Below are positions 1 to 64,000 of a stretch of 64,000 nt of DNA, piece after piece. The translations under genes and the position numbers were made by a program. Numbering within the stretch: the stretch's first letter is position 1; the number at the start of each line of letters is the position of its first letter. The notes under the pieces are model-generated. The model saw only the letters and a program-made list of their open reading frames with translations. It made no database searches and had not been told where the DNA came from. Source of the stretch: Capnocytophaga sp. oral taxon 338 str. F0234 (GTDB taxonomy: Bacteria; Bacteroidota; Bacteroidia; Flavobacteriales; Flavobacteriaceae); contig NZ_GL872413.1 of the NCBI RefSeq assembly GCF_000192225.1, positions 163,488 to 227,487 of the forward strand, in the 5' to 3' direction.

Positions 1-137
1 ATAACAAGTTTTTGAATTGGCAAAATAATTATGGAGAAAATTTGAAATTATTTTTTAGGTAGTTGGTTATCAGTTTTTTTTGAAACCACTATCAAATAGG
101 ATTGATAAGAAGAAAAGAGAGTAATCAGCTCATTAGG

Positions 138-169
138 TTTGTATAACTTGGAAAAATAATGTATATTTG
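138..169 (+). promoter_or_regulatory. Bacteroidota-type promoter
   Basis: A -33 TTTG (138-141) is followed after 20 bases by the -7 element TATATTTG (162-169). This fits the sigma-ABfr consensus TTTG-N19/20-TAnnTTTG. It should start a transcript near 176 that reads into the frameshifted gene at 287. Nothing else recognisable was seen in 1-137, which is AT-rich and has no long open frame. Confidence 0.65.
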
Positions 170-286
170 CCACTTAAGAAAGAACTCATTTCTGAGCATT
201 AGATGCTAAATAAGACAATAATTGTAATTAAAACAAAAGAGACTATACTTAAAAAATCGTTAATAAGAACAAAAAAATTAAAGAGT

Positions 287-857
287 ATGAGTAGACAGCT
301 AAATTTTTATGCCACGAATACTGATAGAAAAATCATATCAGATATATTACGCCAGCATTTTGGAGAAATGATAGAGGTTCTTAGTTCGAAAGATAGCCTA
401 CAACTGTTTGAAAATACAGAAGATAAAAAATTTTACCTTCTAACTGATGTGGATGGTAAGGAACATATTACCTATAGGGAGCATACTTTAGAGGAAAGCC
501 CTTATATTAGATGAATATAATAGTTGTATATTAGAATATTGTACAGCTTTCAAAAATCCCACGGGAGTCTATGTAAGTGGACGTTTTTATACTCGTACCA
601 ATAATAAAGATTTTTCGACAAAAGTAGCAAAATTCTTTACCAAACTTAAAAAGGCATTTATTTATCTAAAGCCCCAAAAACTTTATATTTCAAAAAACAT
701 AGACTTGGATAGTTCCTTATTCCTTTTGTCCAATAAAATTGTTAAGCTTAGCATAGATGGAACTGATGAGGTCATACAGGACATAAAAAGGACTTCTAAA
801 AAAGCCCTCTCTGTAAAAGTCATTCCTGACAAAATAAATATCTTTAATAAGAAATAA
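287..857 (+). pseudogene. Hypothetical protein, broken by a single-base frameshift
   Basis: The first part reads from ATG 287 (MSRQLNFYATNTDR...) and stops at 514. The frame one base further on is open from 492 to the TAA at 855-857 and continues as a protein (ALILDEYNSCILEY... to ...KINIFNKK) with the same codon style and no start codon of its own. Removing one A from the GAAAG at 494-498 joins the two parts as ...HTLEE-ALILDEY..., a soluble protein of about 189 residues. No family was recognised. The start at 287 is preferred over an upstream in-frame ATG at 203 because the MSRQ start begins the folded-looking part. A good promoter lies upstream, so the gene may be only recently broken, may be a sequencing error, or may be shifted on purpose. 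Confidence 0.6.
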
Positions 858-905
858 CCTTGGTCTCTACTAAATAGTAATAGCCTTTATCCTTGACACT
901 CTCAT

Positions 906-1196
906 TTATCTCGGCAGTATCTCAGCAGTGAGACCTGCGACGAGGAGTTTACTACAGCGAGGAAGCAAATCCTCATAAGTACCTTCTTTTACGGGACATT
1001 TTCCTGAATAATGGACAATCATAGCGCATTGTTCAGCTTGCTCGTACGTGTGTTCACATACCTCCATAAGCAAATCTATCACATAATCGAAGGTATTATA
1101 ATCATCATTATAAAGAATTATCTGGTAGAGGTCAGCATATTGAGTAAGGAGTTCCTCTTGGGATTCTTGTTGGGGAGTAGGTTGTGTCTGTGGCAT
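906..1196 (-). CDS. clpS: ATP-dependent Clp protease adaptor ClpS
   Basis: ClpS binds the N domain of the Clp ATPase and hands over N-degron substrates for proteolysis in the cytoplasm. The 96-residue protein has the family pattern: a flexible glutamine-rich N-terminal tail (about 1-25), then LYNDDYNTFDYVI (28-40), the helix with EQAEQCAMIVHYSG (52-65), and the final KLLVAGLTAEI. Asp31-Asp32 and the following helix match the N-degron pocket region. It lies 6 bases after rnc on the same strand and is probably the last gene of the acpP-fabF-rnc transcript. The assignment is strong from motif and length. Confidence 0.92.
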   Translation of the reverse strand: MPQTQPTPQQESQEELLTQYADLYQIILYNDDYNTFDYVIDLLMEVCEHTYEQAEQCAMIVHYSGKCPVKEGTYEDLLPRCSKLLVAGLTAEILPR

Positions 1197-1202
1197 GTTA
1201 AT

Positions 1203-1970
1203 TTATTCCTCTTTGTTCTTCTGCTTTTTCTTTTTACTATCTTTTCTTCGGTCAAGAGCCCTAAAATAGGCACGCTTGGCGGCACGCTCTTCTGCTTTTT
1301 TCTTAGAAGTATCATGGGCTTTGGTATATACCTTGTCATTGATCATCACTCGTGCTTGGAAATATTTTATTTTCCCTTTGTAAGTAGGGTCTTCTTCGGC
1401 TATGAAAGCAATGGTTTTATGATATTTCTGTGCCCATTCCACCATAAGTGATTTGTAACTAATTACTTTATTCTCCAAGTCTTTCATGCTTAAATTGGCA
1501 TCAATCAGAATCCTATGAATAAATTCCGTTGCCTTCTGATATCCTCGGTCTAGGTAAATAGCTCCTACTAAGGCTTCCAGAAGATTACCACTGATATTCC
1601 CACTCAAAAGCAATGACTTTCTCTCTGTTTGCAGATATTCCCTTAGCTGTAATTCCTCACCTATTTGGTTAAGATTATCCCGGCGGACCATCCGAGTACG
1701 CATTTTAGTAAGGTCTCCCTCATCCTTATTAGGTGCTTGTAGGAAAACAAAATGAGCGATCACCGCTCCAAGAATGGCATCTCCCAAAAACTCTAAGCGC
1801 TCATAGCTAATAGGATGCCCTAAATCCTGTGATCTATTGGAACCAAGGGTAAAGGCTTCTTCATAATAACGAATCTCTTTAGGTGGAAACCCTAATAGTT
1901 TCTCCATCTCTATAAAAAAAATCCCGTCTCTTCTCTGAAAACGGGACATTATTTTATGGAAAAAATTCAT
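1203..1970 (-). CDS. rnc: Ribonuclease III
   Basis: Double-strand-specific endoribonuclease for rRNA and mRNA processing. The 255-residue protein has the nuclease signature ERLEFLGDAILG (57-68; metal ligands Glu60 and Asp64) and a second acidic motif, GNLLEALVGAIYLD (128-141), with Glu132. The position equivalent to E. coli Asp114 is Asn129, a change I recall as usual in Bacteroidota. A C-terminal double-stranded-RNA-binding domain (about 165-240) ends in a lysine-rich tail. Its ATG directly follows the TAA of fabF, and the acpP-fabF-rnc order is common in Flavobacteriia. Confidence 0.93.
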   Translation of the reverse strand: MNFFHKIMSRFQRRDGIFFIEMEKLLGFPPKEIRYYEEAFTLGSNRSQDLGHPISYERLEFLGDAILGAVIAHFVFLQAPNKDEGDLTKMRTRMVRRDNLNQIGEELQLREYLQTERKSLLLSGNISGNLLEALVGAIYLDRGYQKATEFIHRILIDANLSMKDLENKVISYKSLMVEWAQKYHKTIAFIAEEDPTYKGKIKYFQARVMINDKVYTKAHDTSKKKAEERAAKRAYFRALDRRKDSKKKKQKNKEE

Positions 1971-3221
1971 TTAATCTATTTTTTTAAATAGTACACAAGC
2001 GTTATGTCCTCCAAAACCAAAAGTATTACTCATAGCAACCTTTATTGAGCGTTTTTGTGCCTTATTAAAGGTAAAGTTCAACTTTTGGTCAATATTCTCA
2101 TCTGGATTTACAAAGTTGATAGTAGGAGGCACTATTTGGTGTTCAATGGACAAAACAGAGGCAATAGCTTCAATAGCACCTGCTGCTCCCAGCAAATGTC
2201 CTGTCATGGACTTAGTGGAATTAAGGTTAATTTGATAAGCATGGTCTCCAAATACTTCTTTTACAGCCTTTGTTTCTGCAATATCTCCCAGAGGAGTGGA
2301 GGTACCATGTAGGTTAATAGCATCCACTTGCTCAGGAGCGACTTTAGCATCTGCCAAACAATTCTTCATCACATCCTTAGCACCTATTCCCTCTGGATGG
2401 GGAGCTGTAAGGTGATAAGCATCCGCAGAGAGTCCTGCTCCTGCTAATTCACAATATATTTTTGCACCACGTGCTTTGGCATGTTCATATTCTTCCAAGA
2501 CAAGAGCTCCAGCTCCTTCTCCAAGAACGAAACCATCCCGAGTTACATCAAATGGACGTGATGCAGTTTTATAATCATCATTACGTGTAGAAAGAGCGTG
2601 TAAGGCATTGAATCCTCCGATACCAGCTTCTATTACAGCCGCTTCCGAACCTCCTGAGACAATTACATCAGCATAACCCAAACGGATATAACTCAATGCA
2701 TCTATCAGTGCATTAGCAGAAGAGGCACAGGCTGAAACGGTAGTAAAGTTAGGCCCCCGAAGTCCATGACGAATAGAAATTATCCCTGGAGCGATATCTG
2801 CAATCATTTTGGGAATAAAGAAGGGGTTGAAGCGAGGAGTACCATCACCCTTGCCAAAGGCAAGTACTTCCTCTTGGAAAGTAGTAAGTCCTCCTATTCC
2901 AGCACCCCAAATTACTCCTATACGACCTTTGTCTTCCTTTGTCAGGTCAAGTCCTGAATTTCTCAGCGCTTCATCAGAGGCTACGATGGCAAATTGGGCG
3001 AATCGATCCATTTTGCGAGCCTCCTTCTTATCAATAAATTGGGCAACATCAAAGCCCTTTACCTCACAAGCGAACTGTGTTTTGAACTTAGAAGCATCAA
3101 AGTGAGTAATAAGGTTTGCCCCACTAATCCCTTCAAGAAGTCCTTTCCAATATTCCTCTAAAGTATTTCCTATAGGAGTAATGGCTCCTAATCCTGTTAT
3201 AACGACTCTTCTGGTTTGCAT
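1971..3221 (-). CDS. fabF: Beta-ketoacyl-ACP synthase II
   Basis: Elongating condensing enzyme of type II fatty-acid synthesis: it joins malonyl-ACP to acyl-ACP with loss of CO2. At 416 residues it has the normal family length. The Cys-His-His triad is visible: Cys165 in TVSACASSAN, His305 in NLHGTSTPLGD and His342 in MTGHLLGAAGA. The C-terminal NTFGFGGHNA loop is also present. It is downstream of acpP (94-base gap with a stem-loop) and abuts rnc. Confidence 0.96.
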   Translation of the reverse strand: MQTRRVVITGLGAITPIGNTLEEYWKGLLEGISGANLITHFDASKFKTQFACEVKGFDVAQFIDKKEARKMDRFAQFAIVASDEALRNSGLDLTKEDKGRIGVIWGAGIGGLTTFQEEVLAFGKGDGTPRFNPFFIPKMIADIAPGIISIRHGLRGPNFTTVSACASSANALIDALSYIRLGYADVIVSGGSEAAVIEAGIGGFNALHALSTRNDDYKTASRPFDVTRDGFVLGEGAGALVLEEYEHAKARGAKIYCELAGAGLSADAYHLTAPHPEGIGAKDVMKNCLADAKVAPEQVDAINLHGTSTPLGDIAETKAVKEVFGDHAYQINLNSTKSMTGHLLGAAGAIEAIASVLSIEHQIVPPTINFVNPDENIDQKLNFTFNKAQKRSIKVAMSNTFGFGGHNACVLFKKID

Positions 3222-3267
3222 AATAATTTAGGTTTAAAATTAAAATGTATCGCCTACATATACCAAA

Positions 3268-3289
3268 ACGGGGAGTTTTGCCTCCCCGT
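3268..3289 (-). terminator. Stem-loop between acpP and fabF, possible partial terminator
   Basis: A perfect 8-bp GC-rich stem (ACGGGGAG with CTCCCCGT, 6-base loop) is followed on the minus strand by TTTT. It sits after the acpP stop and before fabF. It could end part of the transcripts, giving more acpP than fabF message, or protect the acpP 3' end. Confidence 0.55.
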
Positions 3290-3315
3290 AGAGCATTTTT
3301 TCAAGTGAGTGAATG

Positions 3316-3552
3316 CTATTGTTTTGCTTCTTCAATATACTTAATAGCTTGTCCCACTGTTGAGATGTTTTCAGCTTGATCATCAGGAATTTGGATATCA
3401 AATTCTTTTTCGAATTCCATAATCAATTCTACAGTGTCCAAGGAATCAGCTCCTAAATCATTTGTGAAACTTGCTTCAGGTACCACTTCTGTTTCATCAA
3501 CTCCGAGCTTATCCACGATAATAGCTTTTACTCTTGATGCGATGTCTGACAT
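3316..3552 (-). CDS. acpP: Acyl carrier protein
   Basis: Carrier of growing acyl chains as thioesters on 4'-phosphopantetheine. From the ATG at 3552 the protein has 78 residues ([17 protein letters not shown]...), with the attachment site Asp36-Ser37-Leu38 in [19 protein letters not shown] and the acidic second helix that contacts partner enzymes. The frame is open further upstream, but a start there would add a basic, phenylalanine-rich stretch foreign to ACPs and would cross the promoter. It is the first gene of the acpP-fabF-rnc-clpS group. Confidence 0.96.
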
Positions 3553-3579
3553 AATTTTAAATTTTAATTTAACTCGTTG

Positions 3580-3587
3580 CAAAAGTA
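3580..3587 (-). promoter_or_regulatory. -7 element of the acpP promoter
   Basis: Read on the minus strand this is TACTTTTG (TAnnTTTG), about 30 bases upstream of the acpP ATG. No convincing TTTG was found at the -33 distance. Confidence 0.5.
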
Positions 3588-3800
3588 ATAAAGTTTTTTT
3601 GATTAACACTACTTTGTTGAAAAAAAAGCATTGTTTTTTATATAAAATGCTAAATATCATTGTTTTATAAAATATAAATTACTCTTTTTACCCTACAAAA
3701 TCTTACGTTCAGTTACTAAAAAACCATTAAAAAATTCATCTTTTTCACCTAAAATATTCTTCTTTTGTTCTTTTTAATAGGTAAAATAAAAAATATTTTA

Positions 3801-3808
3801 TATTTTTG
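3801..3808 (+). promoter_or_regulatory. -7 element upstream of the thioredoxin-like gene
   Basis: TATTTTTG lies 17 bases upstream of the ATG at 3826. It fits TAnnTTTG; no clear -33 partner was seen. Confidence 0.45.
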
Positions 3809-3825
3809 CCCATTATTTATAACTC

Positions 3826-4926
3826 ATGAGAAATTATTTTCTATATTTATTCCTATTCCTTACCTGGTGGGGAAGAAGCCAAAACTTCACCTTGGATGGT
3901 AATATAAGTACTCCTTATGAAGGAAAAATTTACCTATGGTATGGAGATAAGGTGGATAGCACTACTGTTAATAATAAGGAATTCCACTTTCAAGGGAATA
4001 TTGCTTATCCTATGAAAGCCTCCCTATCAGTAAACAGAAAATTTAAGGAGACAGGCTTTTTCATCTTAGACAAAGGAGACCTTTCTTTGGATATTGCCAT
4101 TGAGAACAAACGACAAGTATACATCAAAAGTCTCAATGGAAGCCAAACCCTTAATGAGGTAAAGAACTTTCTACTCTTTAGAACTAAGAGTGCCAAAGCC
4201 GCCAATCTGCCGGAGCTACTTACCGCACGCTTAGAGCAAATTATTCGTAAAGACCCTAAAAGTCAGTTTGCAGGAATGTTACTCTCAGAACTACTTACCA
4301 ATAGGGATATTTCCTATAAACAAGCACAAAGACTATATAGCCTTCTGGACAAGAACACTCAGGATAAGGAAGATCTCCAAAGAATAGAAGTACTACTAAG
4401 TGCCATGAGTAAAACACAGGTTGGAAGTACTTTCCCCGATATTGAACTCTCTACAGAAAAGGGAACTGAAAAGCTCTCCGCTGTCAGAAAAAAACTTACC
4501 TTAGTGAATTTCACTGCCTCTGACTGTATCGCTTGTGTAGAGGCAGATCGCCAGTTTGGGAACTTATTCAAGGAATACCATCGTTCACATGGCTTTACAA
4601 TCTATTCCATATATTTAGATAATGATAGGAATACATGGATTGACCATCTCCACCGAGAAGGTATTCGCTGGACAAGTACCATCGCTCCTAGAAAGTTCAA
4701 AGAAGAAACGATACAATCCTTAGGAATTATTGATATCCCTGCGAACTTTCTCTTGGACGAACAAGGAAAGATTATCGCCGTGAATATATCTCCTAAAGGG
4801 GTACATCGTATTCTTGACCCTAAGGCTGCCGCCCTTGTACCCGTACCTAAAAAAGAAAAGAAGGGAGTAAAGAAAACATCTCCAACAAAAACATCTATTA
4901 ATAATAAAAACAGAAAGAAGAAATAA
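3826..4926 (+). CDS. Secreted DUF4369/thioredoxin-like protein
   Basis: The 366-residue protein begins with a hydrophobic signal peptide (about 1-18, ending GRSQ) and so is exported. Residues about 20-130 look like the DUF4369 beta-rich domain (FTLDGNISTPYEGKIYLWYGDKVDS). A thioredoxin/TlpA-like domain follows from about 195: TFPDIELSTEKG, then LVNFTASDCIACVEA with a CIAC redox pair (Cys234, Cys237). The domain ends near IPANFLLDEQGKIIAVN, which carries the cis-Pro region. A lysine-rich tail closes the protein. Such proteins are common in Bacteroidota and probably act on disulfides in the periplasm; the substrate is unknown. Its stop overlaps the start of the next gene by one base. Confidence 0.85.
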   Translation: MRNYFLYLFLFLTWWGRSQNFTLDGNISTPYEGKIYLWYGDKVDSTTVNNKEFHFQGNIAYPMKASLSVNRKFKETGFFILDKGDLSLDIAIENKRQVYIKSLNGSQTLNEVKNFLLFRTKSAKAANLPELLTARLEQIIRKDPKSQFAGMLLSELLTNRDISYKQAQRLYSLLDKNTQDKEDLQRIEVLLSAMSKTQVGSTFPDIELSTEKGTEKLSAVRKKLTLVNFTASDCIACVEADRQFGNLFKEYHRSHGFTIYSIYLDNDRNTWIDHLHREGIRWTSTIAPRKFKEETIQSLGIIDIPANFLLDEQGKIIAVNISPKGVHRILDPKAAALVPVPKKEKKGVKKTSPTKTSINNKNRKKK

Positions 4927-5150
4927 TGATAAATCCTGAATACATCGGTTATCTTGCCTCCGTATGCCTTGTACTGAGTTTTATAATGAAAAAAATTACC
5001 CACATCAGAATGATTAACTTAGTGGGATGCCTTTGCTTTGTTATTTATGGCTTCATGTATGATCACAAATTATGGCCTGTGATTATCCCTAATGCCTTAA
5101 TTTGCTTGGTACAAATATACTATTTATGGATAAGAAAAGAGGCTCATTAA
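4926..5150 (+). CDS. Small membrane protein, YgjV-like
   Basis: A 74-residue protein with about three membrane helices (8-20, 31-46, 50-68) and a conserved-looking YGFMYDH stretch. Length and pattern resemble the YgjV/inner-membrane family, though part of that family is longer. ATG overlaps the previous stop (TAATG), so the two genes are translationally coupled. Its TAA overlaps the stop of the convergent acyltransferase gene in the shared TTAA at 5147-5150. Function unknown. Confidence 0.7.
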   Translation: MINPEYIGYLASVCLVLSFIMKKITHIRMINLVGCLCFVIYGFMYDHKLWPVIIPNALICLVQIYYLWIRKEAH

Positions 5151-6058
5151 GCCTCTTTTTCATCTTCCTCCCAGAAATCAAAATAGTTAAACCATTGTAG
5201 GGGATACTTACGAAGCATTTGCTCCATATTCTCTGTAAAAGCATTAAGGAGTCCTTGAGCATCACGGTGCTTAGCCTGAGCCATACGTGCATAAAGATGA
5301 TAATGCAAGTTCTTCTCCTTCATCACATATACAAATATTACAGGCACTCCCAAGCGAGAAGCTATCATAAAAGGTCCCGCTGGGAAATGTGTCTCCTTCC
5401 CTAATAAAGTTGCTCTAAGATATTTTGTTCCTTCAAAATAGCGATCCCCTGTTAAGCAGATAATTCCATTATTCTGTAAGGCATCGCTGATTTCAAAAAT
5501 GTGAGACATATCCTCCTTCACAAAAATAAACTTAGGGGTATACTTCCGTAAGGAAATTCCTTCCAGATACTCCTTAATCGCAGAGCGCTCCATATCCGTA
5601 GTAACTGTATGTATCTGGCAATCCACATCAAGCTCTCTGAAAAAAAGCTCTGCTACTTCAAAGTTACCTATATGAGCCGAAATAAGAATTCCTCCTTTGT
5701 GCCTTTGTAGAAGAGAACGGAGCAGCTCCACTCCATCAAATTCATAGGTGAACTGATGATGAAACTGAGCAAAAATAGCCACCTTATCTATAATCGTTTG
5801 TCCAAATACAAAATAATTCCGATATACCGATACAAAAGCCTTCAGAGGAGAATACCCCAATCGTCTATGGAAATACCTGTAAAGATATCCATTAGACTTC
5901 CATTGAGAGAGAAAATAATAAAAAGCTACAAAGATAAGTAATACATACGCTGAGCGAATCCCTAAGTACTTAATGAGGAATACAAAAATCCTATAACCCA
6001 ATACATTTCCTTTTGACTTTCCTTGCCATTTTGTTCTAACAACTTTTTTCTTTTGCAT
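5147..6058 (-). CDS. LpxL/HtrB-type lipid acyltransferase
   Basis: A 303-residue protein of the lysophospholipid/lipid A acyltransferase family, which transfers acyl chains from ACP. It has an N-terminal membrane helix (about 25-52), the HX4E catalytic motif in SAHIGNFEVA (His129 to Glu134), and the second motif GDRYF. It overlaps the 3' end of a dedicated ACP gene by 23 bases. That ACP-acyltransferase pair is typical of flexirubin/aryl-polyene type lipid clusters, but no other cluster genes are nearby. The alternative is a lipid A late acyltransferase with its own ACP. Confidence 0.8.
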   Translation of the reverse strand: MQKKKVVRTKWQGKSKGNVLGYRIFVFLIKYLGIRSAYVLLIFVAFYYFLSQWKSNGYLYRYFHRRLGYSPLKAFVSVYRNYFVFGQTIIDKVAIFAQFHHQFTYEFDGVELLRSLLQRHKGGILISAHIGNFEVAELFFRELDVDCQIHTVTTDMERSAIKEYLEGISLRKYTPKFIFVKEDMSHIFEISDALQNNGIICLTGDRYFEGTKYLRATLLGKETHFPAGPFMIASRLGVPVIFVYVMKEKNLHYHLYARMAQAKHRDAQGLLNAFTENMEQMLRKYPLQWFNYFDFWEEDEKEA

Positions 6059-6296
6059 TGATTTTTTGCTCTAAGATAGTATAGAAATCATCAAAAGTAA
6101 CTATAGGTTTAAAATCAGACTCTACGAGTTTTACTCCAAATTTTTCCTCAATGACCACTACCAAGTCTACATAATCAAGACTGTCAAGTTCCAGGGATTC
6201 TCTAAAATTTGCTTTAGGATGGATGAGTGCTCCATCTACCTCAAACTCCTCTACCAATACTTCATTGATAGTTTCTATAATTTCGTCTCTTTTCAT
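6036..6296 (-). CDS. Second acyl carrier protein
   Basis: An 86-residue ACP with the attachment site Asp38-Ser39-Leu40 in LELDSLDYVDLVVVIEEKFG. This DSLDYVDLV form is typical of specialised ACPs (flexirubin, aryl polyene) and clearly differs from AcpP at 3316. I chose the ATG at 6296: a TTG 21 bases upstream lies inside the -7 promoter box, so it cannot be the start. The gene overlaps the acyltransferase by 23 bases, so the two are translationally linked. Confidence 0.85.
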   Translation of the reverse strand: MKRDEIIETINEVLVEEFEVDGALIHPKANFRESLELDSLDYVDLVVVIEEKFGVKLVESDFKPIVTFDDFYTILEQKINAKEKSC

Positions 6297-6314
6297 TGCA
6301 TGTGAATTTAGGTG

Positions 6315-6322
6315 CAAAAGTA
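6315..6322 (-). promoter_or_regulatory. -7 element of the ACP-acyltransferase pair
   Basis: Minus-strand TACTTTTG, about 19 bases from the chosen ATG at 6296. It supports that start and an own transcript for the pair. Confidence 0.5.
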
Positions 6323-6507
6323 GAAAATTTTTTACAAGAATTAAAATAAAAGACCTCTATTTACCTTTCTCTTCTTCAAAGAAAATATTTTTTAAGGAAA
6401 AAGAAGCCTTTCTTTAAATATTTTTTCGGAGGATATCCAATAAATATATTTATAAATTATTGATTATAAGCAAAAAATAAAATAATTAATTATTTTTCAA
6501 AAAAATG

Positions 6508-6537
6508 TTGTTGATATAAAAAAATGTTGTATCTTTG
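6508..6537 (+). promoter_or_regulatory. Promoter of tRNA-Asp
   Basis: TTG (6508-6510), 19 bases, then TATCTTTG (6530-6537): a near-ideal Bacteroidota promoter. It ends 19 bases before the mature tRNA. Confidence 0.75.
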
Positions 6538-6556
6538 CACCGCAAAACAAAACCGA

Positions 6557-6630
6557 GGTCTGGTAGTTCAGCTGGTTAGAATACATGCCTGTCACGCATG
6601 GGGTCGCGGGTTCGAGTCCCGTCCAGACCG
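6557..6630 (+). tRNA. tRNA-Asp (GTC)
   Basis: A full cloverleaf: acceptor GGTCTGG with CCAGACC, anticodon GTC at 6591-6593, T arm GGGTTCGAGTCCC, discriminator G at 6630. No CCA is encoded. It has its own promoter and a terminator, so it is a monocistronic unit. Confidence 0.96.
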
Positions 6631-6691
6631 CTAAATTTAGTTGTGTTGTTTTGTGTAATATTTGGTTTTACACAGGTTATTTTAACCAATG

Positions 6692-6720
6692 AAAGGCTTT
6701 CCTTTGGAAGGCTTTTTTTT
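6692..6720 (+). terminator. Terminator after tRNA-Asp
   Basis: An imperfect stem of about 11 bp with G-U pairs (AAAGGCTTTCC with GGAAGGCTTTTT, TTT loop) runs into eight T. It lies 60 bases after the tRNA. Confidence 0.65.
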
Positions 6721-6786
6721 ATTTATACAGATATTCCTTAAGATACATTAACGATTAATTAGCCTACTCTATTTAAAAACTTACCC

Positions 6787-7872
6787 ATGGAAATTAACAA
6801 AGAGAATCGAAAATGGTTAGAGGATTTACACCTTTCCCACCCTGTTGTGATTGCAGGTCCTTGCAGTGCTGAAACACAAGAGCAAGTACTTGAAATTGCC
6901 CATGCCCTTAAGGATACTGATGTATCTTACTTCCGTGCTGGTATCTGGAAACCGCGTACACGACCAGGTATGTTCGAAGGAGTAGGTGCTTTAGGACTCC
7001 GATGGCTTCAACAAGTAAAGGAAGAAACAGGGTTAAAAACAGCGACCGAAGTAGCCAATAGAGACCATGTGAAGCTCGCCTTAGAACATGATATTGATAT
7101 GCTCTGGATAGGTGCCCGATCCACAGTAAGCCCTTTTATAGTACAAGAAATCGCTGACGCACTTAAAGGTACAGATAAGACTGTCTTAGTTAAAAATCCT
7201 GTTAATCCTGATTTGGCTCTATGGCTGGGAGCTATAGAACGACTCCTACGAGCAGACATTAAAAACCTAGGAGTTATTCATCGTGGATTCTCCACTTACG
7301 AGAAAACAAAATATAGAAATATTCCTGAATGGCAATTGGTCATTGAACTACAAAACAAGTTTCCTGACCTACCCCTGATTTGTGACCCTTCACATATTAC
7401 AGGTAAGCGAGAATTAATCTTTGACGTCTCACAAACTGCCCTTGACTTGAACTTTAATGGACTCATGATAGAGACCCATTGCACTCCAGATAAGGCATGG
7501 AGTGATGCCTCTCAACAAATTACCCCTAAGAGATTAATACAGATAATGAATGATTTACGTGTTAGGAAAACTTCTTTTGCAGAGGAAAGTTTTTCTTATC
7601 AACTCAATACCCTACGTTCCCATATTGATCTCATTGATGACCAGCTCCTTGCCCTACTAAAAAAGCGTATGCTCCTCTCCGATGAGATAGGAAAGCTCAA
7701 GAAGACCCATAACGTGGCTATCCTACAGAGTCAACGATGGTATGAAATTCTCCAAAAGGCAACTTCCGAAGGAGATCGTGATGGACTCAGCGAAGAATTC
7801 GTTATCCAAATATTTAAAGCCATCCATCAGGAGTCCATTAACCGACAGGAGAAAATAGTAAAAGAGAAATAA
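6787..7872 (+). CDS. aroF: Bifunctional DAHP synthase / chorismate mutase
   Basis: A fusion enzyme of 361 residues for aromatic amino acids. Residues 1 to about 265 form a class I beta DAHP synthase of the KDO8P-synthase-like branch: VIAGPCSAET (21-30), YFRAGIWKPRTRPG, LWIGARSTVSP, VLVKNPVNPD and LICDPSHITGKR, which carry substrate and metal ligands. It condenses PEP and erythrose 4-phosphate. Residues about 270-355 form an all-helical AroQ-type chorismate mutase (LRSHIDLIDDQLLALLKKRM), which makes prephenate. In Bacteroidota the two activities are commonly fused, probably letting prephenate feed back on the first step. The symbol is tentative, since aroA/aroG are also used for this fusion. 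Confidence 0.92.
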   Translation: MEINKENRKWLEDLHLSHPVVIAGPCSAETQEQVLEIAHALKDTDVSYFRAGIWKPRTRPGMFEGVGALGLRWLQQVKEETGLKTATEVANRDHVKLALEHDIDMLWIGARSTVSPFIVQEIADALKGTDKTVLVKNPVNPDLALWLGAIERLLRADIKNLGVIHRGFSTYEKTKYRNIPEWQLVIELQNKFPDLPLICDPSHITGKRELIFDVSQTALDLNFNGLMIETHCTPDKAWSDASQQITPKRLIQIMNDLRVRKTSFAEESFSYQLNTLRSHIDLIDDQLLALLKKRMLLSDEIGKLKKTHNVAILQSQRWYEILQKATSEGDRDGLSEEFVIQIFKAIHQESINRQEKIVKEK

Positions 7873-7935
7873 TATATAGAATTAAAAATATTCCCTTTTT
7901 CAATCTTATATTTCTAAGTTCCATAATACCTGAAT

Positions 7936-10788
7936 ATGTACCAACTTTTCTTTGATTTCTCCTTTGATCCTAATTTCCAACGATTATTACCCATTCCATA
8001 CATTGCTCAGCAAAAGAATAACCATTGGTATTTCCTCAGAAAAGCTACAGACGAAGTCCTGAAAAGCACTCCTATTCCACTAAACCCTTATAAGGAAGAA
8101 GCGCTGCTCATAGCCAATAGCCTACAACTTCCTTCTTTGTTAGAGAAATTTACTAAAAGGGAGATTTCTATACAAAAATTATACAATGATAATGATAAAA
8201 AGAAATATATACAACAACAAATAGAGGAAAAAATTTCAAAACTATTAGAAATTATTGCAACAAACCAGCTACTCCTTACGGTATCTCTTAACAAAGAACA
8301 GCCTTTGGAGAATCAATATATAGAAAATACTACAAAAGTACTCATTCCTTCTTTGGAATTTGAGAAAGTACCTGATGGCATCATCTACCGATTATCCTTG
8401 TATGATAATCAAGACAAACTATCTCCCTCTGAACATAAGATAACACTCCTTAGTTATGAAAAATCATGGATAGTTATTGATAAAAAATTAGTCAGCATTA
8501 AAGATATCAAAGCTCTTAACCTAAAGCCTTTTTTAGAGAAAACAACAGTTACTATCCCTGAAAAAATAATCCCTGAATACTTCAATAAGTTTCTTAAAGA
8601 AATTATTAAAAAGGTAGAGATTAACACCATTGGATTTGATATTATCCAGAAGAACAGTATAAAATCAGTCACTATAAAGTTTGTCCATGACTTCCTTACC
8701 CAACATTACAAGTTTTTCCTTTCTTTTGACTACGATGGATATATTTTTGGTAGTAACCAAAATAAAGGATATCATTCTAACTTAAATATTGCTTCCAATG
8801 GCACTATAACAATTGATAATTATAAAAGGAATCTCTCTGAAGAAGCCCAAAAGCATCATATTCTGGAAGCAATAGGATTTATAAATGAAGGAGGGATTTT
8901 CTTTGTAGATGATAATGACCCTTTTGCTTCTTATTTTCATCTGCTCAAGCATAAAGAAGAATTAATAGCTGCAGATTTTTTCATTGAACCTATAGAAATT
9001 CATGGTAGGAGAGTTTCTTTACAACTTCCTAAGATCCACTCCAAAGAAGCCACTAATAAAAAAGATTGGTTTGATATAGAATTATGGATAGAACAAGGCA
9101 ACGAGATATTCTCTTTTGCCAACCTTATTCAGAATATTCAGGAGAATAATCCTATATATACCCTCGCTAATGGAACACTTTTTATCATTCCTAAGGAATG
9201 GTTTGCCAAATATGAGAAACTTGCTAAATTCGGAAAAGTTAATAATGGGAAAATACAACTTCCCAAGAACAACTATGCTCTACTGAAAAATCTGCCTGAG
9301 ATAAAACCCAAATATATTTCTCCTGATATTACATATTCCCCTTCTTCTAACCTGAAAGCAACCCTACGACCTTATCAAAAAGATGGTGTTAAGTGGCTTT
9401 TAGAACATTATTACAGTGGAATGGGTGCTTGTTTAGCTGATGATATGGGATTGGGGAAAACGCTCCAGATACTTGCTCTATTGGTAGCTATCCATGATAC
9501 CTTTTCAGAAAAAGAAATAGAACAACCTTCTAACCTTTTTGAACTCGGGCAAAAACAAAAAGAACCTTTAAGAGCCCTTATTATTCTGCCATCAACTCTT
9601 CTTTTCAACTGGTATGAAGAGGTGAAACGATTCACACCACAATTCAAATGTACACAATATGTAGGAGAAGAAAGAAAAACAAAGATAAGACGACTCATAA
9701 ACTATGATATTATTTTCACTACCTATCCTATCATTACCCGAGACGCCAAGTTATTAGAAGGGTGTCTTTTCCGAATTATTATATTAGATGAAAGCCAACG
9801 GATAAAAAACAAGAATTCCCAAATTTTCAAATCCATTAATCTCCTTAAGGCAGATCATCGCTTTTCCCTCAGTGGTACCCCCATTGAGAATACACTAACC
9901 GACTTATGGTCACAAATGCAGTTTATCAACCCTAATATATTGGGAAGTTTTACAAAATTCAATAACTACTTCAGAATTGGAATTGAAAAGAAACACGATC
10001 CCATTATAATGGAAGAACTCAAAACCATTATTAGCCCTTTTCTCCTTAGACGTACTAAGGCGCAAGTATTACAGGACTTGCCTGATATGGAGGAACAAAT
10101 TGTTTATTGCCCTATGAGTGAAGAGCAAAAGAAATGGTATGAGCGTGAAAAATCAAAAGTTCGTAACAAACTCTTACATATTGACAATCATTCCCAAACC
10201 TTAAATATTCTAAATATGCTTACCCTATTGCGACAAATCAGCAACCATCCCAAGCTATTGGATAAGCAAAGCAGTATCCCCTCAGGAAAATATGAAGAGG
10301 TAATTAATCTCTTAGAGCAGCTATTGCTCTCACAACATAAAGCTCTTATTTTCAGTAGTTTTATCTCTCACTTAGAAATTTATGAAGATTGGTGTAAGAC
10401 AAATAATATTAAGTTCACTACTCTGACGGGGGACACCCCTATACCAGAGCGAAAAATACAGGTAGAGTCCTTTCAGAAGGACAAGGATATTATGTTCTTC
10501 TTTATCTCTCTCAAGGCAGGTGAAGTGGGGCTGAACCTCACCACTGCCTCATATGTACTCCTGTTAGATCCTTGGTGGAATCCTTTTGCTGAACGACAAG
10601 CTATTGCCCGTGCTCATCGCTTAGGACAGCAGCATAAAGTAACTGTCATTCGTTTTGTTACCCAGGACACTTTAGAAGAGAAAATTATTCATCTGCAACA
10701 AAACAAAAAAGAACTTTCTGAAAATATTATAGAAGAGAATGTGCTCGTTAAAGAAGTTTTAGAGAATGTAACTACTCTATTGAAATAG
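7936..10788 (+). CDS. SNF2-family helicase/ATPase
   Basis: A 950-residue SWI2/SNF2-type DNA translocase. The N-terminal half (1 to about 460) is poorly conserved in motif and resembles the SWIM-less leader of bacterial SNF2 proteins. The ATPase follows: LRPYQKDGVKWLLEHY (motif Q), DDMGLGKTLQ (Walker A, about 501-510), ILDESQRIKNK (motif II as DESQ), SLSGTPIENTLTDLW (motif III), then the C-terminal lobe with FISLKAGEVGLNLT and ARAHRLGQQHKVTVIRF (motif VI). It likely remodels protein-DNA or transcription complexes; bacterial targets are mostly unknown. It stands alone on the plus strand and shares a convergent stem-loop with the next gene. Confidence 0.9.
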   Translation: MYQLFFDFSFDPNFQRLLPIPYIAQQKNNHWYFLRKATDEVLKSTPIPLNPYKEEALLIANSLQLPSLLEKFTKREISIQKLYNDNDKKKYIQQQIEEKISKLLEIIATNQLLLTVSLNKEQPLENQYIENTTKVLIPSLEFEKVPDGIIYRLSLYDNQDKLSPSEHKITLLSYEKSWIVIDKKLVSIKDIKALNLKPFLEKTTVTIPEKIIPEYFNKFLKEIIKKVEINTIGFDIIQKNSIKSVTIKFVHDFLTQHYKFFLSFDYDGYIFGSNQNKGYHSNLNIASNGTITIDNYKRNLSEEAQKHHILEAIGFINEGGIFFVDDNDPFASYFHLLKHKEELIAADFFIEPIEIHGRRVSLQLPKIHSKEATNKKDWFDIELWIEQGNEIFSFANLIQNIQENNPIYTLANGTLFIIPKEWFAKYEKLAKFGKVNNGKIQLPKNNYALLKNLPEIKPKYISPDITYSPSSNLKATLRPYQKDGVKWLLEHYYSGMGACLADDMGLGKTLQILALLVAIHDTFSEKEIEQPSNLFELGQKQKEPLRALIILPSTLLFNWYEEVKRFTPQFKCTQYVGEERKTKIRRLINYDIIFTTYPIITRDAKLLEGCLFRIIILDESQRIKNKNSQIFKSINLLKADHRFSLSGTPIENTLTDLWSQMQFINPNILGSFTKFNNYFRIGIEKKHDPIIMEELKTIISPFLLRRTKAQVLQDLPDMEEQIVYCPMSEEQKKWYEREKSKVRNKLLHIDNHSQTLNILNMLTLLRQISNHPKLLDKQSSIPSGKYEEVINLLEQLLLSQHKALIFSSFISHLEIYEDWCKTNNIKFTTLTGDTPIPERKIQVESFQKDKDIMFFFISLKAGEVGLNLTTASYVLLLDPWWNPFAERQAIARAHRLGQQHKVTVIRFVTQDTLEEKIIHLQQNKKELSENIIEENVLVKEVLENVTTLLK

Positions 10789-10814
10789 GAATTGAATTTC
10801 ACAAACTCCTATTT
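10783..10814. terminator. Bidirectional stem-loop between convergent genes
   Basis: AAATAGGA (10783-10790) pairs perfectly with TCCTATTT (10807-10814). The stem covers both stop codons of the SNF2 gene and the convergent 10809 gene. The T-run is weak, so it may protect 3' ends more than terminate. Confidence 0.45.
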
Positions 10815-11378
10815 GTTGTACTTTTTCTGGATTTCCTCCCAAAGTTTAGCTCGTTCGGGGCTAATCTTGAAAGCATAACGGAGAATCTCTTCTCGTGAAG
10901 CATCACTCAGGTCATAGGCACCTCCATCTATTTTCCGGATTTTCTTTTTTAATTCTTTAAAAAAAACTTCTACTCTTTTGTCTTTGTTGTCCTCTGCAGC
11001 AAGAAAGGTATATAACTTATAAGGATGAGTAATATTCCATTGCCTAGCAAGTTGTTTTGCCTCTTCAACATTCTTAAGTAGCGTGTAATAAGGAATTCTA
11101 TCCCAAGTATAGGTAATAGCAGCCATAGCTTCCCGCGTAGCTCTCCAATCATTAAGTTCATACATAAGTACTACAGCCAGAGAATCCGGATAGGCACGAA
11201 CACGTTCCTTGAGAAATCGATGTTTCTGAATTGCTTTCTCAAAAGTTTTACTATCCATAGTTATTTGATAATTCTTGTTTAGATATTTGTATGGATAGTT
11301 TAAATAATCTGTCCTTTTCTCTTGTGCATTGCCAAAGAAAAAAAGAAAAATTGATAAGAAAAGTATTCCTATTTTCAT
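10809..11378 (-). CDS. Secreted hypothetical protein
   Basis: A 189-residue protein with a clear signal peptide (MKIGILFLSIFLFFFGNAQ, cleavage after AQ near 19). The rest is rich in charged helices and tryptophan (NDWRATREAM, ARQWNITHPY) with no motif I recognise. It is probably periplasmic. It follows panD by 13 bases on the same strand and may share its transcript. Function unknown. Confidence 0.7.
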   Translation of the reverse strand: MKIGILFLSIFLFFFGNAQEKRTDYLNYPYKYLNKNYQITMDSKTFEKAIQKHRFLKERVRAYPDSLAVVLMYELNDWRATREAMAAITYTWDRIPYYTLLKNVEEAKQLARQWNITHPYKLYTFLAAEDNKDKRVEVFFKELKKKIRKIDGGAYDLSDASREEILRYAFKISPERAKLWEEIQKKYNK

Positions 11379-11391
11379 TATCTAAAGCATT

Positions 11392-11742
11392 TTAAGGCAA
11401 CAAATTCGTTTGTTCATCAGGAAAAATGACGGTGGGCTGGAAAGTCTTAGCTTCCTCAAAATCCAGCAATGCATACGAAATAATAATAACAATATCCCCC
11501 TTTTGTACCTTGCGTGCAGCAGGTCCATTAAGGGTAATCGTTCCTGAATTTCGCTCTCCACGAATAATGTAGGTGTCAAAGCGTTCTCCATTATTCACAT
11601 TTACAATGGAGACCTTCTCTCCTACAATAAGGTTAGCCGCCTCCAAAAGAGCTTCATCAATAGTGATGCTCCCTATATAATCCAAGTCCGCACCAGTTAC
11701 TTTTACGCGGTGAATTTTTGATTTTAATACTTCTATTTTCAT
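11392..11742 (-). CDS. panD: Aspartate 1-decarboxylase
   Basis: It makes beta-alanine for pantothenate and coenzyme A. The 116-residue proenzyme cleaves itself between Gly24 and Ser25 in DYIGSITID; Ser25 becomes the pyruvoyl group. Lys9, near the active site in the family, is conserved in [10 protein letters not shown], as is LNGPAAR (about 72-78). Length is normal for the family. No other pan genes are present here. Confidence 0.95.
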
Positions 11743-11799
11743 AAGGGCAAAGGTAAAAAATATTTAGGGATTACAGATGGTTTCTTGCTTTAAAATTTG

Positions 11800-11807
11800 T
11801 ATATTTG
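11800..11807 (+). promoter_or_regulatory. -7 element of the small lipoprotein gene
   Basis: TATATTTG lies 28 bases before ATG 11836. It falls between divergent panD and this gene and reads only to the right. Confidence 0.5.
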
Positions 11808-11835
11808 CCTCTGCATATCATTAAATCCTTATACT

Positions 11836-12264
11836 ATGAGAAAATATCTACTCCTTTTACCTATATTTGCTATAGCTTGTAGGTCGTCTTATATTACTGA
11901 AATCCCCCAAGAGACAAAAATCTCCACCAGTCTTCATACAGGAGGTACTCATAAGATTGTTGCTTTCGTGGAGGATGATGCCTACTATAAGGTAGCCCAA
12001 AAGAACCCCTCTTATAAAGAAGCTAAGGAAGCTATCACTGCCCAGCTCCCCGCTGCATCCTCCGATTGCTTATGTGGAATAACAGTACATGGAGGTATTA
12101 TCCGAATTGATGGTGAAAAAAAATCATGGATTATTGATATCAAAGAACTCCCTACCATTGCAGGTTTAGTTCTGTACGATGGCAAAAATAAACCTATCGT
12201 AGAACTTAATCCTAAAAAATATGAAATGCGCTTTAGAAAAATGTTTCGACAAAATTTAAAATAA
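11836..12264 (+). CDS. Hypothetical lipoprotein
   Basis: From ATG 11836 the protein has 142 residues and a lipobox ending IAC at Cys15 (MRKYLLLLPIFAIACRSS). A start further upstream would put 13 residues before the signal and would lie across the promoter, so it was dropped. The mature part has a KEAITAQLPAASSDCLCGITVHGG segment with a Cys-x-Cys pair, then a beta-rich end. No family recognised. The 7-bp inverted repeat at 12281-12287/12310-12316 may mark its 3' end. Confidence 0.65.
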   Translation: MRKYLLLLPIFAIACRSSYITEIPQETKISTSLHTGGTHKIVAFVEDDAYYKVAQKNPSYKEAKEAITAQLPAASSDCLCGITVHGGIIRIDGEKKSWIIDIKELPTIAGLVLYDGKNKPIVELNPKKYEMRFRKMFRQNLK

Positions 12265-12361
12265 AGAACACTATACAAATCATGTCCAACAATAAGCCAT
12301 CGGAAAGAAGGACATGTTAAAATAAAAACTACAATCTAATTCCACAACCAAGGGAAAGTCA

Positions 12362-12369
12362 TACCTTTG
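12362..12369 (+). promoter_or_regulatory. -7 element of the heparinase-like gene
   Basis: TACCTTTG lies 31 bases before ATG 12401. No -33 TTTG at the right distance. Confidence 0.5.
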
Positions 12370-12400
12370 TACAAAGTAAAATAAAACATTCTATTTACTT

Positions 12401-14512
12401 ATGAAAAATGCAGTATTCATCGTATGTGTTATCTTAATAATGGTATCATGCCGTAAAGATACTGATTCAGATACACAACATATCGTGGGGGTAGTACGCA
12501 ATGAACATCCTCGCCTTTTTATTACCAAAGAAGATATTCCAAAAATCAAAAATGCAGTCCAAACTTCGTTGTCAGAGGTGTATACACACACTAAAAAAGA
12601 AATTGATAAATTCATAACAGAGCCTCTCTTTTTTGAAAATCCTACTATCATTACCCCTACTCAAAACAGCATAAAAGTAGGCAAAGTATCGCAAGTAGCT
12701 ATGTTATATCTCATAACAGGAGAGATAAAATATCTGGATTATACCAAAAAGTCTTTGCAAAAAATCATCGAATATTACCATCTTCGGATACAACACAACT
12801 TAAATGCCGATTGGTATGTATTCTCTCAAATCAGTGTACTATGTGCTTATGATTGGATTTATAACAGCCTAACTCCTGCCGAACGTGAGCAAATAGGTCA
12901 TCCTCTTTATGATATAATGATGGAAATTGCTTGGCACGGAAAGGGCATACGTCCAGAACGCATCCGTGAGAACACGGGTGGGTATGATACTGGTTTTTAT
13001 GGTACTGAATCCCTACCGTGGTATATAGGTATCACTTTCCACAATGACGGTTTTGACAATGCTCGTTGTGAAGAGATGTTCCAGAAAGGGCTGGCTTTGA
13101 ATCTGAAAATGACAGATTTTCGTCGTGAAATGAGTGGCAATAGTGGTGGAGGTATTACTGCCTGTATGGGCTATGCAGTAGGAGCTAATCCTATCGCTGA
13201 CTTTAATTTTATCCGTTCTTACCAGGCAGCCACAGGGGTAGATATCTCTGGTCAACTGAAGTACGTATTTGGATATTTAAAATTCATTGATTGGAATCGT
13301 TTGCCAGGCAATCGCGAATTCGGATTAGCAGATAGCTATCATAACGATTGCTTGCTTCCTGAAAGAGATATCAATTACCATCTAAGGGAAATAGCTACTA
13401 TTTATGGGAATTCTTCCAATTTACAACGACTTTTAGGTTCTTTCCATAAGAAACATGCTACCGAACGTCTTCCCTTTATGCCCTTTTTGCAACAAGTTCC
13501 TCAAGGCGTACAAGGCGTTAATTCTTCAGGTAAAGGAGCTATGTATTTTGAAGGGGTGGGTGAAGCTATTATGCGCTCAGGAACAGGTGATAACGATACT
13601 TACGCAGTCTTCGTAACTGGTGCTAAATCAGATTATCACAAGCATTTTGACAACAATCATTTTATTATATACAAACATGGTTACCGTGCCTTAGATACTG
13701 GTACTCGTCCTGAACCCAGCTGGCACCTGTCGCATTATTATGCACGTACTGTAGCTCATAACTGTGTAACCATCAAAATGCCTAATGAAAAATTCCCTTT
13801 ATACTGGGGCATAGTGGCTGGTGCTGCTAACGAACCTAAGAACCTTCCCATTCCTAATGATGGCGGGCAATACAAGATGACCGAATCTGTAATGAAAGAG
13901 ATGCGTACCACTAATGATTATGTGTATTTAGCTTCAGATGCTACCAAAAGCTATAACCCCAAAAAAGCATCGCTAGTAATGCGTGAATTTATATACTTCT
14001 ACCCTGACCTTTTTGTAGTATTTGACAGAGTAACGGCTACTGACAAAAATTATCCTAAAACATGGCTACTACACACTATTAATGAGCCTATAATGAAAGG
14101 GAACAATGAATTTTCCGAAACTTCTGATGGAGGTAAGATGATTTGCCGTACCCTATTCCCTTCCGATGCTATACTTACCAAAATAGGAGGGAATGGAAAG
14201 GATTTCTGGTCTGACGGTCGCAACTGGCCTATACCCAAACTCACACCACAAGATTACGGGTATGCTATGAACCTCCCTCCTGCCAATCATCCACAGTTAG
14301 GACATTGGCGTATAGAAGTGAGCCCAAAAACATCTTCTAAGGAAGATCTGTTTATGCATATTATTCAAGTGGGCGATATAAGTCTTTCAGAGTTACCCCA
14401 TACAGAAACTTTTGAAAACACCACACAAATAGGATTAAGATTCACCTATCAAGGGAAACAACACATTTTAACCTTCGATAAAACAAGGTCGTACGGATGC
14501 AAAATTCAATAA
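12401..14512 (+). CDS. Heparinase II/III-family polysaccharide lyase, lipoprotein
   Basis: A 703-residue lipoprotein: signal peptide with lipobox MVSC (Cys17). Residues about 35-350 look like the alpha/alpha toroid of heparinase II/III-type lyases (HPRLFITKEDIPKIKNAV, then NADWYVFSQISVLCAYDWIYNSL and the RENTGGYDTGFYG stretch). Residues about 380-700 form the beta-sandwich domain with KSDYHKHFDNNHFIIYKHGYRALDTGT and ARTVAHNCVTI, whose His and Tyr residues are candidates for catalysis and metal binding. It would cut uronic-acid-containing glycans at the cell surface, useful on host or mucosal glycosaminoglycans; the true substrate is not visible. No SusC/SusD pair or sulfatase is adjacent, so it is not in an obvious polysaccharide utilisation locus. 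It converges on the rplL end. Confidence 0.78.
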   Translation: MKNAVFIVCVILIMVSCRKDTDSDTQHIVGVVRNEHPRLFITKEDIPKIKNAVQTSLSEVYTHTKKEIDKFITEPLFFENPTIITPTQNSIKVGKVSQVAMLYLITGEIKYLDYTKKSLQKIIEYYHLRIQHNLNADWYVFSQISVLCAYDWIYNSLTPAEREQIGHPLYDIMMEIAWHGKGIRPERIRENTGGYDTGFYGTESLPWYIGITFHNDGFDNARCEEMFQKGLALNLKMTDFRREMSGNSGGGITACMGYAVGANPIADFNFIRSYQAATGVDISGQLKYVFGYLKFIDWNRLPGNREFGLADSYHNDCLLPERDINYHLREIATIYGNSSNLQRLLGSFHKKHATERLPFMPFLQQVPQGVQGVNSSGKGAMYFEGVGEAIMRSGTGDNDTYAVFVTGAKSDYHKHFDNNHFIIYKHGYRALDTGTRPEPSWHLSHYYARTVAHNCVTIKMPNEKFPLYWGIVAGAANEPKNLPIPNDGGQYKMTESVMKEMRTTNDYVYLASDATKSYNPKKASLVMREFIYFYPDLFVVFDRVTATDKNYPKTWLLHTINEPIMKGNNEFSETSDGGKMICRTLFPSDAILTKIGGNGKDFWSDGRNWPIPKLTPQDYGYAMNLPPANHPQLGHWRIEVSPKTSSKEDLFMHIIQVGDISLSELPHTETFENTTQIGLRFTYQGKQHILTFDKTRSYGCKIQ

Positions 14513-14513
14513 A

Positions 14514-14536
14514 AAAGCCCCTTTAATAGGGGCTTT
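14514..14536. terminator. Bidirectional terminator between the lyase gene and rplL
   Basis: AAAGCCCCT (14514-14522) pairs perfectly with AGGGGCTTT (14528-14536) around a 5-base loop. A-rich and T-rich flanks allow termination from both sides. It ends the rplKAJL transcript. Confidence 0.75.
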
Positions 14537-14561
14537 CATATTGTCAAAACTAAGAAAAGAA

Positions 14562-14939
14562 TTATTTTAATTCTACTTCTGCTCCGGCTTCTTCTAATGA
14601 TTTCTTAAGATTTTCTGCATCCGCTTTAGAAACACCTTCTTTTACTTTAGAAGGAGCTCCATCTACCATTTCTTTAGCTTCTTTTAGTCCAAGCCCAGTA
14701 AGATCTTTTACTAATTTCACTACTGCCAATTTGTTAGCTCCTGCACTTTTGAGGATTACATCAAATTCTGTTTTTTCAGCAGCAGCTTCTCCACCGCCAG
14801 CAGCAGGACCTGCAGCTACAGCAACAGCAGCCGCTGCGGGTTCAATACCATACTCATCCTTAAGGATTTGAGCAAGTTCGTTTACTTCTTTAACAGTTAA
14901 GTTTACTAATTGTTCTGCAAAATTTTTTAAATCTGCCAT
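14562..14939 (-). CDS. rplL: 50S ribosomal protein L7/L12
   Basis: A 125-residue stalk protein that recruits translation GTPases. It has an N-terminal dimerisation helix ([20 protein letters not shown]), an alanine/glycine-rich hinge (about 33-54) and the conserved C-terminal domain ([20 protein letters not shown] to the end). It is 44 bases after rplJ. It is the last gene of its operon: instead of rpoB, a terminator and a convergent gene follow. Confidence 0.97.
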
Positions 14940-14983
14940 TTCTATCGTTTTTTAATGGTTTATAAATAATTAATGTGTGTGTA

Positions 14984-15502
14984 CTATTGACGTTCAGAGA
15001 GTGTTTTAACAATTCCTGCCAACTTTCCGCTACCTGACTTAAGAGCAGAAATAACATTTTTAGCAGGCGATTGCAAGAGGGTAATAACCTCTCCGATAAG
15101 TTCCTCTTTGGATTTGATAGAAGAGAGTGCTTCCAACTGGTTATCACCAATAAATATTGCCTCTTCTATATAAGCTCCTTTTAGGAGGGGCTTTTCTGAT
15201 TTTTTTCTAAAGTTCTTAATCAACTTAGCAGGGGCATTTCCTACTTCAGCATACATTAGGGAAGTATTTCCTTTAAGAACAGATGGAAGTTCTCCAAAGT
15301 CCTTATCTGAGGCTTCCATAGCTTTTGCTAAGAAAGTATTCTTCACCACCGATAATTTAATATTTGCTTTGAAGCAAGCACGACGAAGGTCGGAGGTTGT
15401 CTTTGCATCAAGCCCTGTGAGGTCTGCCAGATAGATTACATGATTTGCTGCTAACTGTGCGGTTAAATCCTCTATTATTACTGATTTTTCTTCTTTTGTC
15501 AT
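14984..15502 (-). CDS. rplJ: 50S ribosomal protein L10
   Basis: A 172-residue stalk base protein that carries L12 dimers on its C-terminal helix and, in other bacteria, represses its own operon by binding the leader. It starts MTKEEKSVIIEDLTAQLAANHVIYLADLTGLDAKTT-type residues typical of L10, with the KNTFLAKAM region. It lies 23 bases after rplA and 44 before rplL. Confidence 0.96.
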   Translation of the reverse strand: MTKEEKSVIIEDLTAQLAANHVIYLADLTGLDAKTTSDLRRACFKANIKLSVVKNTFLAKAMEASDKDFGELPSVLKGNTSLMYAEVGNAPAKLIKNFRKKSEKPLLKGAYIEEAIFIGDNQLEALSSIKSKEELIGEVITLLQSPAKNVISALKSGSGKLAGIVKTLSERQ

Positions 15503-15525
15503 AATTTTCTCTTTTAACTACGTTG

Positions 15526-16215
15526 TTAGACTGCTTTTGTATCTATAGCTACACTTGGGCTCATAGTACTTGATAAGTAAATAGACTTGATATAAGTACC
15601 TTTAGCGGTAGTAGGTTTTAGCTTAATAAGGGTTTGGATTAGTTCATTGGCATTTTCCATTAGTTTCTCAGGGGAAAAGGAAACTTTCCCTATAGAAGCA
15701 TGGACAATACCCGTTTTATCTACACGAAAATCAATTTTCCCTGCTTTTACTTCTTGTACAGCTTTACCGATTTCCATAGTTACAGTACCTGTCTTAGGGT
15801 TAGGCATAAGCCCACGAGGACCCAGTATACGTCCTAAAGGCCCTAACTTACCCATTACCGCTGGCATAGTTACAATCACATCTATATCTGTCCAGCCGTC
15901 CTTGATTTTTTGTAGGTACTCATCCAATCCTACATAGTCAGCACCAGCAGCTTGTGCTTCGGCTTCTTTATCAGGGGTTACTAAGGCAAGTACACGTATA
16001 TCTTTCCCTGTTCCATGAGGAAGAGTAACTACCCCACGTACCATTTGGTTTGCCTTACGAGGATCTACTCCCAACCTTACTGCAATATCCACAGAAGCAT
16101 CAAACTTAGTAAAAGAAATTTCTTTTATTTTCTTACTTGCTTCTGCAAGGCTATATAGTTTATCAGCTTCTATTTTAGATAAAGCCTCTTTGTATTTCTT
16201 TGTCAATTTTGCCAT
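15526..16215 (-). CDS. rplA: 50S ribosomal protein L1
   Basis: A 229-residue protein that forms the mobile L1 stalk at the E site and often represses the L11-L1 message. The signature [18 protein letters not shown] (about 131-148) and [20 protein letters not shown] are present. Ten bases separate it from rplK. Confidence 0.97.
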
Positions 16216-16225
16216 AATAAATCAA

Positions 16226-16663
16226 TTAAAAAGGTTTATCTCCAGTGATTGCGATTCCCATGGAACGTGCTGTCCCAGCCACCATACTCATAGCAGATTC
16301 AATAGTAAATGCATTCAAATCCTGCATTTTATCCTCTGCTATAGCACGCACTTGATCCCAAGTGATATTAGCTACTTTCTTACGGTTAGGCTCTCCTGAA
16401 CCTCCTTTGATTTTGGCTGCTTCCAAGAGTTGAACTGCCGCAGGTGGGGTCTTTACAATAAAATCAAAAGATTTATCTTTGTATACGGAGATAACAACTG
16501 GTAATATCTTACCTGGCTTGTCCTGAGTACGTGCATTGAATTGCTTACAGAACTCCATAATGTTAACTCCGGCAGCTCCCAAGGCAGGTCCAACCGGTGG
16601 CGAAGGATTCGCAGCACCTCCCTTAACTTGTAGTTTAACTACTTTGTGTAATTCTTTTGCCAT
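16226..16663 (-). CDS. rplK: 50S ribosomal protein L11
   Basis: A 145-residue protein at the base of the factor-binding stalk. The proline-rich switch [20 protein letters not shown] (about 20-39) and the C-terminal rRNA-binding GTARSMGI motif are clear. It begins the rplKAJL group and has its own promoter just upstream. Confidence 0.97.
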
Positions 16664-16708
16664 TGTTCAACTTTAATTTATTAAATTATTTTTTAATCTT
16701 TGACCAAA

Positions 16709-16716
16709 CAAAGATA
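16709..16716 (-). promoter_or_regulatory. -7 element of the rplKAJL promoter
   Basis: Minus-strand TATCTTTG lies in the 53-base gap after nusG, 46 bases before the rplK ATG. No TTTG at -33 was found. It would let the L11-L12 genes be transcribed apart from tuf-secE-nusG. Confidence 0.45.
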
Positions 16717-17265
16717 CTATATTTTTTCTACTTGTGTATAACTAAGTTCCAAAGGTGTTTTCCTTCCAAAGATTTTCACAATTACCTCTAACTTCCTTTT
16801 CTCTTCGTTTACTTTCTCTACATTTCCTGTAAATCCATTGAAAGGACCATCAATCACCTTAACTGATTCGCCTATTTCATAAGGAATAAGTACTGTCTCC
16901 ACCTTTTCTTGGAGTTCATCCACTATTCCGAGCATTCTATTCACTTCGGATTTACGAATAGGCGTAGGAGTACCTCCCTTTGTTTCTCCCAAAAATCCTA
17001 TAACTCCTGAAATATTCTTAATAATATGGGAAACTTCTCCAGAAAGATCAGCCTTTACCATTACATATCCAGGAAAGAACACCTTTTCTACATTAATCTT
17101 CTTTCCATTACGTAACTGAGGCACCTTTTCAGTAGGAACAAGTACCTGTTCCACATAATCAGCATACCCTAAGCGACTTATCTCGGACTCAATATAACTC
17201 TTTACTTTATTCTCCTGTCCGCTTACAGCACGTACTACATACCATTTTTTTTCAAGGACTGTCAT
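16717..17265 (-). CDS. nusG: Transcription termination/antitermination protein NusG
   Basis: A 182-residue NusG: N-terminal NGN domain (KKWYVVRAVSGQENKVKSYIESE; FFPGYVMVKADL, which contacts RNA polymerase) and a C-terminal KOW domain (EIGESVKVIDGPFNGFTGNVEKVN) that binds Rho or S10. It touches secE directly (start 17265, secE stop at 17266). Confidence 0.96.
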   Translation of the reverse strand: MTVLEKKWYVVRAVSGQENKVKSYIESEISRLGYADYVEQVLVPTEKVPQLRNGKKINVEKVFFPGYVMVKADLSGEVSHIIKNISGVIGFLGETKGGTPTPIRKSEVNRMLGIVDELQEKVETVLIPYEIGESVKVIDGPFNGFTGNVEKVNEEKRKLEVIVKIFGRKTPLELSYTQVEKI

Positions 17266-17448
17266 TTAGAAAATTTTAAATATCTGTGCAATAAAGCTTT
17301 CAAAAATGAAATCTACACCTGCAATAAACAAGGAAAATATAACAGAGAAAATAGTTACCACCCATAATAGCCGTTGTGCTTCCCCAAAAGGTGTCCACGT
17401 AACATTCTGTGTTAATTCTGTATAAGATTCTTTGATATAATTTATCAT
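17266..17448 (-). CDS. secE: Preprotein translocase subunit SecE
   Basis: A 60-residue single-span SecE. An amphipathic helix (YIKESYTELTQNVTWTPFGEA) precedes one membrane helix (about 29-50). The short, one-helix form is normal outside enterobacteria. It forms SecYEG with secY at 47041. It lies between tRNA-Trp and nusG. Confidence 0.92.
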   Translation of the reverse strand: MINYIKESYTELTQNVTWTPFGEAQRLLWVVTIFSVIFSLFIAGVDFIFESFIAQIFKIF

Positions 17449-17486
17449 TACTCTTTGGTTTTTATAAAGTTCCTTAAAACTATCTG

Positions 17487-17557
17487 CACGGGTGGAGGGA
17501 TTCGAACCCCCATCAACGGTTTTGGAGACCGCTATTCTACCCTTGAACTACACCCGT
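17487..17557 (-). tRNA. tRNA-Trp (CCA)
   Basis: Acceptor ACGGGTG with CACCCGT, anticodon CCA (complement at 17523-17525), T arm GGGGGTTCGAATCCCTC, discriminator G. It lies between tuf and secE, as in other Bacteroidota. Confidence 0.95.
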
Positions 17558-17628
17558 ATAAAAAGAGTTTTGTTACCAAAACCCTTTCTAAAATCAATTT
17601 ATCTTATGAAAATTCAATAACCTCTTGA

Positions 17629-18816
17629 TTAATCTAAGATTTCAGTTACCTGACCAGCTCCTACAGTACGACCTCCTTCACGGATTGCAAAACGAAGACC
17701 TACATTAAGAGCAATTGGTTGAAGAAGCTCTACAGTAATAGTAAGGTTATCACCAGGCATTACCATATCTACTCCTTCAGGAAGATGGATAGTTCCTGTA
17801 ACGTCGGTTGTACGTACATAGAACTGAGGACGATAATTTTCATGGAATGGAGTGTGACGTCCACCTTCTTCTTTTTTCAAGATATACACCTCTGCTTTAA
17901 ATTTAGCATGTGGTTTTACAGAACCTGGCTTGCAAATTACCATACCACGACGGATATCTTTCTTATCAATACCACGAAGTAACAAACCTACATTATCTCC
18001 AGCTTCTCCACGATCAAGGATTTTCTTGAACATTTCAACTCCTGTAATAGTAGAAGTAAGTTTATCAGCTCCCATACCGATAATTTCCACAGCATCACCA
18101 GTATTAGCAATACCTGTTTCAATACGTCCTGTAGCTACAGTACCACGACCTGTGATAGTGAACACATCCTCAATAGGCATCAAGAAAGGTTTATCAATAT
18201 CACGTTGAGGAAGTTCAATCCAAGTATCTACTGCATCCATCAATTTAAGTACACTATCTACCCATTTCTTTTCTCCGTTCAATGCTCCAAGAGCAGAACC
18301 TTGAATTACAGGACCATTATCTCCGTCGTATTCATAGAAGTTAAGTAACTCACGCACTTCCATTTCCACAAGTTCTAATAATTCTGGGTCATCCACCATA
18401 TCTACTTTGTTTAAGAAAACAACGATACGAGGAATACCTACTTGACGACCTAGAAGGATATGCTCACGTGTTTGTGGCATAGGTCCATCGGTAGCAGCTA
18501 CTACAAGGATCGCACCATCCATTTGTGCAGCACCAGTAACCATGTTCTTTACATAGTCGGCGTGTCCTGGACAGTCAACGTGTGCATAGTGACGTTTAGC
18601 TGTTTGATATTCAACATGTGAGGTGTTAATAGTAATACCACGCTCTTTTTCTTCAGGCGCGTTATCAATAGAGTCAAAACTTCTCGCTTCGGAGAGACCT
18701 TCATCGGCTAATACTTTTGTAATAGCCGCAGTTAATGTTGTTTTACCGTGGTCAACGTGTCCAATAGTACCAATATTAAGGTGCGGTTTGGAACGATCAA
18801 AATTCTCTTTTGCCAT
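17629..18816 (-). CDS. tuf: Elongation factor Tu
   Basis: A 395-residue translation GTPase that brings aminoacyl-tRNA to the ribosome. The G motifs are complete: GHVDHGKT (19-26), DCPGH, NKVDM, and SAL. The C-terminal domains end in [11 protein letters not shown]. It lies among tRNA genes; only this tuf copy is in the window. Confidence 0.98.
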
Positions 18817-18891
18817 GTTTAAATAATTTTAATCTTAGTTATAATAGAAAACAATATATATAAAGTAATTATATACTATATACTGCGAAAG

Positions 18892-18963
18892 AGCCAATGA
18901 CGAGATTTGAACTCGTGACCTCTTCCTTACCAAGGAAGCGCTCTACCCCTGAGCTACATCGGC
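18892..18963 (-). tRNA. tRNA-Thr (GGT)
   Basis: Acceptor GCCGATG with CATTGGC, anticodon GGT in CTTGGTAAG, T arm GAGTTCAAATCTC. Last of the four tRNAs before tuf. Confidence 0.95.
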
Positions 18964-18971
18964 TTTTAAAG

Positions 18972-19044
18972 AGCGGGAGACGAGGTTCGAACTCGCGACA
19001 TTCAGCTTGGAAGGCTGACGCTCTACCAACTGAGCTACTCCCGC
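18972..19044 (-). tRNA. tRNA-Gly (TCC)
   Basis: Acceptor GCGGGAG with CTCCCGC, anticodon TCC in CCTTCCAAG, T arm GAGTTCGAACTC. Eight bases separate it from the tRNA-Thr after it. Confidence 0.95.
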
Positions 19045-19055
19045 AGACATAATAG

Positions 19056-19137
19056 TGGGGAGAACAGGATTCGAACCTGTGAAGGTAAAACCAGCAGATT
19101 TACAGTCTGCCCTCGTTGGCCGCTTGAGTATCTCCCC
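19056..19137 (-). tRNA. tRNA-Tyr (GTA)
   Basis: A class II tRNA of 82 nt with a long variable arm. Acceptor GGGGAGA with TCTCCCC, anticodon GTA in ACTGTAAAT, T arm CAGGTTCGAATCCTG. Confidence 0.95.
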
Positions 19138-19167
19138 TATTGATAATAGTAAAATGATGAGTATGTG

Positions 19168-19241
19168 AGCCGGTAGAGGGATTCGAACCCACGACCCCGA
19201 GATTACAAATCACGTGCTCTGGCCAACTGAGCTATACCGGC
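19168..19241 (-). tRNA. tRNA-Thr (TGT)
   Basis: Acceptor GCCGGTA with TACCGGC, anticodon TGT in the loop TTTGTAA, T arm GTGGGTTCGAATCCCTC with a weak outer pair. First gene of the tRNA-tuf-secE-nusG transcript. Confidence 0.94.
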
Positions 19242-19286
19242 ATCTGACCCTGTTAAACAAAAATTCGCTCCTTGTTTAGCGAGGTG

Positions 19287-19316
19287 CAAATATACGACAA
19301 ATTTTTATTCTACAAA
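19287..19316 (-). promoter_or_regulatory. Promoter of the tRNA-tuf operon
   Basis: On the minus strand TTTG (complement of 19313-19316), 18 bases, then TATATTTG (19287-19294). It lies about 45 bases before the first tRNA. Confidence 0.7.
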
Positions 19317-19361
19317 TAAAAAAAGGCTTTTTTTTAAAATAATTTATTAACAACCTTATTT

Positions 19362-20120
19362 TTACTCTTTATTTACAAGAAATGTAGGGTGCTGTTCTAT
19401 AGAAAGAGCAACTTTTTCAACAATTTCTTCTATACTTTCTCTTTCGTAATCAATCTTCAAAGGGGGTTTTATACGCATGGTCTGTTGAATGCCCTTTTTT
19501 TTAACTACAACTCCTTTCCTATCAAAAGAACGTCGGAATCCATCTATTACAATAGGTACCACTATAGGCTTATAGGTCTTTATCAAATGTGCTGTTCCCT
19601 TACGAATAGGTTTCCAAGGAGAAGTAGTTCCTTGAGGGAAAGTAATGAGCCATCCGTCATTAAGAGCTATTCCTATATTCTTTATATCATCCGGTCTCAC
19701 TTCCCGATGTATTTCTTTACCTTTCTCCCTCCATGTACGGTTCACTTGTACGGCTCCTACATAGGAAAGGATTCTAGGAAGTAATCCTGCATGCATAGTC
19801 TCCGAAGCGGCCACATAATAAAGGTTTAACTTAGGGCGCCATACATATCCTATATTCTTCAGAGAATTCTCTCTCCCTTTTAAGCTTGCATTAAATACAT
19901 GATACATTGCTATCACATCAGCAAAATAGGTTTGATGATTGGAAATAAATAGTACTCCTTTCTCTGGCAGAGAACGAATAATCTCAGAGCCTTCTATCTG
20001 TAAATGATTGAACCCTCTGTAGCGCCTATGTGTAAGAGATCCTAATACCCGTATGATAAACTTTTTTATCCACAAGGCATGCCCAAAAGGATCCTGTTTC
20101 CAAAGTTTTATTTTCGCCAT
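19362..20120 (-). CDS. 1-acylglycerol-3-phosphate acyltransferase (PlsC-like)
   Basis: A 252-residue membrane-associated acyltransferase of phospholipid synthesis. Motif I reads NHQTYFAD: Asp is six residues after His, where most PlsC proteins have NHxxxxD with five. Motif III reads FPQGTTSP in place of FPEGTR. This variant is, as I recall, shared by Bacteroidota relatives, so it is not decay. I chose ATG 20120 (MAKIKLWKQDPFG); a longer frame reaches 20183 but would overlap the upstream gene. It is 10 bases after the EnvC-like gene and probably in its operon. Confidence 0.85.
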   Translation of the reverse strand: MAKIKLWKQDPFGHALWIKKFIIRVLGSLTHRRYRGFNHLQIEGSEIIRSLPEKGVLFISNHQTYFADVIAMYHVFNASLKGRENSLKNIGYVWRPKLNLYYVAASETMHAGLLPRILSYVGAVQVNRTWREKGKEIHREVRPDDIKNIGIALNDGWLITFPQGTTSPWKPIRKGTAHLIKTYKPIVVPIVIDGFRRSFDRKGVVVKKKGIQQTMRIKPPLKIDYERESIEEIVEKVALSIEQHPTFLVNKE

Positions 20121-20130
20121 TTTCTTTTCT

Positions 20131-21375
20131 TTATTCTCGTATCCAATGTTCCGGATTGAGCTTATTAGTATTCTTATATACAAAAAACTTCATTTCTGTT
20201 TTTCCTTCACTATCAGTAAAAATCTTTCCTAAGGGTGTTTTGGTAAATACCTTTTGTCCTTTAGTTACAAATACCTCTATAAGATTATAATAAATAGTGA
20301 TAAAATTTCCATGCCTTACTTGTACGGCTTTATTTCCTCCAGGAACAGAGATAATGGCAGAGACTTCTCCATTAAACACACATCGTGCATCTGCTCCCTT
20401 AGGTGCCACTAAAGATATTCCATTATTATAATGTTTTAAGTCAGGATACACAGGGTCGTCATAAGTACCAAAACCTTGTGACTTATAACCTCGTTCAATA
20501 GGCCAGATAAGTTTCCCTTTGTTAGCTTCAAAGTCTGAAGAAAGAGCTTGCCCCTCTGGTGTTAAGTCAAAGGTCCTATCGGAGACCTTACCTGTAGTAG
20601 AGGATACATTCTTCCCTTTAGCCGATTTGGCTTTTTTGGCATTTGCCTCTGCAATTGCAAGGCGAATAAGGCGATCTATTTCCCTATCTATCTTATTAGC
20701 CTGTGCTTGCTTTTTCCTTATTTCAGTAGCATATTCTCCTTCTTTTTTCTTAATAGAAGCCACCAATGTTTCTTGTTGTTTTTTCTCCTGAGAAAGACGA
20801 TTCTGTTCCCTTTGATTTTCCTCTAAAATATTCTGTTGATATTGGTATTGTAAGGAAAGAGAATCCGTCAATTGCTGCAAAAGTGTGCTCTTCTGTTGGA
20901 TTTCCACCGCTTGTTTCTTACGATACTGGGCATACTGTTGGATATACCTCAAGCGTTTATAGCCTTGAGCAAAATTATCTGAGGATAACAAAAATAACCA
21001 TCTACTCCGTGGGGAATGTGTTTTGTAAGACTGGGCAATGACAGCTGCATAACTTTTTTTTAAAGAAGCCAATTCATCTTTTAAGGTAGTAATTTGGGAT
21101 TGATTTTCTTTTATTTGCTGATTTAACAGATTTGCTTGATGATTCGTTAAGCGAATTAGTTGCGTACGAGCATTGATCTTTTCACTAATTTCTTCTATCT
21201 GTGAGGACAGAGATTTCCTTTCCTGTGCTTGCTGAGAACGCAGGGCGGACATCTCTCGGATTTGTTCCATGAGAGCTTTCTTTTGTCGCTCCAACTGTCT
21301 CTGTTTATGAGATGATTGCGCAAAAGCATCTGAGAGAGAACCTATAAGAAAAAGAAATAATATAATACGGTACAT
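20131..21375 (-). CDS. EnvC/NlpD-like murein hydrolase activator (degenerate M23)
   Basis: A 414-residue exported protein: signal peptide 1-19 (ending DAFA), long coiled coils (about 22-255, rich in Gln/Lys/Glu) and a C-terminal LytM/M23 fold (about 300-412). The metal ligands are lost: the HxGxD site reads NNGIS, the HxH site reads YYNL and the final HLHFE reads EMKFF. This matches activators that switch on amidases at the division site rather than active endopeptidases. Its ATG overlaps the stop of the DUF4292 gene by one base. Confidence 0.88.
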   Translation of the reverse strand: MYRIILFLFLIGSLSDAFAQSSHKQRQLERQKKALMEQIREMSALRSQQAQERKSLSSQIEEISEKINARTQLIRLTNHQANLLNQQIKENQSQITTLKDELASLKKSYAAVIAQSYKTHSPRSRWLFLLSSDNFAQGYKRLRYIQQYAQYRKKQAVEIQQKSTLLQQLTDSLSLQYQYQQNILEENQREQNRLSQEKKQQETLVASIKKKEGEYATEIRKKQAQANKIDREIDRLIRLAIAEANAKKAKSAKGKNVSSTTGKVSDRTFDLTPEGQALSSDFEANKGKLIWPIERGYKSQGFGTYDDPVYPDLKHYNNGISLVAPKGADARCVFNGEVSAIISVPGGNKAVQVRHGNFITIYYNLIEVFVTKGQKVFTKTPLGKIFTDSEGKTEMKFFVYKNTNKLNPEHWIRE

Positions 21376-22130
21376 TATAGATTAAGGGTTAAAGGTTGGT
21401 ATCCTGTAGGAACATTATATGGGAACCTAACAGGAGTGTTTTTCTGTAGATTGTTAAATTGCAATGTAAGTTTTGTTACCTTTTCCTCTTGCCTGGCAAG
21501 CAGAGAGATTATCAAAGGGAAAAGTTGATCATCTAAGCTTTGGTATGTATAGGAAGCCTGTAGAGAACGATTTTCACTCTCCTGCAGAAGTTCGGTCGTC
21601 TCCATACGAAATTTAGAATTTAACTCAAAGGCAACCTCGAAATGCTCCGCTGAGAGCTTTCCCTTATATTTTTCATGATCTGGTTCTATTTCTGTATGCC
21701 TACTCTTAAGGATAAGCTGTCCCATAAGTAAGTTTTGAAGCATCTCAAAGGTAAAGCTTACCCCTAAGTATTGCTGAGAGATACTATAGTCTCCTTCAAA
21801 ATAGGTTGCATCTAACTTATTATAGAACCGTACTTTATCTTTAGTAATTAATGCTTTGGCTATTCCCAAGGGTGCACTAAGCCAAATAGTTTCATTTTTC
21901 TTCATACGAAATGAAAGAGGAAGGTTCTGCTGTTTCCTTCCATTATCAAATGATACATCAAGTGTGCCTACTAAAGTCTCAAAGGTAGGAAAAGAATGGA
22001 CATGATTGGAGAGTATTTCTTTAGTTCCTAAAGAACTATCTGCTGTTCCCTGTGTATTAGTTACCTTCGTGGAGCGACAACCTACTAAAAATAATGAAAA
22101 AAGAAAAAAACCACCTATAAATGATTTCAT
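21375..22130 (-). CDS. DUF4292-family lipoprotein
   Basis: From ATG 22130 the protein has 251 residues with lipobox LVGC (Cys18 in FLFSLFLVGCRSTK). The mature part is beta-rich (TLDVSFDNGRKQQNLPLSFRMKKNETIWLSAPLGIAKALIT), the pattern of DUF4292, which is thought to be LolA/LolB-like in fold. The 11 residues before this Met lack signal character. It is first in a tightly packed set with the EnvC-like and PlsC-like genes, suggesting an envelope role. Confidence 0.78.
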   Translation of the reverse strand: MKSFIGGFFLFSLFLVGCRSTKVTNTQGTADSSLGTKEILSNHVHSFPTFETLVGTLDVSFDNGRKQQNLPLSFRMKKNETIWLSAPLGIAKALITKDKVRFYNKLDATYFEGDYSISQQYLGVSFTFEMLQNLLMGQLILKSRHTEIEPDHEKYKGKLSAEHFEVAFELNSKFRMETTELLQESENRSLQASYTYQSLDDQLFPLIISLLARQEEKVTKLTLQFNNLQKNTPVRFPYNVPTGYQPLTLNL

Positions 22131-22656
22131 TACACTTTCTGTTTTAAGAGGGTAAAGGTACAATATTTTTCAGAATGAATAAAAAAGCAGCTCACACTTT
22201 ATTATATTTTCACATTTTATTCCGAATTATTAGCAATCTGATTTTCAAAATAAGAGGATATCTTTCTTTATTCTCTCTATTGTGTTATCTTGCCTCTTAA
22301 AAGGACTCTAAACAGGCATCTATAAAATTATTAGGTGATTCAAAAAATATGAAAAAAAATAGACCTACAGAACAAAATTTATATTTTTGTTGAACAAATA
22401 ACAATAGAATTATATTGTCCTAAAGAGTGTTAGTAATAGTCTTTTTAGTTAAATCTCACTATGCTACATCACATATTAAGATTGATGAACTTTGAACAAT
22501 ATAATCAAAGGGAAAAGAATAAATAATAGCTCATTTACTCCTATAAATTAGAAGTGTTTCAAAACTTTCTTTGTCATTTGTCTATGATTCTACAGCACTT
22601 AAAGTGGAAAAATAAAAGAAAATAGAAATAAATGAATTTATCTCCGCTTTTTTCCT
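22131..22656. other. Gene-free AT-rich intergenic stretch
   Basis: About 525 bases without a credible gene. A near-consensus TACCTTTA on the minus strand just upstream of 22130 may serve the DUF4292 gene. A plus-strand TATTTTTG (22382-22389) precedes a 21-codon frame (ATG near 22461) that looks like chance. No repeat or insertion-sequence end was seen. Confidence 0.5.
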
Positions 22657-22878
22657 TACATTTGCGCTCAAATTAAAGTTTTCTAATTGTACCCCTACTC
22701 ATATTCTTAAGTAAGTAGGTTTTAAAGTTGTACAGAAGCTACTTTTAATAGCTATTAGGAACGAGATGTTGCAGAGGTTACTTCCTGAATAGGCTTAAAG
22801 GAAATCCTTAATTATAAAAAGTTTGAAAAAGAATAATTCTCCCCAGGAATTTTATACTAAATTCATTTTTGATTGTTG
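22657..22878 (+). ncRNA. Candidate structured RNA or long 5' leader of the SAM hydrolase gene
   Basis: A -7 box TACATTTG (22657-22664) is followed by about 205 bases with no open frame before the next gene. The stretch can fold: TTTTCTAATTG (about 22680-22690) can pair with the TTAATTATAAAAA region (about 22808-22820). AGGAA and TTCCT also bracket a central part (22757-22785). A long rod with an inner bubble is the shape of 6S-type RNA, for which Flavobacteriia have a known variant. It could equally be a 5' leader. No terminator was found at its end. Confidence 0.3.
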
Positions 22879-23697
22879 ATGAATATCATTACCCTTACTA
22901 CAGACTTCGGAGAACAGGACTATAGTGTAGGTGCTCTGAAAGGACACTTATATCACTTACTCCCAGAGGCTAGAATTGTAGATATCTCCCACCAAGTAGA
23001 ACGTTATAGTATCTCAGAGGCTGCCTACTTATTACAGGGAGCCTATAGCTACTTCCCACAAGGGACGATACACATTATAGGGGTAAATAATGAACTTCAC
23101 TTTAAAAAACCCCTGTTGGTACTTAAATATAATGAGCAATACTTTATTGTCGCTGATAATGGTTTTATTTCCCTATTTACCAGAAATGAAAGTAATTTAG
23201 AGATTTATTGTATCCCTCTTGAAAGTGAATATTCTATATTTCCTACTCTTGATTTTTCAGCAAAGATAGCTCAACTTCTTTGCCAAAAAACACCTCTATC
23301 ACAAATAGGAATCCCTTATAAAGAACACTTATATGTTTCTGACTTTATGCCAAAGATACATCCTAACCGTATAGAAGGAAGTATTATTTACATAGACTAT
23401 TTTGGGAACCTTATTTCCAATATTACAAAAGAACTTCTGGAAAGAGAATCACAAGGAAGGCGGTTTAACGTTTATTTTCGTTATCAGGTAGTCAAAAATA
23501 TTAGTGTGGAAGAAATCTATACCCAATATAACCAAGCAGAAAAACAACAATATTCAGAAGGAAATCCTTTCTTAGTCTTCAATAAGTTAGGATATCTGGA
23601 GATGGCTATCTATAAAGGAGACCCTACCTCTTCAGGGAGTAGCTCTACTCTTATAGGGATGAAAAGAGGGAATCCTATGAGTGTTGACTTCATATAA
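22879..23697 (+). CDS. SAM hydrolase (adenosyl-forming), DUF62 family
   Basis: A 272-residue member of the DUF62/fluorinase-chlorinase fold. Most of the family use water (hydroxide) to split S-adenosylmethionine into adenosine and methionine. The N-terminal LTTDFGEQDYSVGALKG (5-21) and the central VNN and VADNGFISLF segments bind SAM; the C-terminal domain starts near GSIIYIDYFGNLISNI. The ATG at 22879 was chosen over two TTG codons just before it. It is monocistronic and ends in a perfect hairpin. Confidence 0.88.
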   Translation: MNIITLTTDFGEQDYSVGALKGHLYHLLPEARIVDISHQVERYSISEAAYLLQGAYSYFPQGTIHIIGVNNELHFKKPLLVLKYNEQYFIVADNGFISLFTRNESNLEIYCIPLESEYSIFPTLDFSAKIAQLLCQKTPLSQIGIPYKEHLYVSDFMPKIHPNRIEGSIIYIDYFGNLISNITKELLERESQGRRFNVYFRYQVVKNISVEEIYTQYNQAEKQQYSEGNPFLVFNKLGYLEMAIYKGDPTSSGSSSTLIGMKRGNPMSVDFI

Positions 23698-23701
23698 AAA
23701 T

Positions 23702-23725
23702 AAAAGAGAGCCTGCGCTCTCTTTT
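23702..23725. terminator. Perfect 10-bp terminator
   Basis: AAAAGAGAGC (23702-23711) pairs with GCTCTCTTTT (23716-23725), loop CTGC. It ends the SAM hydrolase gene. On the minus strand it is followed by a T-rich tract and can end a transcript from the other side. Confidence 0.8.
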
Positions 23726-23787
23726 ACCAATTCTAACCACAAAATCTAATATATGAAAAACAATTTATCTTTTCAACTTTTACAGTG
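23702..23787 (-). ncRNA. Candidate small RNA
   Basis: On the minus strand TTG (complement 23818-23820), 22 bases, then TATCTTTG (23788-23795) form a promoter that points at the terminator at 23702-23725. The transcript of about 80-85 nt between them has no start codon and no open frame. Promoter plus perfect terminator with nothing coding between is the usual look of a bacterial small RNA. It is weak evidence, since the hairpin already has a job for the opposite gene. Confidence 0.3.
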
Positions 23788-23916
23788 CAAAGATATAACA
23801 GTTTTCTCTTTCCTCCACAAGTTTCTCATTATTTTTTTCTATATTTGTATAGATTTCTTCTATTTTTATAAAATAATGATAACCAGCTTCTTATAACAGT
23901 TAGTCCTAAATAATCT

Positions 23917-24840
23917 CTATACAAAGTATTGTCTGGCAATATTTTCATCCATTTTCAACTGTGTTTTCAGGGCTTCTAATGAATGAAACTTGACTTCTTC
24001 ACGTAAAAAAGCTACAAAATAAACCCTAATCTCCTTTCCATACAAATCCTTATCAAAGTCAAAGAAATAGACTTCTATGCTTTCTCCTTTCCCTTCAATA
24101 GTAGGATTCTTCCCTATAGAAAGCATCCCATATATTTTTTTCCCTTCTATAATACTATACACAGCATACACTCCAATCTTTGGAATGAGTTTATGAGTAT
24201 TTGCCACTTGTATATTAGCCGTCGGATATCCTAAAGTACGTCCTATCTTTTGTCCATGAACTACCTTGCCTGAAAGAGAAAAAGGATATCCTAAGTAATG
24301 GGTAGCCTGTTTTATATTTCCTTGATTAAGGGCACTGCGTATTTTAGTAGAACTTACTGAAAGAGAATCCACTTCCTGTACAGGAATTTCAATTACTTCA
24401 AAATGATACTGCTCTCCAAATGCTTTAAGCTCTTCTATTCCTGCTGAACGATTCTTGCCAAAACGATGATCATAGCCTATAATAATTACCTTTGCTTTAA
24501 GTTTCTTTACCAAAACTTCTTTTACATAATCTTCCGCTGTAAGAGAAGCAAATTCTTTATCAAAAGGTTGTATCACTAACTGTTCTATTCCATATTTCTC
24601 CAGTAAGTTAGCCCGTTCCTCTATGGTCTGTATAAGAGCGATGGGAGCGGACGGATTCAGAACCATACGCGGATGAGGAAAGAATGTAAGCACTGTAGGA
24701 ATAAGATGCCTCTGCCTTGCAGTATCTACCACTTGGGCAATAATTCTCTGATGCCCTATATGTATACCATCAAATGTCCCAATGGTAAGGGCACTCTCCT
24801 TAGGGGATTGAAAGTGTGTTGTATCTGTTACAAGTTGCAT
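23917..24840 (-). CDS. ribF: Bifunctional riboflavin kinase/FAD synthetase
   Basis: A 307-residue two-domain enzyme that makes FMN and FAD. The N-terminal adenylyltransferase part has TIGTFDGIHIGHQRII (HxGH-like nucleotide site, about 21-36) and VIIGYDHRFGKNRSAG. The C-terminal flavokinase part has GRTLGYPTANIQVANTHKLIPKIGVYAV (GKxxGxPTAN-like). It lies 9 bases after a rhomboid gene on the same strand. Confidence 0.95.
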   Translation of the reverse strand: MQLVTDTTHFQSPKESALTIGTFDGIHIGHQRIIAQVVDTARQRHLIPTVLTFFPHPRMVLNPSAPIALIQTIEERANLLEKYGIEQLVIQPFDKEFASLTAEDYVKEVLVKKLKAKVIIIGYDHRFGKNRSAGIEELKAFGEQYHFEVIEIPVQEVDSLSVSSTKIRSALNQGNIKQATHYLGYPFSLSGKVVHGQKIGRTLGYPTANIQVANTHKLIPKIGVYAVYSIIEGKKIYGMLSIGKNPTIEGKGESIEVYFFDFDKDLYGKEIRVYFVAFLREEVKFHSLEALKTQLKMDENIARQYFV

Positions 24841-24849
24841 TCAAAAAAG

Positions 24850-25659
24850 TTATTGATCAGCATTCTCTTTGCTTGCCAAAAATAGATATTTTTTTTCTTC
24901 TCTCGTAAGACTATCATAGCCGCTCCTGGTAATCTTATCCAAAATAACATTTATACGTTCTTCTGTTGCCTTATTAGGATATCTCCCTTGAGAAGACTGT
25001 CTTTTCTTTCTCTTAAGCGAAAGGAAGGAAATATTCCTCTTAAGATATAAAGCATACAAACATCCCGCAAGGGCTCCTCCCAAATGGGCAATATGCCCTC
25101 CTGCATTACTAATAGGAATACTTGCCAAATCAATAATTATCAATAAAGCACCTAAAATCCATAAGGGTAATGAGAATATCCTAAACAAGTAAATCCTATA
25201 GAATGGTGTATAAGTGGATAAAAATATTAAAACTGCCATAATCCCTGCTGAAGCACCTAAAAGAAAATCCTCTCTTTGTGAAAAAACAGGGAATAGTTGA
25301 TAAGTAAGTATAAAAAATAGACCTCCCATAATAATTCCCATAGCATAGATTCCTAAAAATCGCTTAGGAGGAAAGAGATTCATAAATAATATTCCCACAA
25401 AATAAAGCATAACCATGTTAAAGAACCAATGTCCAAAACTTGTATGAAAAAAACTATAAGTAAGTAATGTCCACGGTTTTCCCATCAAAGCGGAGAAACT
25501 CTGTGAGAGAGCAAACATATCTCTGATAAAGGGAACTGTTGTTTGCCACAGGAATGCTATGATAGAAGGAAATAAATATCCACACAAATACCCAACAAGT
25601 AATATATAGACCACTCCAAGAGAATGTTTGGCAAATATTTTAGTAATTACCGAGTTCAT
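24850..25659 (-). CDS. Rhomboid-family intramembrane serine protease (with C-terminal soluble tail)
   Basis: From ATG 25659 it has 269 residues and six or so membrane helices. The catalytic Ser is Ser137 in GASAG; the partner His is in GGHIAHLGGALAG. The HxxFGHWFFNMV segment matches the rhomboid L1/TM2 region. After the membrane part a soluble tail ends in VILDKITRSGYDSLTREEKKYLFLASK, a small domain found on many Bacteroidota rhomboids. A start at 25683 is possible and would overlap the upstream rhomboid gene by 20 bases. Substrate unknown. Confidence 0.85.
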   Translation of the reverse strand: MNSVITKIFAKHSLGVVYILLVGYLCGYLFPSIIAFLWQTTVPFIRDMFALSQSFSALMGKPWTLLTYSFFHTSFGHWFFNMVMLYFVGILFMNLFPPKRFLGIYAMGIIMGGLFFILTYQLFPVFSQREDFLLGASAGIMAVLIFLSTYTPFYRIYLFRIFSLPLWILGALLIIIDLASIPISNAGGHIAHLGGALAGCLYALYLKRNISFLSLKRKKRQSSQGRYPNKATEERINVILDKITRSGYDSLTREEKKYLFLASKENADQ

Positions 25660-25663
25660 TTTA

Positions 25664-26404
25664 CTAATACAATCGCTTGCCATTAAAAGAGTTTTTCTGC
25701 CATATTTTCATCAGGATAAAACCTATCAGAGCTCCCCCTACATGGGCAAAATGAGCAATATTTCCTCCAAAGATAGGAAATTTGGTAACTCCAGAGAATA
25801 AATCTAAGGCTATTAGGATAGGAATAAAATACTTTGCCTTAATAGGAATAGGTAAGAAGATCATTATCAACTTGGCATCTGGGAAAAGCATTCCAAAGGC
25901 TACTAATATCCCATAAATAGCTCCAGAGGCTCCTACCGCTGGAGAAATATAGGCACTACACATACTATCAAGCGTTTTCTCTGGGAGTAAGTCTTTCCAA
26001 TGAGTATATACTTTCTCCTGGTCAAGCATACTGGTTATCTGGTCGTATGTATATCCATCCTTAAGTAACAGTTCTATTCCTGAATGAAATTCATAGTAAT
26101 TCACTGCGGTATGTAACAGGGCGGCTCCAATCCCACAAGCAAAATAAAACACAATAAAACGATTACTTCCAAAGTAGCTTTCCAAAGGGGCTCCAAAAGA
26201 ATATAGGGCAAACATATTAAAGAAAATATGTGCCAGAGAACCATGCATAAACAAATGAGAAAATATCTGCCACCAATGGAAGTTCGGATTCTCAAAGTAA
26301 TAGAGAGCTGCATTCATCTGTAATCCAGGCAGGAACTGTGCCAATAAAAAGAATAATATATTGGCAATTATCAAATGTTTTACAGCCTTGGTGATATTCA
26401 TCAT
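25664..26404 (-). CDS. Rhomboid-family intramembrane serine protease
   Basis: A 246-residue membrane protease with Ser160 in GASGAIYG and His in AHFAHVGGALIG (about 218-221). HLFMHGSLAHIFFNMFALYSFG shows the typical rhomboid L1/TM2. A soluble insert (about 105-150) lies between helices. It directly precedes the second rhomboid. Tandem rhomboids are usual in Flavobacteriia. An ATG one codon later (MNITK) is an equal start. Confidence 0.88.
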   Translation of the reverse strand: MMNITKAVKHLIIANILFFLLAQFLPGLQMNAALYYFENPNFHWWQIFSHLFMHGSLAHIFFNMFALYSFGAPLESYFGSNRFIVFYFACGIGAALLHTAVNYYEFHSGIELLLKDGYTYDQITSMLDQEKVYTHWKDLLPEKTLDSMCSAYISPAVGASGAIYGILVAFGMLFPDAKLIMIFLPIPIKAKYFIPILIALDLFSGVTKFPIFGGNIAHFAHVGGALIGFILMKIWQKNSFNGKRLY

Positions 26405-26426
26405 AGAATTAAAAGTAAAGATACAA

Positions 26427-27359
26427 TTATTTAGGTAAGTTCTTAATCTTCTCTGTGAGTTTAGGGACTATGTCAAAAAGGTTGCCCACAATTCCATAAT
26501 CTGCCTCCTTGAAAAAAGGTGCTTCAGGATCGGAATTAATAACTACTTTTACCTTAGAGGCACTTACTCCTGCTATATGCTGAATAGCTCCCGACACTCC
26601 CAGCGCAATATACAAATCACAAGCTAAGGGCTTCCCTGTCTGTCCAATGTGCTCGCTATGAGGGCGCCATCCCATGTCAGACACAGGCTTTGTACAAGCC
26701 GTTGCCGCTCCTAAAGCATCCGCAAGATCCTCCACTATATGCCAATTTTCAGGAGTTTGCATACCACGACCCCCAGAAACTACAATAGAAGCATCATCTA
26801 TGGAAATCTTATTAGTAAACTTCTGCGTTTCCAAATGCTTAATGGGAAAATCTTCCTTAGAGAATTCTACAGAGAAATCCTCTATAGTAGCTTGTACAGG
26901 GGCTTCTGTTACCTCCACGATATTCCCAGAAAGAGTCATCACTTGCTTAGACGCAATAGGAATCCAAGCTATTGCTTTAGAGGAGAAAATCACCTTTTGT
27001 ACCTTACCTTCCTTAGGAAGTGAACTTACATTTGATAGATAACTTGCTCCCAATTTTATAGCTAACATAGGGGACATATAACGTATATTAGCGGAGCTTG
27101 GTAACAGTATTGTACTTACTTGCTTTTTCTGAACTATTTGCCTGATGAGATCCACATAAGCTCTTGCCTGAAATACGGAAAGTTCCTGATTAGTTACCCT
27201 TATGATTCTACTTACTCCATATTGTTGCAAAATAATAGGATCTTCTACATTAATTGTAAGGGCTATTATATCTTTGGACAATGCTCTAGCATAAGAGATA
27301 GTTTCTAATGTTTTTTTAGTAAATTGTCCATTATGGTATTCTGTATATACTAAAATCAT
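26427..27359 (-). CDS. etfA: Electron transfer flavoprotein, alpha subunit
   Basis: A 310-residue FAD-binding subunit that passes electrons from acyl-CoA dehydrogenases. The C-terminal FAD motif is clear: IVVSGGRGMQTPENW, VSDMGWRPHSEHIGQTGKPLACDLYIALGVSGAIQHIAG and VVINSDPEAPFFKEADYGIVGN. It follows etfB by 9 bases. Confidence 0.95.
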   Translation of the reverse strand: MILVYTEYHNGQFTKKTLETISYARALSKDIIALTINVEDPIILQQYGVSRIIRVTNQELSVFQARAYVDLIRQIVQKKQVSTILLPSSANIRYMSPMLAIKLGASYLSNVSSLPKEGKVQKVIFSSKAIAWIPIASKQVMTLSGNIVEVTEAPVQATIEDFSVEFSKEDFPIKHLETQKFTNKISIDDASIVVSGGRGMQTPENWHIVEDLADALGAATACTKPVSDMGWRPHSEHIGQTGKPLACDLYIALGVSGAIQHIAGVSASKVKVVINSDPEAPFFKEADYGIVGNLFDIVPKLTEKIKNLPK

Positions 27360-27368
27360 ATTTTTTGC

Positions 27369-28109
27369 TTAAAATAATTTTCTTTTATCGTGAAGTTCTT
27401 CTATCAATTCATCCAAATTATCCGGAGAAATCATTTTTATAGGGGCTTTCCCCTTTGGCTTTTCCAAAGAGTCAATAGCTGGTTGTGTGGTAGCCTCTAT
27501 CGGTGAAATTATTTGTAAAGGGGCTTTGCGAGCCATCATAATCCCTTTCATACTAGGAATACGTATTTCCTCCTCTGGGATAATCTCTTTTTGGATACCT
27601 ACTACTACAGGTAAGGGGCTCTCCAAAAGTTCCTTACCTCCATCAATTGCACGGGTAATCTTGGCTATAGCCCCTTCCAATGAAAAAGCAATTACATCAT
27701 CTACAAAATTAAAATCTAACAGAGAGGCTAACATCCCTCCTACCATACCTCCATTATAGTCTAAAGATTCTCTCCCACAGAATACAACTTCGTAGTCTTT
27801 AGCAATAGGGGCTAATTGCTGAGCAACAAAGAAGCCATCCATAGGTGTTGTCTCCACCCGAATCATTTCATCTGCTCCTAAAGCAAATGCCTTACGCAAC
27901 ACCGGCTCACTGTCCGAAAGTCCTACATGTACTAAAGTAATATGAGCCCCTCTTTGTTCTTTGAGTTGTAAAGCACGTATTAGGGCAGCTTCATCACTAG
28001 GATTAATCACAAACTGCACTCCAGAGGGGTCAAAAGCCTTATGGTCTGCAGTAAAATTTATCTGAGAGGTGGTATCCGGCACCTGATTAATACAAACTAA
28101 TATCTTCAT
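27369..28109 (-). CDS. etfB: Electron transfer flavoprotein, beta subunit
   Basis: A 246-residue AMP-binding subunit of ETF starting MKILVCINQVPDTTSQINF. The signature IDGGKELLESPLPVVVGIQKEI and the C-terminal MARKAPLQI stretch match. The frame is open 12 codons further upstream, up to the -7 promoter element, but family alignment supports the ATG at 28109. Confidence 0.94.
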   Translation of the reverse strand: MKILVCINQVPDTTSQINFTADHKAFDPSGVQFVINPSDEAALIRALQLKEQRGAHITLVHVGLSDSEPVLRKAFALGADEMIRVETTPMDGFFVAQQLAPIAKDYEVVFCGRESLDYNGGMVGGMLASLLDFNFVDDVIAFSLEGAIAKITRAIDGGKELLESPLPVVVGIQKEIIPEEEIRIPSMKGIMMARKAPLQIISPIEATTQPAIDSLEKPKGKAPIKMISPDNLDELIEELHDKRKLF

Positions 28110-28134
28110 AAAATTCATCTTAAATAATAAGGCA

Positions 28135-28142
28135 CAAAGATA
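28135..28142 (-). promoter_or_regulatory. -7 element of the etfBA promoter
   Basis: Minus-strand TATCTTTG lies 25 bases before the etfB ATG. No -33 TTTG was found. Confidence 0.5.
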
Positions 28143-28181
28143 CAACTTAAAGTGAAAAATGAAAAACGAAAAACGAAAAAA

Positions 28182-28211
28182 TAAGGCTTCATTTTTCCAA
28201 ACAAAGCCTTA
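28182..28211 (-). terminator. Terminator after the glycosyltransferase gene
   Basis: TAAGGCTT (28182-28189) pairs with AAGCCTTA (28204-28211). On the minus strand it is followed by a run of T (complement of the A-rich 28160-28181). Confidence 0.65.
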
Positions 28212-28238
28212 CTCTAGAATAAAAACCAATTTTGTTTA

Positions 28239-29729
28239 TTATGCCTTTGGTATAAGTGATTTATAGAAAACAAATCCAAATCCAAAGGTAAGCATCAAAT
28301 GAAAAGGAAAGAGTCCAAAGTCATTAAGCTTAATACCACTGTACAATCCAAATAAGAAATAACACATAAGGAGAAATTCCAGAATCATATTGGGAGAAAG
28401 CTTTTTATTAATATACTTATTACCCTTCCAAGAGTCCTTCAAGGAACTGATATTGAACTTAGGTGTACGAACGAATTCTGTCTTTTTACCCCAATAACCC
28501 TGCAATACAGCCGTTACATTATGCAAAGAAAAACCTAAAGCTACTGAGAAGAAACTAAAGAATAGCTTGATATAATCCACAAAATCATCAAACGTTTTCC
28601 CTTGAATATTTTTATAAGTAATCCAATAACAACAGAATAATATCAAGGTACTAACCATAAAGAAACTAGTTACCTTAAATACCCAAGCCAAATGTGGATA
28701 GATACTCTTAATATACATCATTGGCACACTCAATACTGCTACTAAGAACACATACAGGAACATAGAGCTATTAAGCAAATGCATTACTCCATGAAACTTT
28801 GTTTTCCAACTAATATTCTTGGAAGCCAATACATTACGAACGGATTTTCTGAATACCTCAGCACCTCCTTTGTTCCAACGGAATTGCTGAGAGCGTGCTG
28901 CAGAAACTACTACAGGAAGTTCTGCTGGGGTCTCTACATCTTCCAAATATTTAAATTTCCAGTTCTTAAGTTGTGCTCGATAACTCAAATCCAAATCCTC
29001 TGTAAGAGTGTCTCCCTCCCAATTACCTGCATCCAAGATTGTTTTCTTACGCCAAATACCTGCAGTCCCATTAAAGTTAATAAAGTGTCCTTTACTACTA
29101 CGTCCTACTTGCTCCAAAGTAAAGTGAGTATCCAGAGCCAATGCCTGTATTTTAGTTAGTAGAGAATAATTACGATTGATATGTCCCCATCGGGTTTGTA
29201 CTACTCCTATATGCTCATCCTTGAAATAGATAACTGTTTGCTTGAGCCAATCAGGTTTAGGAAGAAAGTCAGCGTCAAAGATAGCAAGAAAATCTCCTTT
29301 AGCAATAGCGGTTCCATACTTAAGAGCTCCTGCCTTAAAACCTTCTCGTTTTTCCCTACGTATATGAACAATATCTAAGCCTGTTTTCTGCAATTCTCCT
29401 ATAATTCGCGCGGTCTCTGCCACTGAATCATCGGTAGAATCATCTAATACTTGTATTTCCAATTTGTTCCTAGGATATTCTAACTTAGCAATATTCTCCA
29501 AAAGCCTTGGTACTACATACTTCTCATTATAAATAGGAAGCTGTACAGTAACATAAGGAATTTCATTGGGATCAAGTAAATTGAACTTAGGTGCTTCGCT
29601 ATTTTGATTTTTATTCTTCAAATAGTTAACAGCAAGGTTTAATATAGTCAAACTATAGAAGAAGATAAGCACCAATGACAAACAATAAATTGCTGTGACA
29701 ATGTATGTTATGATAAGTCCTAAATCCAT
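28239..29729 (-). CDS. Membrane glycosyltransferase family 2 (cellulose synthase-like)
   Basis: A 496-residue processive-type GT2 with an N-terminal membrane helix pair (about 5-35), a cytoplasmic catalytic domain and four or five C-terminal helices (from about 315). Catalytic motifs are complete: VLDDSTDD (94-101), FDADF (Asp152, Asp154), TEDLDL (243-248) and QQFRW (281-285). It polymerises or transfers a nucleotide-sugar to a membrane acceptor; the sugar is unknown. It has its own promoter and terminator. An in-family cousin in Bacteroidota is annotated as a cellulose synthase-like or beta-glucan enzyme, but no partner subunit is here. Confidence 0.85.
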   Translation of the reverse strand: MDLGLIITYIVTAIYCLSLVLIFFYSLTILNLAVNYLKNKNQNSEAPKFNLLDPNEIPYVTVQLPIYNEKYVVPRLLENIAKLEYPRNKLEIQVLDDSTDDSVAETARIIGELQKTGLDIVHIRREKREGFKAGALKYGTAIAKGDFLAIFDADFLPKPDWLKQTVIYFKDEHIGVVQTRWGHINRNYSLLTKIQALALDTHFTLEQVGRSSKGHFINFNGTAGIWRKKTILDAGNWEGDTLTEDLDLSYRAQLKNWKFKYLEDVETPAELPVVVSAARSQQFRWNKGGAEVFRKSVRNVLASKNISWKTKFHGVMHLLNSSMFLYVFLVAVLSVPMMYIKSIYPHLAWVFKVTSFFMVSTLILFCCYWITYKNIQGKTFDDFVDYIKLFFSFFSVALGFSLHNVTAVLQGYWGKKTEFVRTPKFNISSLKDSWKGNKYINKKLSPNMILEFLLMCYFLFGLYSGIKLNDFGLFPFHLMLTFGFGFVFYKSLIPKA

Positions 29730-29754
29730 AATTTCATGGTTTTTAAAATAAGGG

Positions 29755-29784
29755 CAAAATTACACTTTTTTTTATAGAGAACAA
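29755..29784 (-). promoter_or_regulatory. Promoter of the glycosyltransferase gene
   Basis: On the minus strand TTG (complement 29782-29784), 19 bases, then TAATTTTG (29755-29762), 25 bases before the ATG. Confidence 0.65.
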
Positions 29785-29821
29785 GGTTAATTGTTATTTT
29801 TTTTAAAATTTCCTAAAAACA

Positions 29822-29850
29822 AAACTCCTTCCCAGCAAAGGAAGGAGTTT
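29822..29850 (-). terminator. Terminator of rpmE2
   Basis: A perfect 11-bp stem (AAACTCCTTCC with GGAAGGAGTTT, 7-base loop) is followed on the minus strand by a T-rich stretch. Confidence 0.75.
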
Positions 29851-29892
29851 GCCAAAATAATTTTAAAACTTATTTATTATGAAAAACCTTTA

Positions 29893-30144
29893 CTATTTTT
29901 GAAATTTAGCATATTTACTCTTGAACTTATCTATACGTCCTGCTGTATCAATAAGCTTTGTCTTCCCTGTATAATAAGGGTGTGAGGTACGAGAAATCTC
30001 CAATTTCACTAAAGGATATTCTACTCCATCTACTTCAATAGTATCTTTAGCTTCAATGGTTGACTTAGTGATGAAAATATCATCATTGGACATATCTTTG
30101 AAAACAACCAAACGATAATTAGAGGGATGTATTTCTTTTTTCAT
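29893..30144 (-). CDS. rpmE2: 50S ribosomal protein L31, type B
   Basis: An 83-residue L31 with [19 protein letters not shown] and [21 protein letters not shown]. It has no cysteines, so it is the zinc-independent type B form. It is monocistronic with a strong promoter and terminator. Confidence 0.95.
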
Positions 30145-30176
30145 ATTTTCTGATATTTCTTCTTATTTTTGAGGTG

Positions 30177-30207
30177 CAAAGGTACTGCTTTTTTTTGAAT
30201 TGACAAA
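30177..30207 (-). promoter_or_regulatory. Promoter of rpmE2
   Basis: On the minus strand TTTG (complement 30204-30207), exactly 19 bases, then TACCTTTG (30177-30184): an ideal sigma-ABfr promoter, about 33 bases before the ATG. Confidence 0.78.
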
Positions 30208-30251
30208 TGAAAAAAAACTTTTTTATTCACAATCTCAAAATTTAACATTTT

Positions 30252-30566
30252 CTACTTCTTTACTTCCTTCTCCACCGTAAGCAAAGTAGCGAAAGTAAGT
30301 ACTTTTTCTCCAAATTGTAAAAAGAGTTCTCTCCTATATTTTTCCTCCAAAGCAGATTGAAAATGAGTGATTGCCTGCTTTGTATCTGCCTCATATTGCA
30401 CACTGAATGCCTTACTCTGGACATGTTCTGTATGTATCTGCAAAAGCCTTATCTGTAGGAATTCACTCTCCTTGAGCAACCGATCAAAATGTTGCTCTAT
30501 CCAAGATTGCCACTGAGGGAATACTTCCTGTTCTATATGAAAAGTAACATTATAAATATATTTCAT
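30252..30566 (-). CDS. DUF4286-family protein
   Basis: A 104-residue soluble protein starting MKYIYNVTFHIEQEVFPQWQSW, the typical DUF4286 opening. A ferredoxin-like alpha/beta fold is likely: dimeric antibiotic-monooxygenase/GYD-like proteins share the pattern, which is an inference. It lies 16 bases after the TonB-dependent receptor gene and may be co-transcribed. Function unknown; a role in haem handling is possible only from its position. Confidence 0.7.
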   Translation of the reverse strand: MKYIYNVTFHIEQEVFPQWQSWIEQHFDRLLKESEFLQIRLLQIHTEHVQSKAFSVQYEADTKQAITHFQSALEEKYRRELFLQFGEKVLTFATLLTVEKEVKK

Positions 30567-30582
30567 ATACTTTTTTATTTAT

Positions 30583-32733
30583 TTACAAATTCCATTTTAA
30601 CCCTACAAAGTAGGTTCTTCCGGGTGAAACGCTGGAGTAAAAACTTGTAGTCTTAGTTATATAATCAAAAAGATTATCTATTCCAGCATTCAAGGTAAGA
30701 TGATAAGGTAATTTTTTAGAGAATTGTAGCCGCCAGATACTATAAGAAGGATAATATGTATAGGCATCTCCTTCCTCATAGATATTGGTTTCACTCACAT
30801 ATTTCCCACTAAGGATGATATTAGGGAGATATTTCATATCTGTCTGTTCTACGTATTCTGCTTTTAGAGTGAAGGTATGAGGACGTACATCATCCCTACT
30901 TTTGCTTGTTACATAATAGGCATAAGATCCTTTAAAACGGAAAGATTTGTTAGGACGATATGTTCCTGAAAATTCAGAACTTATAATGTCCGTATTTCCA
31001 TCAAAATTGATATAACGAATGGTATCATTAGAACGTGACCAATGATAAGCAATCTTATCCTTCACTTTGGAATACTGAGTCATGGCTGTAATATTCCATT
31101 TCTTAGCATTAAAATCTACAGAAAAGTTAATATTATTACTCTTCTCAGGCTTCAAATCCTTATTTCCCATAATCTGAAATCCTCCTCCCCAGGGATGAAA
31201 CCAATTAGTATAAAGTTCTTTTAACGTAGGAGAGCGAAAGCCTGTAGAATAACCTCCACGAAAGGTAAAGGCTTCTATCTTAAACATTCCTGACAAGCGA
31301 TAGGTGAGGAATCCCTTAAAAAGAGAATGATAGTCCATTCTCACTCCTGTTACTAAAGTAAATGCATCAGAAAGAGCCCACTCTTGCTGAGTAAAAAGAG
31401 TGTAATTTTGAGCATTCTTTTTAGCTTCAGTCCCCGTATTATTAAACCGGAAACTTAAAAGTTCATCCGAAGACATCTCAGCCCCTACTACTAAAGAATG
31501 CTTTTTATAGAGTGACTGGTTATACTGCCCACCTGCTCGCCAAATAGAATTTTCATAGTTCTTATCTTTCTCTTTCAGAATTCTATAATACTTAAACTTA
31601 TCATAACGGTCATACGCTCCTGAAAGGCTAAGTGTTTTATCCTCCTTTATCTTATAATCGGACTTAAGTGCTATCGTATAGTTATAATAGCGATCTCTTA
31701 ACTTTTTAGAGGATTCTGTCCCTGAATTTCGTTCACTAAAATAATAACTTGGAGTAAGTGTCAGATTCCATTTGGGTGAGAAATCCAATCCTACTTTAGG
31801 AGTAAATCCATAATTGGTATAGCCTGCAACATTAAGTTCCCCCTTCTCAGAATATATAATAGAATCCTTTTTGTAGGTTTTCAGAGGCTCCTTGTCTGTT
31901 AGAATATAAGGCTCTCTAAAATTATAGAAAGAGGAAAGACGGATGCTTCCCCATTTTTGCTTAGTTCCTAAGGATAAGTTCGCTTTATGATCTTTCTTAG
32001 TATTATAAAGGTATCCTACATTCATCTCCAAGGGCTTTTGTGTTTCCTTAGTAATAATATTAATTACCCCTCCCAGTGCATTAGAACCATAAAGAGAAGA
32101 AGATGCTCCCTTGATAATCTCAATACGCTCAATATTATCCAAATCTATACGATCATAATCAATATTATCAAAGGTCTCCCCTGCCATGCGTTCTCCATCC
32201 ATAAGGAAAAGAACATATTTACCTCCGAAGCCCATCATATTAATATTAGGCATTCCTCCATTATAGGTAAAGTTGATCCCTGAAAATTCATTTTCCAAAA
32301 AAGATTGGAAGTCAGGAGCCTGAGATTTCTGTATATCCTTAGCGGTTATCACTTGTACTGTAATAGGTACATTCTTAAGATTACGCTCGGTACGGGTAGC
32401 AGTTACTACTACTTCTCCTACCTCTACTTCCTTATTTCTACAAAGAGTAAAAATATAATTTTTCTCATCTCTTTTTAGAGATACTTTAAAGAAACTGCCT
32501 TCATAGTCATCTTGAGTTACATAAAAATGATGAGTCCCTCTGGGTAAGCCCTGAAAAGAAAACCGTCCCTGAACATCTGTTTGTAGCTTTTTCTTCAGAG
32601 AAGTAAGCTCTATAGTCACCCCTGATAAAGGTTCTTTCGTTTGACAATCAATAACTTTCCCTGAAAAGGAATATTGTGCCCTCACACTCAACAGAGAAAA
32701 AAAGCAGCCTATAATAATGAAAATCTTTGACAT
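30583..32733 (-). CDS. hmuR: TonB-dependent receptor, probable haem/haemophore receptor
   Basis: A 716-residue outer-membrane receptor. Order: signal peptide (1-19, ending VRA), a carboxypeptidase-D-like domain (about 20-100, FSGKVIDCQTKEPLSGVTIEL), the TonB box region, the plug (about 115-230, NVPITVQVITAKDIQ to SSLYGSNALGGVINIITK), and a 22-strand barrel ending in a terminal aromatic/Leu-Asn strand. Near residue 500 it has GFRSPTLKELY and GNKDLKPEKS, matching the FRAP and NPDL boxes of haem receptors, with a His between (WFHPWGG). The adjacent HmuY lipoproteins make HmuR the likely identity. A stem-loop separates it from the last hmuY. Confidence 0.82.
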   Translation of the reverse strand: MSKIFIIIGCFFSLLSVRAQYSFSGKVIDCQTKEPLSGVTIELTSLKKKLQTDVQGRFSFQGLPRGTHHFYVTQDDYEGSFFKVSLKRDEKNYIFTLCRNKEVEVGEVVVTATRTERNLKNVPITVQVITAKDIQKSQAPDFQSFLENEFSGINFTYNGGMPNINMMGFGGKYVLFLMDGERMAGETFDNIDYDRIDLDNIERIEIIKGASSSLYGSNALGGVINIITKETQKPLEMNVGYLYNTKKDHKANLSLGTKQKWGSIRLSSFYNFREPYILTDKEPLKTYKKDSIIYSEKGELNVAGYTNYGFTPKVGLDFSPKWNLTLTPSYYFSERNSGTESSKKLRDRYYNYTIALKSDYKIKEDKTLSLSGAYDRYDKFKYYRILKEKDKNYENSIWRAGGQYNQSLYKKHSLVVGAEMSSDELLSFRFNNTGTEAKKNAQNYTLFTQQEWALSDAFTLVTGVRMDYHSLFKGFLTYRLSGMFKIEAFTFRGGYSTGFRSPTLKELYTNWFHPWGGGFQIMGNKDLKPEKSNNINFSVDFNAKKWNITAMTQYSKVKDKIAYHWSRSNDTIRYINFDGNTDIISSEFSGTYRPNKSFRFKGSYAYYVTSKSRDDVRPHTFTLKAEYVEQTDMKYLPNIILSGKYVSETNIYEEGDAYTYYPSYSIWRLQFSKKLPYHLTLNAGIDNLFDYITKTTSFYSSVSPGRTYFVGLKWNL

Positions 32734-32760
32734 TTATTGAATCTTTTTATTGAAAGAAAA

Positions 32761-32799
32761 ATAGAATTGCTATACTTGGGAAAGACATAGCAATTCTAT
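32761..32799 (-). terminator. Perfect 13-bp stem-loop between hmuY and hmuR
   Basis: ATAGAATTGCTAT (32761-32773) pairs perfectly with ATAGCAATTCTAT (32787-32799), loop 13 bases. On the minus strand TTTTTC follows the stem. It lies 32 bases after the hmuY stop and 27 before the hmuR start and could end most transcripts, giving more lipoprotein than receptor. Confidence 0.65.
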
Positions 32800-32830
32800 C
32801 AATTCACATAGATTAGAAAGGTATTATTAT

Positions 32831-33478
32831 CTAAAACTTGCCATCCTCACTGAGGATATATTGGAAAGAAGGATAGTTTTCCTGTGTTCTATCATTATAG
32901 AAATCCGTTACTTGGAATTTAGCAAAAGCTCCCTTGGCGGTTCTAATAATATAGACAAACTTGGTAGGAGCATATACATTTGGCCACTTACCTCCTTTAG
33001 ATTGCATGTTTTTAGGATTAAGTGATACATAACCTGTCTTGGTATCAAAACCTCCTGAAAGTAAATGGGAAAAAGTGTCATTCCTTTCTGTTAGGTTAGG
33101 GTAACTCCCATAATACATTACCCCTTTAGCATCCTGTATATATTCTTTTTCTTTAGGCAATGTAGCGATAGGAGCAGAAAAATCATTCCCTCCAACTTTT
33201 ACAACTCCTGCTTTTCCCTTACCTGACTCACCTCCATTGAGTTTTACATAGTAGGCAAAAAAGGCTATATCCCAATCCAAACTATTTTGAGGGTCAGCCA
33301 CCTCTACAATAGCATTTTTTTCAAAAGAATAATACACCCATTTTTTTTGTCCTGCATTGAGATTTTTCTCCTGCTTTACATTGGCAGGTTTTTTCTCTTC
33401 CTTATTATCATCCTTACTACAAGAGCTAAGTGCGAATACCCCCACTAATAAGGTAGCAAATAATAATTTTACTTTCAT
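32831..33478 (-). CDS. hmuY: HmuY-family haem-binding lipoprotein (copy 3)
   Basis: A 215-residue surface lipoprotein with lipobox LSSC (Cys20, followed by SKDDNKEE). The HmuY signature is SLDWDIAFFAYYVKLNGGESGKGKA (about 67-91), then KGVMYYGSYPNL and the strand APTKFVYIIRTAKGAFAKFQVTDFY. HmuY proteins take haem from host proteins and pass it to HmuR. Candidate axial ligands are Met in GVMYYG and in PKNMQSKGG. Nine bases separate it from the two-domain gene upstream, with which it shares a transcript. Confidence 0.85.
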   Translation of the reverse strand: MKVKLLFATLLVGVFALSSCSKDDNKEEKKPANVKQEKNLNAGQKKWVYYSFEKNAIVEVADPQNSLDWDIAFFAYYVKLNGGESGKGKAGVVKVGGNDFSAPIATLPKEKEYIQDAKGVMYYGSYPNLTERNDTFSHLLSGGFDTKTGYVSLNPKNMQSKGGKWPNVYAPTKFVYIIRTAKGAFAKFQVTDFYNDRTQENYPSFQYILSEDGKF

Positions 33479-33487
33479 AATTTTCTT

Positions 33488-34723
33488 TTATTCGCTTTTA
33501 GTTTTACTCAATTGGTATTTTAGCTTAGGAAAATTAGGTGCTTTTTTATCTCCTATCTTTTTGTAGAAGTCGGTTACCTGTACCTTAGCATAAGTACCAT
33601 CAGCTGTTTTTATAACATATACCCATTCGTTAGGACCAAATACACCTCCATTTTTCTTTCTCCATTCAGGAGAGGGATTGATTTGAATAGCCCCTGTGGT
33701 AGAACCAAAACCTCCTGTAAGTACGGGAGAGACATTTTCCTTTGATTCTGTTCCTTTCATACTCTTAAAGATAACTTCTTTATCTTTTTCAAATCCCTTT
33801 TTAGGAGTTTCTATAACTTTAGCAAAATCTTTTTCCTCCAATCTCAAAGCTTCTGCTTTTCCTTTCCCAGAAGTACCTCCATTGAGTCTCACATAATACC
33901 CCTTGAAAGCAATATCCCAAGAGAGATCTTCTTCTGGTTTAACGGGAGTTACCTCTCCATTTTTTAGGGAAAAATATTTCCAATCTCCAGTGGCATCCAA
34001 TTGTACTTCTTTTGCTTCATTACCAGAGAAATCCAAAGCTACTTTTTCTACAGGCTTAGGAGCTTCTTTTTCCCTTAAGAAGTCATAAGTAAAAGTAATA
34101 TACCCTGATTTATTTTTATCATTAGTATATCCTGTAAGTTGGATTTTTACATATTTATCTCCTTTAGCTGTTTTGAGTACATATACATATTTAGTAATCT
34201 CAAAGTGAGGAGCGTTTTCCCCTTCTTTTGGGCGTTTGTAGTTATACCAACCTTTAGGATTTGTACTTTCTACAGTTCCTGAGATTACAGGATTTTTCTC
34301 TACTTCTGTTATAGATGGCTGTGTCTGTCCAGGTAAAGGGCGACCATATTCATTAACCTTTGTATCCTTTTGATAACCTTCAGCAGGGGCTTTGGTAATG
34401 GCAGCGAAATCTTTGCTGTTGGTATTCACTACTTCAGCTTCTCCTATGCCTGATACACCTCCATTGGTACGGATATTAAAGCGGTTAAAAGCAATATCCC
34501 AATTATCACTTGTTTTAGGATTGGTTACTTCTACTACTTTACCTGTTTCAAAAGAGAAATAAGTCCATTTCTGCTGATCGGAGGCATCTAAGTTCTTAAT
34601 TTCTTTTGCTGTTTTTTCTGGTGTAGGTTTTGGCTTAGGTTCCTCTTTGTTATCATCCTTACTACAAGAGGTAAAGGTCATGAGCCCTACAAGAAGTGCG
34701 GGCACTAAAAATTTTACTTTCAT
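33488..34723 (-). CDS. Two-domain HmuY-family lipoprotein (tandem fusion)
   Basis: From ATG 34723 it has 411 residues, lipobox FTSC (Cys20). Two complete HmuY domains follow a lysine/proline-rich linker. Domain A (about 40-222) has NWDIAFNRFNIRTNGGVSGIGEAEV. Domain B (about 228-411) has SWDIAFKGYYVRLNGGTSGKGKAEAL. Family members normally have one domain, so the gene arose by tandem duplication and fusion. The Met positions of the single-domain copies are not kept: the sites read KVNEYGRP and PKGWYN in A, EVIFKSM and PSPEWRKK in B. It could bind two haems, bind another porphyrin, or serve as a scaffold. It has its own -7 box and the upstream start at 34765 would cross it. Confidence 0.82.
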   Translation of the reverse strand: MKVKFLVPALLVGLMTFTSCSKDDNKEEPKPKPTPEKTAKEIKNLDASDQQKWTYFSFETGKVVEVTNPKTSDNWDIAFNRFNIRTNGGVSGIGEAEVVNTNSKDFAAITKAPAEGYQKDTKVNEYGRPLPGQTQPSITEVEKNPVISGTVESTNPKGWYNYKRPKEGENAPHFEITKYVYVLKTAKGDKYVKIQLTGYTNDKNKSGYITFTYDFLREKEAPKPVEKVALDFSGNEAKEVQLDATGDWKYFSLKNGEVTPVKPEEDLSWDIAFKGYYVRLNGGTSGKGKAEALRLEEKDFAKVIETPKKGFEKDKEVIFKSMKGTESKENVSPVLTGGFGSTTGAIQINPSPEWRKKNGGVFGPNEWVYVIKTADGTYAKVQVTDFYKKIGDKKAPNFPKLKYQLSKTKSE

Positions 34724-34754
34724 CTTACTTCGAGTTTTATTAATTTTGTGGGTG

Positions 34755-34762
34755 CAAAGATA
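34755..34762 (-). promoter_or_regulatory. -7 element of the two-domain HmuY gene
   Basis: Minus-strand TATCTTTG lies 31 bases before ATG 34723. No -33 TTTG at the usual distance, so it may need an activator. Confidence 0.5.
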
Positions 34763-34810
34763 CAATTTTATTTAGAATAAAAAAAAATAAATGGATTATT
34801 TTATCCTTAT

Positions 34811-35437
34811 TTAAAATTTACCTCCTTCAGCGAATTGATAGCTAAAAGCTGGATATCCTCCTTTTCCTTCACTACTTGTATAATCGGTAAATTGTAGCTT
34901 CAAAGGCTTCCCTTCTGCCGTTTTTACCACATATACATACTTGGTTATACCATAAATATCACCCTTGCCTGTCATCATATTAGCCATGTCAATAGTAACA
35001 TAGCCTGTAGTATTCTCTCCTTTTATACCGCCCGAGATGGTTGCAGAAAAACTTCCTTTTGTAGGCTTAGGAGGCATTCCTAATGACATTACTCCTTGCT
35101 TATCTTTACTATAACCAGAAGCAGGTACTTCTTTAACCTCTGATAGGACTGTTTTATCTGTTTTGATTACCTCTGCTTGCCCTTTGCCTGAATCACCTCC
35201 GTTAAGCTTTACATAATAACGGTTAAAAGCAATATCCCAATCCAAAGAAGTCTTTGGGTCTTCCACTGTAACTTCCTTGCCTTTGGCAAAGGAGAAATAC
35301 TTCCAATCAGTTCCTGAGGCATTCACTACAGCAGATTTCTCTTTCTTATTTTCTTCTTTTTTACTTTCCTCTTTGCTACAAGAGGCAAATACGAACAATC
35401 CTGTTACTAAAACAGGAATCAAAATTCTCATTTTCAT
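34811..35437 (-). CDS. hmuY: HmuY-family haem-binding lipoprotein (copy 1)
   Basis: From ATG 35437 it has 208 residues with lipobox FASC (Cys20). HmuY signature: SLDWDIAFNRYYVKLNGGDSGKGQAEV, then KDKQGVMSLGMPPKP and DMANMMTGKGDIYGITKYVYVVKT. The two Met-rich spots fall where haem ligands sit in the family: P. gingivalis HmuY uses two His, whereas T. forsythia Tfo and P. intermedia homologues use Met. This is therefore probably a Met-coordinating type. A second ATG two codons later is also possible. It is first in the locus with the best promoter. Confidence 0.85.
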   Translation of the reverse strand: MKMRILIPVLVTGLFVFASCSKEESKKEENKKEKSAVVNASGTDWKYFSFAKGKEVTVEDPKTSLDWDIAFNRYYVKLNGGDSGKGQAEVIKTDKTVLSEVKEVPASGYSKDKQGVMSLGMPPKPTKGSFSATISGGIKGENTTGYVTIDMANMMTGKGDIYGITKYVYVVKTAEGKPLKLQFTDYTSSEGKGGYPAFSYQFAEGGKF

Positions 35438-35461
35438 TTTATATAAATATTTAATAAGCTG

Positions 35462-35492
35462 CAAATTTACGATTTATTTTTAATTAAACAAA
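35462..35492 (-). promoter_or_regulatory. Promoter of the haem-uptake locus
   Basis: On the minus strand TTTG (complement 35489-35492), 19 bases, then TAAATTTG (35462-35469). It lies 24 bases before ATG 35437. No certain Fur box was seen. Confidence 0.7.
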
Positions 35493-35519
35493 ATAAGAAT
35501 AAATTATTATGAATAAAAA

Positions 35520-35543
35520 AAAGACACTTTATTCAGTGCCTTT
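35520..35543 (-). terminator. Terminator of the purine nucleoside phosphorylase gene
   Basis: A 9-bp stem with one G-U pair (AAAGGCACT/AGTGTCTTT on the minus strand) runs into a T-run (complement of 35513-35522). Confidence 0.75.
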
Positions 35544-35562
35544 TCAAAAAGTTAATCTCATT

Positions 35563-36384
35563 TTACGAATTTTCTCGTTTTACAAACTCTCTCACCAAGT
35601 TCAATACTTTCGGCATGGCATTATTCACCGCATGGAGTACTTCTGTATGAGATACGTTTGGAGCAATGCCAGCACCTCCTAAATCTGAAATAATAGAGAG
35701 GGCAAAGACCTTCATTCCCTGATGACGAGCAACGATTACTTCAGGAACAGTACTCATTCCTACGGCATCTCCACCTATGGCACGTACCATACCATATTCT
35801 GATGGAGTTTCAAAAGTAGGTCCTTGCAAGCCTACATATACTCCTTTTTGAAGTTTTGTTCCCTGCTCCTTAGCTATAGTTTCTGCAAGAGTAATCATAG
35901 CACGATTATAAGCCTCACTCATATCAGGGAAACGAGTGCCAAATTTTTCCAAGTTCCTGCCTCGCAAAGGGTGCTCAGGGAACATATTAATATGGTCGCG
36001 AATTACCATAATATCTCCAATAGAAAAATTAGGATTAACCCCTCCGGAGGCATTGGAGACAATGAGTTTTTTTATTCCTAAAAGGTGAAAAATACGGATG
36101 GGAAAAGTAACCTCCTGCATGGGATAACCTTCATAGTAATGGAAACGCCCGCTCATTAGAAGGACATACTTACCTGCTAAAGTACCATAGATAAGTTTGT
36201 TACCATGTCCCTCTACCGTGGATTGTGGGAAATTAGGAATGCCGGCATAGGGAATTTCCACAATAGGGGTTACTTCATCCTGTAAGGAAGATAGTCCAGA
36301 GCCAAGTATAATAGCAAATTCTGGGGTCTGTTCCTTAATAAATTGTCGGATATAATGAGCTGTCTGCTCGTATTTTTCGTACAT
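35563..36384 (-). CDS. punA: Purine-nucleoside phosphorylase (trimeric class)
   Basis: A 273-residue enzyme that splits inosine and guanosine with phosphate for purine salvage. It has ILGSGLSSL (26-34, phosphate site), GHGNKLIYG, SGRFHYYEGYP and VSNASGGVN, then GPTFETPSEYGMVRAIGGDAVGMSTVPEV near the purine site with Glu and the later Asn (ISDLGGAG). It has its own promoter and terminator and is functionally apart from the haem locus. Confidence 0.94.
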   Translation of the reverse strand: MYEKYEQTAHYIRQFIKEQTPEFAIILGSGLSSLQDEVTPIVEIPYAGIPNFPQSTVEGHGNKLIYGTLAGKYVLLMSGRFHYYEGYPMQEVTFPIRIFHLLGIKKLIVSNASGGVNPNFSIGDIMVIRDHINMFPEHPLRGRNLEKFGTRFPDMSEAYNRAMITLAETIAKEQGTKLQKGVYVGLQGPTFETPSEYGMVRAIGGDAVGMSTVPEVIVARHQGMKVFALSIISDLGGAGIAPNVSHTEVLHAVNNAMPKVLNLVREFVKRENS

Positions 36385-36404
36385 AACTTATGATTTTTAT
36401 GCCA

Positions 36405-36412
36405 CAAAGGTA
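36405..36412 (-). promoter_or_regulatory. -7 element of the purine nucleoside phosphorylase gene
   Basis: Minus-strand TACCTTTG, 20 bases before the ATG at 36384. No clear -33 element. Confidence 0.5.
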
Positions 36413-36570
36413 CGGCTTTTTTAGGGATTATCCTGCTTATGTGGAAAAGTATTTATCATTTCAATATAATTATTTCACATTTACTTTTGAAATTAGCTCG
36501 TCTATATGACTAATTGATTGAGAAAAACATACTGACCAAAAAAACTTAAAAAACATTTGTCAATCTATTA

Positions 36571-39500
36571 TCATACCTCACCCCCTACGCCTTTGTATTT
36601 TTCTACAAAAGCTGTTATTTTGCGAAAGACAGTTTGTTTTTTGGTTCGATATTGTGGGTTTAACGGACTCATTTTAGGCAAAATGCTATTGAGGTCAGTG
36701 CCATTTTCGCTAGCGTATTCTCGTTTTAGAGAAAGCTGTATATATCGTTTAGCCGCCTCTTCATTTAAGTTTTCTTCCGCGATTAGCTCAGCCGCTTCAG
36801 CTTTTTGTCGCTCTTGGGCATAAGTGAAGAACGCTGCTATGATAGTCGGTTTGTCGTCAATAATATCTAAATTAGTTTCGTTGATAAAATCCACTATAAG
36901 GCTTTCCTTGGCACGGTTACCTATGCTGGCACGGATAATGCGACGCACTTCCTCTACTAAAGCCTCTTTGTTTTTGTTCTTTTTGTGGTGTTCTAAGATG
37001 AGTTCGAGGATATAATCGAGGTCTATTTCTTGAGATTTGAGCAAATCTACTTCAAAAACCACCTCTTCCCAGTCAATTAACTGTTTTTCTTGCGCTGCAT
37101 TCTCTCGTTCCTTGCTTACCCAATCACGTATATCGTTATAAGTGGATTTATAATCTTGCACTAATCGGTCTTTTAGTACCTCTAATTGTACCATAGAAGC
37201 GACTTGTTCTTCGGTTAGGAAATGCTCCTCGGCAAAGGCTTTTAACGCTTCAGGATCGTTTTTATCAATCGTTTGTAGCGCTTTGAGATGGGCAAACTCA
37301 TCATAGTTCTGCAAGATGTTTTCCACCTGCAAATATTCACCAAAAAGTTTTACAAAGGCTTTCTTATCGGCTGTAGTGTGAATTTCATCAGGGTCGGGGA
37401 ATTGTTCTTTTAGTTCTTTTACAATTTCGTTATAGCCTCGGCAAGCTTTACCAGTAATGATATCAGTAAAGCCCTCAAGATACTCTTGGTAGCTTTTTTC
37501 GAGGATTACATTCTTGGTGCTCTTATCGCCGAAAAGGGTAATAGCATCGATGGTAGCTTTTTCTAAATCGCGGAAAGTAACGATATTACCAAAGCTCTTA
37601 GTGCTGTTGTAGATGCGATTGGTGCGAGAATAAGCCTGCAAAAGTCCGTGATAGCGCAAGTTTTTGTCTACAAATAACGTATTGAGCATAGGGGCATCAA
37701 AACCAGTGAGGAACATACCCACTACTATCAAGAGGTCGACCTCTTGATTTTTCACACGGTTACTCAAATCGCGATAGTAGTTTTCAAACGATTTGCTTTC
37801 TAATGAAAAACTTGTTTTAAACATCGCATTATAGTCGGTAATGACTTTTTCTAAAAACTCTTTGGCACTGACGTCCATAGCAGAAGGTTCGAAAGTTTCG
37901 TCGGTAATGTCGCCTATAGCATTTTGTTCTTCATTGGCAGTATAAGAAAAGATAGTCGCTATCTTAAGCGGTCGGTCGCTATCTTTTTGCAAGGCGTTGA
38001 GCTCTTGGTAGTAGCATTTGGCAGCCTCTACACTGCTAACGGCAAACATTGCATTGAACCCCTTATTACTGCCCTCATTCCTGTGGGTTTTGAGGCGAAA
38101 ATTGCGCAAGATGTACGTAGATATTTCCCTAATACGTTCGGGGTGTAGCAAGAGGCGTTTGTTTTCGGCAACACTGAGTTTGGCTTCATCTTGCTCGGTT
38201 TCTATACCCTTAAATTGCGGACGTACATCGTTGTAATCTACTTTGAATTTCAACACTTTTTCATCGCGAATGGCATCGGTAATTACGTAGGCGTGCAGTT
38301 CGCGACCAAACACGCTGGCAGTAGTTTCGCTGCCCAAGGCATTGTCGTGGAAAATAGAGGTGCCTGTAAAACCAAATTGGTAGTACTTCTTGAATTTCTT
38401 TTTAAGGTTCTTTTGCGCTTCACCAAATTGGGAACGGTGTGCCTCATCAAAGATGAAGACAACTTGCTGGTCGTATACCGGCAAATGCTCTTCGCCCCTC
38501 ATCAGGTTATTGAGTTTTTGGATAGTAGTAACGATAATTTTATGGTCGTTCTTGTTTAAATTCTGTTTGAGTCCGGCAGTACTACCTGAGCCATTTACAC
38601 TATCGGGCGAAAAGCGTTGGTACTCCTTCATCGTTTGATAATCCAAATCTTTGCGGTCTACGACAAAGAACACTTTATCGATAAAATCGAGCTGGGTAGC
38701 CAGTTGTGCCGCTTTAAAGCTGGTAAGAGTTTTGCCCGAACCTGTAGTGTGCCATATATAACCACCCCCGTCGAGAGAGCTCCAGTGCTTAGCCTGATAG
38801 GCACTTTTTATCTTCCAGAGCAGTCGTTCGGTAGCGGCTATTTGGTAGGGGCGCATCACCAGTAGTGTGTCGCTTACATCAAGCACGGAATAGGTGAGCA
38901 GCACTTGTAACAAAGTGTTTTTCTGAAAGAAAGTAGCAGTAAAATCCTTCAGGTCTTTGATGAGCGTATTATCGGCTTTTGCCCAATTCATCGTAAAGTC
39001 GAAACTGTTTTTATTACGCTTTACGGTATTAGCAAAATAGCGGGTATCGGTACCGTTGGAAATGACAAAGAGTTGCAGGTATTTGTACAGAGAACTCTCG
39101 CTGTTGAAACTCTCTTTGCTATAGCGGTGCACTTGGTTGAACGCCTCACGGATAGCAACGCCTCGTTTTTTGAGTTCGATTTGCACTAAGGGCAACCCGT
39201 TCACTAAAATCGTTACATCATAACGATTGGCGTGAGAGCCTTTCTGTTCGAACTGGTTGATGACCTGTACTTTATTGCGAATGATATTTTTCTTATCAAC
39301 CAAATAGATATTTTGTATATGCCCATCGTCGAACACAAAGTCGTAGATATAATCGCGGTGCAGTTTGCGCGATTTTTCTACCAAGTTATCGCTGGGGGCA
39401 TCTAAATATTCCTCTACAAAGCGCGCCCATTCGGCATCGGAGAAGGTTACGCTGTTGATGTTTTGTAGCTGTGTGCGCACATTATTCAAGAGTGCTGCGG

Positions 39501-39675
39501 GGGTAGTAAGCTGTGGCAGGTATTCATAGCCTTGTTCTACCAAATCCTCTATAAATTCGCGTTCTAAAGCATTCTCGCTTTGGTAAGTAGCGGGTGCTTC
39601 ACTCACTTTAGAGAGCTTAGTATAATTGTCTAAAACGATGTAGTTTTGTGTTTCGGCGATAGTGTTGTAGGTCAT
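36571..39675 (-). CDS. hsdR: Type I restriction enzyme, R subunit
   Basis: A 1034-residue restriction and translocation subunit. The N-terminal nuclease is visible: Asp153 in [10 protein letters not shown] and IELKK with Glu167 and Lys169 (PD-ExK type). Then the SF2 motor: [12 protein letters not shown] (Walker A, 309-320), [13 protein letters not shown] (DEAH, 410-413), [30 protein letters not shown] and YSRTNRI. The C-terminal helical part binds the MTase core. It is the last gene of the hsdM-rhuM-hsdS-hsdR operon, 131 bases after hsdS; a T-run was not found after it. Confidence 0.95.
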
Positions 39676-39806
39676 AATATGATTATAATTTATTTTATCT
39701 TATCTGTAAGGGCAAAGTCAGCGAGCTGGCGCAGCTGAGTATGTGAGGCAATTCGCCTTCAAACAACAATCCTTCCTCAATATTTAGGATCAATTACCAT
39801 TGACCC

Positions 39807-40994
39807 CTACGAGGGGAACGACAATAATCTCTCCCTATAATACTCATATTGTTTTCTGCGCAGGGCAATTTCTTTGGGTAACCCCTCGCTAATAGAATTG
39901 ACTAAAGTATCGAACTTATCAAGAATAGTGGCGATACGTTGTTGCTCGGAGAGGGGAGGGAGAGGAATGGTAATCTTAGTTAAGTCATTAGCCGATATAT
40001 CTATCACTTTGGTTCCCTTAGCGTACTTTCTTTTTTGGTTTGAAAACTCTGTTGTCTGCGTATAATAAACCAAATATTTACCTATGATTTTTTCTGAAGG
40101 TTTAAAAATGGTAGCGTGTCCTCCTGTTACACCTTGTTCTTTAACACAATAGGCAACAGCTTTCCCTACGTCATCTATATTCTCACTTGTATTTGTTATT
40201 ATCACGTCTCCATAATCTACTTTTCTAAGTCCTTCAGCTGTTTCACGAGATACAAAAGAAATTGTTTGTTCCACAGAAATCCCATAGTAAGTATAAATTT
40301 GACCATAATGGATAGCAGGAACACCACTTGTTATGAGGTCTTTCTTCTGCAAACCATTGCCCCGTATAAAAGTGCCTACTTCTCCTAGCGTTTTCCAAAC
40401 TATCTCAGTACCCCCCCCTATCTCATTGAAAGTCAATAATTTATTTCGGTAGTATTCATACTGCCGCTTGCGGCAGTCCAGCTCCGCCTCCAGCTGGGTG
40501 AACTTGTCCAGAATACGAACAATCTCTTGCTGGACAGAAAGAGGGGGAAGGGGGATTTTTTTATTAGCATAGTTACTAATCCATTGTCGTTTATGATCAC
40601 CTTCTATAAGTTCACTTGGTAAAGTGTTTAGCCAATAATAAATATACTTCAACAATACTTCTTTCTCATTTTTAGAGGTTATCATCTTCATTGCTGATGA
40701 TTTGGCTTTGAAGTCGAAATCTACCCATTTGTTAGCTGTTGTAAAATCGTCAAAAATTATAACAGGGCTTATAGAAGCCTTATAAATACCTTCTGTTTCA
40801 TCTGTATAACCAAGAATAAATGTTTTACCAGCAGTTAATACAGGAGTAGGATATATATCCTTATAATTACTTGACTTTACTAGATATTTTGTTGGCTGTT
40901 CATATTCCGCTATCTCTCCCAGAGGTTTCCATACTACTTCAGCGCCTTGCAGGAGATGTTCTATATAAGGGAATATTTTTGGTTCTTGTGTCAT
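39807..40994 (-). CDS. hsdS: Type I restriction enzyme, S (specificity) subunit, phase-variable
   Basis: A 395-residue protein with two target-recognition domains. TRD1 (about 22-150) and its spacer helix (about 155-188, ending RKRQYEYYRNKLLTFN) are followed by TRD2 (about 198-345) and a second spacer (about 350-390, RRKQYEYYRERLLSFP). The two halves are built as a repeat: EVVWKPLGEI and EIVWKTLGEV begin them. Between them residues 193-195 are Gly-Gly-Gly, encoded by an unbroken G8 run (40411-40418). The second half has no Met. It is in frame here, so this genome is in the full-length state. Confidence 0.95.
   Translation of the reverse strand: MTQEPKIFPYIEHLLQGAEVVWKPLGEIAEYEQPTKYLVKSSNYKDIYPTPVLTAGKTFILGYTDETEGIYKASISPVIIFDDFTTANKWVDFDFKAKSSAMKMITSKNEKEVLLKYIYYWLNTLPSELIEGDHKRQWISNYANKKIPLPPLSVQQEIVRILDKFTQLEAELDCRKRQYEYYRNKLLTFNEIGGGTEIVWKTLGEVGTFIRGNGLQKKDLITSGVPAIHYGQIYTYYGISVEQTISFVSRETAEGLRKVDYGDVIITNTSENIDDVGKAVAYCVKEQGVTGGHATIFKPSEKIIGKYLVYYTQTTEFSNQKRKYAKGTKVIDISANDLTKITIPLPPLSEQQRIATILDKFDTLVNSISEGLPKEIALRRKQYEYYRERLLSFPS
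40411..40418 (-). repeat. Homopolymer G8 tract inside hsdS (phase-variation site)
   Basis: Eight consecutive C on the plus strand, G on the coding strand, code Gly193-Gly195 at the joint of the two TRDs. With nine G the frame reads three Gly, Tyr, then TGA (196 residues). With seven G it reads Gly-Gly-Val-Leu-Arg, then TAG (197 residues). Either change leaves TRD1 plus one spacer. No comparable G/C run was noticed elsewhere in the window. Confidence 0.85.
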
Positions 40995-40996
40995 TG

Positions 40997-42022
40997 TTAT
41001 TTGTGTTTTGTTTTCAATAGCTTAGCTGTGTTTTTCTCCAATGCTTTTAAACTCTCTAAATAGGATTGTTCTATAGGCGATAGTGTGCGGGCTTCATAAG
41101 CTCGGTATTCTTGTATTGCTTTCTGCTCCGCCTGTTCGTGGCTAATAGTCCCTGCTCCTTTCAATACTCCTTTGCCGTAATTGGCTGAAAATTTATCCAA
41201 TTCATCCACCCAATCTTGCATATACATAGGGCTTTGTGTTTGCGCTTTAAGCTCTGCCAGATCAAAGAAGGCAGAAACAAGACGGTTTAAGCGGAATAGT
41301 TCTTCTTCTGTAAGATAATTCTTGGCTATTTTAGCCTCGTTTAGGGTAGGCAAAGCTCCTTTAAAAGTTGTAAGCCCCATAAAATCTTTAGTACTATCTG
41401 CTCTGCGATAGATCAGTTCAGCTGATGTTTGCTCGCTACAGGCATAATGCAGTTTGTTTTGTACTATTTTAAAAAAAGTAAGGGTTATTTCACTTTTAGG
41501 GTTGTAATCCCTACTGGTAGCATACAAATCGAGCACTTGTCGGTATAGCGCTTTTTCACTTGAGCGGATATCTCGTATTCTATTGAGGAGTTCTTTCCAA
41601 TAATTTCCGCCTCCATTGCCTTTTAGGCGCTCATCATCCATCGTAAAACCTTTTACAATGTATTCTTTTAATCTCTCAGTAGCCCATTGCCTAAAGCGTG
41701 TTCCTTGTACAGAACGAACACGATAACCCACAGAAATAACAACCTCTAAATTGTAATATTTTACTTCTCTTTCTTGAGTTTTTCCTTCTATAGCGCCGTG
41801 TTGAGTGGTATGTCGGAATTTCCGACATACCACTTTTTCATCCAATTCTCCTTCCTCAAAAATATGAGAGATATGCTCTGTTATAGTGGTGCGTCCCTTT
41901 CCAAACAATGTGGCCATCTGTTCTTGTGTGAGCCAAACAGTCTCCCCCTCTACCCTTACATCTATTTGTACAGCACCATCTTCACGCTGATAAAGTATGA
42001 TTTCTTCTTTTTGCGCTTCCAT
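40997..42022 (-). CDS. rhuM: RhuM-family protein
   Basis: A 341-residue protein starting MEAQKEEIILYQREDGAVQIDVRVEGETVWLTQEQMATLFGKGRTTITEHI, the typical RhuM/DNA-binding-like opening, with VVISVGYRVRSVQGTRFRQWATERL and a C-terminal Fic-adjacent-like helical region. RhuM genes are often found inside type I restriction operons and in islands; the name comes from a Salmonella virulence region gene. A regulatory or accessory role is likely but not known. It lies 2 bases before hsdS and 9 after hsdM. ATG 42022 was preferred over TTG 42031. Confidence 0.85.
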   Translation of the reverse strand: MEAQKEEIILYQREDGAVQIDVRVEGETVWLTQEQMATLFGKGRTTITEHISHIFEEGELDEKVVCRKFRHTTQHGAIEGKTQEREVKYYNLEVVISVGYRVRSVQGTRFRQWATERLKEYIVKGFTMDDERLKGNGGGNYWKELLNRIRDIRSSEKALYRQVLDLYATSRDYNPKSEITLTFFKIVQNKLHYACSEQTSAELIYRRADSTKDFMGLTTFKGALPTLNEAKIAKNYLTEEELFRLNRLVSAFFDLAELKAQTQSPMYMQDWVDELDKFSANYGKGVLKGAGTISHEQAEQKAIQEYRAYEARTLSPIEQSYLESLKALEKNTAKLLKTKHK

Positions 42023-42031
42023 ATTTATCAA

Positions 42032-43579
42032 TTAGTTTTCTATTTCTCTAATAATCTCCTCTATATCCGCCCTCAGCTCATTAATACGTATGATGGTTTG
42101 CGCTACTTCGGCGTTGAGTTGCTGAATATCTATCACCTCACGGGTGTCTTTTGCTTCTACATACGAACTAACGGATAGGTTGTAGTCATTTTCGGCTATC
42201 TGCTGGTTGTCTACTTGCACAGCGGTGTGAGGTACCGCCTCTTTGTCGGCAAAAATGCTAACGATATGCGCTATATGGTCATCAGTAAGTACGTTGTTAT
42301 TAGTTTCTTTCTTAAAAAAGTCCTCACCACTGGCATCTATAAATTGGGTTTGGGTATCGGGTTTGTGTTTGGAAAGTACCAATATATTAACCGCAATGCT
42401 GGTGCCATAGAAGAGGTTGGGCGGTAGGGCGATAACAGTTTCTACATAGTTGTTATCAATGAGGTATTTGCGTATTTTCTGCTCGGCACCTCCGCGGTAA
42501 AAGATACCAGGGAAACACACAATAGCGGCACGCCCCTTAGCCGAAAGGTAGCTGAGGGAATGCAATACAAAGGCAAAGTCGGCTTTAGATTTTGGGGCTA
42601 ATACGCCTGCTGGCGCAAAACGGTCGTCGTTGATAAGGGTAGGGTCGTCGCTACCTATCCAGTTCACCGAATAAGGAGGATTGGAAACGATGGCATCAAA
42701 AGGTTTTTCATCGCCAAAGCAGGGGTTTATGAGCGTATCGCCTAATGCAATATTGAACTTGTCATAGTTGATATTGTGCAAGAACATATTCATACGCACC
42801 AAGTTGTAGGTAGTATGATTGATTTCTTGCCCAAAAAAACCTTCTTCTATCTGGTAGTCATCGAAGTGTTTTTTAGCTTGTAGTAGGAGAGAGCCTGACC
42901 CACAAGCAGGGTCGTAAATCTTGTTTACTGATGATTGCCCCAACAAAGCCAATTGCGCAATGAGTTTTGATACATTCTGAGGGGTAAAAAACTCCCCACC
43001 CGATTTGCCTGCATTGGCAGCATAGTTAGAGATGAGGAACTCATAAGCATCGCCAAAGAGGTCAATTTGGTGGTTTTCAAAATCGCCAAAACTAAGCCCT
43101 GCCACTCCGTTAACTACCGCGGCGAGGCGTTTGTTTTTTTCCTCAACGGTATTGCCAAGGCGGTTGGAGGTAGTGTCGAAGTCGGCAAACAGTCCTTTAA
43201 TATCGGCTTCGGACGGGTAGCCATTGGCGGAACTTTCGATAGCCGAGAAGATAGCTGCTAAATCGGTATTGAGATTGGAATTGGTATTCGCATTTTTAGC
43301 TACATTTACAAACAGCTGAGAGGGGTAGATAAAATAACCCTTAGTTTTCGTAGCATCGTCTTTTATTTCAGGGGTAATAGCCTCATCGGGCAGCTCGGCG
43401 TACTGCACACTCTCATCGCCACCTTCGATGAAATTAGTAAAATTCTCGCTGATAAAACGATAGAAAAGGGTACCTAAAACAAATTGTTTAAAATCCCAAC
43501 CATCTACCGCGCCGCGTACTTCATTGGCTATCTTCCAAATAGCGGCTTGTAATTCTTCTCTTTGCTTGATACTTGTCAT
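42032..43579 (-). CDS. hsdM: Type I restriction enzyme, M (methyltransferase) subunit
   Basis: A 515-residue N6-adenine methyltransferase. The N-terminal HsdM helical domain (1 to about 150) precedes the SAM-binding motif [12 protein letters not shown] (223-234) and the catalytic NPPY (300-303, in SNPPYSVNW). A C-terminal coiled coil (about 485-512) should contact HsdS. It begins the operon. The operon uses more GCG, CGC and GGC codons than its neighbours by eye, which suggests acquisition by transfer. Confidence 0.95.
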
Positions 43580-43598
43580 TACCTGTTACTTTAAGAAG

Positions 43599-43629
43599 CA
43601 AAGGTACACTTTTTCAAGACATTTTACAA
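43599..43629 (-). promoter_or_regulatory. Promoter of the hsd operon
   Basis: On the minus strand TTG (complement 43627-43629), 20 bases, then TACCTTTG (43599-43606), 20 bases before the hsdM ATG. It partly overlaps the sequence just after the rplQ terminator. Confidence 0.65.
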
Positions 43630-43631
43630 CA

Positions 43632-43661
43632 AAAAACCGCCCTATGTTTAAGGCGGTTTTT
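43632..43661 (-). terminator. Terminator of the ribosomal superoperon
   Basis: AAAAACCGCC (43632-43641) pairs perfectly with GGCGGTTTTT (43652-43661). It lies 4 bases after the rplQ stop. Confidence 0.8.
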
Positions 43662-43664
43662 ATT

Positions 43665-44153
43665 TTATGCTTCAGAGGAAGTCTCTTCCTTTGCCTGTGG
43701 CGCTTCAGGAGTAGGCTGCTCTGCTGCCTTTTTCCCTCCTCGTCCCCTACGAGTAGATTTTTTCTTAGCAGTTCCCTTAGGTGAGTATCCTGCTTCATTA
43801 TAATCTACCAATTCAATAAGAGCCATCTCAGCGTTATCTCCCAATCGGTTACCAAGTTTGATGATACGGGTGTATCCACCTGGACGGTTAGCTACCTTCA
43901 CTGAAATATTCTTGAAAAGTTCAGTAACGGCATATTTGCTATGTAATCGGCTGAATGCTATACGACGATTATGTGTAGTATCCTCCTTAGATCTGGTAAT
44001 CAAAGGTTCTACAAATATCTTCAAAGCTTTAGCTTTAGCCAAAGTAGTATTGATTCGCTTATGCTGTATTAAAGAACAAGCCATATTCGCCAACATAGAT
44101 TTCCTATGAGCGGCGGTTCTTCCTAAATTATTTATTTTATCTCCGTGTCTCAT
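43665..44153 (-). CDS. rplQ: 50S ribosomal protein L17
   Basis: A 162-residue L17: [34 protein letters not shown] is diagnostic. The last 45 or so residues form a Lys/Arg- then Glu/Pro-rich tail ([17 protein letters not shown]...) longer than in enterobacteria, common in Bacteroidota. It is the last gene of the superoperon, 33 bases after rpoA. Confidence 0.96.
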
Positions 44154-44186
44154 TTTCGTTGAATTAATATATTATAACAGAATTTA

Positions 44187-45179
44187 CTATTCTTTTTCTA
44201 ATTTGTACTTTGACAGATCCATTCCGAAAGTAAGTCCTTTGCTTTCTACCAACTCATCAAGTTCAGTAAGTGATTTTTTACCAAAGTTACGGAATTTCAT
44301 CAAATCAGTTTTAGTAAAAGAAACCAAATCCCCTAAAGTATCTACTTCGGCTGCTTTGAGGCAGTTCAGTGCGCGTACAGAAAGATCCATATCAATCAAT
44401 TTGGTCTTAAGGAGTTGGCGCATGTGTAAAGATTCTTCATCATAGCTTTCTGGCTGTACCACCTCTTCTGGTTCAATGGTAATACGCTCATCAGAGAAAA
44501 GCATAAAGTGATGAATCAATGTTTTAGCCGCTTCCATTAAGGCATCCTTAGGATGAATAGACCCGTCTGTTTTGATTTCAAAAATCAACTTTTCATAATC
44601 GGTTTTTTGTTCTACTCGATAGTTCTCAATACTGTATTTTACATTCTTAATAGGAGTAAAAATAGCATCAGTAGGGATGGTTCCCACAGGCATATTAGGT
44701 TTGGCATTTTCCTCAGCGGAAACATATCCCATACCCTTATCAATGGTAATATCCATTTTGATTTCTACCTCAGGTTCCATATTACAAATTACCAAATCGG
44801 GGTTCAGTACTTGAAATCCTGTTATAAATTTTTGAAAATCACCCGCAGTCAATTGTTTCTTTCCTGTTACAGAAATGGATGCTTTTTCATGATCGGTTCC
44901 TTCTGTTTGCAGTTTGAAACGCACTTGCTTCAAGTTCAAAATAATTTCAGTAACATCTTCTACTACCCCTGCGATTGTGGAGAATTCATGTTCTACTGTA
45001 TCTATTTTAACCGAAGTGATTGCGTAGCCCTCTAAGGAGGAGAGCATCACTCGTCGTAATGCGTTACCAATGGTGAGTCCATAACCAGGTTCCAAGGGGC
45101 GAAACTCAAACTTGCCCTCGAACTCGGAGGATTCAATCATGATAACCTTATCTGGTTTTTGAAAATTGAATAATGCCAT
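44187..45179 (-). CDS. rpoA: RNA polymerase alpha subunit
   Basis: A 330-residue subunit that nucleates the enzyme. N-terminal domain: [36 protein letters not shown]-terminal domain (about 255-325) with the HhH DNA-contact motif [24 protein letters not shown]. The linker carries [10 protein letters not shown]. It is between rpsD and rplQ, as usual. Confidence 0.97.
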
Positions 45180-45199
45180 AATCTGACTGCTGACTAATA

Positions 45200-45805
45200 T
45201 TATTTAGAGTACAACTCTACGATTAATTGTTCTTTAATGTTTTCAGGTATCTGAATACGCTGAGGGAGTGCCACAAAAGTACCTTCCATTTTTTCAGGAT
45301 TCCAAGTAATCCATTCATATACAGAGCTGTTACTTGCTAAGGCATTTTCTATCACAGTAAGCGATTGTGACTTGTGACGTACTCCTACAATATCTCCTGC
45401 CTTTAGAGAGTAAGAAGGGATATTCACTACTTCACCATTAACAGTAATATGACGGTGAGAAACAAGCTGACGAGCAGCACGGCGAGAAGGGGCTATCCCC
45501 ATACGATATACTACATTATCCAAGCGAGCTTCACAGAGTTGAAGCAATACTTCACCGGTAACTCCTTTGCTACGGCGCGCCTTTTCATACATATTTTGGA
45601 ATTGTCGTTCCAAAATCCCATAGGTATATTTTGCTTTTTGTTTTTCTTGTAGCTGGATTGCATACTCAGAGCGTTTTGCTCTCTTACGATTAATTCCATG
45701 CTGTCCGGGAGGATAGTTTTTCTTAGCAAAAGACTTATCTTCACCGAAAATCGCTTCCCCAAATTTACGAGCGATTTTACTTTTAGGGCCTATATATCTT
45801 GCCAT
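45200..45805 (-). CDS. rpsD: 30S ribosomal protein S4
   Basis: A 201-residue assembly-initiator protein. [17 protein letters not shown] and the S4 RNA-binding domain ([30 protein letters not shown]) are clear. The N-terminal domain lacks the zinc-binding cysteine cluster, so this is the zinc-free form. A 90-base gap with a stem-loop separates it from rpsK. S4 is the translational repressor of the alpha operon in E. coli. Confidence 0.97.
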
Positions 45806-45830
45806 TTTACATTTTTTTGTTTAAAAGTGA

Positions 45831-45878
45831 GAGAGGATTATGAATTAAGGCTTATCCTTCGATAATCGGAGCCCTCTC
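45831..45878 (-). promoter_or_regulatory. Stem-loop leader before rpsD
   Basis: GAGAGG (45831-45836) pairs with CCTCTC (45873-45878), and inside it TTATC (45852-45856) pairs with GATAA (45861-45865) over a CTTC loop. It fills the only large gap in this part of the operon. It could be an S4-binding control site or a processing site; neither is shown. Confidence 0.4.
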
Positions 45879-45895
45879 CCATAGGTTATAACTTG

Positions 45896-46288
45896 TTATA
45901 CTTTACGTCTTTTTGGAGGACGACAACCATTGTGAGGAAGTGGAGTTACATCAACAATTTCAGTAACTTCTATCCCAGCATTATGAATACTTCTGATGGC
46001 AGACTCTCTACCTACTCCAGGACCCTTTACGAATACCCGTACTTTCTTAAGTCCTGCGTCAAAAGCCATTTTAGCGGCATCTTCAGCAGCTACTTGAGCA
46101 GCATAAGGAGTATTCTTTTTAGAGCCTCTGAACTTCATCTTTCCTGCAGAAGACCAAGAAATCACATCTCCCTTTTTGTTAGTTAAGGAGATAATGATAT
46201 TATTGAAAGTAGCTGAGATATGTGCTTCTCCTGAAGATTCTATAACTACTTTACGTTTTTTGGTAACTTTTGTATTTGTTTTTGCCAT
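45896..46288 (-). CDS. rpsK: 30S ribosomal protein S11
   Basis: A 130-residue platform protein. The signature [47 protein letters not shown]-type core and the end [11 protein letters not shown] are standard. Eleven bases after rpsM. Confidence 0.97.
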
Positions 46289-46299
46289 ATCGCTACTTA

Positions 46300-46674
46300 T
46301 TATTTAGTTGCTTTCTTCTTGTTAGCAACAGTTTTTCGTTTTCCTTTTCTTGTACGAGAGTTATTTTTTGTTTTTTGACCGCGTAAAGGCAATCCAGAGC
46401 GGTGACGGATACCACGGTAACAACCAATATCCATAAGTCGCTTAATATTTAATTGCACTTCTGAACGCAATTCTCCCTCTATTTTATAGGATGAAACTGC
46501 TTCACGGATACGAGTGATTTGCTCATCGTTCCAGTCGCTTACTTTGATGTCTTCATCTACTTGAGCTTTTTTTAAAATTTCTTTAGCTCTGCTTTTACCA
46601 ATTCCAAAAATATAGGTAAGTCCTATGACGCCTCTTTTGTGTTTTGGTAAGTCAATACCTGCTATTCGTGCCAT
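46300..46674 (-). CDS. rpsM: 30S ribosomal protein S13
   Basis: A 124-residue head protein that touches the P-site tRNA and L5/L31. [26 protein letters not shown] and [24 protein letters not shown] are diagnostic. Three bases after rpmJ. Confidence 0.97.
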
Positions 46675-46677
46675 AAT

Positions 46678-46794
46678 TTATCCTTGTCTTTGTTTGAATC
46701 TCGGATTCTTTTTATTAATTACGTACAATACCCCTTTTCTTCGTACAATCTTGCACTCAGGGCTTCTTTTCTTAATAGATGCTCTTACTTTCAT
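46678..46794 (-). CDS. rpmJ: 50S ribosomal protein L36 (zinc-free form)
   Basis: A 38-residue protein between infA and rps[20 protein letters not shown], then [19 protein letters not shown] and TAA. The zinc ligands of the classical form (Cys11, Cys14, Cys27, His32) read Ser, Cys, Asn, Arg, so zinc is not bound. Start and stop are unambiguous. It is short and easy to miss. Confidence 0.96.
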
Positions 46795-46825
46795 CTGTTG
46801 TCTGTTTTAAAAACGAATTTTATTA

Positions 46826-47041
46826 TTAATATCGGTAAGTAATGCGTGCCTTGGTAAGGTCATAGGGAGTCATTTCAAGTTTTACTCTATCACCAGGAAG
46901 GAGCTTTATGTAGTGCATACGCATTTTCCCAGATATATGAGCCGTTACCACATGACCATTATCCAACTCCACACGGAACATTGCATTAGAGAGTGACTCT
47001 ATAATAGTCCCATCTTGTTCTATCGCTGCTTGCTTTGCCAT
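46826..47041 (-). CDS. infA: Translation initiation factor IF-1
   Basis: A 71-residue OB-fold factor: [60 protein letters not shown], then ITYRY. Its ATG overlaps the secY stop by one base. Confidence 0.97.
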
Positions 47042-48369
47042 TATCTCCTCTTTTTACCTGTTTTCATAAGACCATCGTAATGACGGTTGAGTAGATATGA
47101 ATTCACTTGTTGCATTGTATCAATAGCTACCCCTACCAAGATGAGCAAGGAGGTACCCCCATAGAATAATGCCCATTGTTGGTCTATCTCCAATAAAGGT
47201 ATCTTATTGACTATAGCAGGAAGTACTGCAATAGCTACTAAGAATAAAGAACCTGGGAAAGTGATAAGAGACATAATCTTATCCAAATACTCACTGGTTT
47301 CCTGTCCTGGTTTTACTCCTGGTATAAACCCTCCATTACGCTTAAGGTCATCAGCCATCTTATTACTTGGAACAGTAATTGCAGTGTAGAAATAAGTGAA
47401 GATGATAATAAGCAATCCAAAGAGTACATTATACCAAAACTCAAAAGGTGAACGGAAAGCGTTCTGGATACGTATTGCCCAATCTGATTTAGAAAGACCT
47501 GCTAGCGCAGCTGGAACGAACATAATTGCTTGTGCAAAGATGATCGGCATTACTCCTGCTGAATTAAGCTTCAGAGGAATATACTGTCTTGCTCCAAAGA
47601 TATTTCTCTCTACTTGCCCTCCTGTAGTTCTTCTTGCATATTGTACAGGGATTTGTCTTACAGCCAAAGTAAGATAGATACATCCCAAAATAACCAATAA
47701 CCATAAAAGAATTTCTACAATTACAATCATAGGACTATGTACCCTATTCATCTCACCGAAGAAAGCATGAGGCATACGAGCGATAATCCCTACCATAATA
47801 AGTAAAGAAATACCATTCCCCACTCCTTTATCAGTAATTTTCTCACCAAGCCACATAGCAAAAATGGTTCCTGTTACTAAGATAATTACTGAAGGAATAA
47901 TAAAACTTAATCCTTTTCCTAAAAGGAAGGCTTCTTCAGGGACTCCCAAAGCACTGATGGAATAAAGATAGGCAGGAGCTTGAACAATACAAATAGCAAT
48001 AGTAAGCCAACGTGTAATCTGATTGATTCGCCTACGTCCACTTTCTCCTTCTTGTTGTAACTTTTGCAAATAAGGAATGGCAATTCCCATAAGCTGTACC
48101 ACAATAGAGGCAGAGATATAAGGCATAATTCCCAAGGCAAATACAGAGGCTTTAGCAAATGCTCCCCCTGTGAAAGCATTAAGAATATCTAACAAACCTC
48201 CTTCCGAAGTTTTTTGAGTAAGATTACTTAATTTCTCCGCATCAATCCCTGGAAGAATGATATGTGCACCAAAGCGATATACCAAAAGAATTCCCAAAGT
48301 AAGGATAATACGGTTACGTAATTCCTCTATTTTCCAAACATTCGTTAAGGTCTCTACAAACTTCTTCAT
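47041..48369 (-). CDS. secY: Preprotein translocase subunit SecY
   Basis: The 442-residue protein-conducting channel with ten membrane helices. Diagnostic: [18 protein letters not shown], the plug region after [36 protein letters not shown], and [20 protein letters not shown]. Eleven bases after rplO. Confidence 0.97.
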
Positions 48370-48380
48370 AAGATATTATA

Positions 48381-48833
48381 TTAGAGCGTTATAGCTTCTC
48401 CTCCTAATTTTTCAACGGCTTCTTTAGCGCTAGCTGTAAATTTATGAACAGAGATTTTAAGTTTTGTTTTTAACTCTCCTCCACCAAGAATCTTTACTAA
48501 ATCAGATCTTTTAGCTAAACGATTTTCTACTAAAATATCTATATTTACAGTATCGGTAACAATCCCCTTATCCACTAATTCTTGTAGTTTTCCAAGGTTG
48601 ATACCTGTATATTCCTTACGGTTGAAGTTTTTGAAACCAAATTTTGGTACGCGACGTTGAAGAGGCATCTGTCCTCCTTCAAAGCCAATTTTGGTAGCGA
48701 ACCCAGAGCGAGATTTAGCTCCTTTGTGTCCACGTGTGGAGGTACCTCCTTTACCTGAACCTTGTCCTCTACCTACGCGCTTCCCTTCTTTGTGTACTGA
48801 ACCTTGTGCAGGTTTCAAATTACTTAAATTCAT
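48381..48833 (-). CDS. rplO: 50S ribosomal protein L15
   Basis: A 150-residue protein with the glycine-rich N-terminus GRGQGSGKGGTSTRGHKGAKSRSG and FEGGQMPLQRRVPKFGF. Twenty bases after rpmD, 11 before secY. Confidence 0.97.
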   Translation of the reverse strand: MNLSNLKPAQGSVHKEGKRVGRGQGSGKGGTSTRGHKGAKSRSGFATKIGFEGGQMPLQRRVPKFGFKNFNRKEYTGINLGKLQELVDKGIVTDTVNIDILVENRLAKRSDLVKILGGGELKTKLKISVHKFTASAKEAVEKLGGEAITL

Positions 48834-48853
48834 AATTAAATGCTACTTTTTTG

Positions 48854-49036
48854 TTATGCTTCTTGTACAGAAACTAAGTGTTTTACTTTATTAACCATTC
48901 CCAAGATACTTGGGGTAGCCTCATGAGTTACCGACTTACCAATAGCTCCCAAGCCCAAAGAGGCGAGAGTTAACTTTTGAGTTTTGGCACGTTTTATGCT
49001 ACTACGTATTTGTGTTACGATAATATTCTTTGCCAT
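48854..49036 (-). CDS. rpmD: 50S ribosomal protein L30
   Basis: A 60-residue protein: IIVTQIRSSIKRAKTQKLTLASLGLGAIGKSVTHEATPSILGMVNKV. The family pattern of KRxxxTLxxLGL and a closing MVNKVKHLV is present. Confidence 0.95.
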   Translation of the reverse strand: MAKNIIVTQIRSSIKRAKTQKLTLASLGLGAIGKSVTHEATPSILGMVNKVKHLVSVQEA

Positions 49037-49047
49037 AGTGCTTGTTT

Positions 49048-49572
49048 TTAACCTTTAAACATTTTTTCTAAGGAAACTCCTCTTTGCTCAGCAATTCTCT
49101 TAGCACTTCTAAGTTTTAAGAGTGCATCAAAAGTTGCTTTTACTACATTGTGAGGGTTAGAAGAGCCTTGTGATTTAGAAAGTACGTTATGTACACCTAC
49201 GGCTTCCAATACGGCACGTACTGCACCTCCAGCGATTACTCCAGTACCTTCAGCTGCTGGTTGGAGATATACACGAGCACCTCCAAATTTCCCTTTTTGT
49301 TCATGAGGAAGGGTAGTCCCATTAAGGGGAATACGTACTAAATTCTTCTTTGCATCTTCTACTGCTTTAGCAATAGCGTCAGATACTTCTTTGGATTTGC
49401 CTAAGCCCTGTCCTACGACTCCATTCTCATCTCCTACCACTACAATAGCAGAGAAACCGAAAGCACGTCCTCCTTTGGTAACTTTAGTTACACGTTGCAC
49501 TCCTACCAAGCGATCCTTTAGTTCTAATCCGCTTGGTTTTACATATTCTACATTTTTATAATTCTGATACAT
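49048..49572 (-). CDS. rpsE: 30S ribosomal protein S5
   Basis: A 174-residue protein for decoding fidelity and mRNA entry. [42 protein letters not shown] and [33 protein letters not shown] are diagnostic. Six bases before rplR upstream. Confidence 0.97.
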
Positions 49573-49578
49573 AGTTTC

Positions 49579-49932
49579 TTAGAATTTAAGTCCGCCTTCT
49601 CTTGCTCCTTCTGCTAAGGATTTTACACGTCCATGATACAAGTAACCCCCTCGGTCAAAAGAGATGGTTTCAATACCTGCTGCAAGCGCTTTCTTAGCAA
49701 TGGATTCACCTACTTGCTTAGCTTTTTCAGTTTTGGTACCTGATAATTTCAAATCTTTATCACGTGATGAGGCTGCTACTAAAGTAACACCCTTGGTATC
49801 ATCTATAATTTGTGCATAGATTTCACTATTGCTTCTAAAAACAACCAAACGAGGTCTTTCAGGAGTTCCAGAAACGGTCTTTTTGATTCTGTACTTGATA
49901 CGTTGTCTTCTTTCTATTTTTGATAATGCCAT
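49579..49932 (-). CDS. rplR: 50S ribosomal protein L18
   Basis: A 117-residue 5S-rRNA-binding protein: [31 protein letters not shown] and [26 protein letters not shown]. Confidence 0.97.
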
Positions 49933-49943
49933 TATGTTACGTT

Positions 49944-50486
49944 TTAAGCTGATTTACCTGCTTTTCTTCTAAGTTCTTCCCCTACAAACTTAACACCTTT
50001 TCCTTTGTAAGGTTCTGGTTTACGGAAAGAACGAATTTTAGCTGCTACTTGTCCGAGTAATTGTTTATCGTGAGAAGTAAGCTTAATGATCGGGTTTTTC
50101 CCTTTTTCATTAATTGTCTCTAATTTAATTTCTTGAGGGAGTTCCATAAGGATGTTATGAGAGAAACCAAGTGCTAAATCAAGTTTTTGTCCTTGATTAG
50201 TTGCACGGTACCCTACCCCCACAAGTTCTAACTCTTTGGTAAAACCTTCAGATACTCCTACTACCATATTATGTAGTAAGGCACGATAGAGACCATGTAA
50301 GGCATTGCTTTGCTTAGTATCTCCTTGTCTTTCCACTATGAGTTGTCCATCTTCTTGCTTTATAACAGCGCCTTTAACCACTTGAGTTAATTCGCCGAGT
50401 TTTCCTTTCACAGTAACGATATTATCTTTGATAGTAACTGTTACTCCTTGAGGAATACTGATGGGTGCTTTACCTATTCTTGACAT
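49944..50486 (-). CDS. rplF: 50S ribosomal protein L6
   Basis: A 180-residue two-domain protein near the sarcin-ricin loop. [22 protein letters not shown] and the end [23 protein letters not shown] are standard. Confidence 0.97.
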
Positions 50487-50504
50487 TGCTTTAAGTCTAT
50501 TTTT

Positions 50505-50903
50505 TTAGTAAACATTACAAATTACTTCTCCTCCTATATTAAGGGCTCTGGCTTGTTTGCCAGTCATTACCCCTTGAGAGGTAGAAACGATAGTGATTCC
50601 AAGTCCATTGAGCACACGTGGAAGTTTGCTAGCCCCTACATATCTGCGGAGCCCTGGGGTGCTTACACGTACAATTTTTCTGATAACAGGTTCCTTAGTT
50701 TCTTTATCGTATTTGAGGGCTATCTTGATGATTCCTTGTATATCATTTTCTTCAAACTTATAGCTAAGAATATAGCCTTGATCAAAAAGGATTTTGGTAA
50801 TCTCCTTTTTGAGGTTTGAAGCTGGGATTTCTACTACTCGATGCCCTGCACTACTGGCGTTGCGAATTCTTGTCAAATAGTCCGCGATTGGGTCTGTGTA
50901 CAT
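50505..50903 (-). CDS. rpsH: 30S ribosomal protein S8
   Basis: A 132-residue central-domain protein: DPIADYLTRIRNASSAGHRVVEIPASNLKKEI and the C-terminal GLGITIVSTSQGVMTGKQARALNIGGEVICNVY. In E. coli S8 represses the spc operon at the L5 start; no such site was tested here. Confidence 0.97.
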   Translation of the reverse strand: MYTDPIADYLTRIRNASSAGHRVVEIPASNLKKEITKILFDQGYILSYKFEENDIQGIIKIALKYDKETKEPVIRKIVRVSTPGLRRYVGASKLPRVLNGLGITIVSTSQGVMTGKQARALNIGGEVICNVY

Positions 50904-50919
50904 AATTTTTCTTTTTTAA

Positions 50920-51189
50920 TTACCAACTTGCTTTTTTTACACCCGGAATAAGTCCTTTATTTGCCATTTCACGGAAAAGCACACGAGAGATTCCAAATGT
51001 GCGCATATATCCTTTAGGGCGACCTGTGAGTTTGCAACGATTATGCAAGCGTACAGGAGATGCATTCTTAGGTAGTTTCTGTAATGCTTCATAATCACCA
51101 GCTTTTTTAAGAGCTTTGCGTTTTTCTGCATATTTTGCTACCAATTTAGCTCTTTTGACTTCACGAGCTTTCATTGATTCTTTCGCCAT
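50920..51189 (-). CDS. rpsN: 30S ribosomal protein S14 (zinc-free long form)
   Basis: An 89-residue S14: [24 protein letters not shown] and [35 protein letters not shown]. Only one Cys is present in the region where the short form has a CxxC zinc site. One base after rplE. Confidence 0.97.
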
Positions 51190-51190
51190 A

Positions 51191-51742
51191 TTAATTCTTT
51201 TTAAAAGGTAATCCTAATTCGGTTAATAATGATTTTGCTTCTTTATCTGTATGAGCAGAAGTAACGAAAGTAATATCCATACCTGCAATTTTATTGATTT
51301 TGTCAATATCAATTTCAGGGAAGATAATTTGCTCAGTAATACCTAAGTTATAGTTACCACGTCCGTCAAATCCTGTTGCTTTTACTCCTTGAAAATCTCT
51401 CACACGAGGTAGAGCTGTAGTAATAAGTCTGTCCAAAAATTCGTACATACGCTCTCCACGAAGAGTAACTTTAGCTCCAATGGACATACCGCGACGGAGC
51501 TTGAAAGAAGCTACATCCTTTTTAGAAGTAGTTGCTACGGCTTTTTGACCTGTAATCTTAGTAAGTTCCTCTACGGCATATTCTATTTGCTTTTTATCTG
51601 CAACAGCAGCCCCTACTCCACGGCTTACTACAATTTTTTCAAGTTTAGGAACTTGCATTACATTTTTGTAACCAAATTCTTCTTTAAGAGCTGCAATTAT
51701 GCGCTCCTTATATTCCTGTTTGAGTCTAGGTATATATGTCAT
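51191..51742 (-). CDS. rplE: 50S ribosomal protein L5
   Basis: A 183-residue 5S-rRNA-binding protein: [44 protein letters not shown] and [34 protein letters not shown]. Confidence 0.97.
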
Positions 51743-51744
51743 AA

Positions 51745-52062
51745 TTACACTACTTGTTTTGATTTTTTAGAAATTCTTATTTTTTTGCCATCACGCACTT
51801 CATATCCTACACGGGTTACCTCACCACTCTTAGGGTCTAAGAGAGAAAGGTTAGAAATATGGATAGGAGCTTCCTTTTTGACAATGCCTCCTTGAGGATT
51901 TTGTGCACTGGGTTTGGTATGTTTTGATACTAAGTTCACACCTTCCACGATAGCTCTGTTCTTTTCACGATCCACTTTGAGTACTTTTCCTTTTTCCCCT
52001 TTGTGGTCGCCAGCGATTACCTGTACTGTATCGCCTGTTTTTATTTTTAGCTTTATCATCAT
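51745..52062 (-). CDS. rplX: 50S ribosomal protein L24
   Basis: A 105-residue assembly initiator with the KOW motif [29 protein letters not shown]. Two ATG codons in a row (52062 and 52059) are equal start candidates. Eight bases after rplN. Confidence 0.95.
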
Positions 52063-52070
52063 TGCATAGA

Positions 52071-52439
52071 TTAAAGCACCTCAGGTGCTAATGACACAAT
52101 TTTCATAAACTGCTTGTCACGGAGTTCACGTGCTACAGGACCGAAGACACGGGTACCTCTCATTTCACCAGCAGCATTCAGTAGTACGCAAGCATTTTCA
52201 TCAAAACGAATATAAGAACCATCTTGGCGCCTTACTTCTTTTTTTGTTCTTACTACTACAGCAGTGGAAACTTGTCCTTTTTTTATACTTCCATTAGGGG
52301 TTGCTTCCTTTACGGTAACAACGATTTTATCCCCCACAGAAGCATAACGACGTTTGGTTCCTCCAAGTACACGAATAGTCAAAACTTCTTTGGCTCCTGT
52401 GTTATCTGCTACTTTTAATCTTGATTCTTGTTGTACCAT
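52071..52439 (-). CDS. rplN: 50S ribosomal protein L14
   Basis: A 122-residue subunit-bridge protein starting [37 protein letters not shown]. The frame is open 14 codons further, into the end of rpsQ, but the family starts at this ATG (52439), two bases after the rpsQ stop. Confidence 0.96.
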
Positions 52440-52441
52440 AA

Positions 52442-52699
52442 TTACTTCGCTCTTTCTATGATTTCTACTAATCGCCAACATTTAGTTTTACTAAGTGGGC
52501 GTGTTTCCATAATGCGCACGGTATCACCGATGTTGCAGTCATTTTTTTCATCGTGTGCAACAAACTTTTTAGTTTGCAATACGAATTTTCCGTACATAGG
52601 GTGTTTTACACGTTTTACGACAGATACCACAATGGATTTTTCCATTTTATTACTGGTAACAACCCCTATTCTTTCTTTTCTGATATTTCTCTTTTCCAT
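52442..52699 (-). CDS. rpsQ: 30S ribosomal protein S17
   Basis: An 85-residue OB-fold protein: [71 protein letters not shown]. Confidence 0.97.
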
Positions 52700-52715
52700 A
52701 TTAAAGCCACAATGA

Positions 52716-52907
52716 TTATTGTAATTCTCTACGGGTTAATTCACTTGCTATACGGGCAATATCTCTACGAGTAGTACGAATAGTAAGTGGATTTTCTATT
52801 GGAGAAATGGCATGAGCCATTTTCATTCCCGAATATGCTTTCTTAAGTTCGGTGAGCTTCTGCTCAAGCTCAGCGACTGATAAATTTTTAACTTCTGACT
52901 GTTTCAT
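52716..52907 (-). CDS. rpmC: 50S ribosomal protein L29
   Basis: A 63-residue two-helix protein at the tunnel exit: [62 protein letters not shown]. Confidence 0.95.
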
Positions 52908-52918
52908 TGTTAGTAAAA

Positions 52919-53338
52919 TTAATCTTGATAATCTCTCGCTACAACGAACTTAGTAGTTACGGGTAACTTTTGAGCAGCAAGGCGGAGAGCTTCTTTGGCG
53001 ACATCCAAAGGTACACCTCCTACTTCAAATAAGACTCTTCCAGGCTTCACTACAGCCACCCAGTATTCAACAGCCCCTTTTCCTTTCCCCATACGTACTT
53101 CCAAAGGTTTCTTGGTAATAGGCTTATCTGGGAAGATCTTAATCCAAAGCTGTCCTTCACGTTTCATATAACGGGTAGCCGCTACACGGGCGGACTCAAT
53201 TTGGCGAGCAGTGATAAAGGCGGATTCTAAGGATTTAACACCGAATGTCCCATTAGAGAGTTGGTGTCCTCTTTGGGAAATTCCCTTCATTCTTCCCTTT
53301 TGTGCCTTACGATATTTTGTTCTTTTTGGTTGTAACAT
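52919..53338 (-). CDS. rplP: 50S ribosomal protein L16
   Basis: A 139-residue protein near the A and P sites: [62 protein letters not shown] and [27 protein letters not shown]. Confidence 0.97.
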
Positions 53339-53356
53339 TGCTAACTGATTTTAATA

Positions 53357-54085
53357 TTATTTTCTTCGGCGAGCACGTTTTGCATCTGAGTTTCCTTCCT
53401 TGGAAGAAGAACCATTTAGGTTTTTCTTAGTCATTCCTACCAATGGAGAAAGTTCTCTCTTACCATATACTTCACCTTTCATGATCCATACCTTGATCCC
53501 CATACGTCCATAAGTAGTATGAGCTTCATCAATAGCATAATCAATATCTGCACGGAAAGTAGAAAGAGGAATACGTCCCTCCTTATAACTTTCAGAACGA
53601 GCCATTTCAGCTCCATTCAAACGCCCAGATATTTGAATTTTGATACCTTCAGCGTTCATACGCATAGTAGCGGCAATAGCCATTTTGATTGCTCTACGGT
53701 AAGAAATACGATTTTCAATTTGTCGAGCAATACTTGCTGCTACAAGGGGTGCATCAAGTTCTGGTCTTTTAATTTCAAAGATATTGATCTGAATATCCTT
53801 TCCAGTAATTTTCTTAAGTTCCTCCTTAAGCTTGTCTACCTCTTGTCCTCCTTTTCCGATAATGCTACCAGGACGGGCAGTAGTGATAGTAACGGTTACA
53901 AGTTTTAAGGTTCTTTCAATAATTACACGAGAAACACTAGCCTTTGACAAACGAGTATGAACGTATTTTCTGATTTTATCGTCCTCAGCCAATTTGTCAC
54001 CGTAGTCATTTCCTCCGTACCAGTTGGATTCCCATCCTCTGATAATTCCAAGGCGATTTCCTATTGGATTTGTTTTTTGTCCCAT
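53357..54085 (-). CDS. rpsC: 30S ribosomal protein S3
   Basis: A 242-residue mRNA-entry protein with a KH domain ([24 protein letters not shown], about 66-89) and [33 protein letters not shown]. The C-terminal tail is basic (AKRARRRK). Nine bases after rplV. Confidence 0.97.
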
Positions 54086-54094
54086 ACCTTTATC

Positions 54095-54502
54095 TTAGCT
54101 TTCAGTGTTATTTTTAGCTCCTAATACGATGGTTACGTGATTGGAACATTTGCGAATTCTGTGTGCTCTTCCTTGTGGAGCTGGGCGAAGCCTTTTGAGC
54201 ATTGCACCACCATCTACGCGGATTTCTTTAATGAATACTTGTGCTGTTTCTATATCAACCCCCTCATTTTTAACTTTCCAGTTTTCAATAGCTGAAAGTA
54301 ATAACTTGTGCAAAGAAGTTGCTGCTTCTTTTTGGTTGAACTTTAAAATAGCAAGTGCCTTATCTACGGGAATACCGCGTACCAAATCTGCCACTAAACG
54401 CATTTTGCGTGGCGATGTAGGGCAATTATTCAATTTTGCAAAAGCCACTTTTTGTTTCGCTTCTTTAATCTCTAATGCTTTTTCTCTTTTACGAACTCCC
54501 AT
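54095..54502 (-). CDS. rplV: 50S ribosomal protein L22
   Basis: A 135-residue tunnel protein: LNNCPTSPRKMRLVADLVRGIPVDKALAIL and VDGGAMLKRLRPAPQGRAHRIRKCSNHVTIVL, the beta-hairpin tip region that macrolides contact. Confidence 0.97.
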   Translation of the reverse strand: MGVRKREKALEIKEAKQKVAFAKLNNCPTSPRKMRLVADLVRGIPVDKALAILKFNQKEAATSLHKLLLSAIENWKVKNEGVDIETAQVFIKEIRVDGGAMLKRLRPAPQGRAHRIRKCSNHVTIVLGAKNNTES

Positions 54503-54507
54503 AGCTT

Positions 54508-54786
54508 TTATTTTTTACCTTTATTTTTTGCTCCTGCATGTCCTCTAAAAGAACGAGTAGGTGCAAATTCTCCTAATTTATGTCCTACCATGTTTTCAGT
54601 GATATATACAGGAACGAATTGTTTTCCATTGTGCACTGCGATAGTTTCTCCTACAAAATCAGGAGTAATCATAGATGCTCTTGACCATGTTTTGATCACG
54701 GTTTTTTTTCCTGTTTCCTTATTTTGGAGTACTTTTTTCTCCAAAGCATAATGAACATAAGGACCTTTTTTTAATGAACGAGCCAT
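54508..54786 (-). CDS. rpsS: 30S ribosomal protein S19
   Basis: A 92-residue head protein: [72 protein letters not shown]. Confidence 0.97.
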
Positions 54787-54794
54787 ATCTTACC

Positions 54795-55619
54795 TTATTT
54801 CTTTCTACGTTCTACAATATACTTATTACTTGCCTTCGTCTTAGAACGAGTTCTATAACCTTTGGCAGGGATTCCCTTACGAGAGCGTGGATGACCTCCT
54901 GAGGCACGTCCTTCACCACCTCCCATTGGGTGATCAACTGGATTCATTACCACTGCACGTGTACGAGGACGGCGCCCAAGCCAGCGTGAACGACCCGCTT
55001 TTCCTGAAAGGACTAACTGATGATCTGAGTTAGACACTGCTCCAATAGTAGCCAAACATGTAAGCAAAATCATACGTGTTTCTCCTGAAGGCAACTTCAC
55101 AGTGGCATACTTTCCTTCCTTTGCCATTAGCTGAGCAAAAGTACCTGCTGAACGAGCCATATTAGCTCCCTGTCCTGGGCGGAGCTCAATACTGTTAATG
55201 ACTGTTCCTAATGGAACTTGTGAAAGAGGCATTGCATTTCCTATTTCAGGAGTTGCATTCTCTCCCGATACAATCACCTGTCCTACTTTGAGTCCTGCAG
55301 GAGCAATGATGTACCTCTTTTCCCCATCAGTGTATTGAACAAGCGCTATAAATGCTGTTCTGTTTGGGTCATATTCAATTGAAACTACAGTGGCTTCCAC
55401 ACCGAATTTGTTTCTCTTGAAATCAATGATACGATACTTCTTCTTGTGACCACCACCAATATAGCGCATGGTCATCTTCCCTTGATTGTTTCTCCCCCCT
55501 GTCTTTTTTAACGGAACGAGCAAACTCTTTTCCGGCTTATCAGTGGTAATCGCATCGTAATTATTTACCACTCTAAAACGCTGACCAGGAGTCGTGGGTT
55601 TCAATTTTCTTACTGACAT
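54795..55619 (-). CDS. rplB: 50S ribosomal protein L2
   Basis: A 274-residue protein needed for peptidyl transfer and subunit joining: [50 protein letters not shown] and [25 protein letters not shown], with the conserved His of the peptidyl-transferase-facing loop. Confidence 0.98.
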
Positions 55620-55627
55620 ACGGTCTT

Positions 55628-55918
55628 TTAAATAGTGTTATAAAAATCTATTGTTTTTCCTTCTTTTACACTTACAATTGCTTTTTTCACTGCATTGGTT
55701 TGTGCAAGTTGCAATCCATTTTTAGTATAACGAACAGAACGCTTTGGAGCATAATTTAAAGTTCGTACTTTCTCAACAGTGACTCCATAAGTTTCTTCAA
55801 CAGCTTTCTTTATCTGAATTTTGTTAGCCTTTTTGTCTACAGAAAAGGTATAACAGTTTCTCAACTCACTATCATTATTTGCTTTTTCTGTATTAATAGG
55901 TTTTATCAATATACTCAT
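55628..55918 (-). CDS. rplW: 50S ribosomal protein L23
   Basis: A 96-residue tunnel-exit protein that docks trigger factor and [57 protein letters not shown]. Confidence 0.95.
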
Positions 55919-55922
55919 AATC

Positions 55923-56552
55923 TTACTTTGTTAAATTTGATTGAATCACCTCCACTGCACTCTCCAACAATACCACATTTGTCGCGTTAGCTACATCATA
56001 AGTGTTTAACTCATAAGCAGTTACCGTATTCACAGAAGGGATATTACGAGAGGACAAATATACATTTTTATTTGTATCCGCCAATACAAAAAGAGATTTT
56101 TTATCTTGGATACCAAGAGCTGCTAAAATTTGAGTAAAATCCTTTGTTTTAGGAGTTTCAAAATTAAAATCTTCCAATACAATAATAGCCCCTTGTTGTG
56201 CTTTTTGGCTTAATACAGAACGACGTGCAAGTCGTTTTACTTTTTTATTGAGTTTTTGAGTATAATCCTTAGGGCGAGGTCCAAATACGCGTCCTCCTCC
56301 TACAAATACAGGGGATTTCACACTACCTGCACGAGCAGTACCTGTCCCTTTTTGCTTTTTAATCTTACGGGTACTTCCTGCCACTTCATTACGTTCTTTG
56401 GACTTATGAGTTCCTTGACGTTGGTTGGCTAAGTATTGTTTGATATCCAAATAAATAGTATGATTATTAGGCTCAATCCCGAAAACAGCCTCAGAAAGAG
56501 TAACCTTTCTTCCTGTTTCTTTTCCTTGTATATTTAATACTGCTACTTCCAT
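55923..56552 (-). CDS. rplD: 50S ribosomal protein L4
   Basis: A 209-residue tunnel protein: [65 protein letters not shown] is the conserved loop. In E. coli L4 represses the S10 operon. Its ATG overlaps the rplC stop. Confidence 0.96.
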
Positions 56553-57169
56553 TATTTATGAATCGTTACATAAGCATTTTTATGACCTGGAACACATCCT
56601 TTTAGGATAAGGAGGTTCTTTTCAGGAATCACTTTTAACACTCTTAAGTTTTGTACTGTTACTTTTTCAGCTCCCATTCTTCCTGCCATACGCATCCCTT
56701 TGAATACGCGTGAAGGATAAGAAGAGGCTCCTACTGAACCTGGAGCTCTAAGTCGGTTATGCTGACCGTGAGTAGATTGTCCCACTCCTCCAAAACCGTG
56801 TCGGCGCACAACCCCTTGAAATCCTTTTCCCTTAGAAGTCCCTGTTACATCCACGAACTCACCTTCTACAAAGAACTCGGCTGTAATTGTATCACCTAAT
56901 TTGTAAGTGCTCTCAAATCCTTGGAATTCGATAAGTTTCTTCTTAGGAGAAATACCTGCTTTAGCAAAGTGACCTGCTGCTGCTTTATTGGTGTGCTTCT
57001 CTTTTTTGTCATCGAAACCAAGTTGAAGAGCTTCATACCCGTCAACCTCTTTGGTTCTGACTTGGGTAACTACACATGGACCCGCTTCTATGATGGTACA
57101 TGGGATATTCTTCCCATTCTCATCAAAAATACTGGTCATGCCTACTTTTTTTCCAATTAACCCAGACAT
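56552..57169 (-). CDS. rplC: 50S ribosomal protein L3
   Basis: A 205-residue protein near the peptidyl-transferase centre: [37 protein letters not shown] and [58 protein letters not shown], with the Gln that is methylated in E. coli. A 199-base gap precedes it. Confidence 0.97.
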
Positions 57170-57265
57170 ATTTAAAAAATTTAATTTAAACTTACTTTTT
57201 AGTTATAATAAAATCAAGGAAGACTCCACTATAATTCTGAAATTTTCCTAATTTTACAATTTGAA

Positions 57266-57294
57266 ATTCAGGGTTAAATATTTCAACCCTGAAT
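57266..57294 (-). promoter_or_regulatory. Stem-loop in the 199-base rpsJ-rplC gap
   Basis: ATTCAGGGTT (57266-57275) pairs perfectly with AACCCTGAAT (57285-57294) around a 9-base loop. It sits in by far the longest gap of the superoperon, just before rplC. A smaller AAACC/GGTTT hairpin lies near 57346-57358. No TAnnTTTG promoter was found. It may be an S10-operon-type control leader placed after rpsJ. Confidence 0.5.
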
Positions 57295-57368
57295 ATCAAT
57301 TCGTTTAACCGTTTTTCCCTCACGCTATTGTTTTGGGACAAGTCAAGCAAACCTTTGGTTTTGCTCTA

Positions 57369-57674
57369 TCATACTTTGATCTCTACTTCTACTCCACTAG
57401 GAAGCTCAAGCTTCATAAGAGCGTCAATAGTTTTAGGAGAAGAACTATAAATATCCAATAAGCGCTTATATGAACTTAATTGAAACTGTTCTCTCGCTTT
57501 CTTATTCACGTGTGGAGAGCGAAGTACCGTAAATAACTTCTTATGAGTAGGAAGAGGAATAGGTCCTACAACTCCTGCTCCTGTTGATTTTACTGTTTTT
57601 ACGATTTTCTCAGCAGATTTATCTACCAAGTTATGATCATAAGATTTTAATTTTATTCTAATTTTTTGACTCAT
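57369..57674 (-). CDS. rpsJ: 30S ribosomal protein S10
   Basis: A 101-residue protein, also the NusE partner of Nus[61 protein letters not shown]. It is 11 bases after fusA and so belongs to the str group in transcription. Confidence 0.97.
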
Positions 57675-57685
57675 TTCTTTACAAA

Positions 57686-59809
57686 TTAATTACCACCTCT
57701 TGCTTTTTTGATCACTTCTTCTGCAATATTGGAAGGTGTCTCAGCATAATGAGAGAATTCCATAGTAGATGTAGCGCGCCCTGAAGAAAGGGTTCTAAGA
57801 GTAGTTACATAACCAAACATTTCAGAAAGAGGTACGTTGGCTTTAATTACTTTGGCGCCATTCCTGTCACCCATATCATTTACTTGACCGCGGCGACGGT
57901 TAAGGTCTCCTACGATATCCCCCATATTTTCTTCTGGAGTAATTACTTCCAATTTCATGATAGGTTCCATAAGCACTGCCTTTGCAGCACGGGCAGCTTC
58001 TTTGTATCCTAACTTAGCTGCTAATTCAAATGATAAGGAGTCAGAATCCACAGGGTGGAAAGAACCATCCTTAAGGGTAATCTTCATGGCATCCATTTCA
58101 AAGCCCGCTAAAGGTCCGTTCTTCATAGCATCTTTGAATCCTTTTTCTATAGAAGGGATATATTCCTTTGGAATATTACCGCCCTTGATTTCATTGATAA
58201 ATTCCAAACCTGCTTTTCCTTCTTCGGCAGGCTCCATTGTAAAGACAATATCAGCAAACTTACCTCGACCCCCTGTTTGTTTCTTGTACACTTCACGGTG
58301 GTCAGCCTTACCTGTAATAGCTTCTTTGTACTCTACTTGTGGCTCTCCTTGGTTTACTTCCACCTTGAACTCACGCTTGAGTCGGTCAACGATAATATCC
58401 AAGTGAAGTTCGCCCATACCAGAAATGATAGTCTGCCCAGAGGCTTGGTCTGTTTTAACTTGGAAAGTTGGGTCTTCTTCAGCAAGCTTAGCTAAAGCCA
58501 TTCCTAATTTATCTACATCAGCCTTTGTTTTAGGCTCTACCGCAATACCAATCACTGGATCTGGGAATATCATACTTTCCAGTACAATAGGATATTTCTC
58601 ATCACAAAGGGTATCCCCTGTTTTGATATCCTTGAAACCTACTGCAGCTCCAATATCTCCTGCTTCAATGTATTCAATTGGATTTTGTTTATTAGCATGC
58701 ATCTGGTAGATACGAGAGATACGCTCTTTGCTTCCTGAACGAGTGTTCAGTACATAAGATCCTGCATCCAAGTGTCCTGAATAGGCACGGAAGAAAGCCA
58801 AACGACCTACATAAGGGTCAGTAGCAATCTTAAATGCTAATGCAGCAAAAGGGGCATCCACAGAAGGCTTACGTACGGCAGGCTCACCTGTTTCAGGGTT
58901 AGTCCCCTCAATAGCTTCCTTATCCAAAGGAGAAGGCAAATAACGGCATACAGCATCCAACATGAACTGTACTCCCTTATTCTTGAAGGAAGAACCACAG
59001 GTCATCGGAATAATAGCCATATCCATTACTGCTGCGCGAAGTGCTCTATGAATTTCTTCTTCAGAGATGGAATTCTCATCTTCCATGAATTTTTCCAAAA
59101 GACCTTCATCATATCCTGCCACTTCTTCAATAAGTTTAGCACGATATTTAGCCACATCCGCTTTCATATCCTCAGGGATTTCTACAACATCAAAAGTAGC
59201 TCCTTGAGTTTCATCATGCCAAACGATAGCTCGGTTTTTGATCAAATCCACTACTCCTTTGAAATCAGCTTCTTCACCAATAGGAAGTACGATTGGTACG
59301 GCATTGGATTTGAGCATATCTCTTACCTGCTGGCATACTCTCAAGAAGTCAGAACCTTGTCTGTCCATCTTATTCACAAAGCCCATACGAGGCACCTTAT
59401 AGTTATCTGCAAGACGCCAGTTGGTTTCGGATTGAGGCTCTACTCCATCCACTGCGGAGAACAGGAATACCAATCCGTCCAATACACGGAGTGAACGATT
59501 CACTTCCACAGTGAAATCCACGTGCCCTGGGGTATCAATAATATTGAAGTGATATTCTTTTGCATCGGCAGTAGGTTTTCCATTCTCTGTAGGGAAATTC
59601 CATTTACAGGTAGTCGCTGCTGAGGTAATGGTAATTCCTCGTTCTGCCTCTTGTTCCATCCAGTCCATGGTAGCTGCTCCTTCGTGTACTTCACCGATTT
59701 TATGCGTTTTCCCTGTATAGAAAAGAATACGCTCAGTAGTAGTGGTCTTACCCGCATCAATATGTGCTGCGATACCAATATTTCTTGTATATTTTAAATC
59801 TCTACTCAT
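57686..59809 (-). CDS. fusA: Elongation factor G
   Basis: A 707-residue translocation GTPase: [25 protein letters not shown] (G1), [21 protein letters not shown] (G3), [10 protein letters not shown] (G4), then domains II-V ending in the [26 protein letters not shown] region. Gaps of 11 bases on both sides. Confidence 0.98.
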
Positions 59810-59820
59810 ACTACTACAAA

Positions 59821-60297
59821 TTAAAATCTAAAGTGAGAGAATGCCTTATTAGCTTCTGCCATCTTATGTGTATCCATCTTTTTCTTCACAGCAGCTCCTT
59901 CTTCTTTGGCAGCGGAAAGGATTTCTGCTGCTAACTTTTGAGCCATTGATTTTTCATTTCTCTTACGCGCATAGCCTATAAGCCACTTCATAGCCATAGA
60001 CACTTTACGGTCTGGACGAATTTGCATAGGGATTTGGAAGGTAGCACCTCCCACACGGCGGGAGCGCACTTCCACATGAGGCATTACATTGGAGAGCGCA
60101 TCTTTCCACACTTCCAAAGCCGTTTTCTCCTCATTATTTTTCTTTTGTTCTACAATGTCAATAGCATCATAGAAAATCTTAAAAGCCACTGACTTTTTAC
60201 CATCCCACATCAGGTTGTTCACAAAGCGAGTAACCAACTGGTCATTGTATTTTGCATCTGGTAAAAGAGGTCTTTTCTTAGCTTGTCTCTTTCTCAT
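59821..60297 (-). CDS. rpsG: 30S ribosomal protein S7
   Basis: A 158-residue head-assembly initiator: [45 protein letters not shown] and [19 protein letters not shown]. In E. coli S7 represses the str operon. 27 bases after rpsL. Confidence 0.97.
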
Positions 60298-60324
60298 TTG
60301 GTTGTTTTAGACGGTTTTAAAAAT

Positions 60325-60738
60325 TTACTTTTTCTTTCCTTTTGCTGGTGCAGCTGCTGCTTGTCCTGGTTTAGGGCGTTTAGCTCCATACTTAGAGCGT
60401 CTTTGGGTTCTTCCATTTACCCCAGCAGTATCCAATGCTCCACGTACAATGTGGTAACGTACCCCTGGTAAATCTTTTACTCTTCCGCCTCTTACCAATA
60501 CTATCGAGTGCTCTTGGAGGTTATGTCCTTCTCCAGGGATATACGCATTCACTTCATTCCCATTGGTTAGGCGAACACGCGCTACCTTACGCATCGCAGA
60601 GTTCGGCTTCTTAGGGGTAGTAGTGTATACACGCGTACATACACCTCGACGTTGAGGACAAGAATCCAAAGCAGCCGATTTACTCTTCTTGGCTATTTTA
60701 GCTCTTCCTTTTCGTACTAATTGTGAAATTGTTGGCAT
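60325..60738 (-). CDS. rpsL: 30S ribosomal protein S12
   Basis: A 137-residue decoding-site protein: [60 protein letters not shown]. The Lys in TPKKPNSA and the later [19 protein letters not shown] Lys, where streptomycin-resistance changes occur, are both wild type. First gene of the superoperon. Confidence 0.98.
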
Positions 60739-60764
60739 TTATAAAATATTTTTTTAAGCGAGGG

Positions 60765-60795
60765 CAAAGGTACAAACTTTTTCTGGACTGACAAA
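60765..60795 (-). promoter_or_regulatory. Main promoter of the ribosomal superoperon
   Basis: On the minus strand TTTG (complement 60792-60795), 19 bases, then TACCTTTG (60765-60772): an ideal Bacteroidota promoter, 27 bases before the rpsL ATG. No other equally good promoter was found down to rplQ. Confidence 0.78.
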
Positions 60796-61271
60796 ACGCA
60801 AAACACTAATTCCCAATATTTTTTTATTAACATAATGATTTTTATAAGACTCCTTGATTTAACACATGATAATCGGCTGATTATTAAATAATTACATAAA
60901 ATATCCTATAAGTACTAAAAAATTTATCCCTTTTAGAAAAGTTATTAACAGCCCATTTTTTTCTCATATTTCTCAAAAAGTTTTCTCAATAAGAGATTAA
61001 AATGCTATTTTTTTACTTTCTTACCCAGAATTGAATAATCTATGAAATGATTTTTACCAGAATAAACGCTTAAATAGAATAACATTATAATTTATCCATA
61101 CAACTTGGAAAAATATATTTATGTATCTCCTATTTATAAAATACAAATTCTAGAGATTATACATTTAAATATTACTTGATAATCACCTTAAATGTAAAGA
61201 AAAAATTCTTTCCATAAGAAAATTAAAATATCCTTAAAAAATATTACCTTTGTCTTTTAAATTATTCGCTT
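60796..61271. other. AT-rich intergenic stretch with a promoter-like box
   Basis: About 475 very AT-rich bases between divergent genes. No gene was seen. A plus-strand TACCTTTG (61245-61252) lies 20 bases before the YagU-like gene and is its likely -7 element. Single TTATCCAT and TTATCCCT words and a short inverted repeat near 60869-60886 were noted without a clear role. Confidence 0.5.
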
Positions 61272-61826
61272 ATGAACAGATATACTTTTAAGATGACTTC
61301 CTCTTCTGAGCGGAATTTGCCCAAGGCTTTTGGTATTGGAGCCTTTATTGGTATCATCGGAGCCTTTGTAAAATGGGGCTGGGAAGTGCCTTTTCCTCCT
61401 CGTAATCCCTCATTAGGCTTTCCATACGAAGGAATGACAGGTGCTGTAATACACAATGGTATACTAGAACGGGTAACACCTCCACAAGTATTTTTAGAAC
61501 AATTAGGTGTCCCTTATGATTGGACATATACATTCTCAGGTGTAGAATTGCCTCTGTCTATCTTTATCGTGCATATTTTATTCTCCGTAGTTTTTGGGGT
61601 GATTTACTGTGTAGCCTCCGAGTTTTTCCCTATTATACGTATATGGTATGGAGCGATCTTTGCTATAGTATCCAATATATTTGCCCATATCATTGTAATG
61701 CCTTTGATGGGATTGGTACCACCTCTCTCCGAAATTCCTTTTGATGAGAATCTATCAGAAATGTTGGGGCATATCTTCTGGATATTCGTAATGGAACTTT
61801 GCCGTAGAGGACTCATAGCACGGTAG
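61272..61826 (+). CDS. YagU-like (DUF1440) inner membrane protein
   Basis: A 184-residue membrane protein. AFGIGAFIGIIGAFVKWGWEVPFPPRNPSLGFP matches the YagU opening (GxxAFVKWGxExPxPPR). About four helices follow (19-35, 95-120, 123-145, 165-178). In E. coli YagU is linked to acid resistance; the role here is unknown. It begins a set of three accessory genes on the plus strand. Confidence 0.78.
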   Translation: MNRYTFKMTSSSERNLPKAFGIGAFIGIIGAFVKWGWEVPFPPRNPSLGFPYEGMTGAVIHNGILERVTPPQVFLEQLGVPYDWTYTFSGVELPLSIFIVHILFSVVFGVIYCVASEFFPIIRIWYGAIFAIVSNIFAHIIVMPLMGLVPPLSEIPFDENLSEMLGHIFWIFVMELCRRGLIAR

Positions 61827-61892
61827 GCAGGGTGAAGCATAACTCTTAATTCATCCAATCATTGAAAATTAACTTATTAACAAATTACATAT

Positions 61893-62705
61893 ATGAACCC
61901 ACAAACTGTACAAAAATTCTCTGATGAGTTTCTTCCCGAAGAAAAGGAACTTATCGTGCTCATTGAAAGTTCTACCAATGGAGCAACATATTATAATGGA
62001 GCTTGGGTGCCTTCTAACGACCCTTTAGCGTATATTGAGGTAGCTACTGGCGAGTTTTACGAAGGAAATATCCGTTTAGAGTGGTTGGTATCTGATGAAA
62101 GTAATTGGCAGTATTACTTTGCCCCACTGAAAGCTTTCCGCATCAGAGTACGTCCTAAGAAACCAGAACACTCACACCCTGAGCAACGCTGCTTTATGTT
62201 GGTAGCAGTTTTGGAAGAGAATGTAACCGAACCTCGTTTTGACTCTATTATTGAGGAGTACAACACCGAAGTTACTTATGAAGATGAAGATTTTAGTTTA
62301 GCACTCGACAGAGAATACGATTGGTTTGAGGGGGAAATCCTCTACACCGATGAAGAAATGCAGTTCACCGTAGAAACTACCGATCTAAGTGAGCTACAAG
62401 ATATCTTAAAATCTTTCAAAAATGCTACTAAGGGCAAATTCGACAGATGGGTAGCAACCCTCAAAGTCTTTGCCACTGAAAAGCTTACTGCTTTAGTCAA
62501 CAAATGGCAAAAAGAAGCAGATGTTACTGCCCCTGAGATTACCCCTGAGCATTTTGCTCAGCGTATGAGTATCACAAGTATCCTTCTTTTTGAGGACAAG
62601 CGCTTCTGTATCTATTTTGATGATGACGATATGTTCTGGGGGCACGCCATTGTCGTATACGGGGACCTCAACGGAGAACTCGAAGAGGCTACTATTGAGG
62701 GGTAG
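61893..62705 (+). CDS. DUF2262-like hypothetical protein
   Basis: A 270-residue acidic soluble protein. The C-terminal half (about 165-270) has DRWVATLKVFATEKLTALVNKWQKE and ITSILLFEDKRFCIYFDDDDMFWGHAIVVYGDLNGELEEATIEG, resembling DUF2262, a domain common near polymorphic-toxin and immunity genes. The N-terminal half (YYNGAWVPSNDPLAYIEVATG) is a separate domain. Sixty-six bases after the YagU-like gene. An immunity role is possible; no toxin is visible in the window. Confidence 0.62.
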   Translation: MNPQTVQKFSDEFLPEEKELIVLIESSTNGATYYNGAWVPSNDPLAYIEVATGEFYEGNIRLEWLVSDESNWQYYFAPLKAFRIRVRPKKPEHSHPEQRCFMLVAVLEENVTEPRFDSIIEEYNTEVTYEDEDFSLALDREYDWFEGEILYTDEEMQFTVETTDLSELQDILKSFKNATKGKFDRWVATLKVFATEKLTALVNKWQKEADVTAPEITPEHFAQRMSITSILLFEDKRFCIYFDDDDMFWGHAIVVYGDLNGELEEATIEG

Positions 62706-62757
62706 ATAATAGCAAATTGACTTATAGATAAACTTACCCATTAACACATTATCACTT

Positions 62758-63711
62758 ATGCCTATTCCTCTTAAATTTAAAAAACGTTGGGATGTTTATT
62801 CCACTTTGCAAGACGTGCTCACTGCTACACAAAACCTCAGTGTATCCCCTTTTGGTACTACAATAGACGATGACTTACAAGATTTTCGCGGTATCAAACT
62901 CATTGGTAAAGGTAAGTGTATCAATGTTTCTCTTAGTAATTCTGATTTCTCAGGTTCGCTATGGCAAAACTTTCAAATTGCAGAAACCGAAACTTTTACT
63001 CCTGTGATAAACCGCGTAATTTTTGATGAAAGCTCTTTTCAGCAGAGTGAATATACTCCCCTTTGTGGACGAGGGGCTACATTCCTATCGTGTTGTTTTA
63101 TCAATTGCAAATACAAAGGCGTTGGCTTCCTCCAAACAGTCATTAAAGACTGCCTCTTTTCTGATATCAAAAAGAATGTACGCTTAGATTTTAACTGTAA
63201 GCTGATAGAAGATTGCTTGTTCATTGGTGATATTTACAAAGCTAAATTTTGGTATTCATCCTTAAAAAATTGTACCTTTGAAGGTGTACTTTATGATACT
63301 TCTTTCTGGGGAGTAAGAGACTTTACTTCGCAAAAAGAACCTATTTTACCTGAAAAAGTAGATAACCGAATGGAAAATATAGATTTCTCTCAAGCAGAAA
63401 TGATACAGTGTAATTTCTGGGCTTATTGCTATTTAGATAAAGTGAAACCTTCTGAAAGGAATTGTGTTTTTAAGGTAACCGATGAATTTTATGAATGTTT
63501 ACTAACCCAAATTCAAAGCAGTGAAAGTCCCTTAAAAGAGAAATTAATAAAATGGGTAAAATTATTCTACGCTCCACATATTACAGCCCCTTACAATGTA
63601 GCGCACCCTGATGATTTTTCATTCAGACATCCAGAAGAAGCTGAACTGAGCCAAACACTTTACAATTTCGTCTGCAAGGCTGCGGAGGCTACGGGGTGTA
63701 GGGTCAAATAG
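62758..63711 (+). CDS. Pentapeptide-like repeat protein
   Basis: A 317-residue protein whose middle (about 45-215) has irregular pentapeptide-like strings (CINVSLSNSDFSGSLW, DESSFQQSEY, FLSCCFINCKYKGVGF, IEDCLFIGDIYKAKFWYSSLKNCTFEGVLYDTSFWG), giving a right-handed beta-helix-like rod. The C-terminal 90 residues are helical and end in a Cys near VCKAAEATGCRVK. Fifty-two bases after the previous gene. Function unknown. Confidence 0.6.
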   Translation: MPIPLKFKKRWDVYSTLQDVLTATQNLSVSPFGTTIDDDLQDFRGIKLIGKGKCINVSLSNSDFSGSLWQNFQIAETETFTPVINRVIFDESSFQQSEYTPLCGRGATFLSCCFINCKYKGVGFLQTVIKDCLFSDIKKNVRLDFNCKLIEDCLFIGDIYKAKFWYSSLKNCTFEGVLYDTSFWGVRDFTSQKEPILPEKVDNRMENIDFSQAEMIQCNFWAYCYLDKVKPSERNCVFKVTDEFYECLLTQIQSSESPLKEKLIKWVKLFYAPHITAPYNVAHPDDFSFRHPEEAELSQTLYNFVCKAAEATGCRVK

Positions 63712-63884
63712 CATTAATTAGTAACTGAAATTTAAGATAAACACAAAATAGGCATTGAAATATAAACATCTAACTCAGGAAGGTACGAAATAGGAACGTA
63801 TTTTACAAGCAGAATGAAACAAAAATTTATGGTAGAGAAACTTAATGTTTCCGCCAGCACTATCAGTAGAAATAGTCCAAAAAA

Positions 63885-63910
63885 AGAGGCTGCCCTTACA
63901 GACAACCTCT
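63885..63910 (-). terminator. Terminator for the gene at the right edge
   Basis: AGAGGTTGTC pairs with GGCAGCCTCT on the minus strand (two G-U pairs, 6-base loop), followed by seven T. It points at a gene entering from the right. Confidence 0.7.
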
Positions 63911-63955
63911 TCTCCATCCAATTTTGGATGATTTTTGATATATAAAACTTATCCG

Positions 63956-64000
63956 TTATTGCAGAGTTACTTTCACTACTTGTCCTGTTGCAGGTACAGG
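63956..64000 (-). CDS. C-terminal end of a cut-off gene
   Basis: On the minus strand a frame open to the window edge ends ...PVPATGQVVKVTLQ and TAA (63956-63958), 45 bases before a terminator. Only 14 residues are visible. The protein cannot be identified. Confidence 0.45.
   Translation of the reverse strand, partial: PVPATGQVVKVTLQ

What the first reader, a model, noticed from the sequence alone, without database searches (positions are those of the whole stretch)
40411..40418. G8 run at the joint of the two DNA-recognition halves of hsdS: a probable specificity switch
The only long G/C run noticed lies exactly between TRD1 and TRD2 (Gly193-195). Plus one G gives a TGA after 196 residues and minus one G gives TAG after 197, so the tract is backed by stops in both other frames. 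The second half contains no Met, so it cannot restart at ATG. The short form keeps TRD1 and one conserved spacer helix. In the gonococcal NgoAV system a G run at the same place makes a half-size HsdS that works as a dimer with a new target, so this system may likewise change target rather than just turn off.
Basis: partly seen in the sequence, partly recalled or inferred. Interest (0 to 1): 0.85.

Follow-up and report, generated by a model that had tools for sequence, protein, structure and literature searches.

The report
Repeat-driven target switch in restriction enzyme
A run of eight G's between the two DNA-reading halves of a bacterial restriction enzyme's targeting subunit looks like a slippery joint that can drop the second half and so change which DNA is marked, and unrelated repeats sit at the same joint in relatives of this gene.

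Summary
The G8 is real (40411-40418, C8 on +): codons 193-195 of a 395-aa HsdS, in the linker between the central helix and TRD2. One base more or less gives a clean 196- or 197-aa half-HsdS. The system is type IC (EcoR124-like) with open hsdM and hsdR, in Capnocytophaga. A G8 alone is weak evidence: about six are expected in this genome by composition, ten exist, six of them in long open frames of other genes. Recurrence carries the case. In HsdS relatives exact repeats (mostly G tracts, also C, AG, tetra- and heptanucleotides) fall just behind the helix 23 times in 24,774 bases against 3 in 119,406 control bases; 22 of 23 units shift the frame. Of 27 listed joint repeats 24 can be read on: 14 in frame, 10 out of frame, all with a long open frame behind. 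In 10 of 14 G tracts both other frames stop within 4 codons, against 9 of 81 ordinary joints. TRD1 is 78% identical to EcoR124II's; the half-HsdS of its sister EcoR124I works as a dimer on GAAN7TTC, the predicted target of the short form. Length variation in this species, and activity of the short form, are not shown. Some relatives carry three- or four-module HsdS chains with repeats at the joints.

The parts
40411..40418 (-). G8 tract (C8 on +), codons 193-195 of hsdS, the proposed switch
39807..40994 (-). hsdS, 395 aa, type IC specificity subunit
   Evidence: PF01420 two stretches; EcoR124II HsdS 7bst_A E=3e-113
40545..40937 (-). TRD1, residues 20-150 (boundaries chosen by me)
   Evidence: 102/131 identical to EcoR124II
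40431..40541 (-). central conserved helix, residues 152-188
   Evidence: predicted structure; 28/41 identical to EcoR124II over residues 151-192
40405..40407 (-). TGA that ends the +1 frame (196 aa)
40400..40402 (-). TAG that ends the -1 frame (197 aa)
39960..40382 (-). TRD2, residues 205-345 (boundaries chosen by me); lost in the short forms
   Evidence: 28/134 identical to EcoR124II
39822..39953 (-). distal conserved helix, residues 348-391
   Evidence: predicted structure; 36/49 identical over residues 346-394
42032..43579 (-). hsdM, 515 aa
   Evidence: TIGR00497 7e-194
36571..39675 (-). hsdR, 1034 aa
   Evidence: TIGR00348 1e-201, EcoR124_C 7e-69
40997..42031 (-). RhuM-family gene between hsdM and hsdS
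   Evidence: PF13310 3e-104

Best explanation
The G8 is a slipped-strand target switch of the NgoAV kind. With 8 G (the state in this genome) one HsdS chain carries TRD1 and TRD2 and, with two HsdM, should methylate an asymmetric bipartite site. Gain or loss of one G ends the chain just behind the central helix (shown by translation). Two such half-HsdS chains then pair through that helix and with two HsdM methylate a palindrome of the TRD1 half-site (inferred from EcoR124I and NgoAV). TRD1 is 78% identical to EcoR124II's and the helix has EcoR124I's length, so the predicted palindrome is GAAN7TTC. The switch would thus change the target instead of turning the system off. Shown: frames, stops, homology, recurrence of joint repeats. 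Inferred: slippage in this species, dimer formation, both targets.
For: Type IC HsdS (E=3e-113); TRD1 102/131 and central helix 28/41 identical to EcoR124II, one four-residue repeat shorter. Tract in a linker of pLDDT under 50 between helix 152-188 and the strand from 199. Position: 10 G runs of 8-10 in 13,002 joint bases, none of 7 or more in 85,362 control bases, while A runs are equally dense in both, 10 and 68; all repeat kinds 23 in 24,774 against 3 in 119,406 bases, 22 of 23 with a unit not divisible by three. State: of 24 readable joint repeats 14 in frame and 10 out of frame, each with 177-391 open codons behind and a second helix motif found in 21 of 24. Stops within 4 codons in both other frames in 10 of 14 G tracts against 9 of 81 joints without tract, p=6e-6. 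Two more hsdS of the genus have G10 at the joint, out of frame. Precedents: EcoR124I N-terminal half on GAAN7TTC (PMC3320862 abstract and passages; PMC3874165 section 26); NgoAV (PMC9577141 passages; PMC6789123 passages).
Against: No second genome of this species was found, so tract variation is unseen. Eight G is short, and six of the nine other runs of 8 or more in this genome lie in long open frames of other genes. The closest relative in the genus, C. catalasegens (59%), has no tract. Most relatives have none: 4 of the best 80 do. EcoR124I's active half spans residues 1-215 and the delta-50 mutant lost only about 160 residues, so both are longer than the 196-197 residues here; only NgoAV's 208-of-410 half ends at its tract. 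A change of target with an active HsdR is dangerous to the cell until new sites are methylated (general knowledge). 47% of 92 gonococcal ngoAV loci were judged to make no active enzyme.
Confidence: 0.6

Rival explanations
1. Phase variation is real but a plain on/off switch: the short form is unstable or inactive, so the system falls silent with 7 or 9 G.
For: The short form is 10-50 residues shorter than the published active EcoR124I halves. A TRD1-only construct of the H. pylori HsdS JHP1422 did not methylate its palindrome while TRD3 alone did (PMC3936762 passages).
Against: The short form keeps TRD1 and the whole helix. A plain off switch needs no special place in the gene, yet repeats cluster at the joint and not in the rest of the gene upstream. 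NgoAV's half is active.
Confidence: 0.2
2. The tract is inert: a chance run in a tolerant glycine linker, fixed at 8 G, that slips too rarely to matter.
For: Runs of this length are expected by composition (6.3 per genome) and occur in long open frames of other genes. The linker differs in length between relatives.
Against: Clustering of unlike frame-shifting repeats at this joint and the out-of-frame cases; stops close behind in both other frames. These concern the kind, not this gene's slippage.
Confidence: 0.16
3. The run length is a sequencing or assembly error.
For: Homopolymers are error-prone; one relative's contig ends in G50 at this joint (L245), probably an artefact.
Against: With 8 G the 395-aa frame is whole and matches EcoR124II from residue 9 to 394.
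Confidence: 0.04

Closest known systems
NgoAV, phase-variable type IC system of Neisseria gonorrhoeae
   Same: Type IC HsdS; G tract at the end of the first TRD module; one base decides between a half of about 200 residues and a full HsdS; four-residue repeats in the central helix region.
   Different: In gonococcus FA1090 the half form (7 G) is the resident one and the full form comes by loss of one G; here 8 G gives the full form. Variation and both targets are measured there, not here. The TRDs differ; a RhuM-family gene lies between hsdM and hsdS here.
EcoR124I / EcoR124II
   Same: Closest solved relative of HsdS; TRD1 78% identical, helices 68 and 73%; an engineered N-terminal half works as a dimer on GAAN7TTC.
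   Different: No G tract at the joint; known natural variation is in the number of TAEL repeats in the helix; TRD2 only 21% identical.
Helicobacter pylori one-TRD and three-TRD HsdS (JHP0785, JHP1422)
   Same: Show that HsdS with one or three TRDs can be active, the latter on two sites (PMC3936762 passages).
   Different: No joint repeat is described for them in the passages I saw.
Inverting hsdS loci (SpnIII and others)
   Same: Reversible change of type I target (PMC7394358 passages).
   Different: They need a second hsdS with inverted repeats; this genome has no other PF01420 match.

Membership tests
NgoAV-type phase-variable HsdS | type IC specificity subunit with two TRDs | tested here: met
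   two PF01420 stretches, EcoR124II E=3e-113
NgoAV-type phase-variable HsdS | homopolymeric G tract at the joint of the two TRD modules | tested here: met
NgoAV-type phase-variable HsdS | one-base change gives a half of about 200 residues with TRD1 and the central helix | tested here: met
   196 and 197 residues; helix ends at 188
NgoAV-type phase-variable HsdS | hsdM and hsdR present and open | tested here: met
NgoAV-type phase-variable HsdS | tract length varies between cells or strains | not testable with these tools
   one genome per species, no reads; other species show both frames at this joint
NgoAV-type phase-variable HsdS | half form methylates a palindrome, full form another site | not testable with these tools
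   needs methylome data
Inverting hsdS locus | second hsdS copy as recombination partner | tested here: not met
   both PF01420 matches of the genome lie in this one gene
On/off phase-variable methyltransferase | out-of-frame form is inactive | not testable with these tools
   the short form keeps one TRD and one helix; its activity is unknown

The most novel reading that the evidence does not exclude
The joint between HsdS modules is a repeatedly evolved coupler: frame-shifting repeats of unrelated sequence decide how many TRD modules are joined in one chain. In the window the choice is one or two modules. In two genomes of the same family and in several viral-contig records there are three or four modules with repeats at the joints (G9-G9-G8 in L215; G8 and G9 in L216; AG, ACAG or ACGAACA behind the second module in L292, L298, L274), so that slippage would add or remove whole targets instead of switching the enzyme on and off.
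Probability: 0.5. Interest if true: 0.75.

Novelty: new member of a known kind. Interest (0 to 1): 0.55.

Why it matters
NgoAV is the worked example of a type I enzyme that changes target by slippage of one base. If the HsdS joint is a recurrent repeat hotspot, such switching is not a gonococcal oddity, half-HsdS enzymes are ordinary products of evolution, and repeat-bearing hsdS genes should be assigned pairs or sets of motifs instead of one. For this gene the prediction is exact and cheap to test: GAAN7TTC in cells with 7 or 9 G.

Tried and rejected
Inverting hsdS locus: rejected, no other PF01420 match in the genome. Chance as the account of the joint position: rejected for the kind, although chance can explain that a G8 exists. 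C runs in hsdS outside the joint were not counted as joint repeats: L093 C7, L074 C7 in the coding strand just behind a first TRD match, and the three controls, 127-140 nt before the motif end; those whose letters I looked at encode the Pro-Pro motif before the helix (L176/L215, L236, L093), L212 was not looked at.

Plasmid records were searched for further alleles: 1,088 records hold relatives, 40 were listed, none of those above 52% identity; none was read further. Viral contigs gave more joint repeats; for L205 and L206 searches found only the same records again, so no second allele of one gene. No paper of the held library names Capnocytophaga with both phase variation and restriction-modification or with slipped-strand mispairing. 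The model was not compared with PDB folds, because the sequence match to EcoR124II was decisive.

Limits of the counts: the helix motif misses most other hsdS kinds of the genus (4 ends in 20 regions), so the two G10 genes there are not. One search includes loci fetched with repeat-bearing queries, which raises the frequency of repeats, not their place. The tree label marks G tracts known then; L214 (G9 at a contig end) and the rows with other repeats (L202, L209, L210, L213) stand as without. Motif ends include C-terminal ends of genes, where no second module follows.

Full report
What is there. The C8 at 40411-40418 is G8 on the coding strand of a 395-aa hsdS (39807-40994, minus), codons 193-195. 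It is the only G or C run of seven or more in the window. One G more ends the protein after 196 residues, one less after 197. The operon reads hsdM (42032-43579), a RhuM-family gene (40997-42031), hsdS, hsdR (36571-39675), each an open frame. The genome has no other PF01420 match. The genus is Capnocytophaga: G004, placed in the window's genus, has a contig with the length (71,175) and the hsdS place of C. catalasegens record NZ_BPMA01000031.

Chance. The window's composition predicts 0.16 runs of eight or more in 64 kb and 6.3 in the genome; the genome has ten. Of the nine others, six lie in long open frames (L032-L037; by my own reading of the letters, no call named them, UvrA, a serine dehydratase and a 5'-nucleotidase are among them), one lies in no frame of 60 aa or more (L028, a G9), one locus was partly masked, one gave no locus. 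A run of eight is therefore no proof of switching.

Family. HsdS matches EcoR124II HsdS (PDB 7bst_A) at E = 3e-113 over residues 9-394. Counted on that alignment, with boundaries chosen by me, TRD1 is 102/131 identical, the central helix 28/41, TRD2 28/134, the distal helix 36/49. The window lacks one four-residue helix repeat that EcoR124II has and so has EcoR124I's helix length; EcoR124I reads GAAN6RTCG (PMC3874165 passages). At the joint the window has four extra residues, which hold the tract. A model from 25 sequences (mean pLDDT 81, pTM 0.56) has the helix at 152-188, pLDDT under 50 at 192-194 and the next strand from 199. A stop at 196-197 thus leaves TRD1 and a whole helix.

Relatives. 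One scan of species genomes gave 473 relatives, of which the best 80 were kept. Four of the 80 carry G9 at the joint, all in frame: L086 (Weeksellaceae MAG), L087 and L089 (Flavobacterium MAGs), L155 (Pasteurella atlantica). L120 has GGGTGGGGG at the same place, a tract with one substitution. Many others have a short acidic joint such as FEDGEVEWK. In the genus 14 of 20 genomes have PF01420 matches. I read 20 regions from 12 of them besides the window: two carry G10 between their TRDs, both out of frame, in hsdS genes of other kinds: L067 (G004) and L070 (G019, an S region joined to M). The closest relative in the genus, L004/L108, has no tract. In a search of 397 genomes of the family, 2 of 29 new loci read carry tracts, in G234 and G393. 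Of 20 viral-contig loci seven carry joint repeats: L202, L205, L206, L209, L210, L213, L214.

Position test. At 197 ends of the helix motif in the loci, ten G runs of 8-10 lie in the next 66 nt (13,002 bases), and none of seven or more in 85,362 bases upstream in the same genes. A runs of seven or more are equally dense in both, 10 and 68. Over all loci held at that time except those fetched by the run-of-G pattern, exact repeats of unit 1-9 (A and T homopolymers left out) number 23 within 90 nt behind 276 distinct motif ends (24,774 bases) and 3 in 119,406 control bases; 22 of the 23 have a unit length not divisible by three. The exception, L112, lies behind the last helix of its gene. The units are G, C, AG, AAGC, CAAG, GCAA, GACA, ACAG and ACGAACA. 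Some of these loci were fetched with repeat-bearing queries, so the frequency is inflated, not the place.

State test. I listed 27 joint repeats: those without L112, some re-read in fuller regions, plus L067, L070, L214, L223 and the first tract of L216. Three run into a contig end (L214, L245, L295). Of the other 24, 14 are in frame with what follows and 10 are not; all 24 have 177-391 open codons behind, and 21 show the second helix motif (not L205, cut by its contig end, nor L067 and L070, which have other helix sequences). The upstream frame is short in L223 (33 codons, near the locus end) and L216's first tract (81 codons, see below). Long open halves behind out-of-frame joints argue that they are used in other cells. 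Behind 14 G tracts both other frames stop within 4 codons in 10 (window, L086, L087, L089, L206, two of L215, one of L216, L067, L070); in the other four the later stop comes after 6, 10, 13 and 55 codons. Of 81 joints without tract 9 stop so early. Fisher p = 6e-6, or 8e-5 with L086, L087 and L089 counted once.

Origin. On a quick tree of HsdM from the window and 100 of 133 loci searched, the nine rows with joint G tracts need eight changes, seven forced by well supported branches, no more clustered than shuffled labels (116 of 500 shuffles as low). Joint sequences around the tracts differ, except for the L086/L087/L089/L120 set. So the tract was gained, lost or moved with hsdS many times.

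Mechanism. The N-terminal half of EcoR124I (residues 1-215) dimerises, recognises GAAN7TTC and is active as methyltransferase and, with HsdR, as nuclease (PMC3320862, abstract and passages). The mutant HsdS delta-50 and a truncated EcoDXXI behave alike; no such homodimers were reported outside type IC at that date (PMC3874165 section 26). In gonococcus FA1090 the NgoAV hsdS is a 208-aa half because of a G tract, and loss of one G fuses the halves and changes the target (PMC9577141 passages; PMC6789123 passages); of 92 strains 60 have 7 G, 15 have 6, 7 have 8 and 10 have 9, and 43 loci were judged inactive. The same reading for the window gives an asymmetric site with GAA in the 8-G state and GAAN7TTC in the 7- and 9-G states. 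Shown: frames, stops, homology, recurrence. Inferred: slippage in this species, dimer formation, both targets.

Beyond the window. L215 (G234) is a chain of four HsdS modules joined by G9, G9 (in frame) and G8 (out of frame) between open hsdM and hsdR; L216 (G393) has three with G8 and G9, both out of frame, and a further frameshift inside its first module. Viral-contig records L292, L298 and L274 have two modules, then (AG)16, (ACAG)15 or (ACGAACA)6, then a third module, in frame only in L292; L295 has (ACAG)14 at its contig end. A three-TRD HsdS of H. pylori is active on two sites (PMC3936762 passages). Among the titles and abstract openings listed I saw no report of repeat-coupled HsdS modules beyond NgoAV. 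The survey most likely to hold them (Atack et al. 2020, FASEB J; by PMC7394358, passages, it found repeats in 7.9% of hsdS) is not in the library, so they may already be described.

Verdict. The target-switch reading is the best one and fits a recurrent kind; for this gene both the variation and the activity of the short form remain to be measured.

Noticed in passing
L215 (G234:C5:106000-122000), minus strand: HsdS gene of four TRD modules in a row with G9, G9 and G8 at the three joints, the last out of frame, between open hsdM and hsdR; a C9 also lies at the Pro-Pro motif of the first module.
   Followed up: partly
L216 (G393:C56:10000-26000), + 7458-9216: Three HsdS modules with G8 and G9 at the joints, both out of frame, and another frameshift inside the first module.
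   Followed up: partly
L292 3182-3213, L298 3198-3257, L274 3195-3236, L295 3138-3193: Two-module HsdS followed by an AG, ACAG or ACGAACA repeat and (not L295, contig end) a third module; slippage would add or remove a third TRD.
   Followed up: partly
L223, L224/L253, L240/L254 (G657, G645, G677, one genus): C9-C12 instead of G tracts at the HsdS joint; two of three out of frame.
   Followed up: partly
L120, joint of hsdS: GGGTGGGGG at the place where close relatives have G9: looks like a tract locked by one substitution.
   Followed up: no
L245 (G570:C10), contig end: A contig ends in G50 at the HsdS joint, probably an assembly artefact at a long tract.
   Followed up: no
L215, minus strand 4300-4311: G12 inside another open frame of the same island (313 aa, 10875-11813 of L215), a possible further switch.
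   Followed up: no
window 40997-42031: A RhuM-family gene lies between hsdM and hsdS, two bases from hsdS; its role in the system is unknown.
   Followed up: no
G002, G008, G009, G012 (window's genus): hsdS matches in opposite orientation side by side, the layout of inverting hsdS loci; invertibility was not tested.
   Followed up: no
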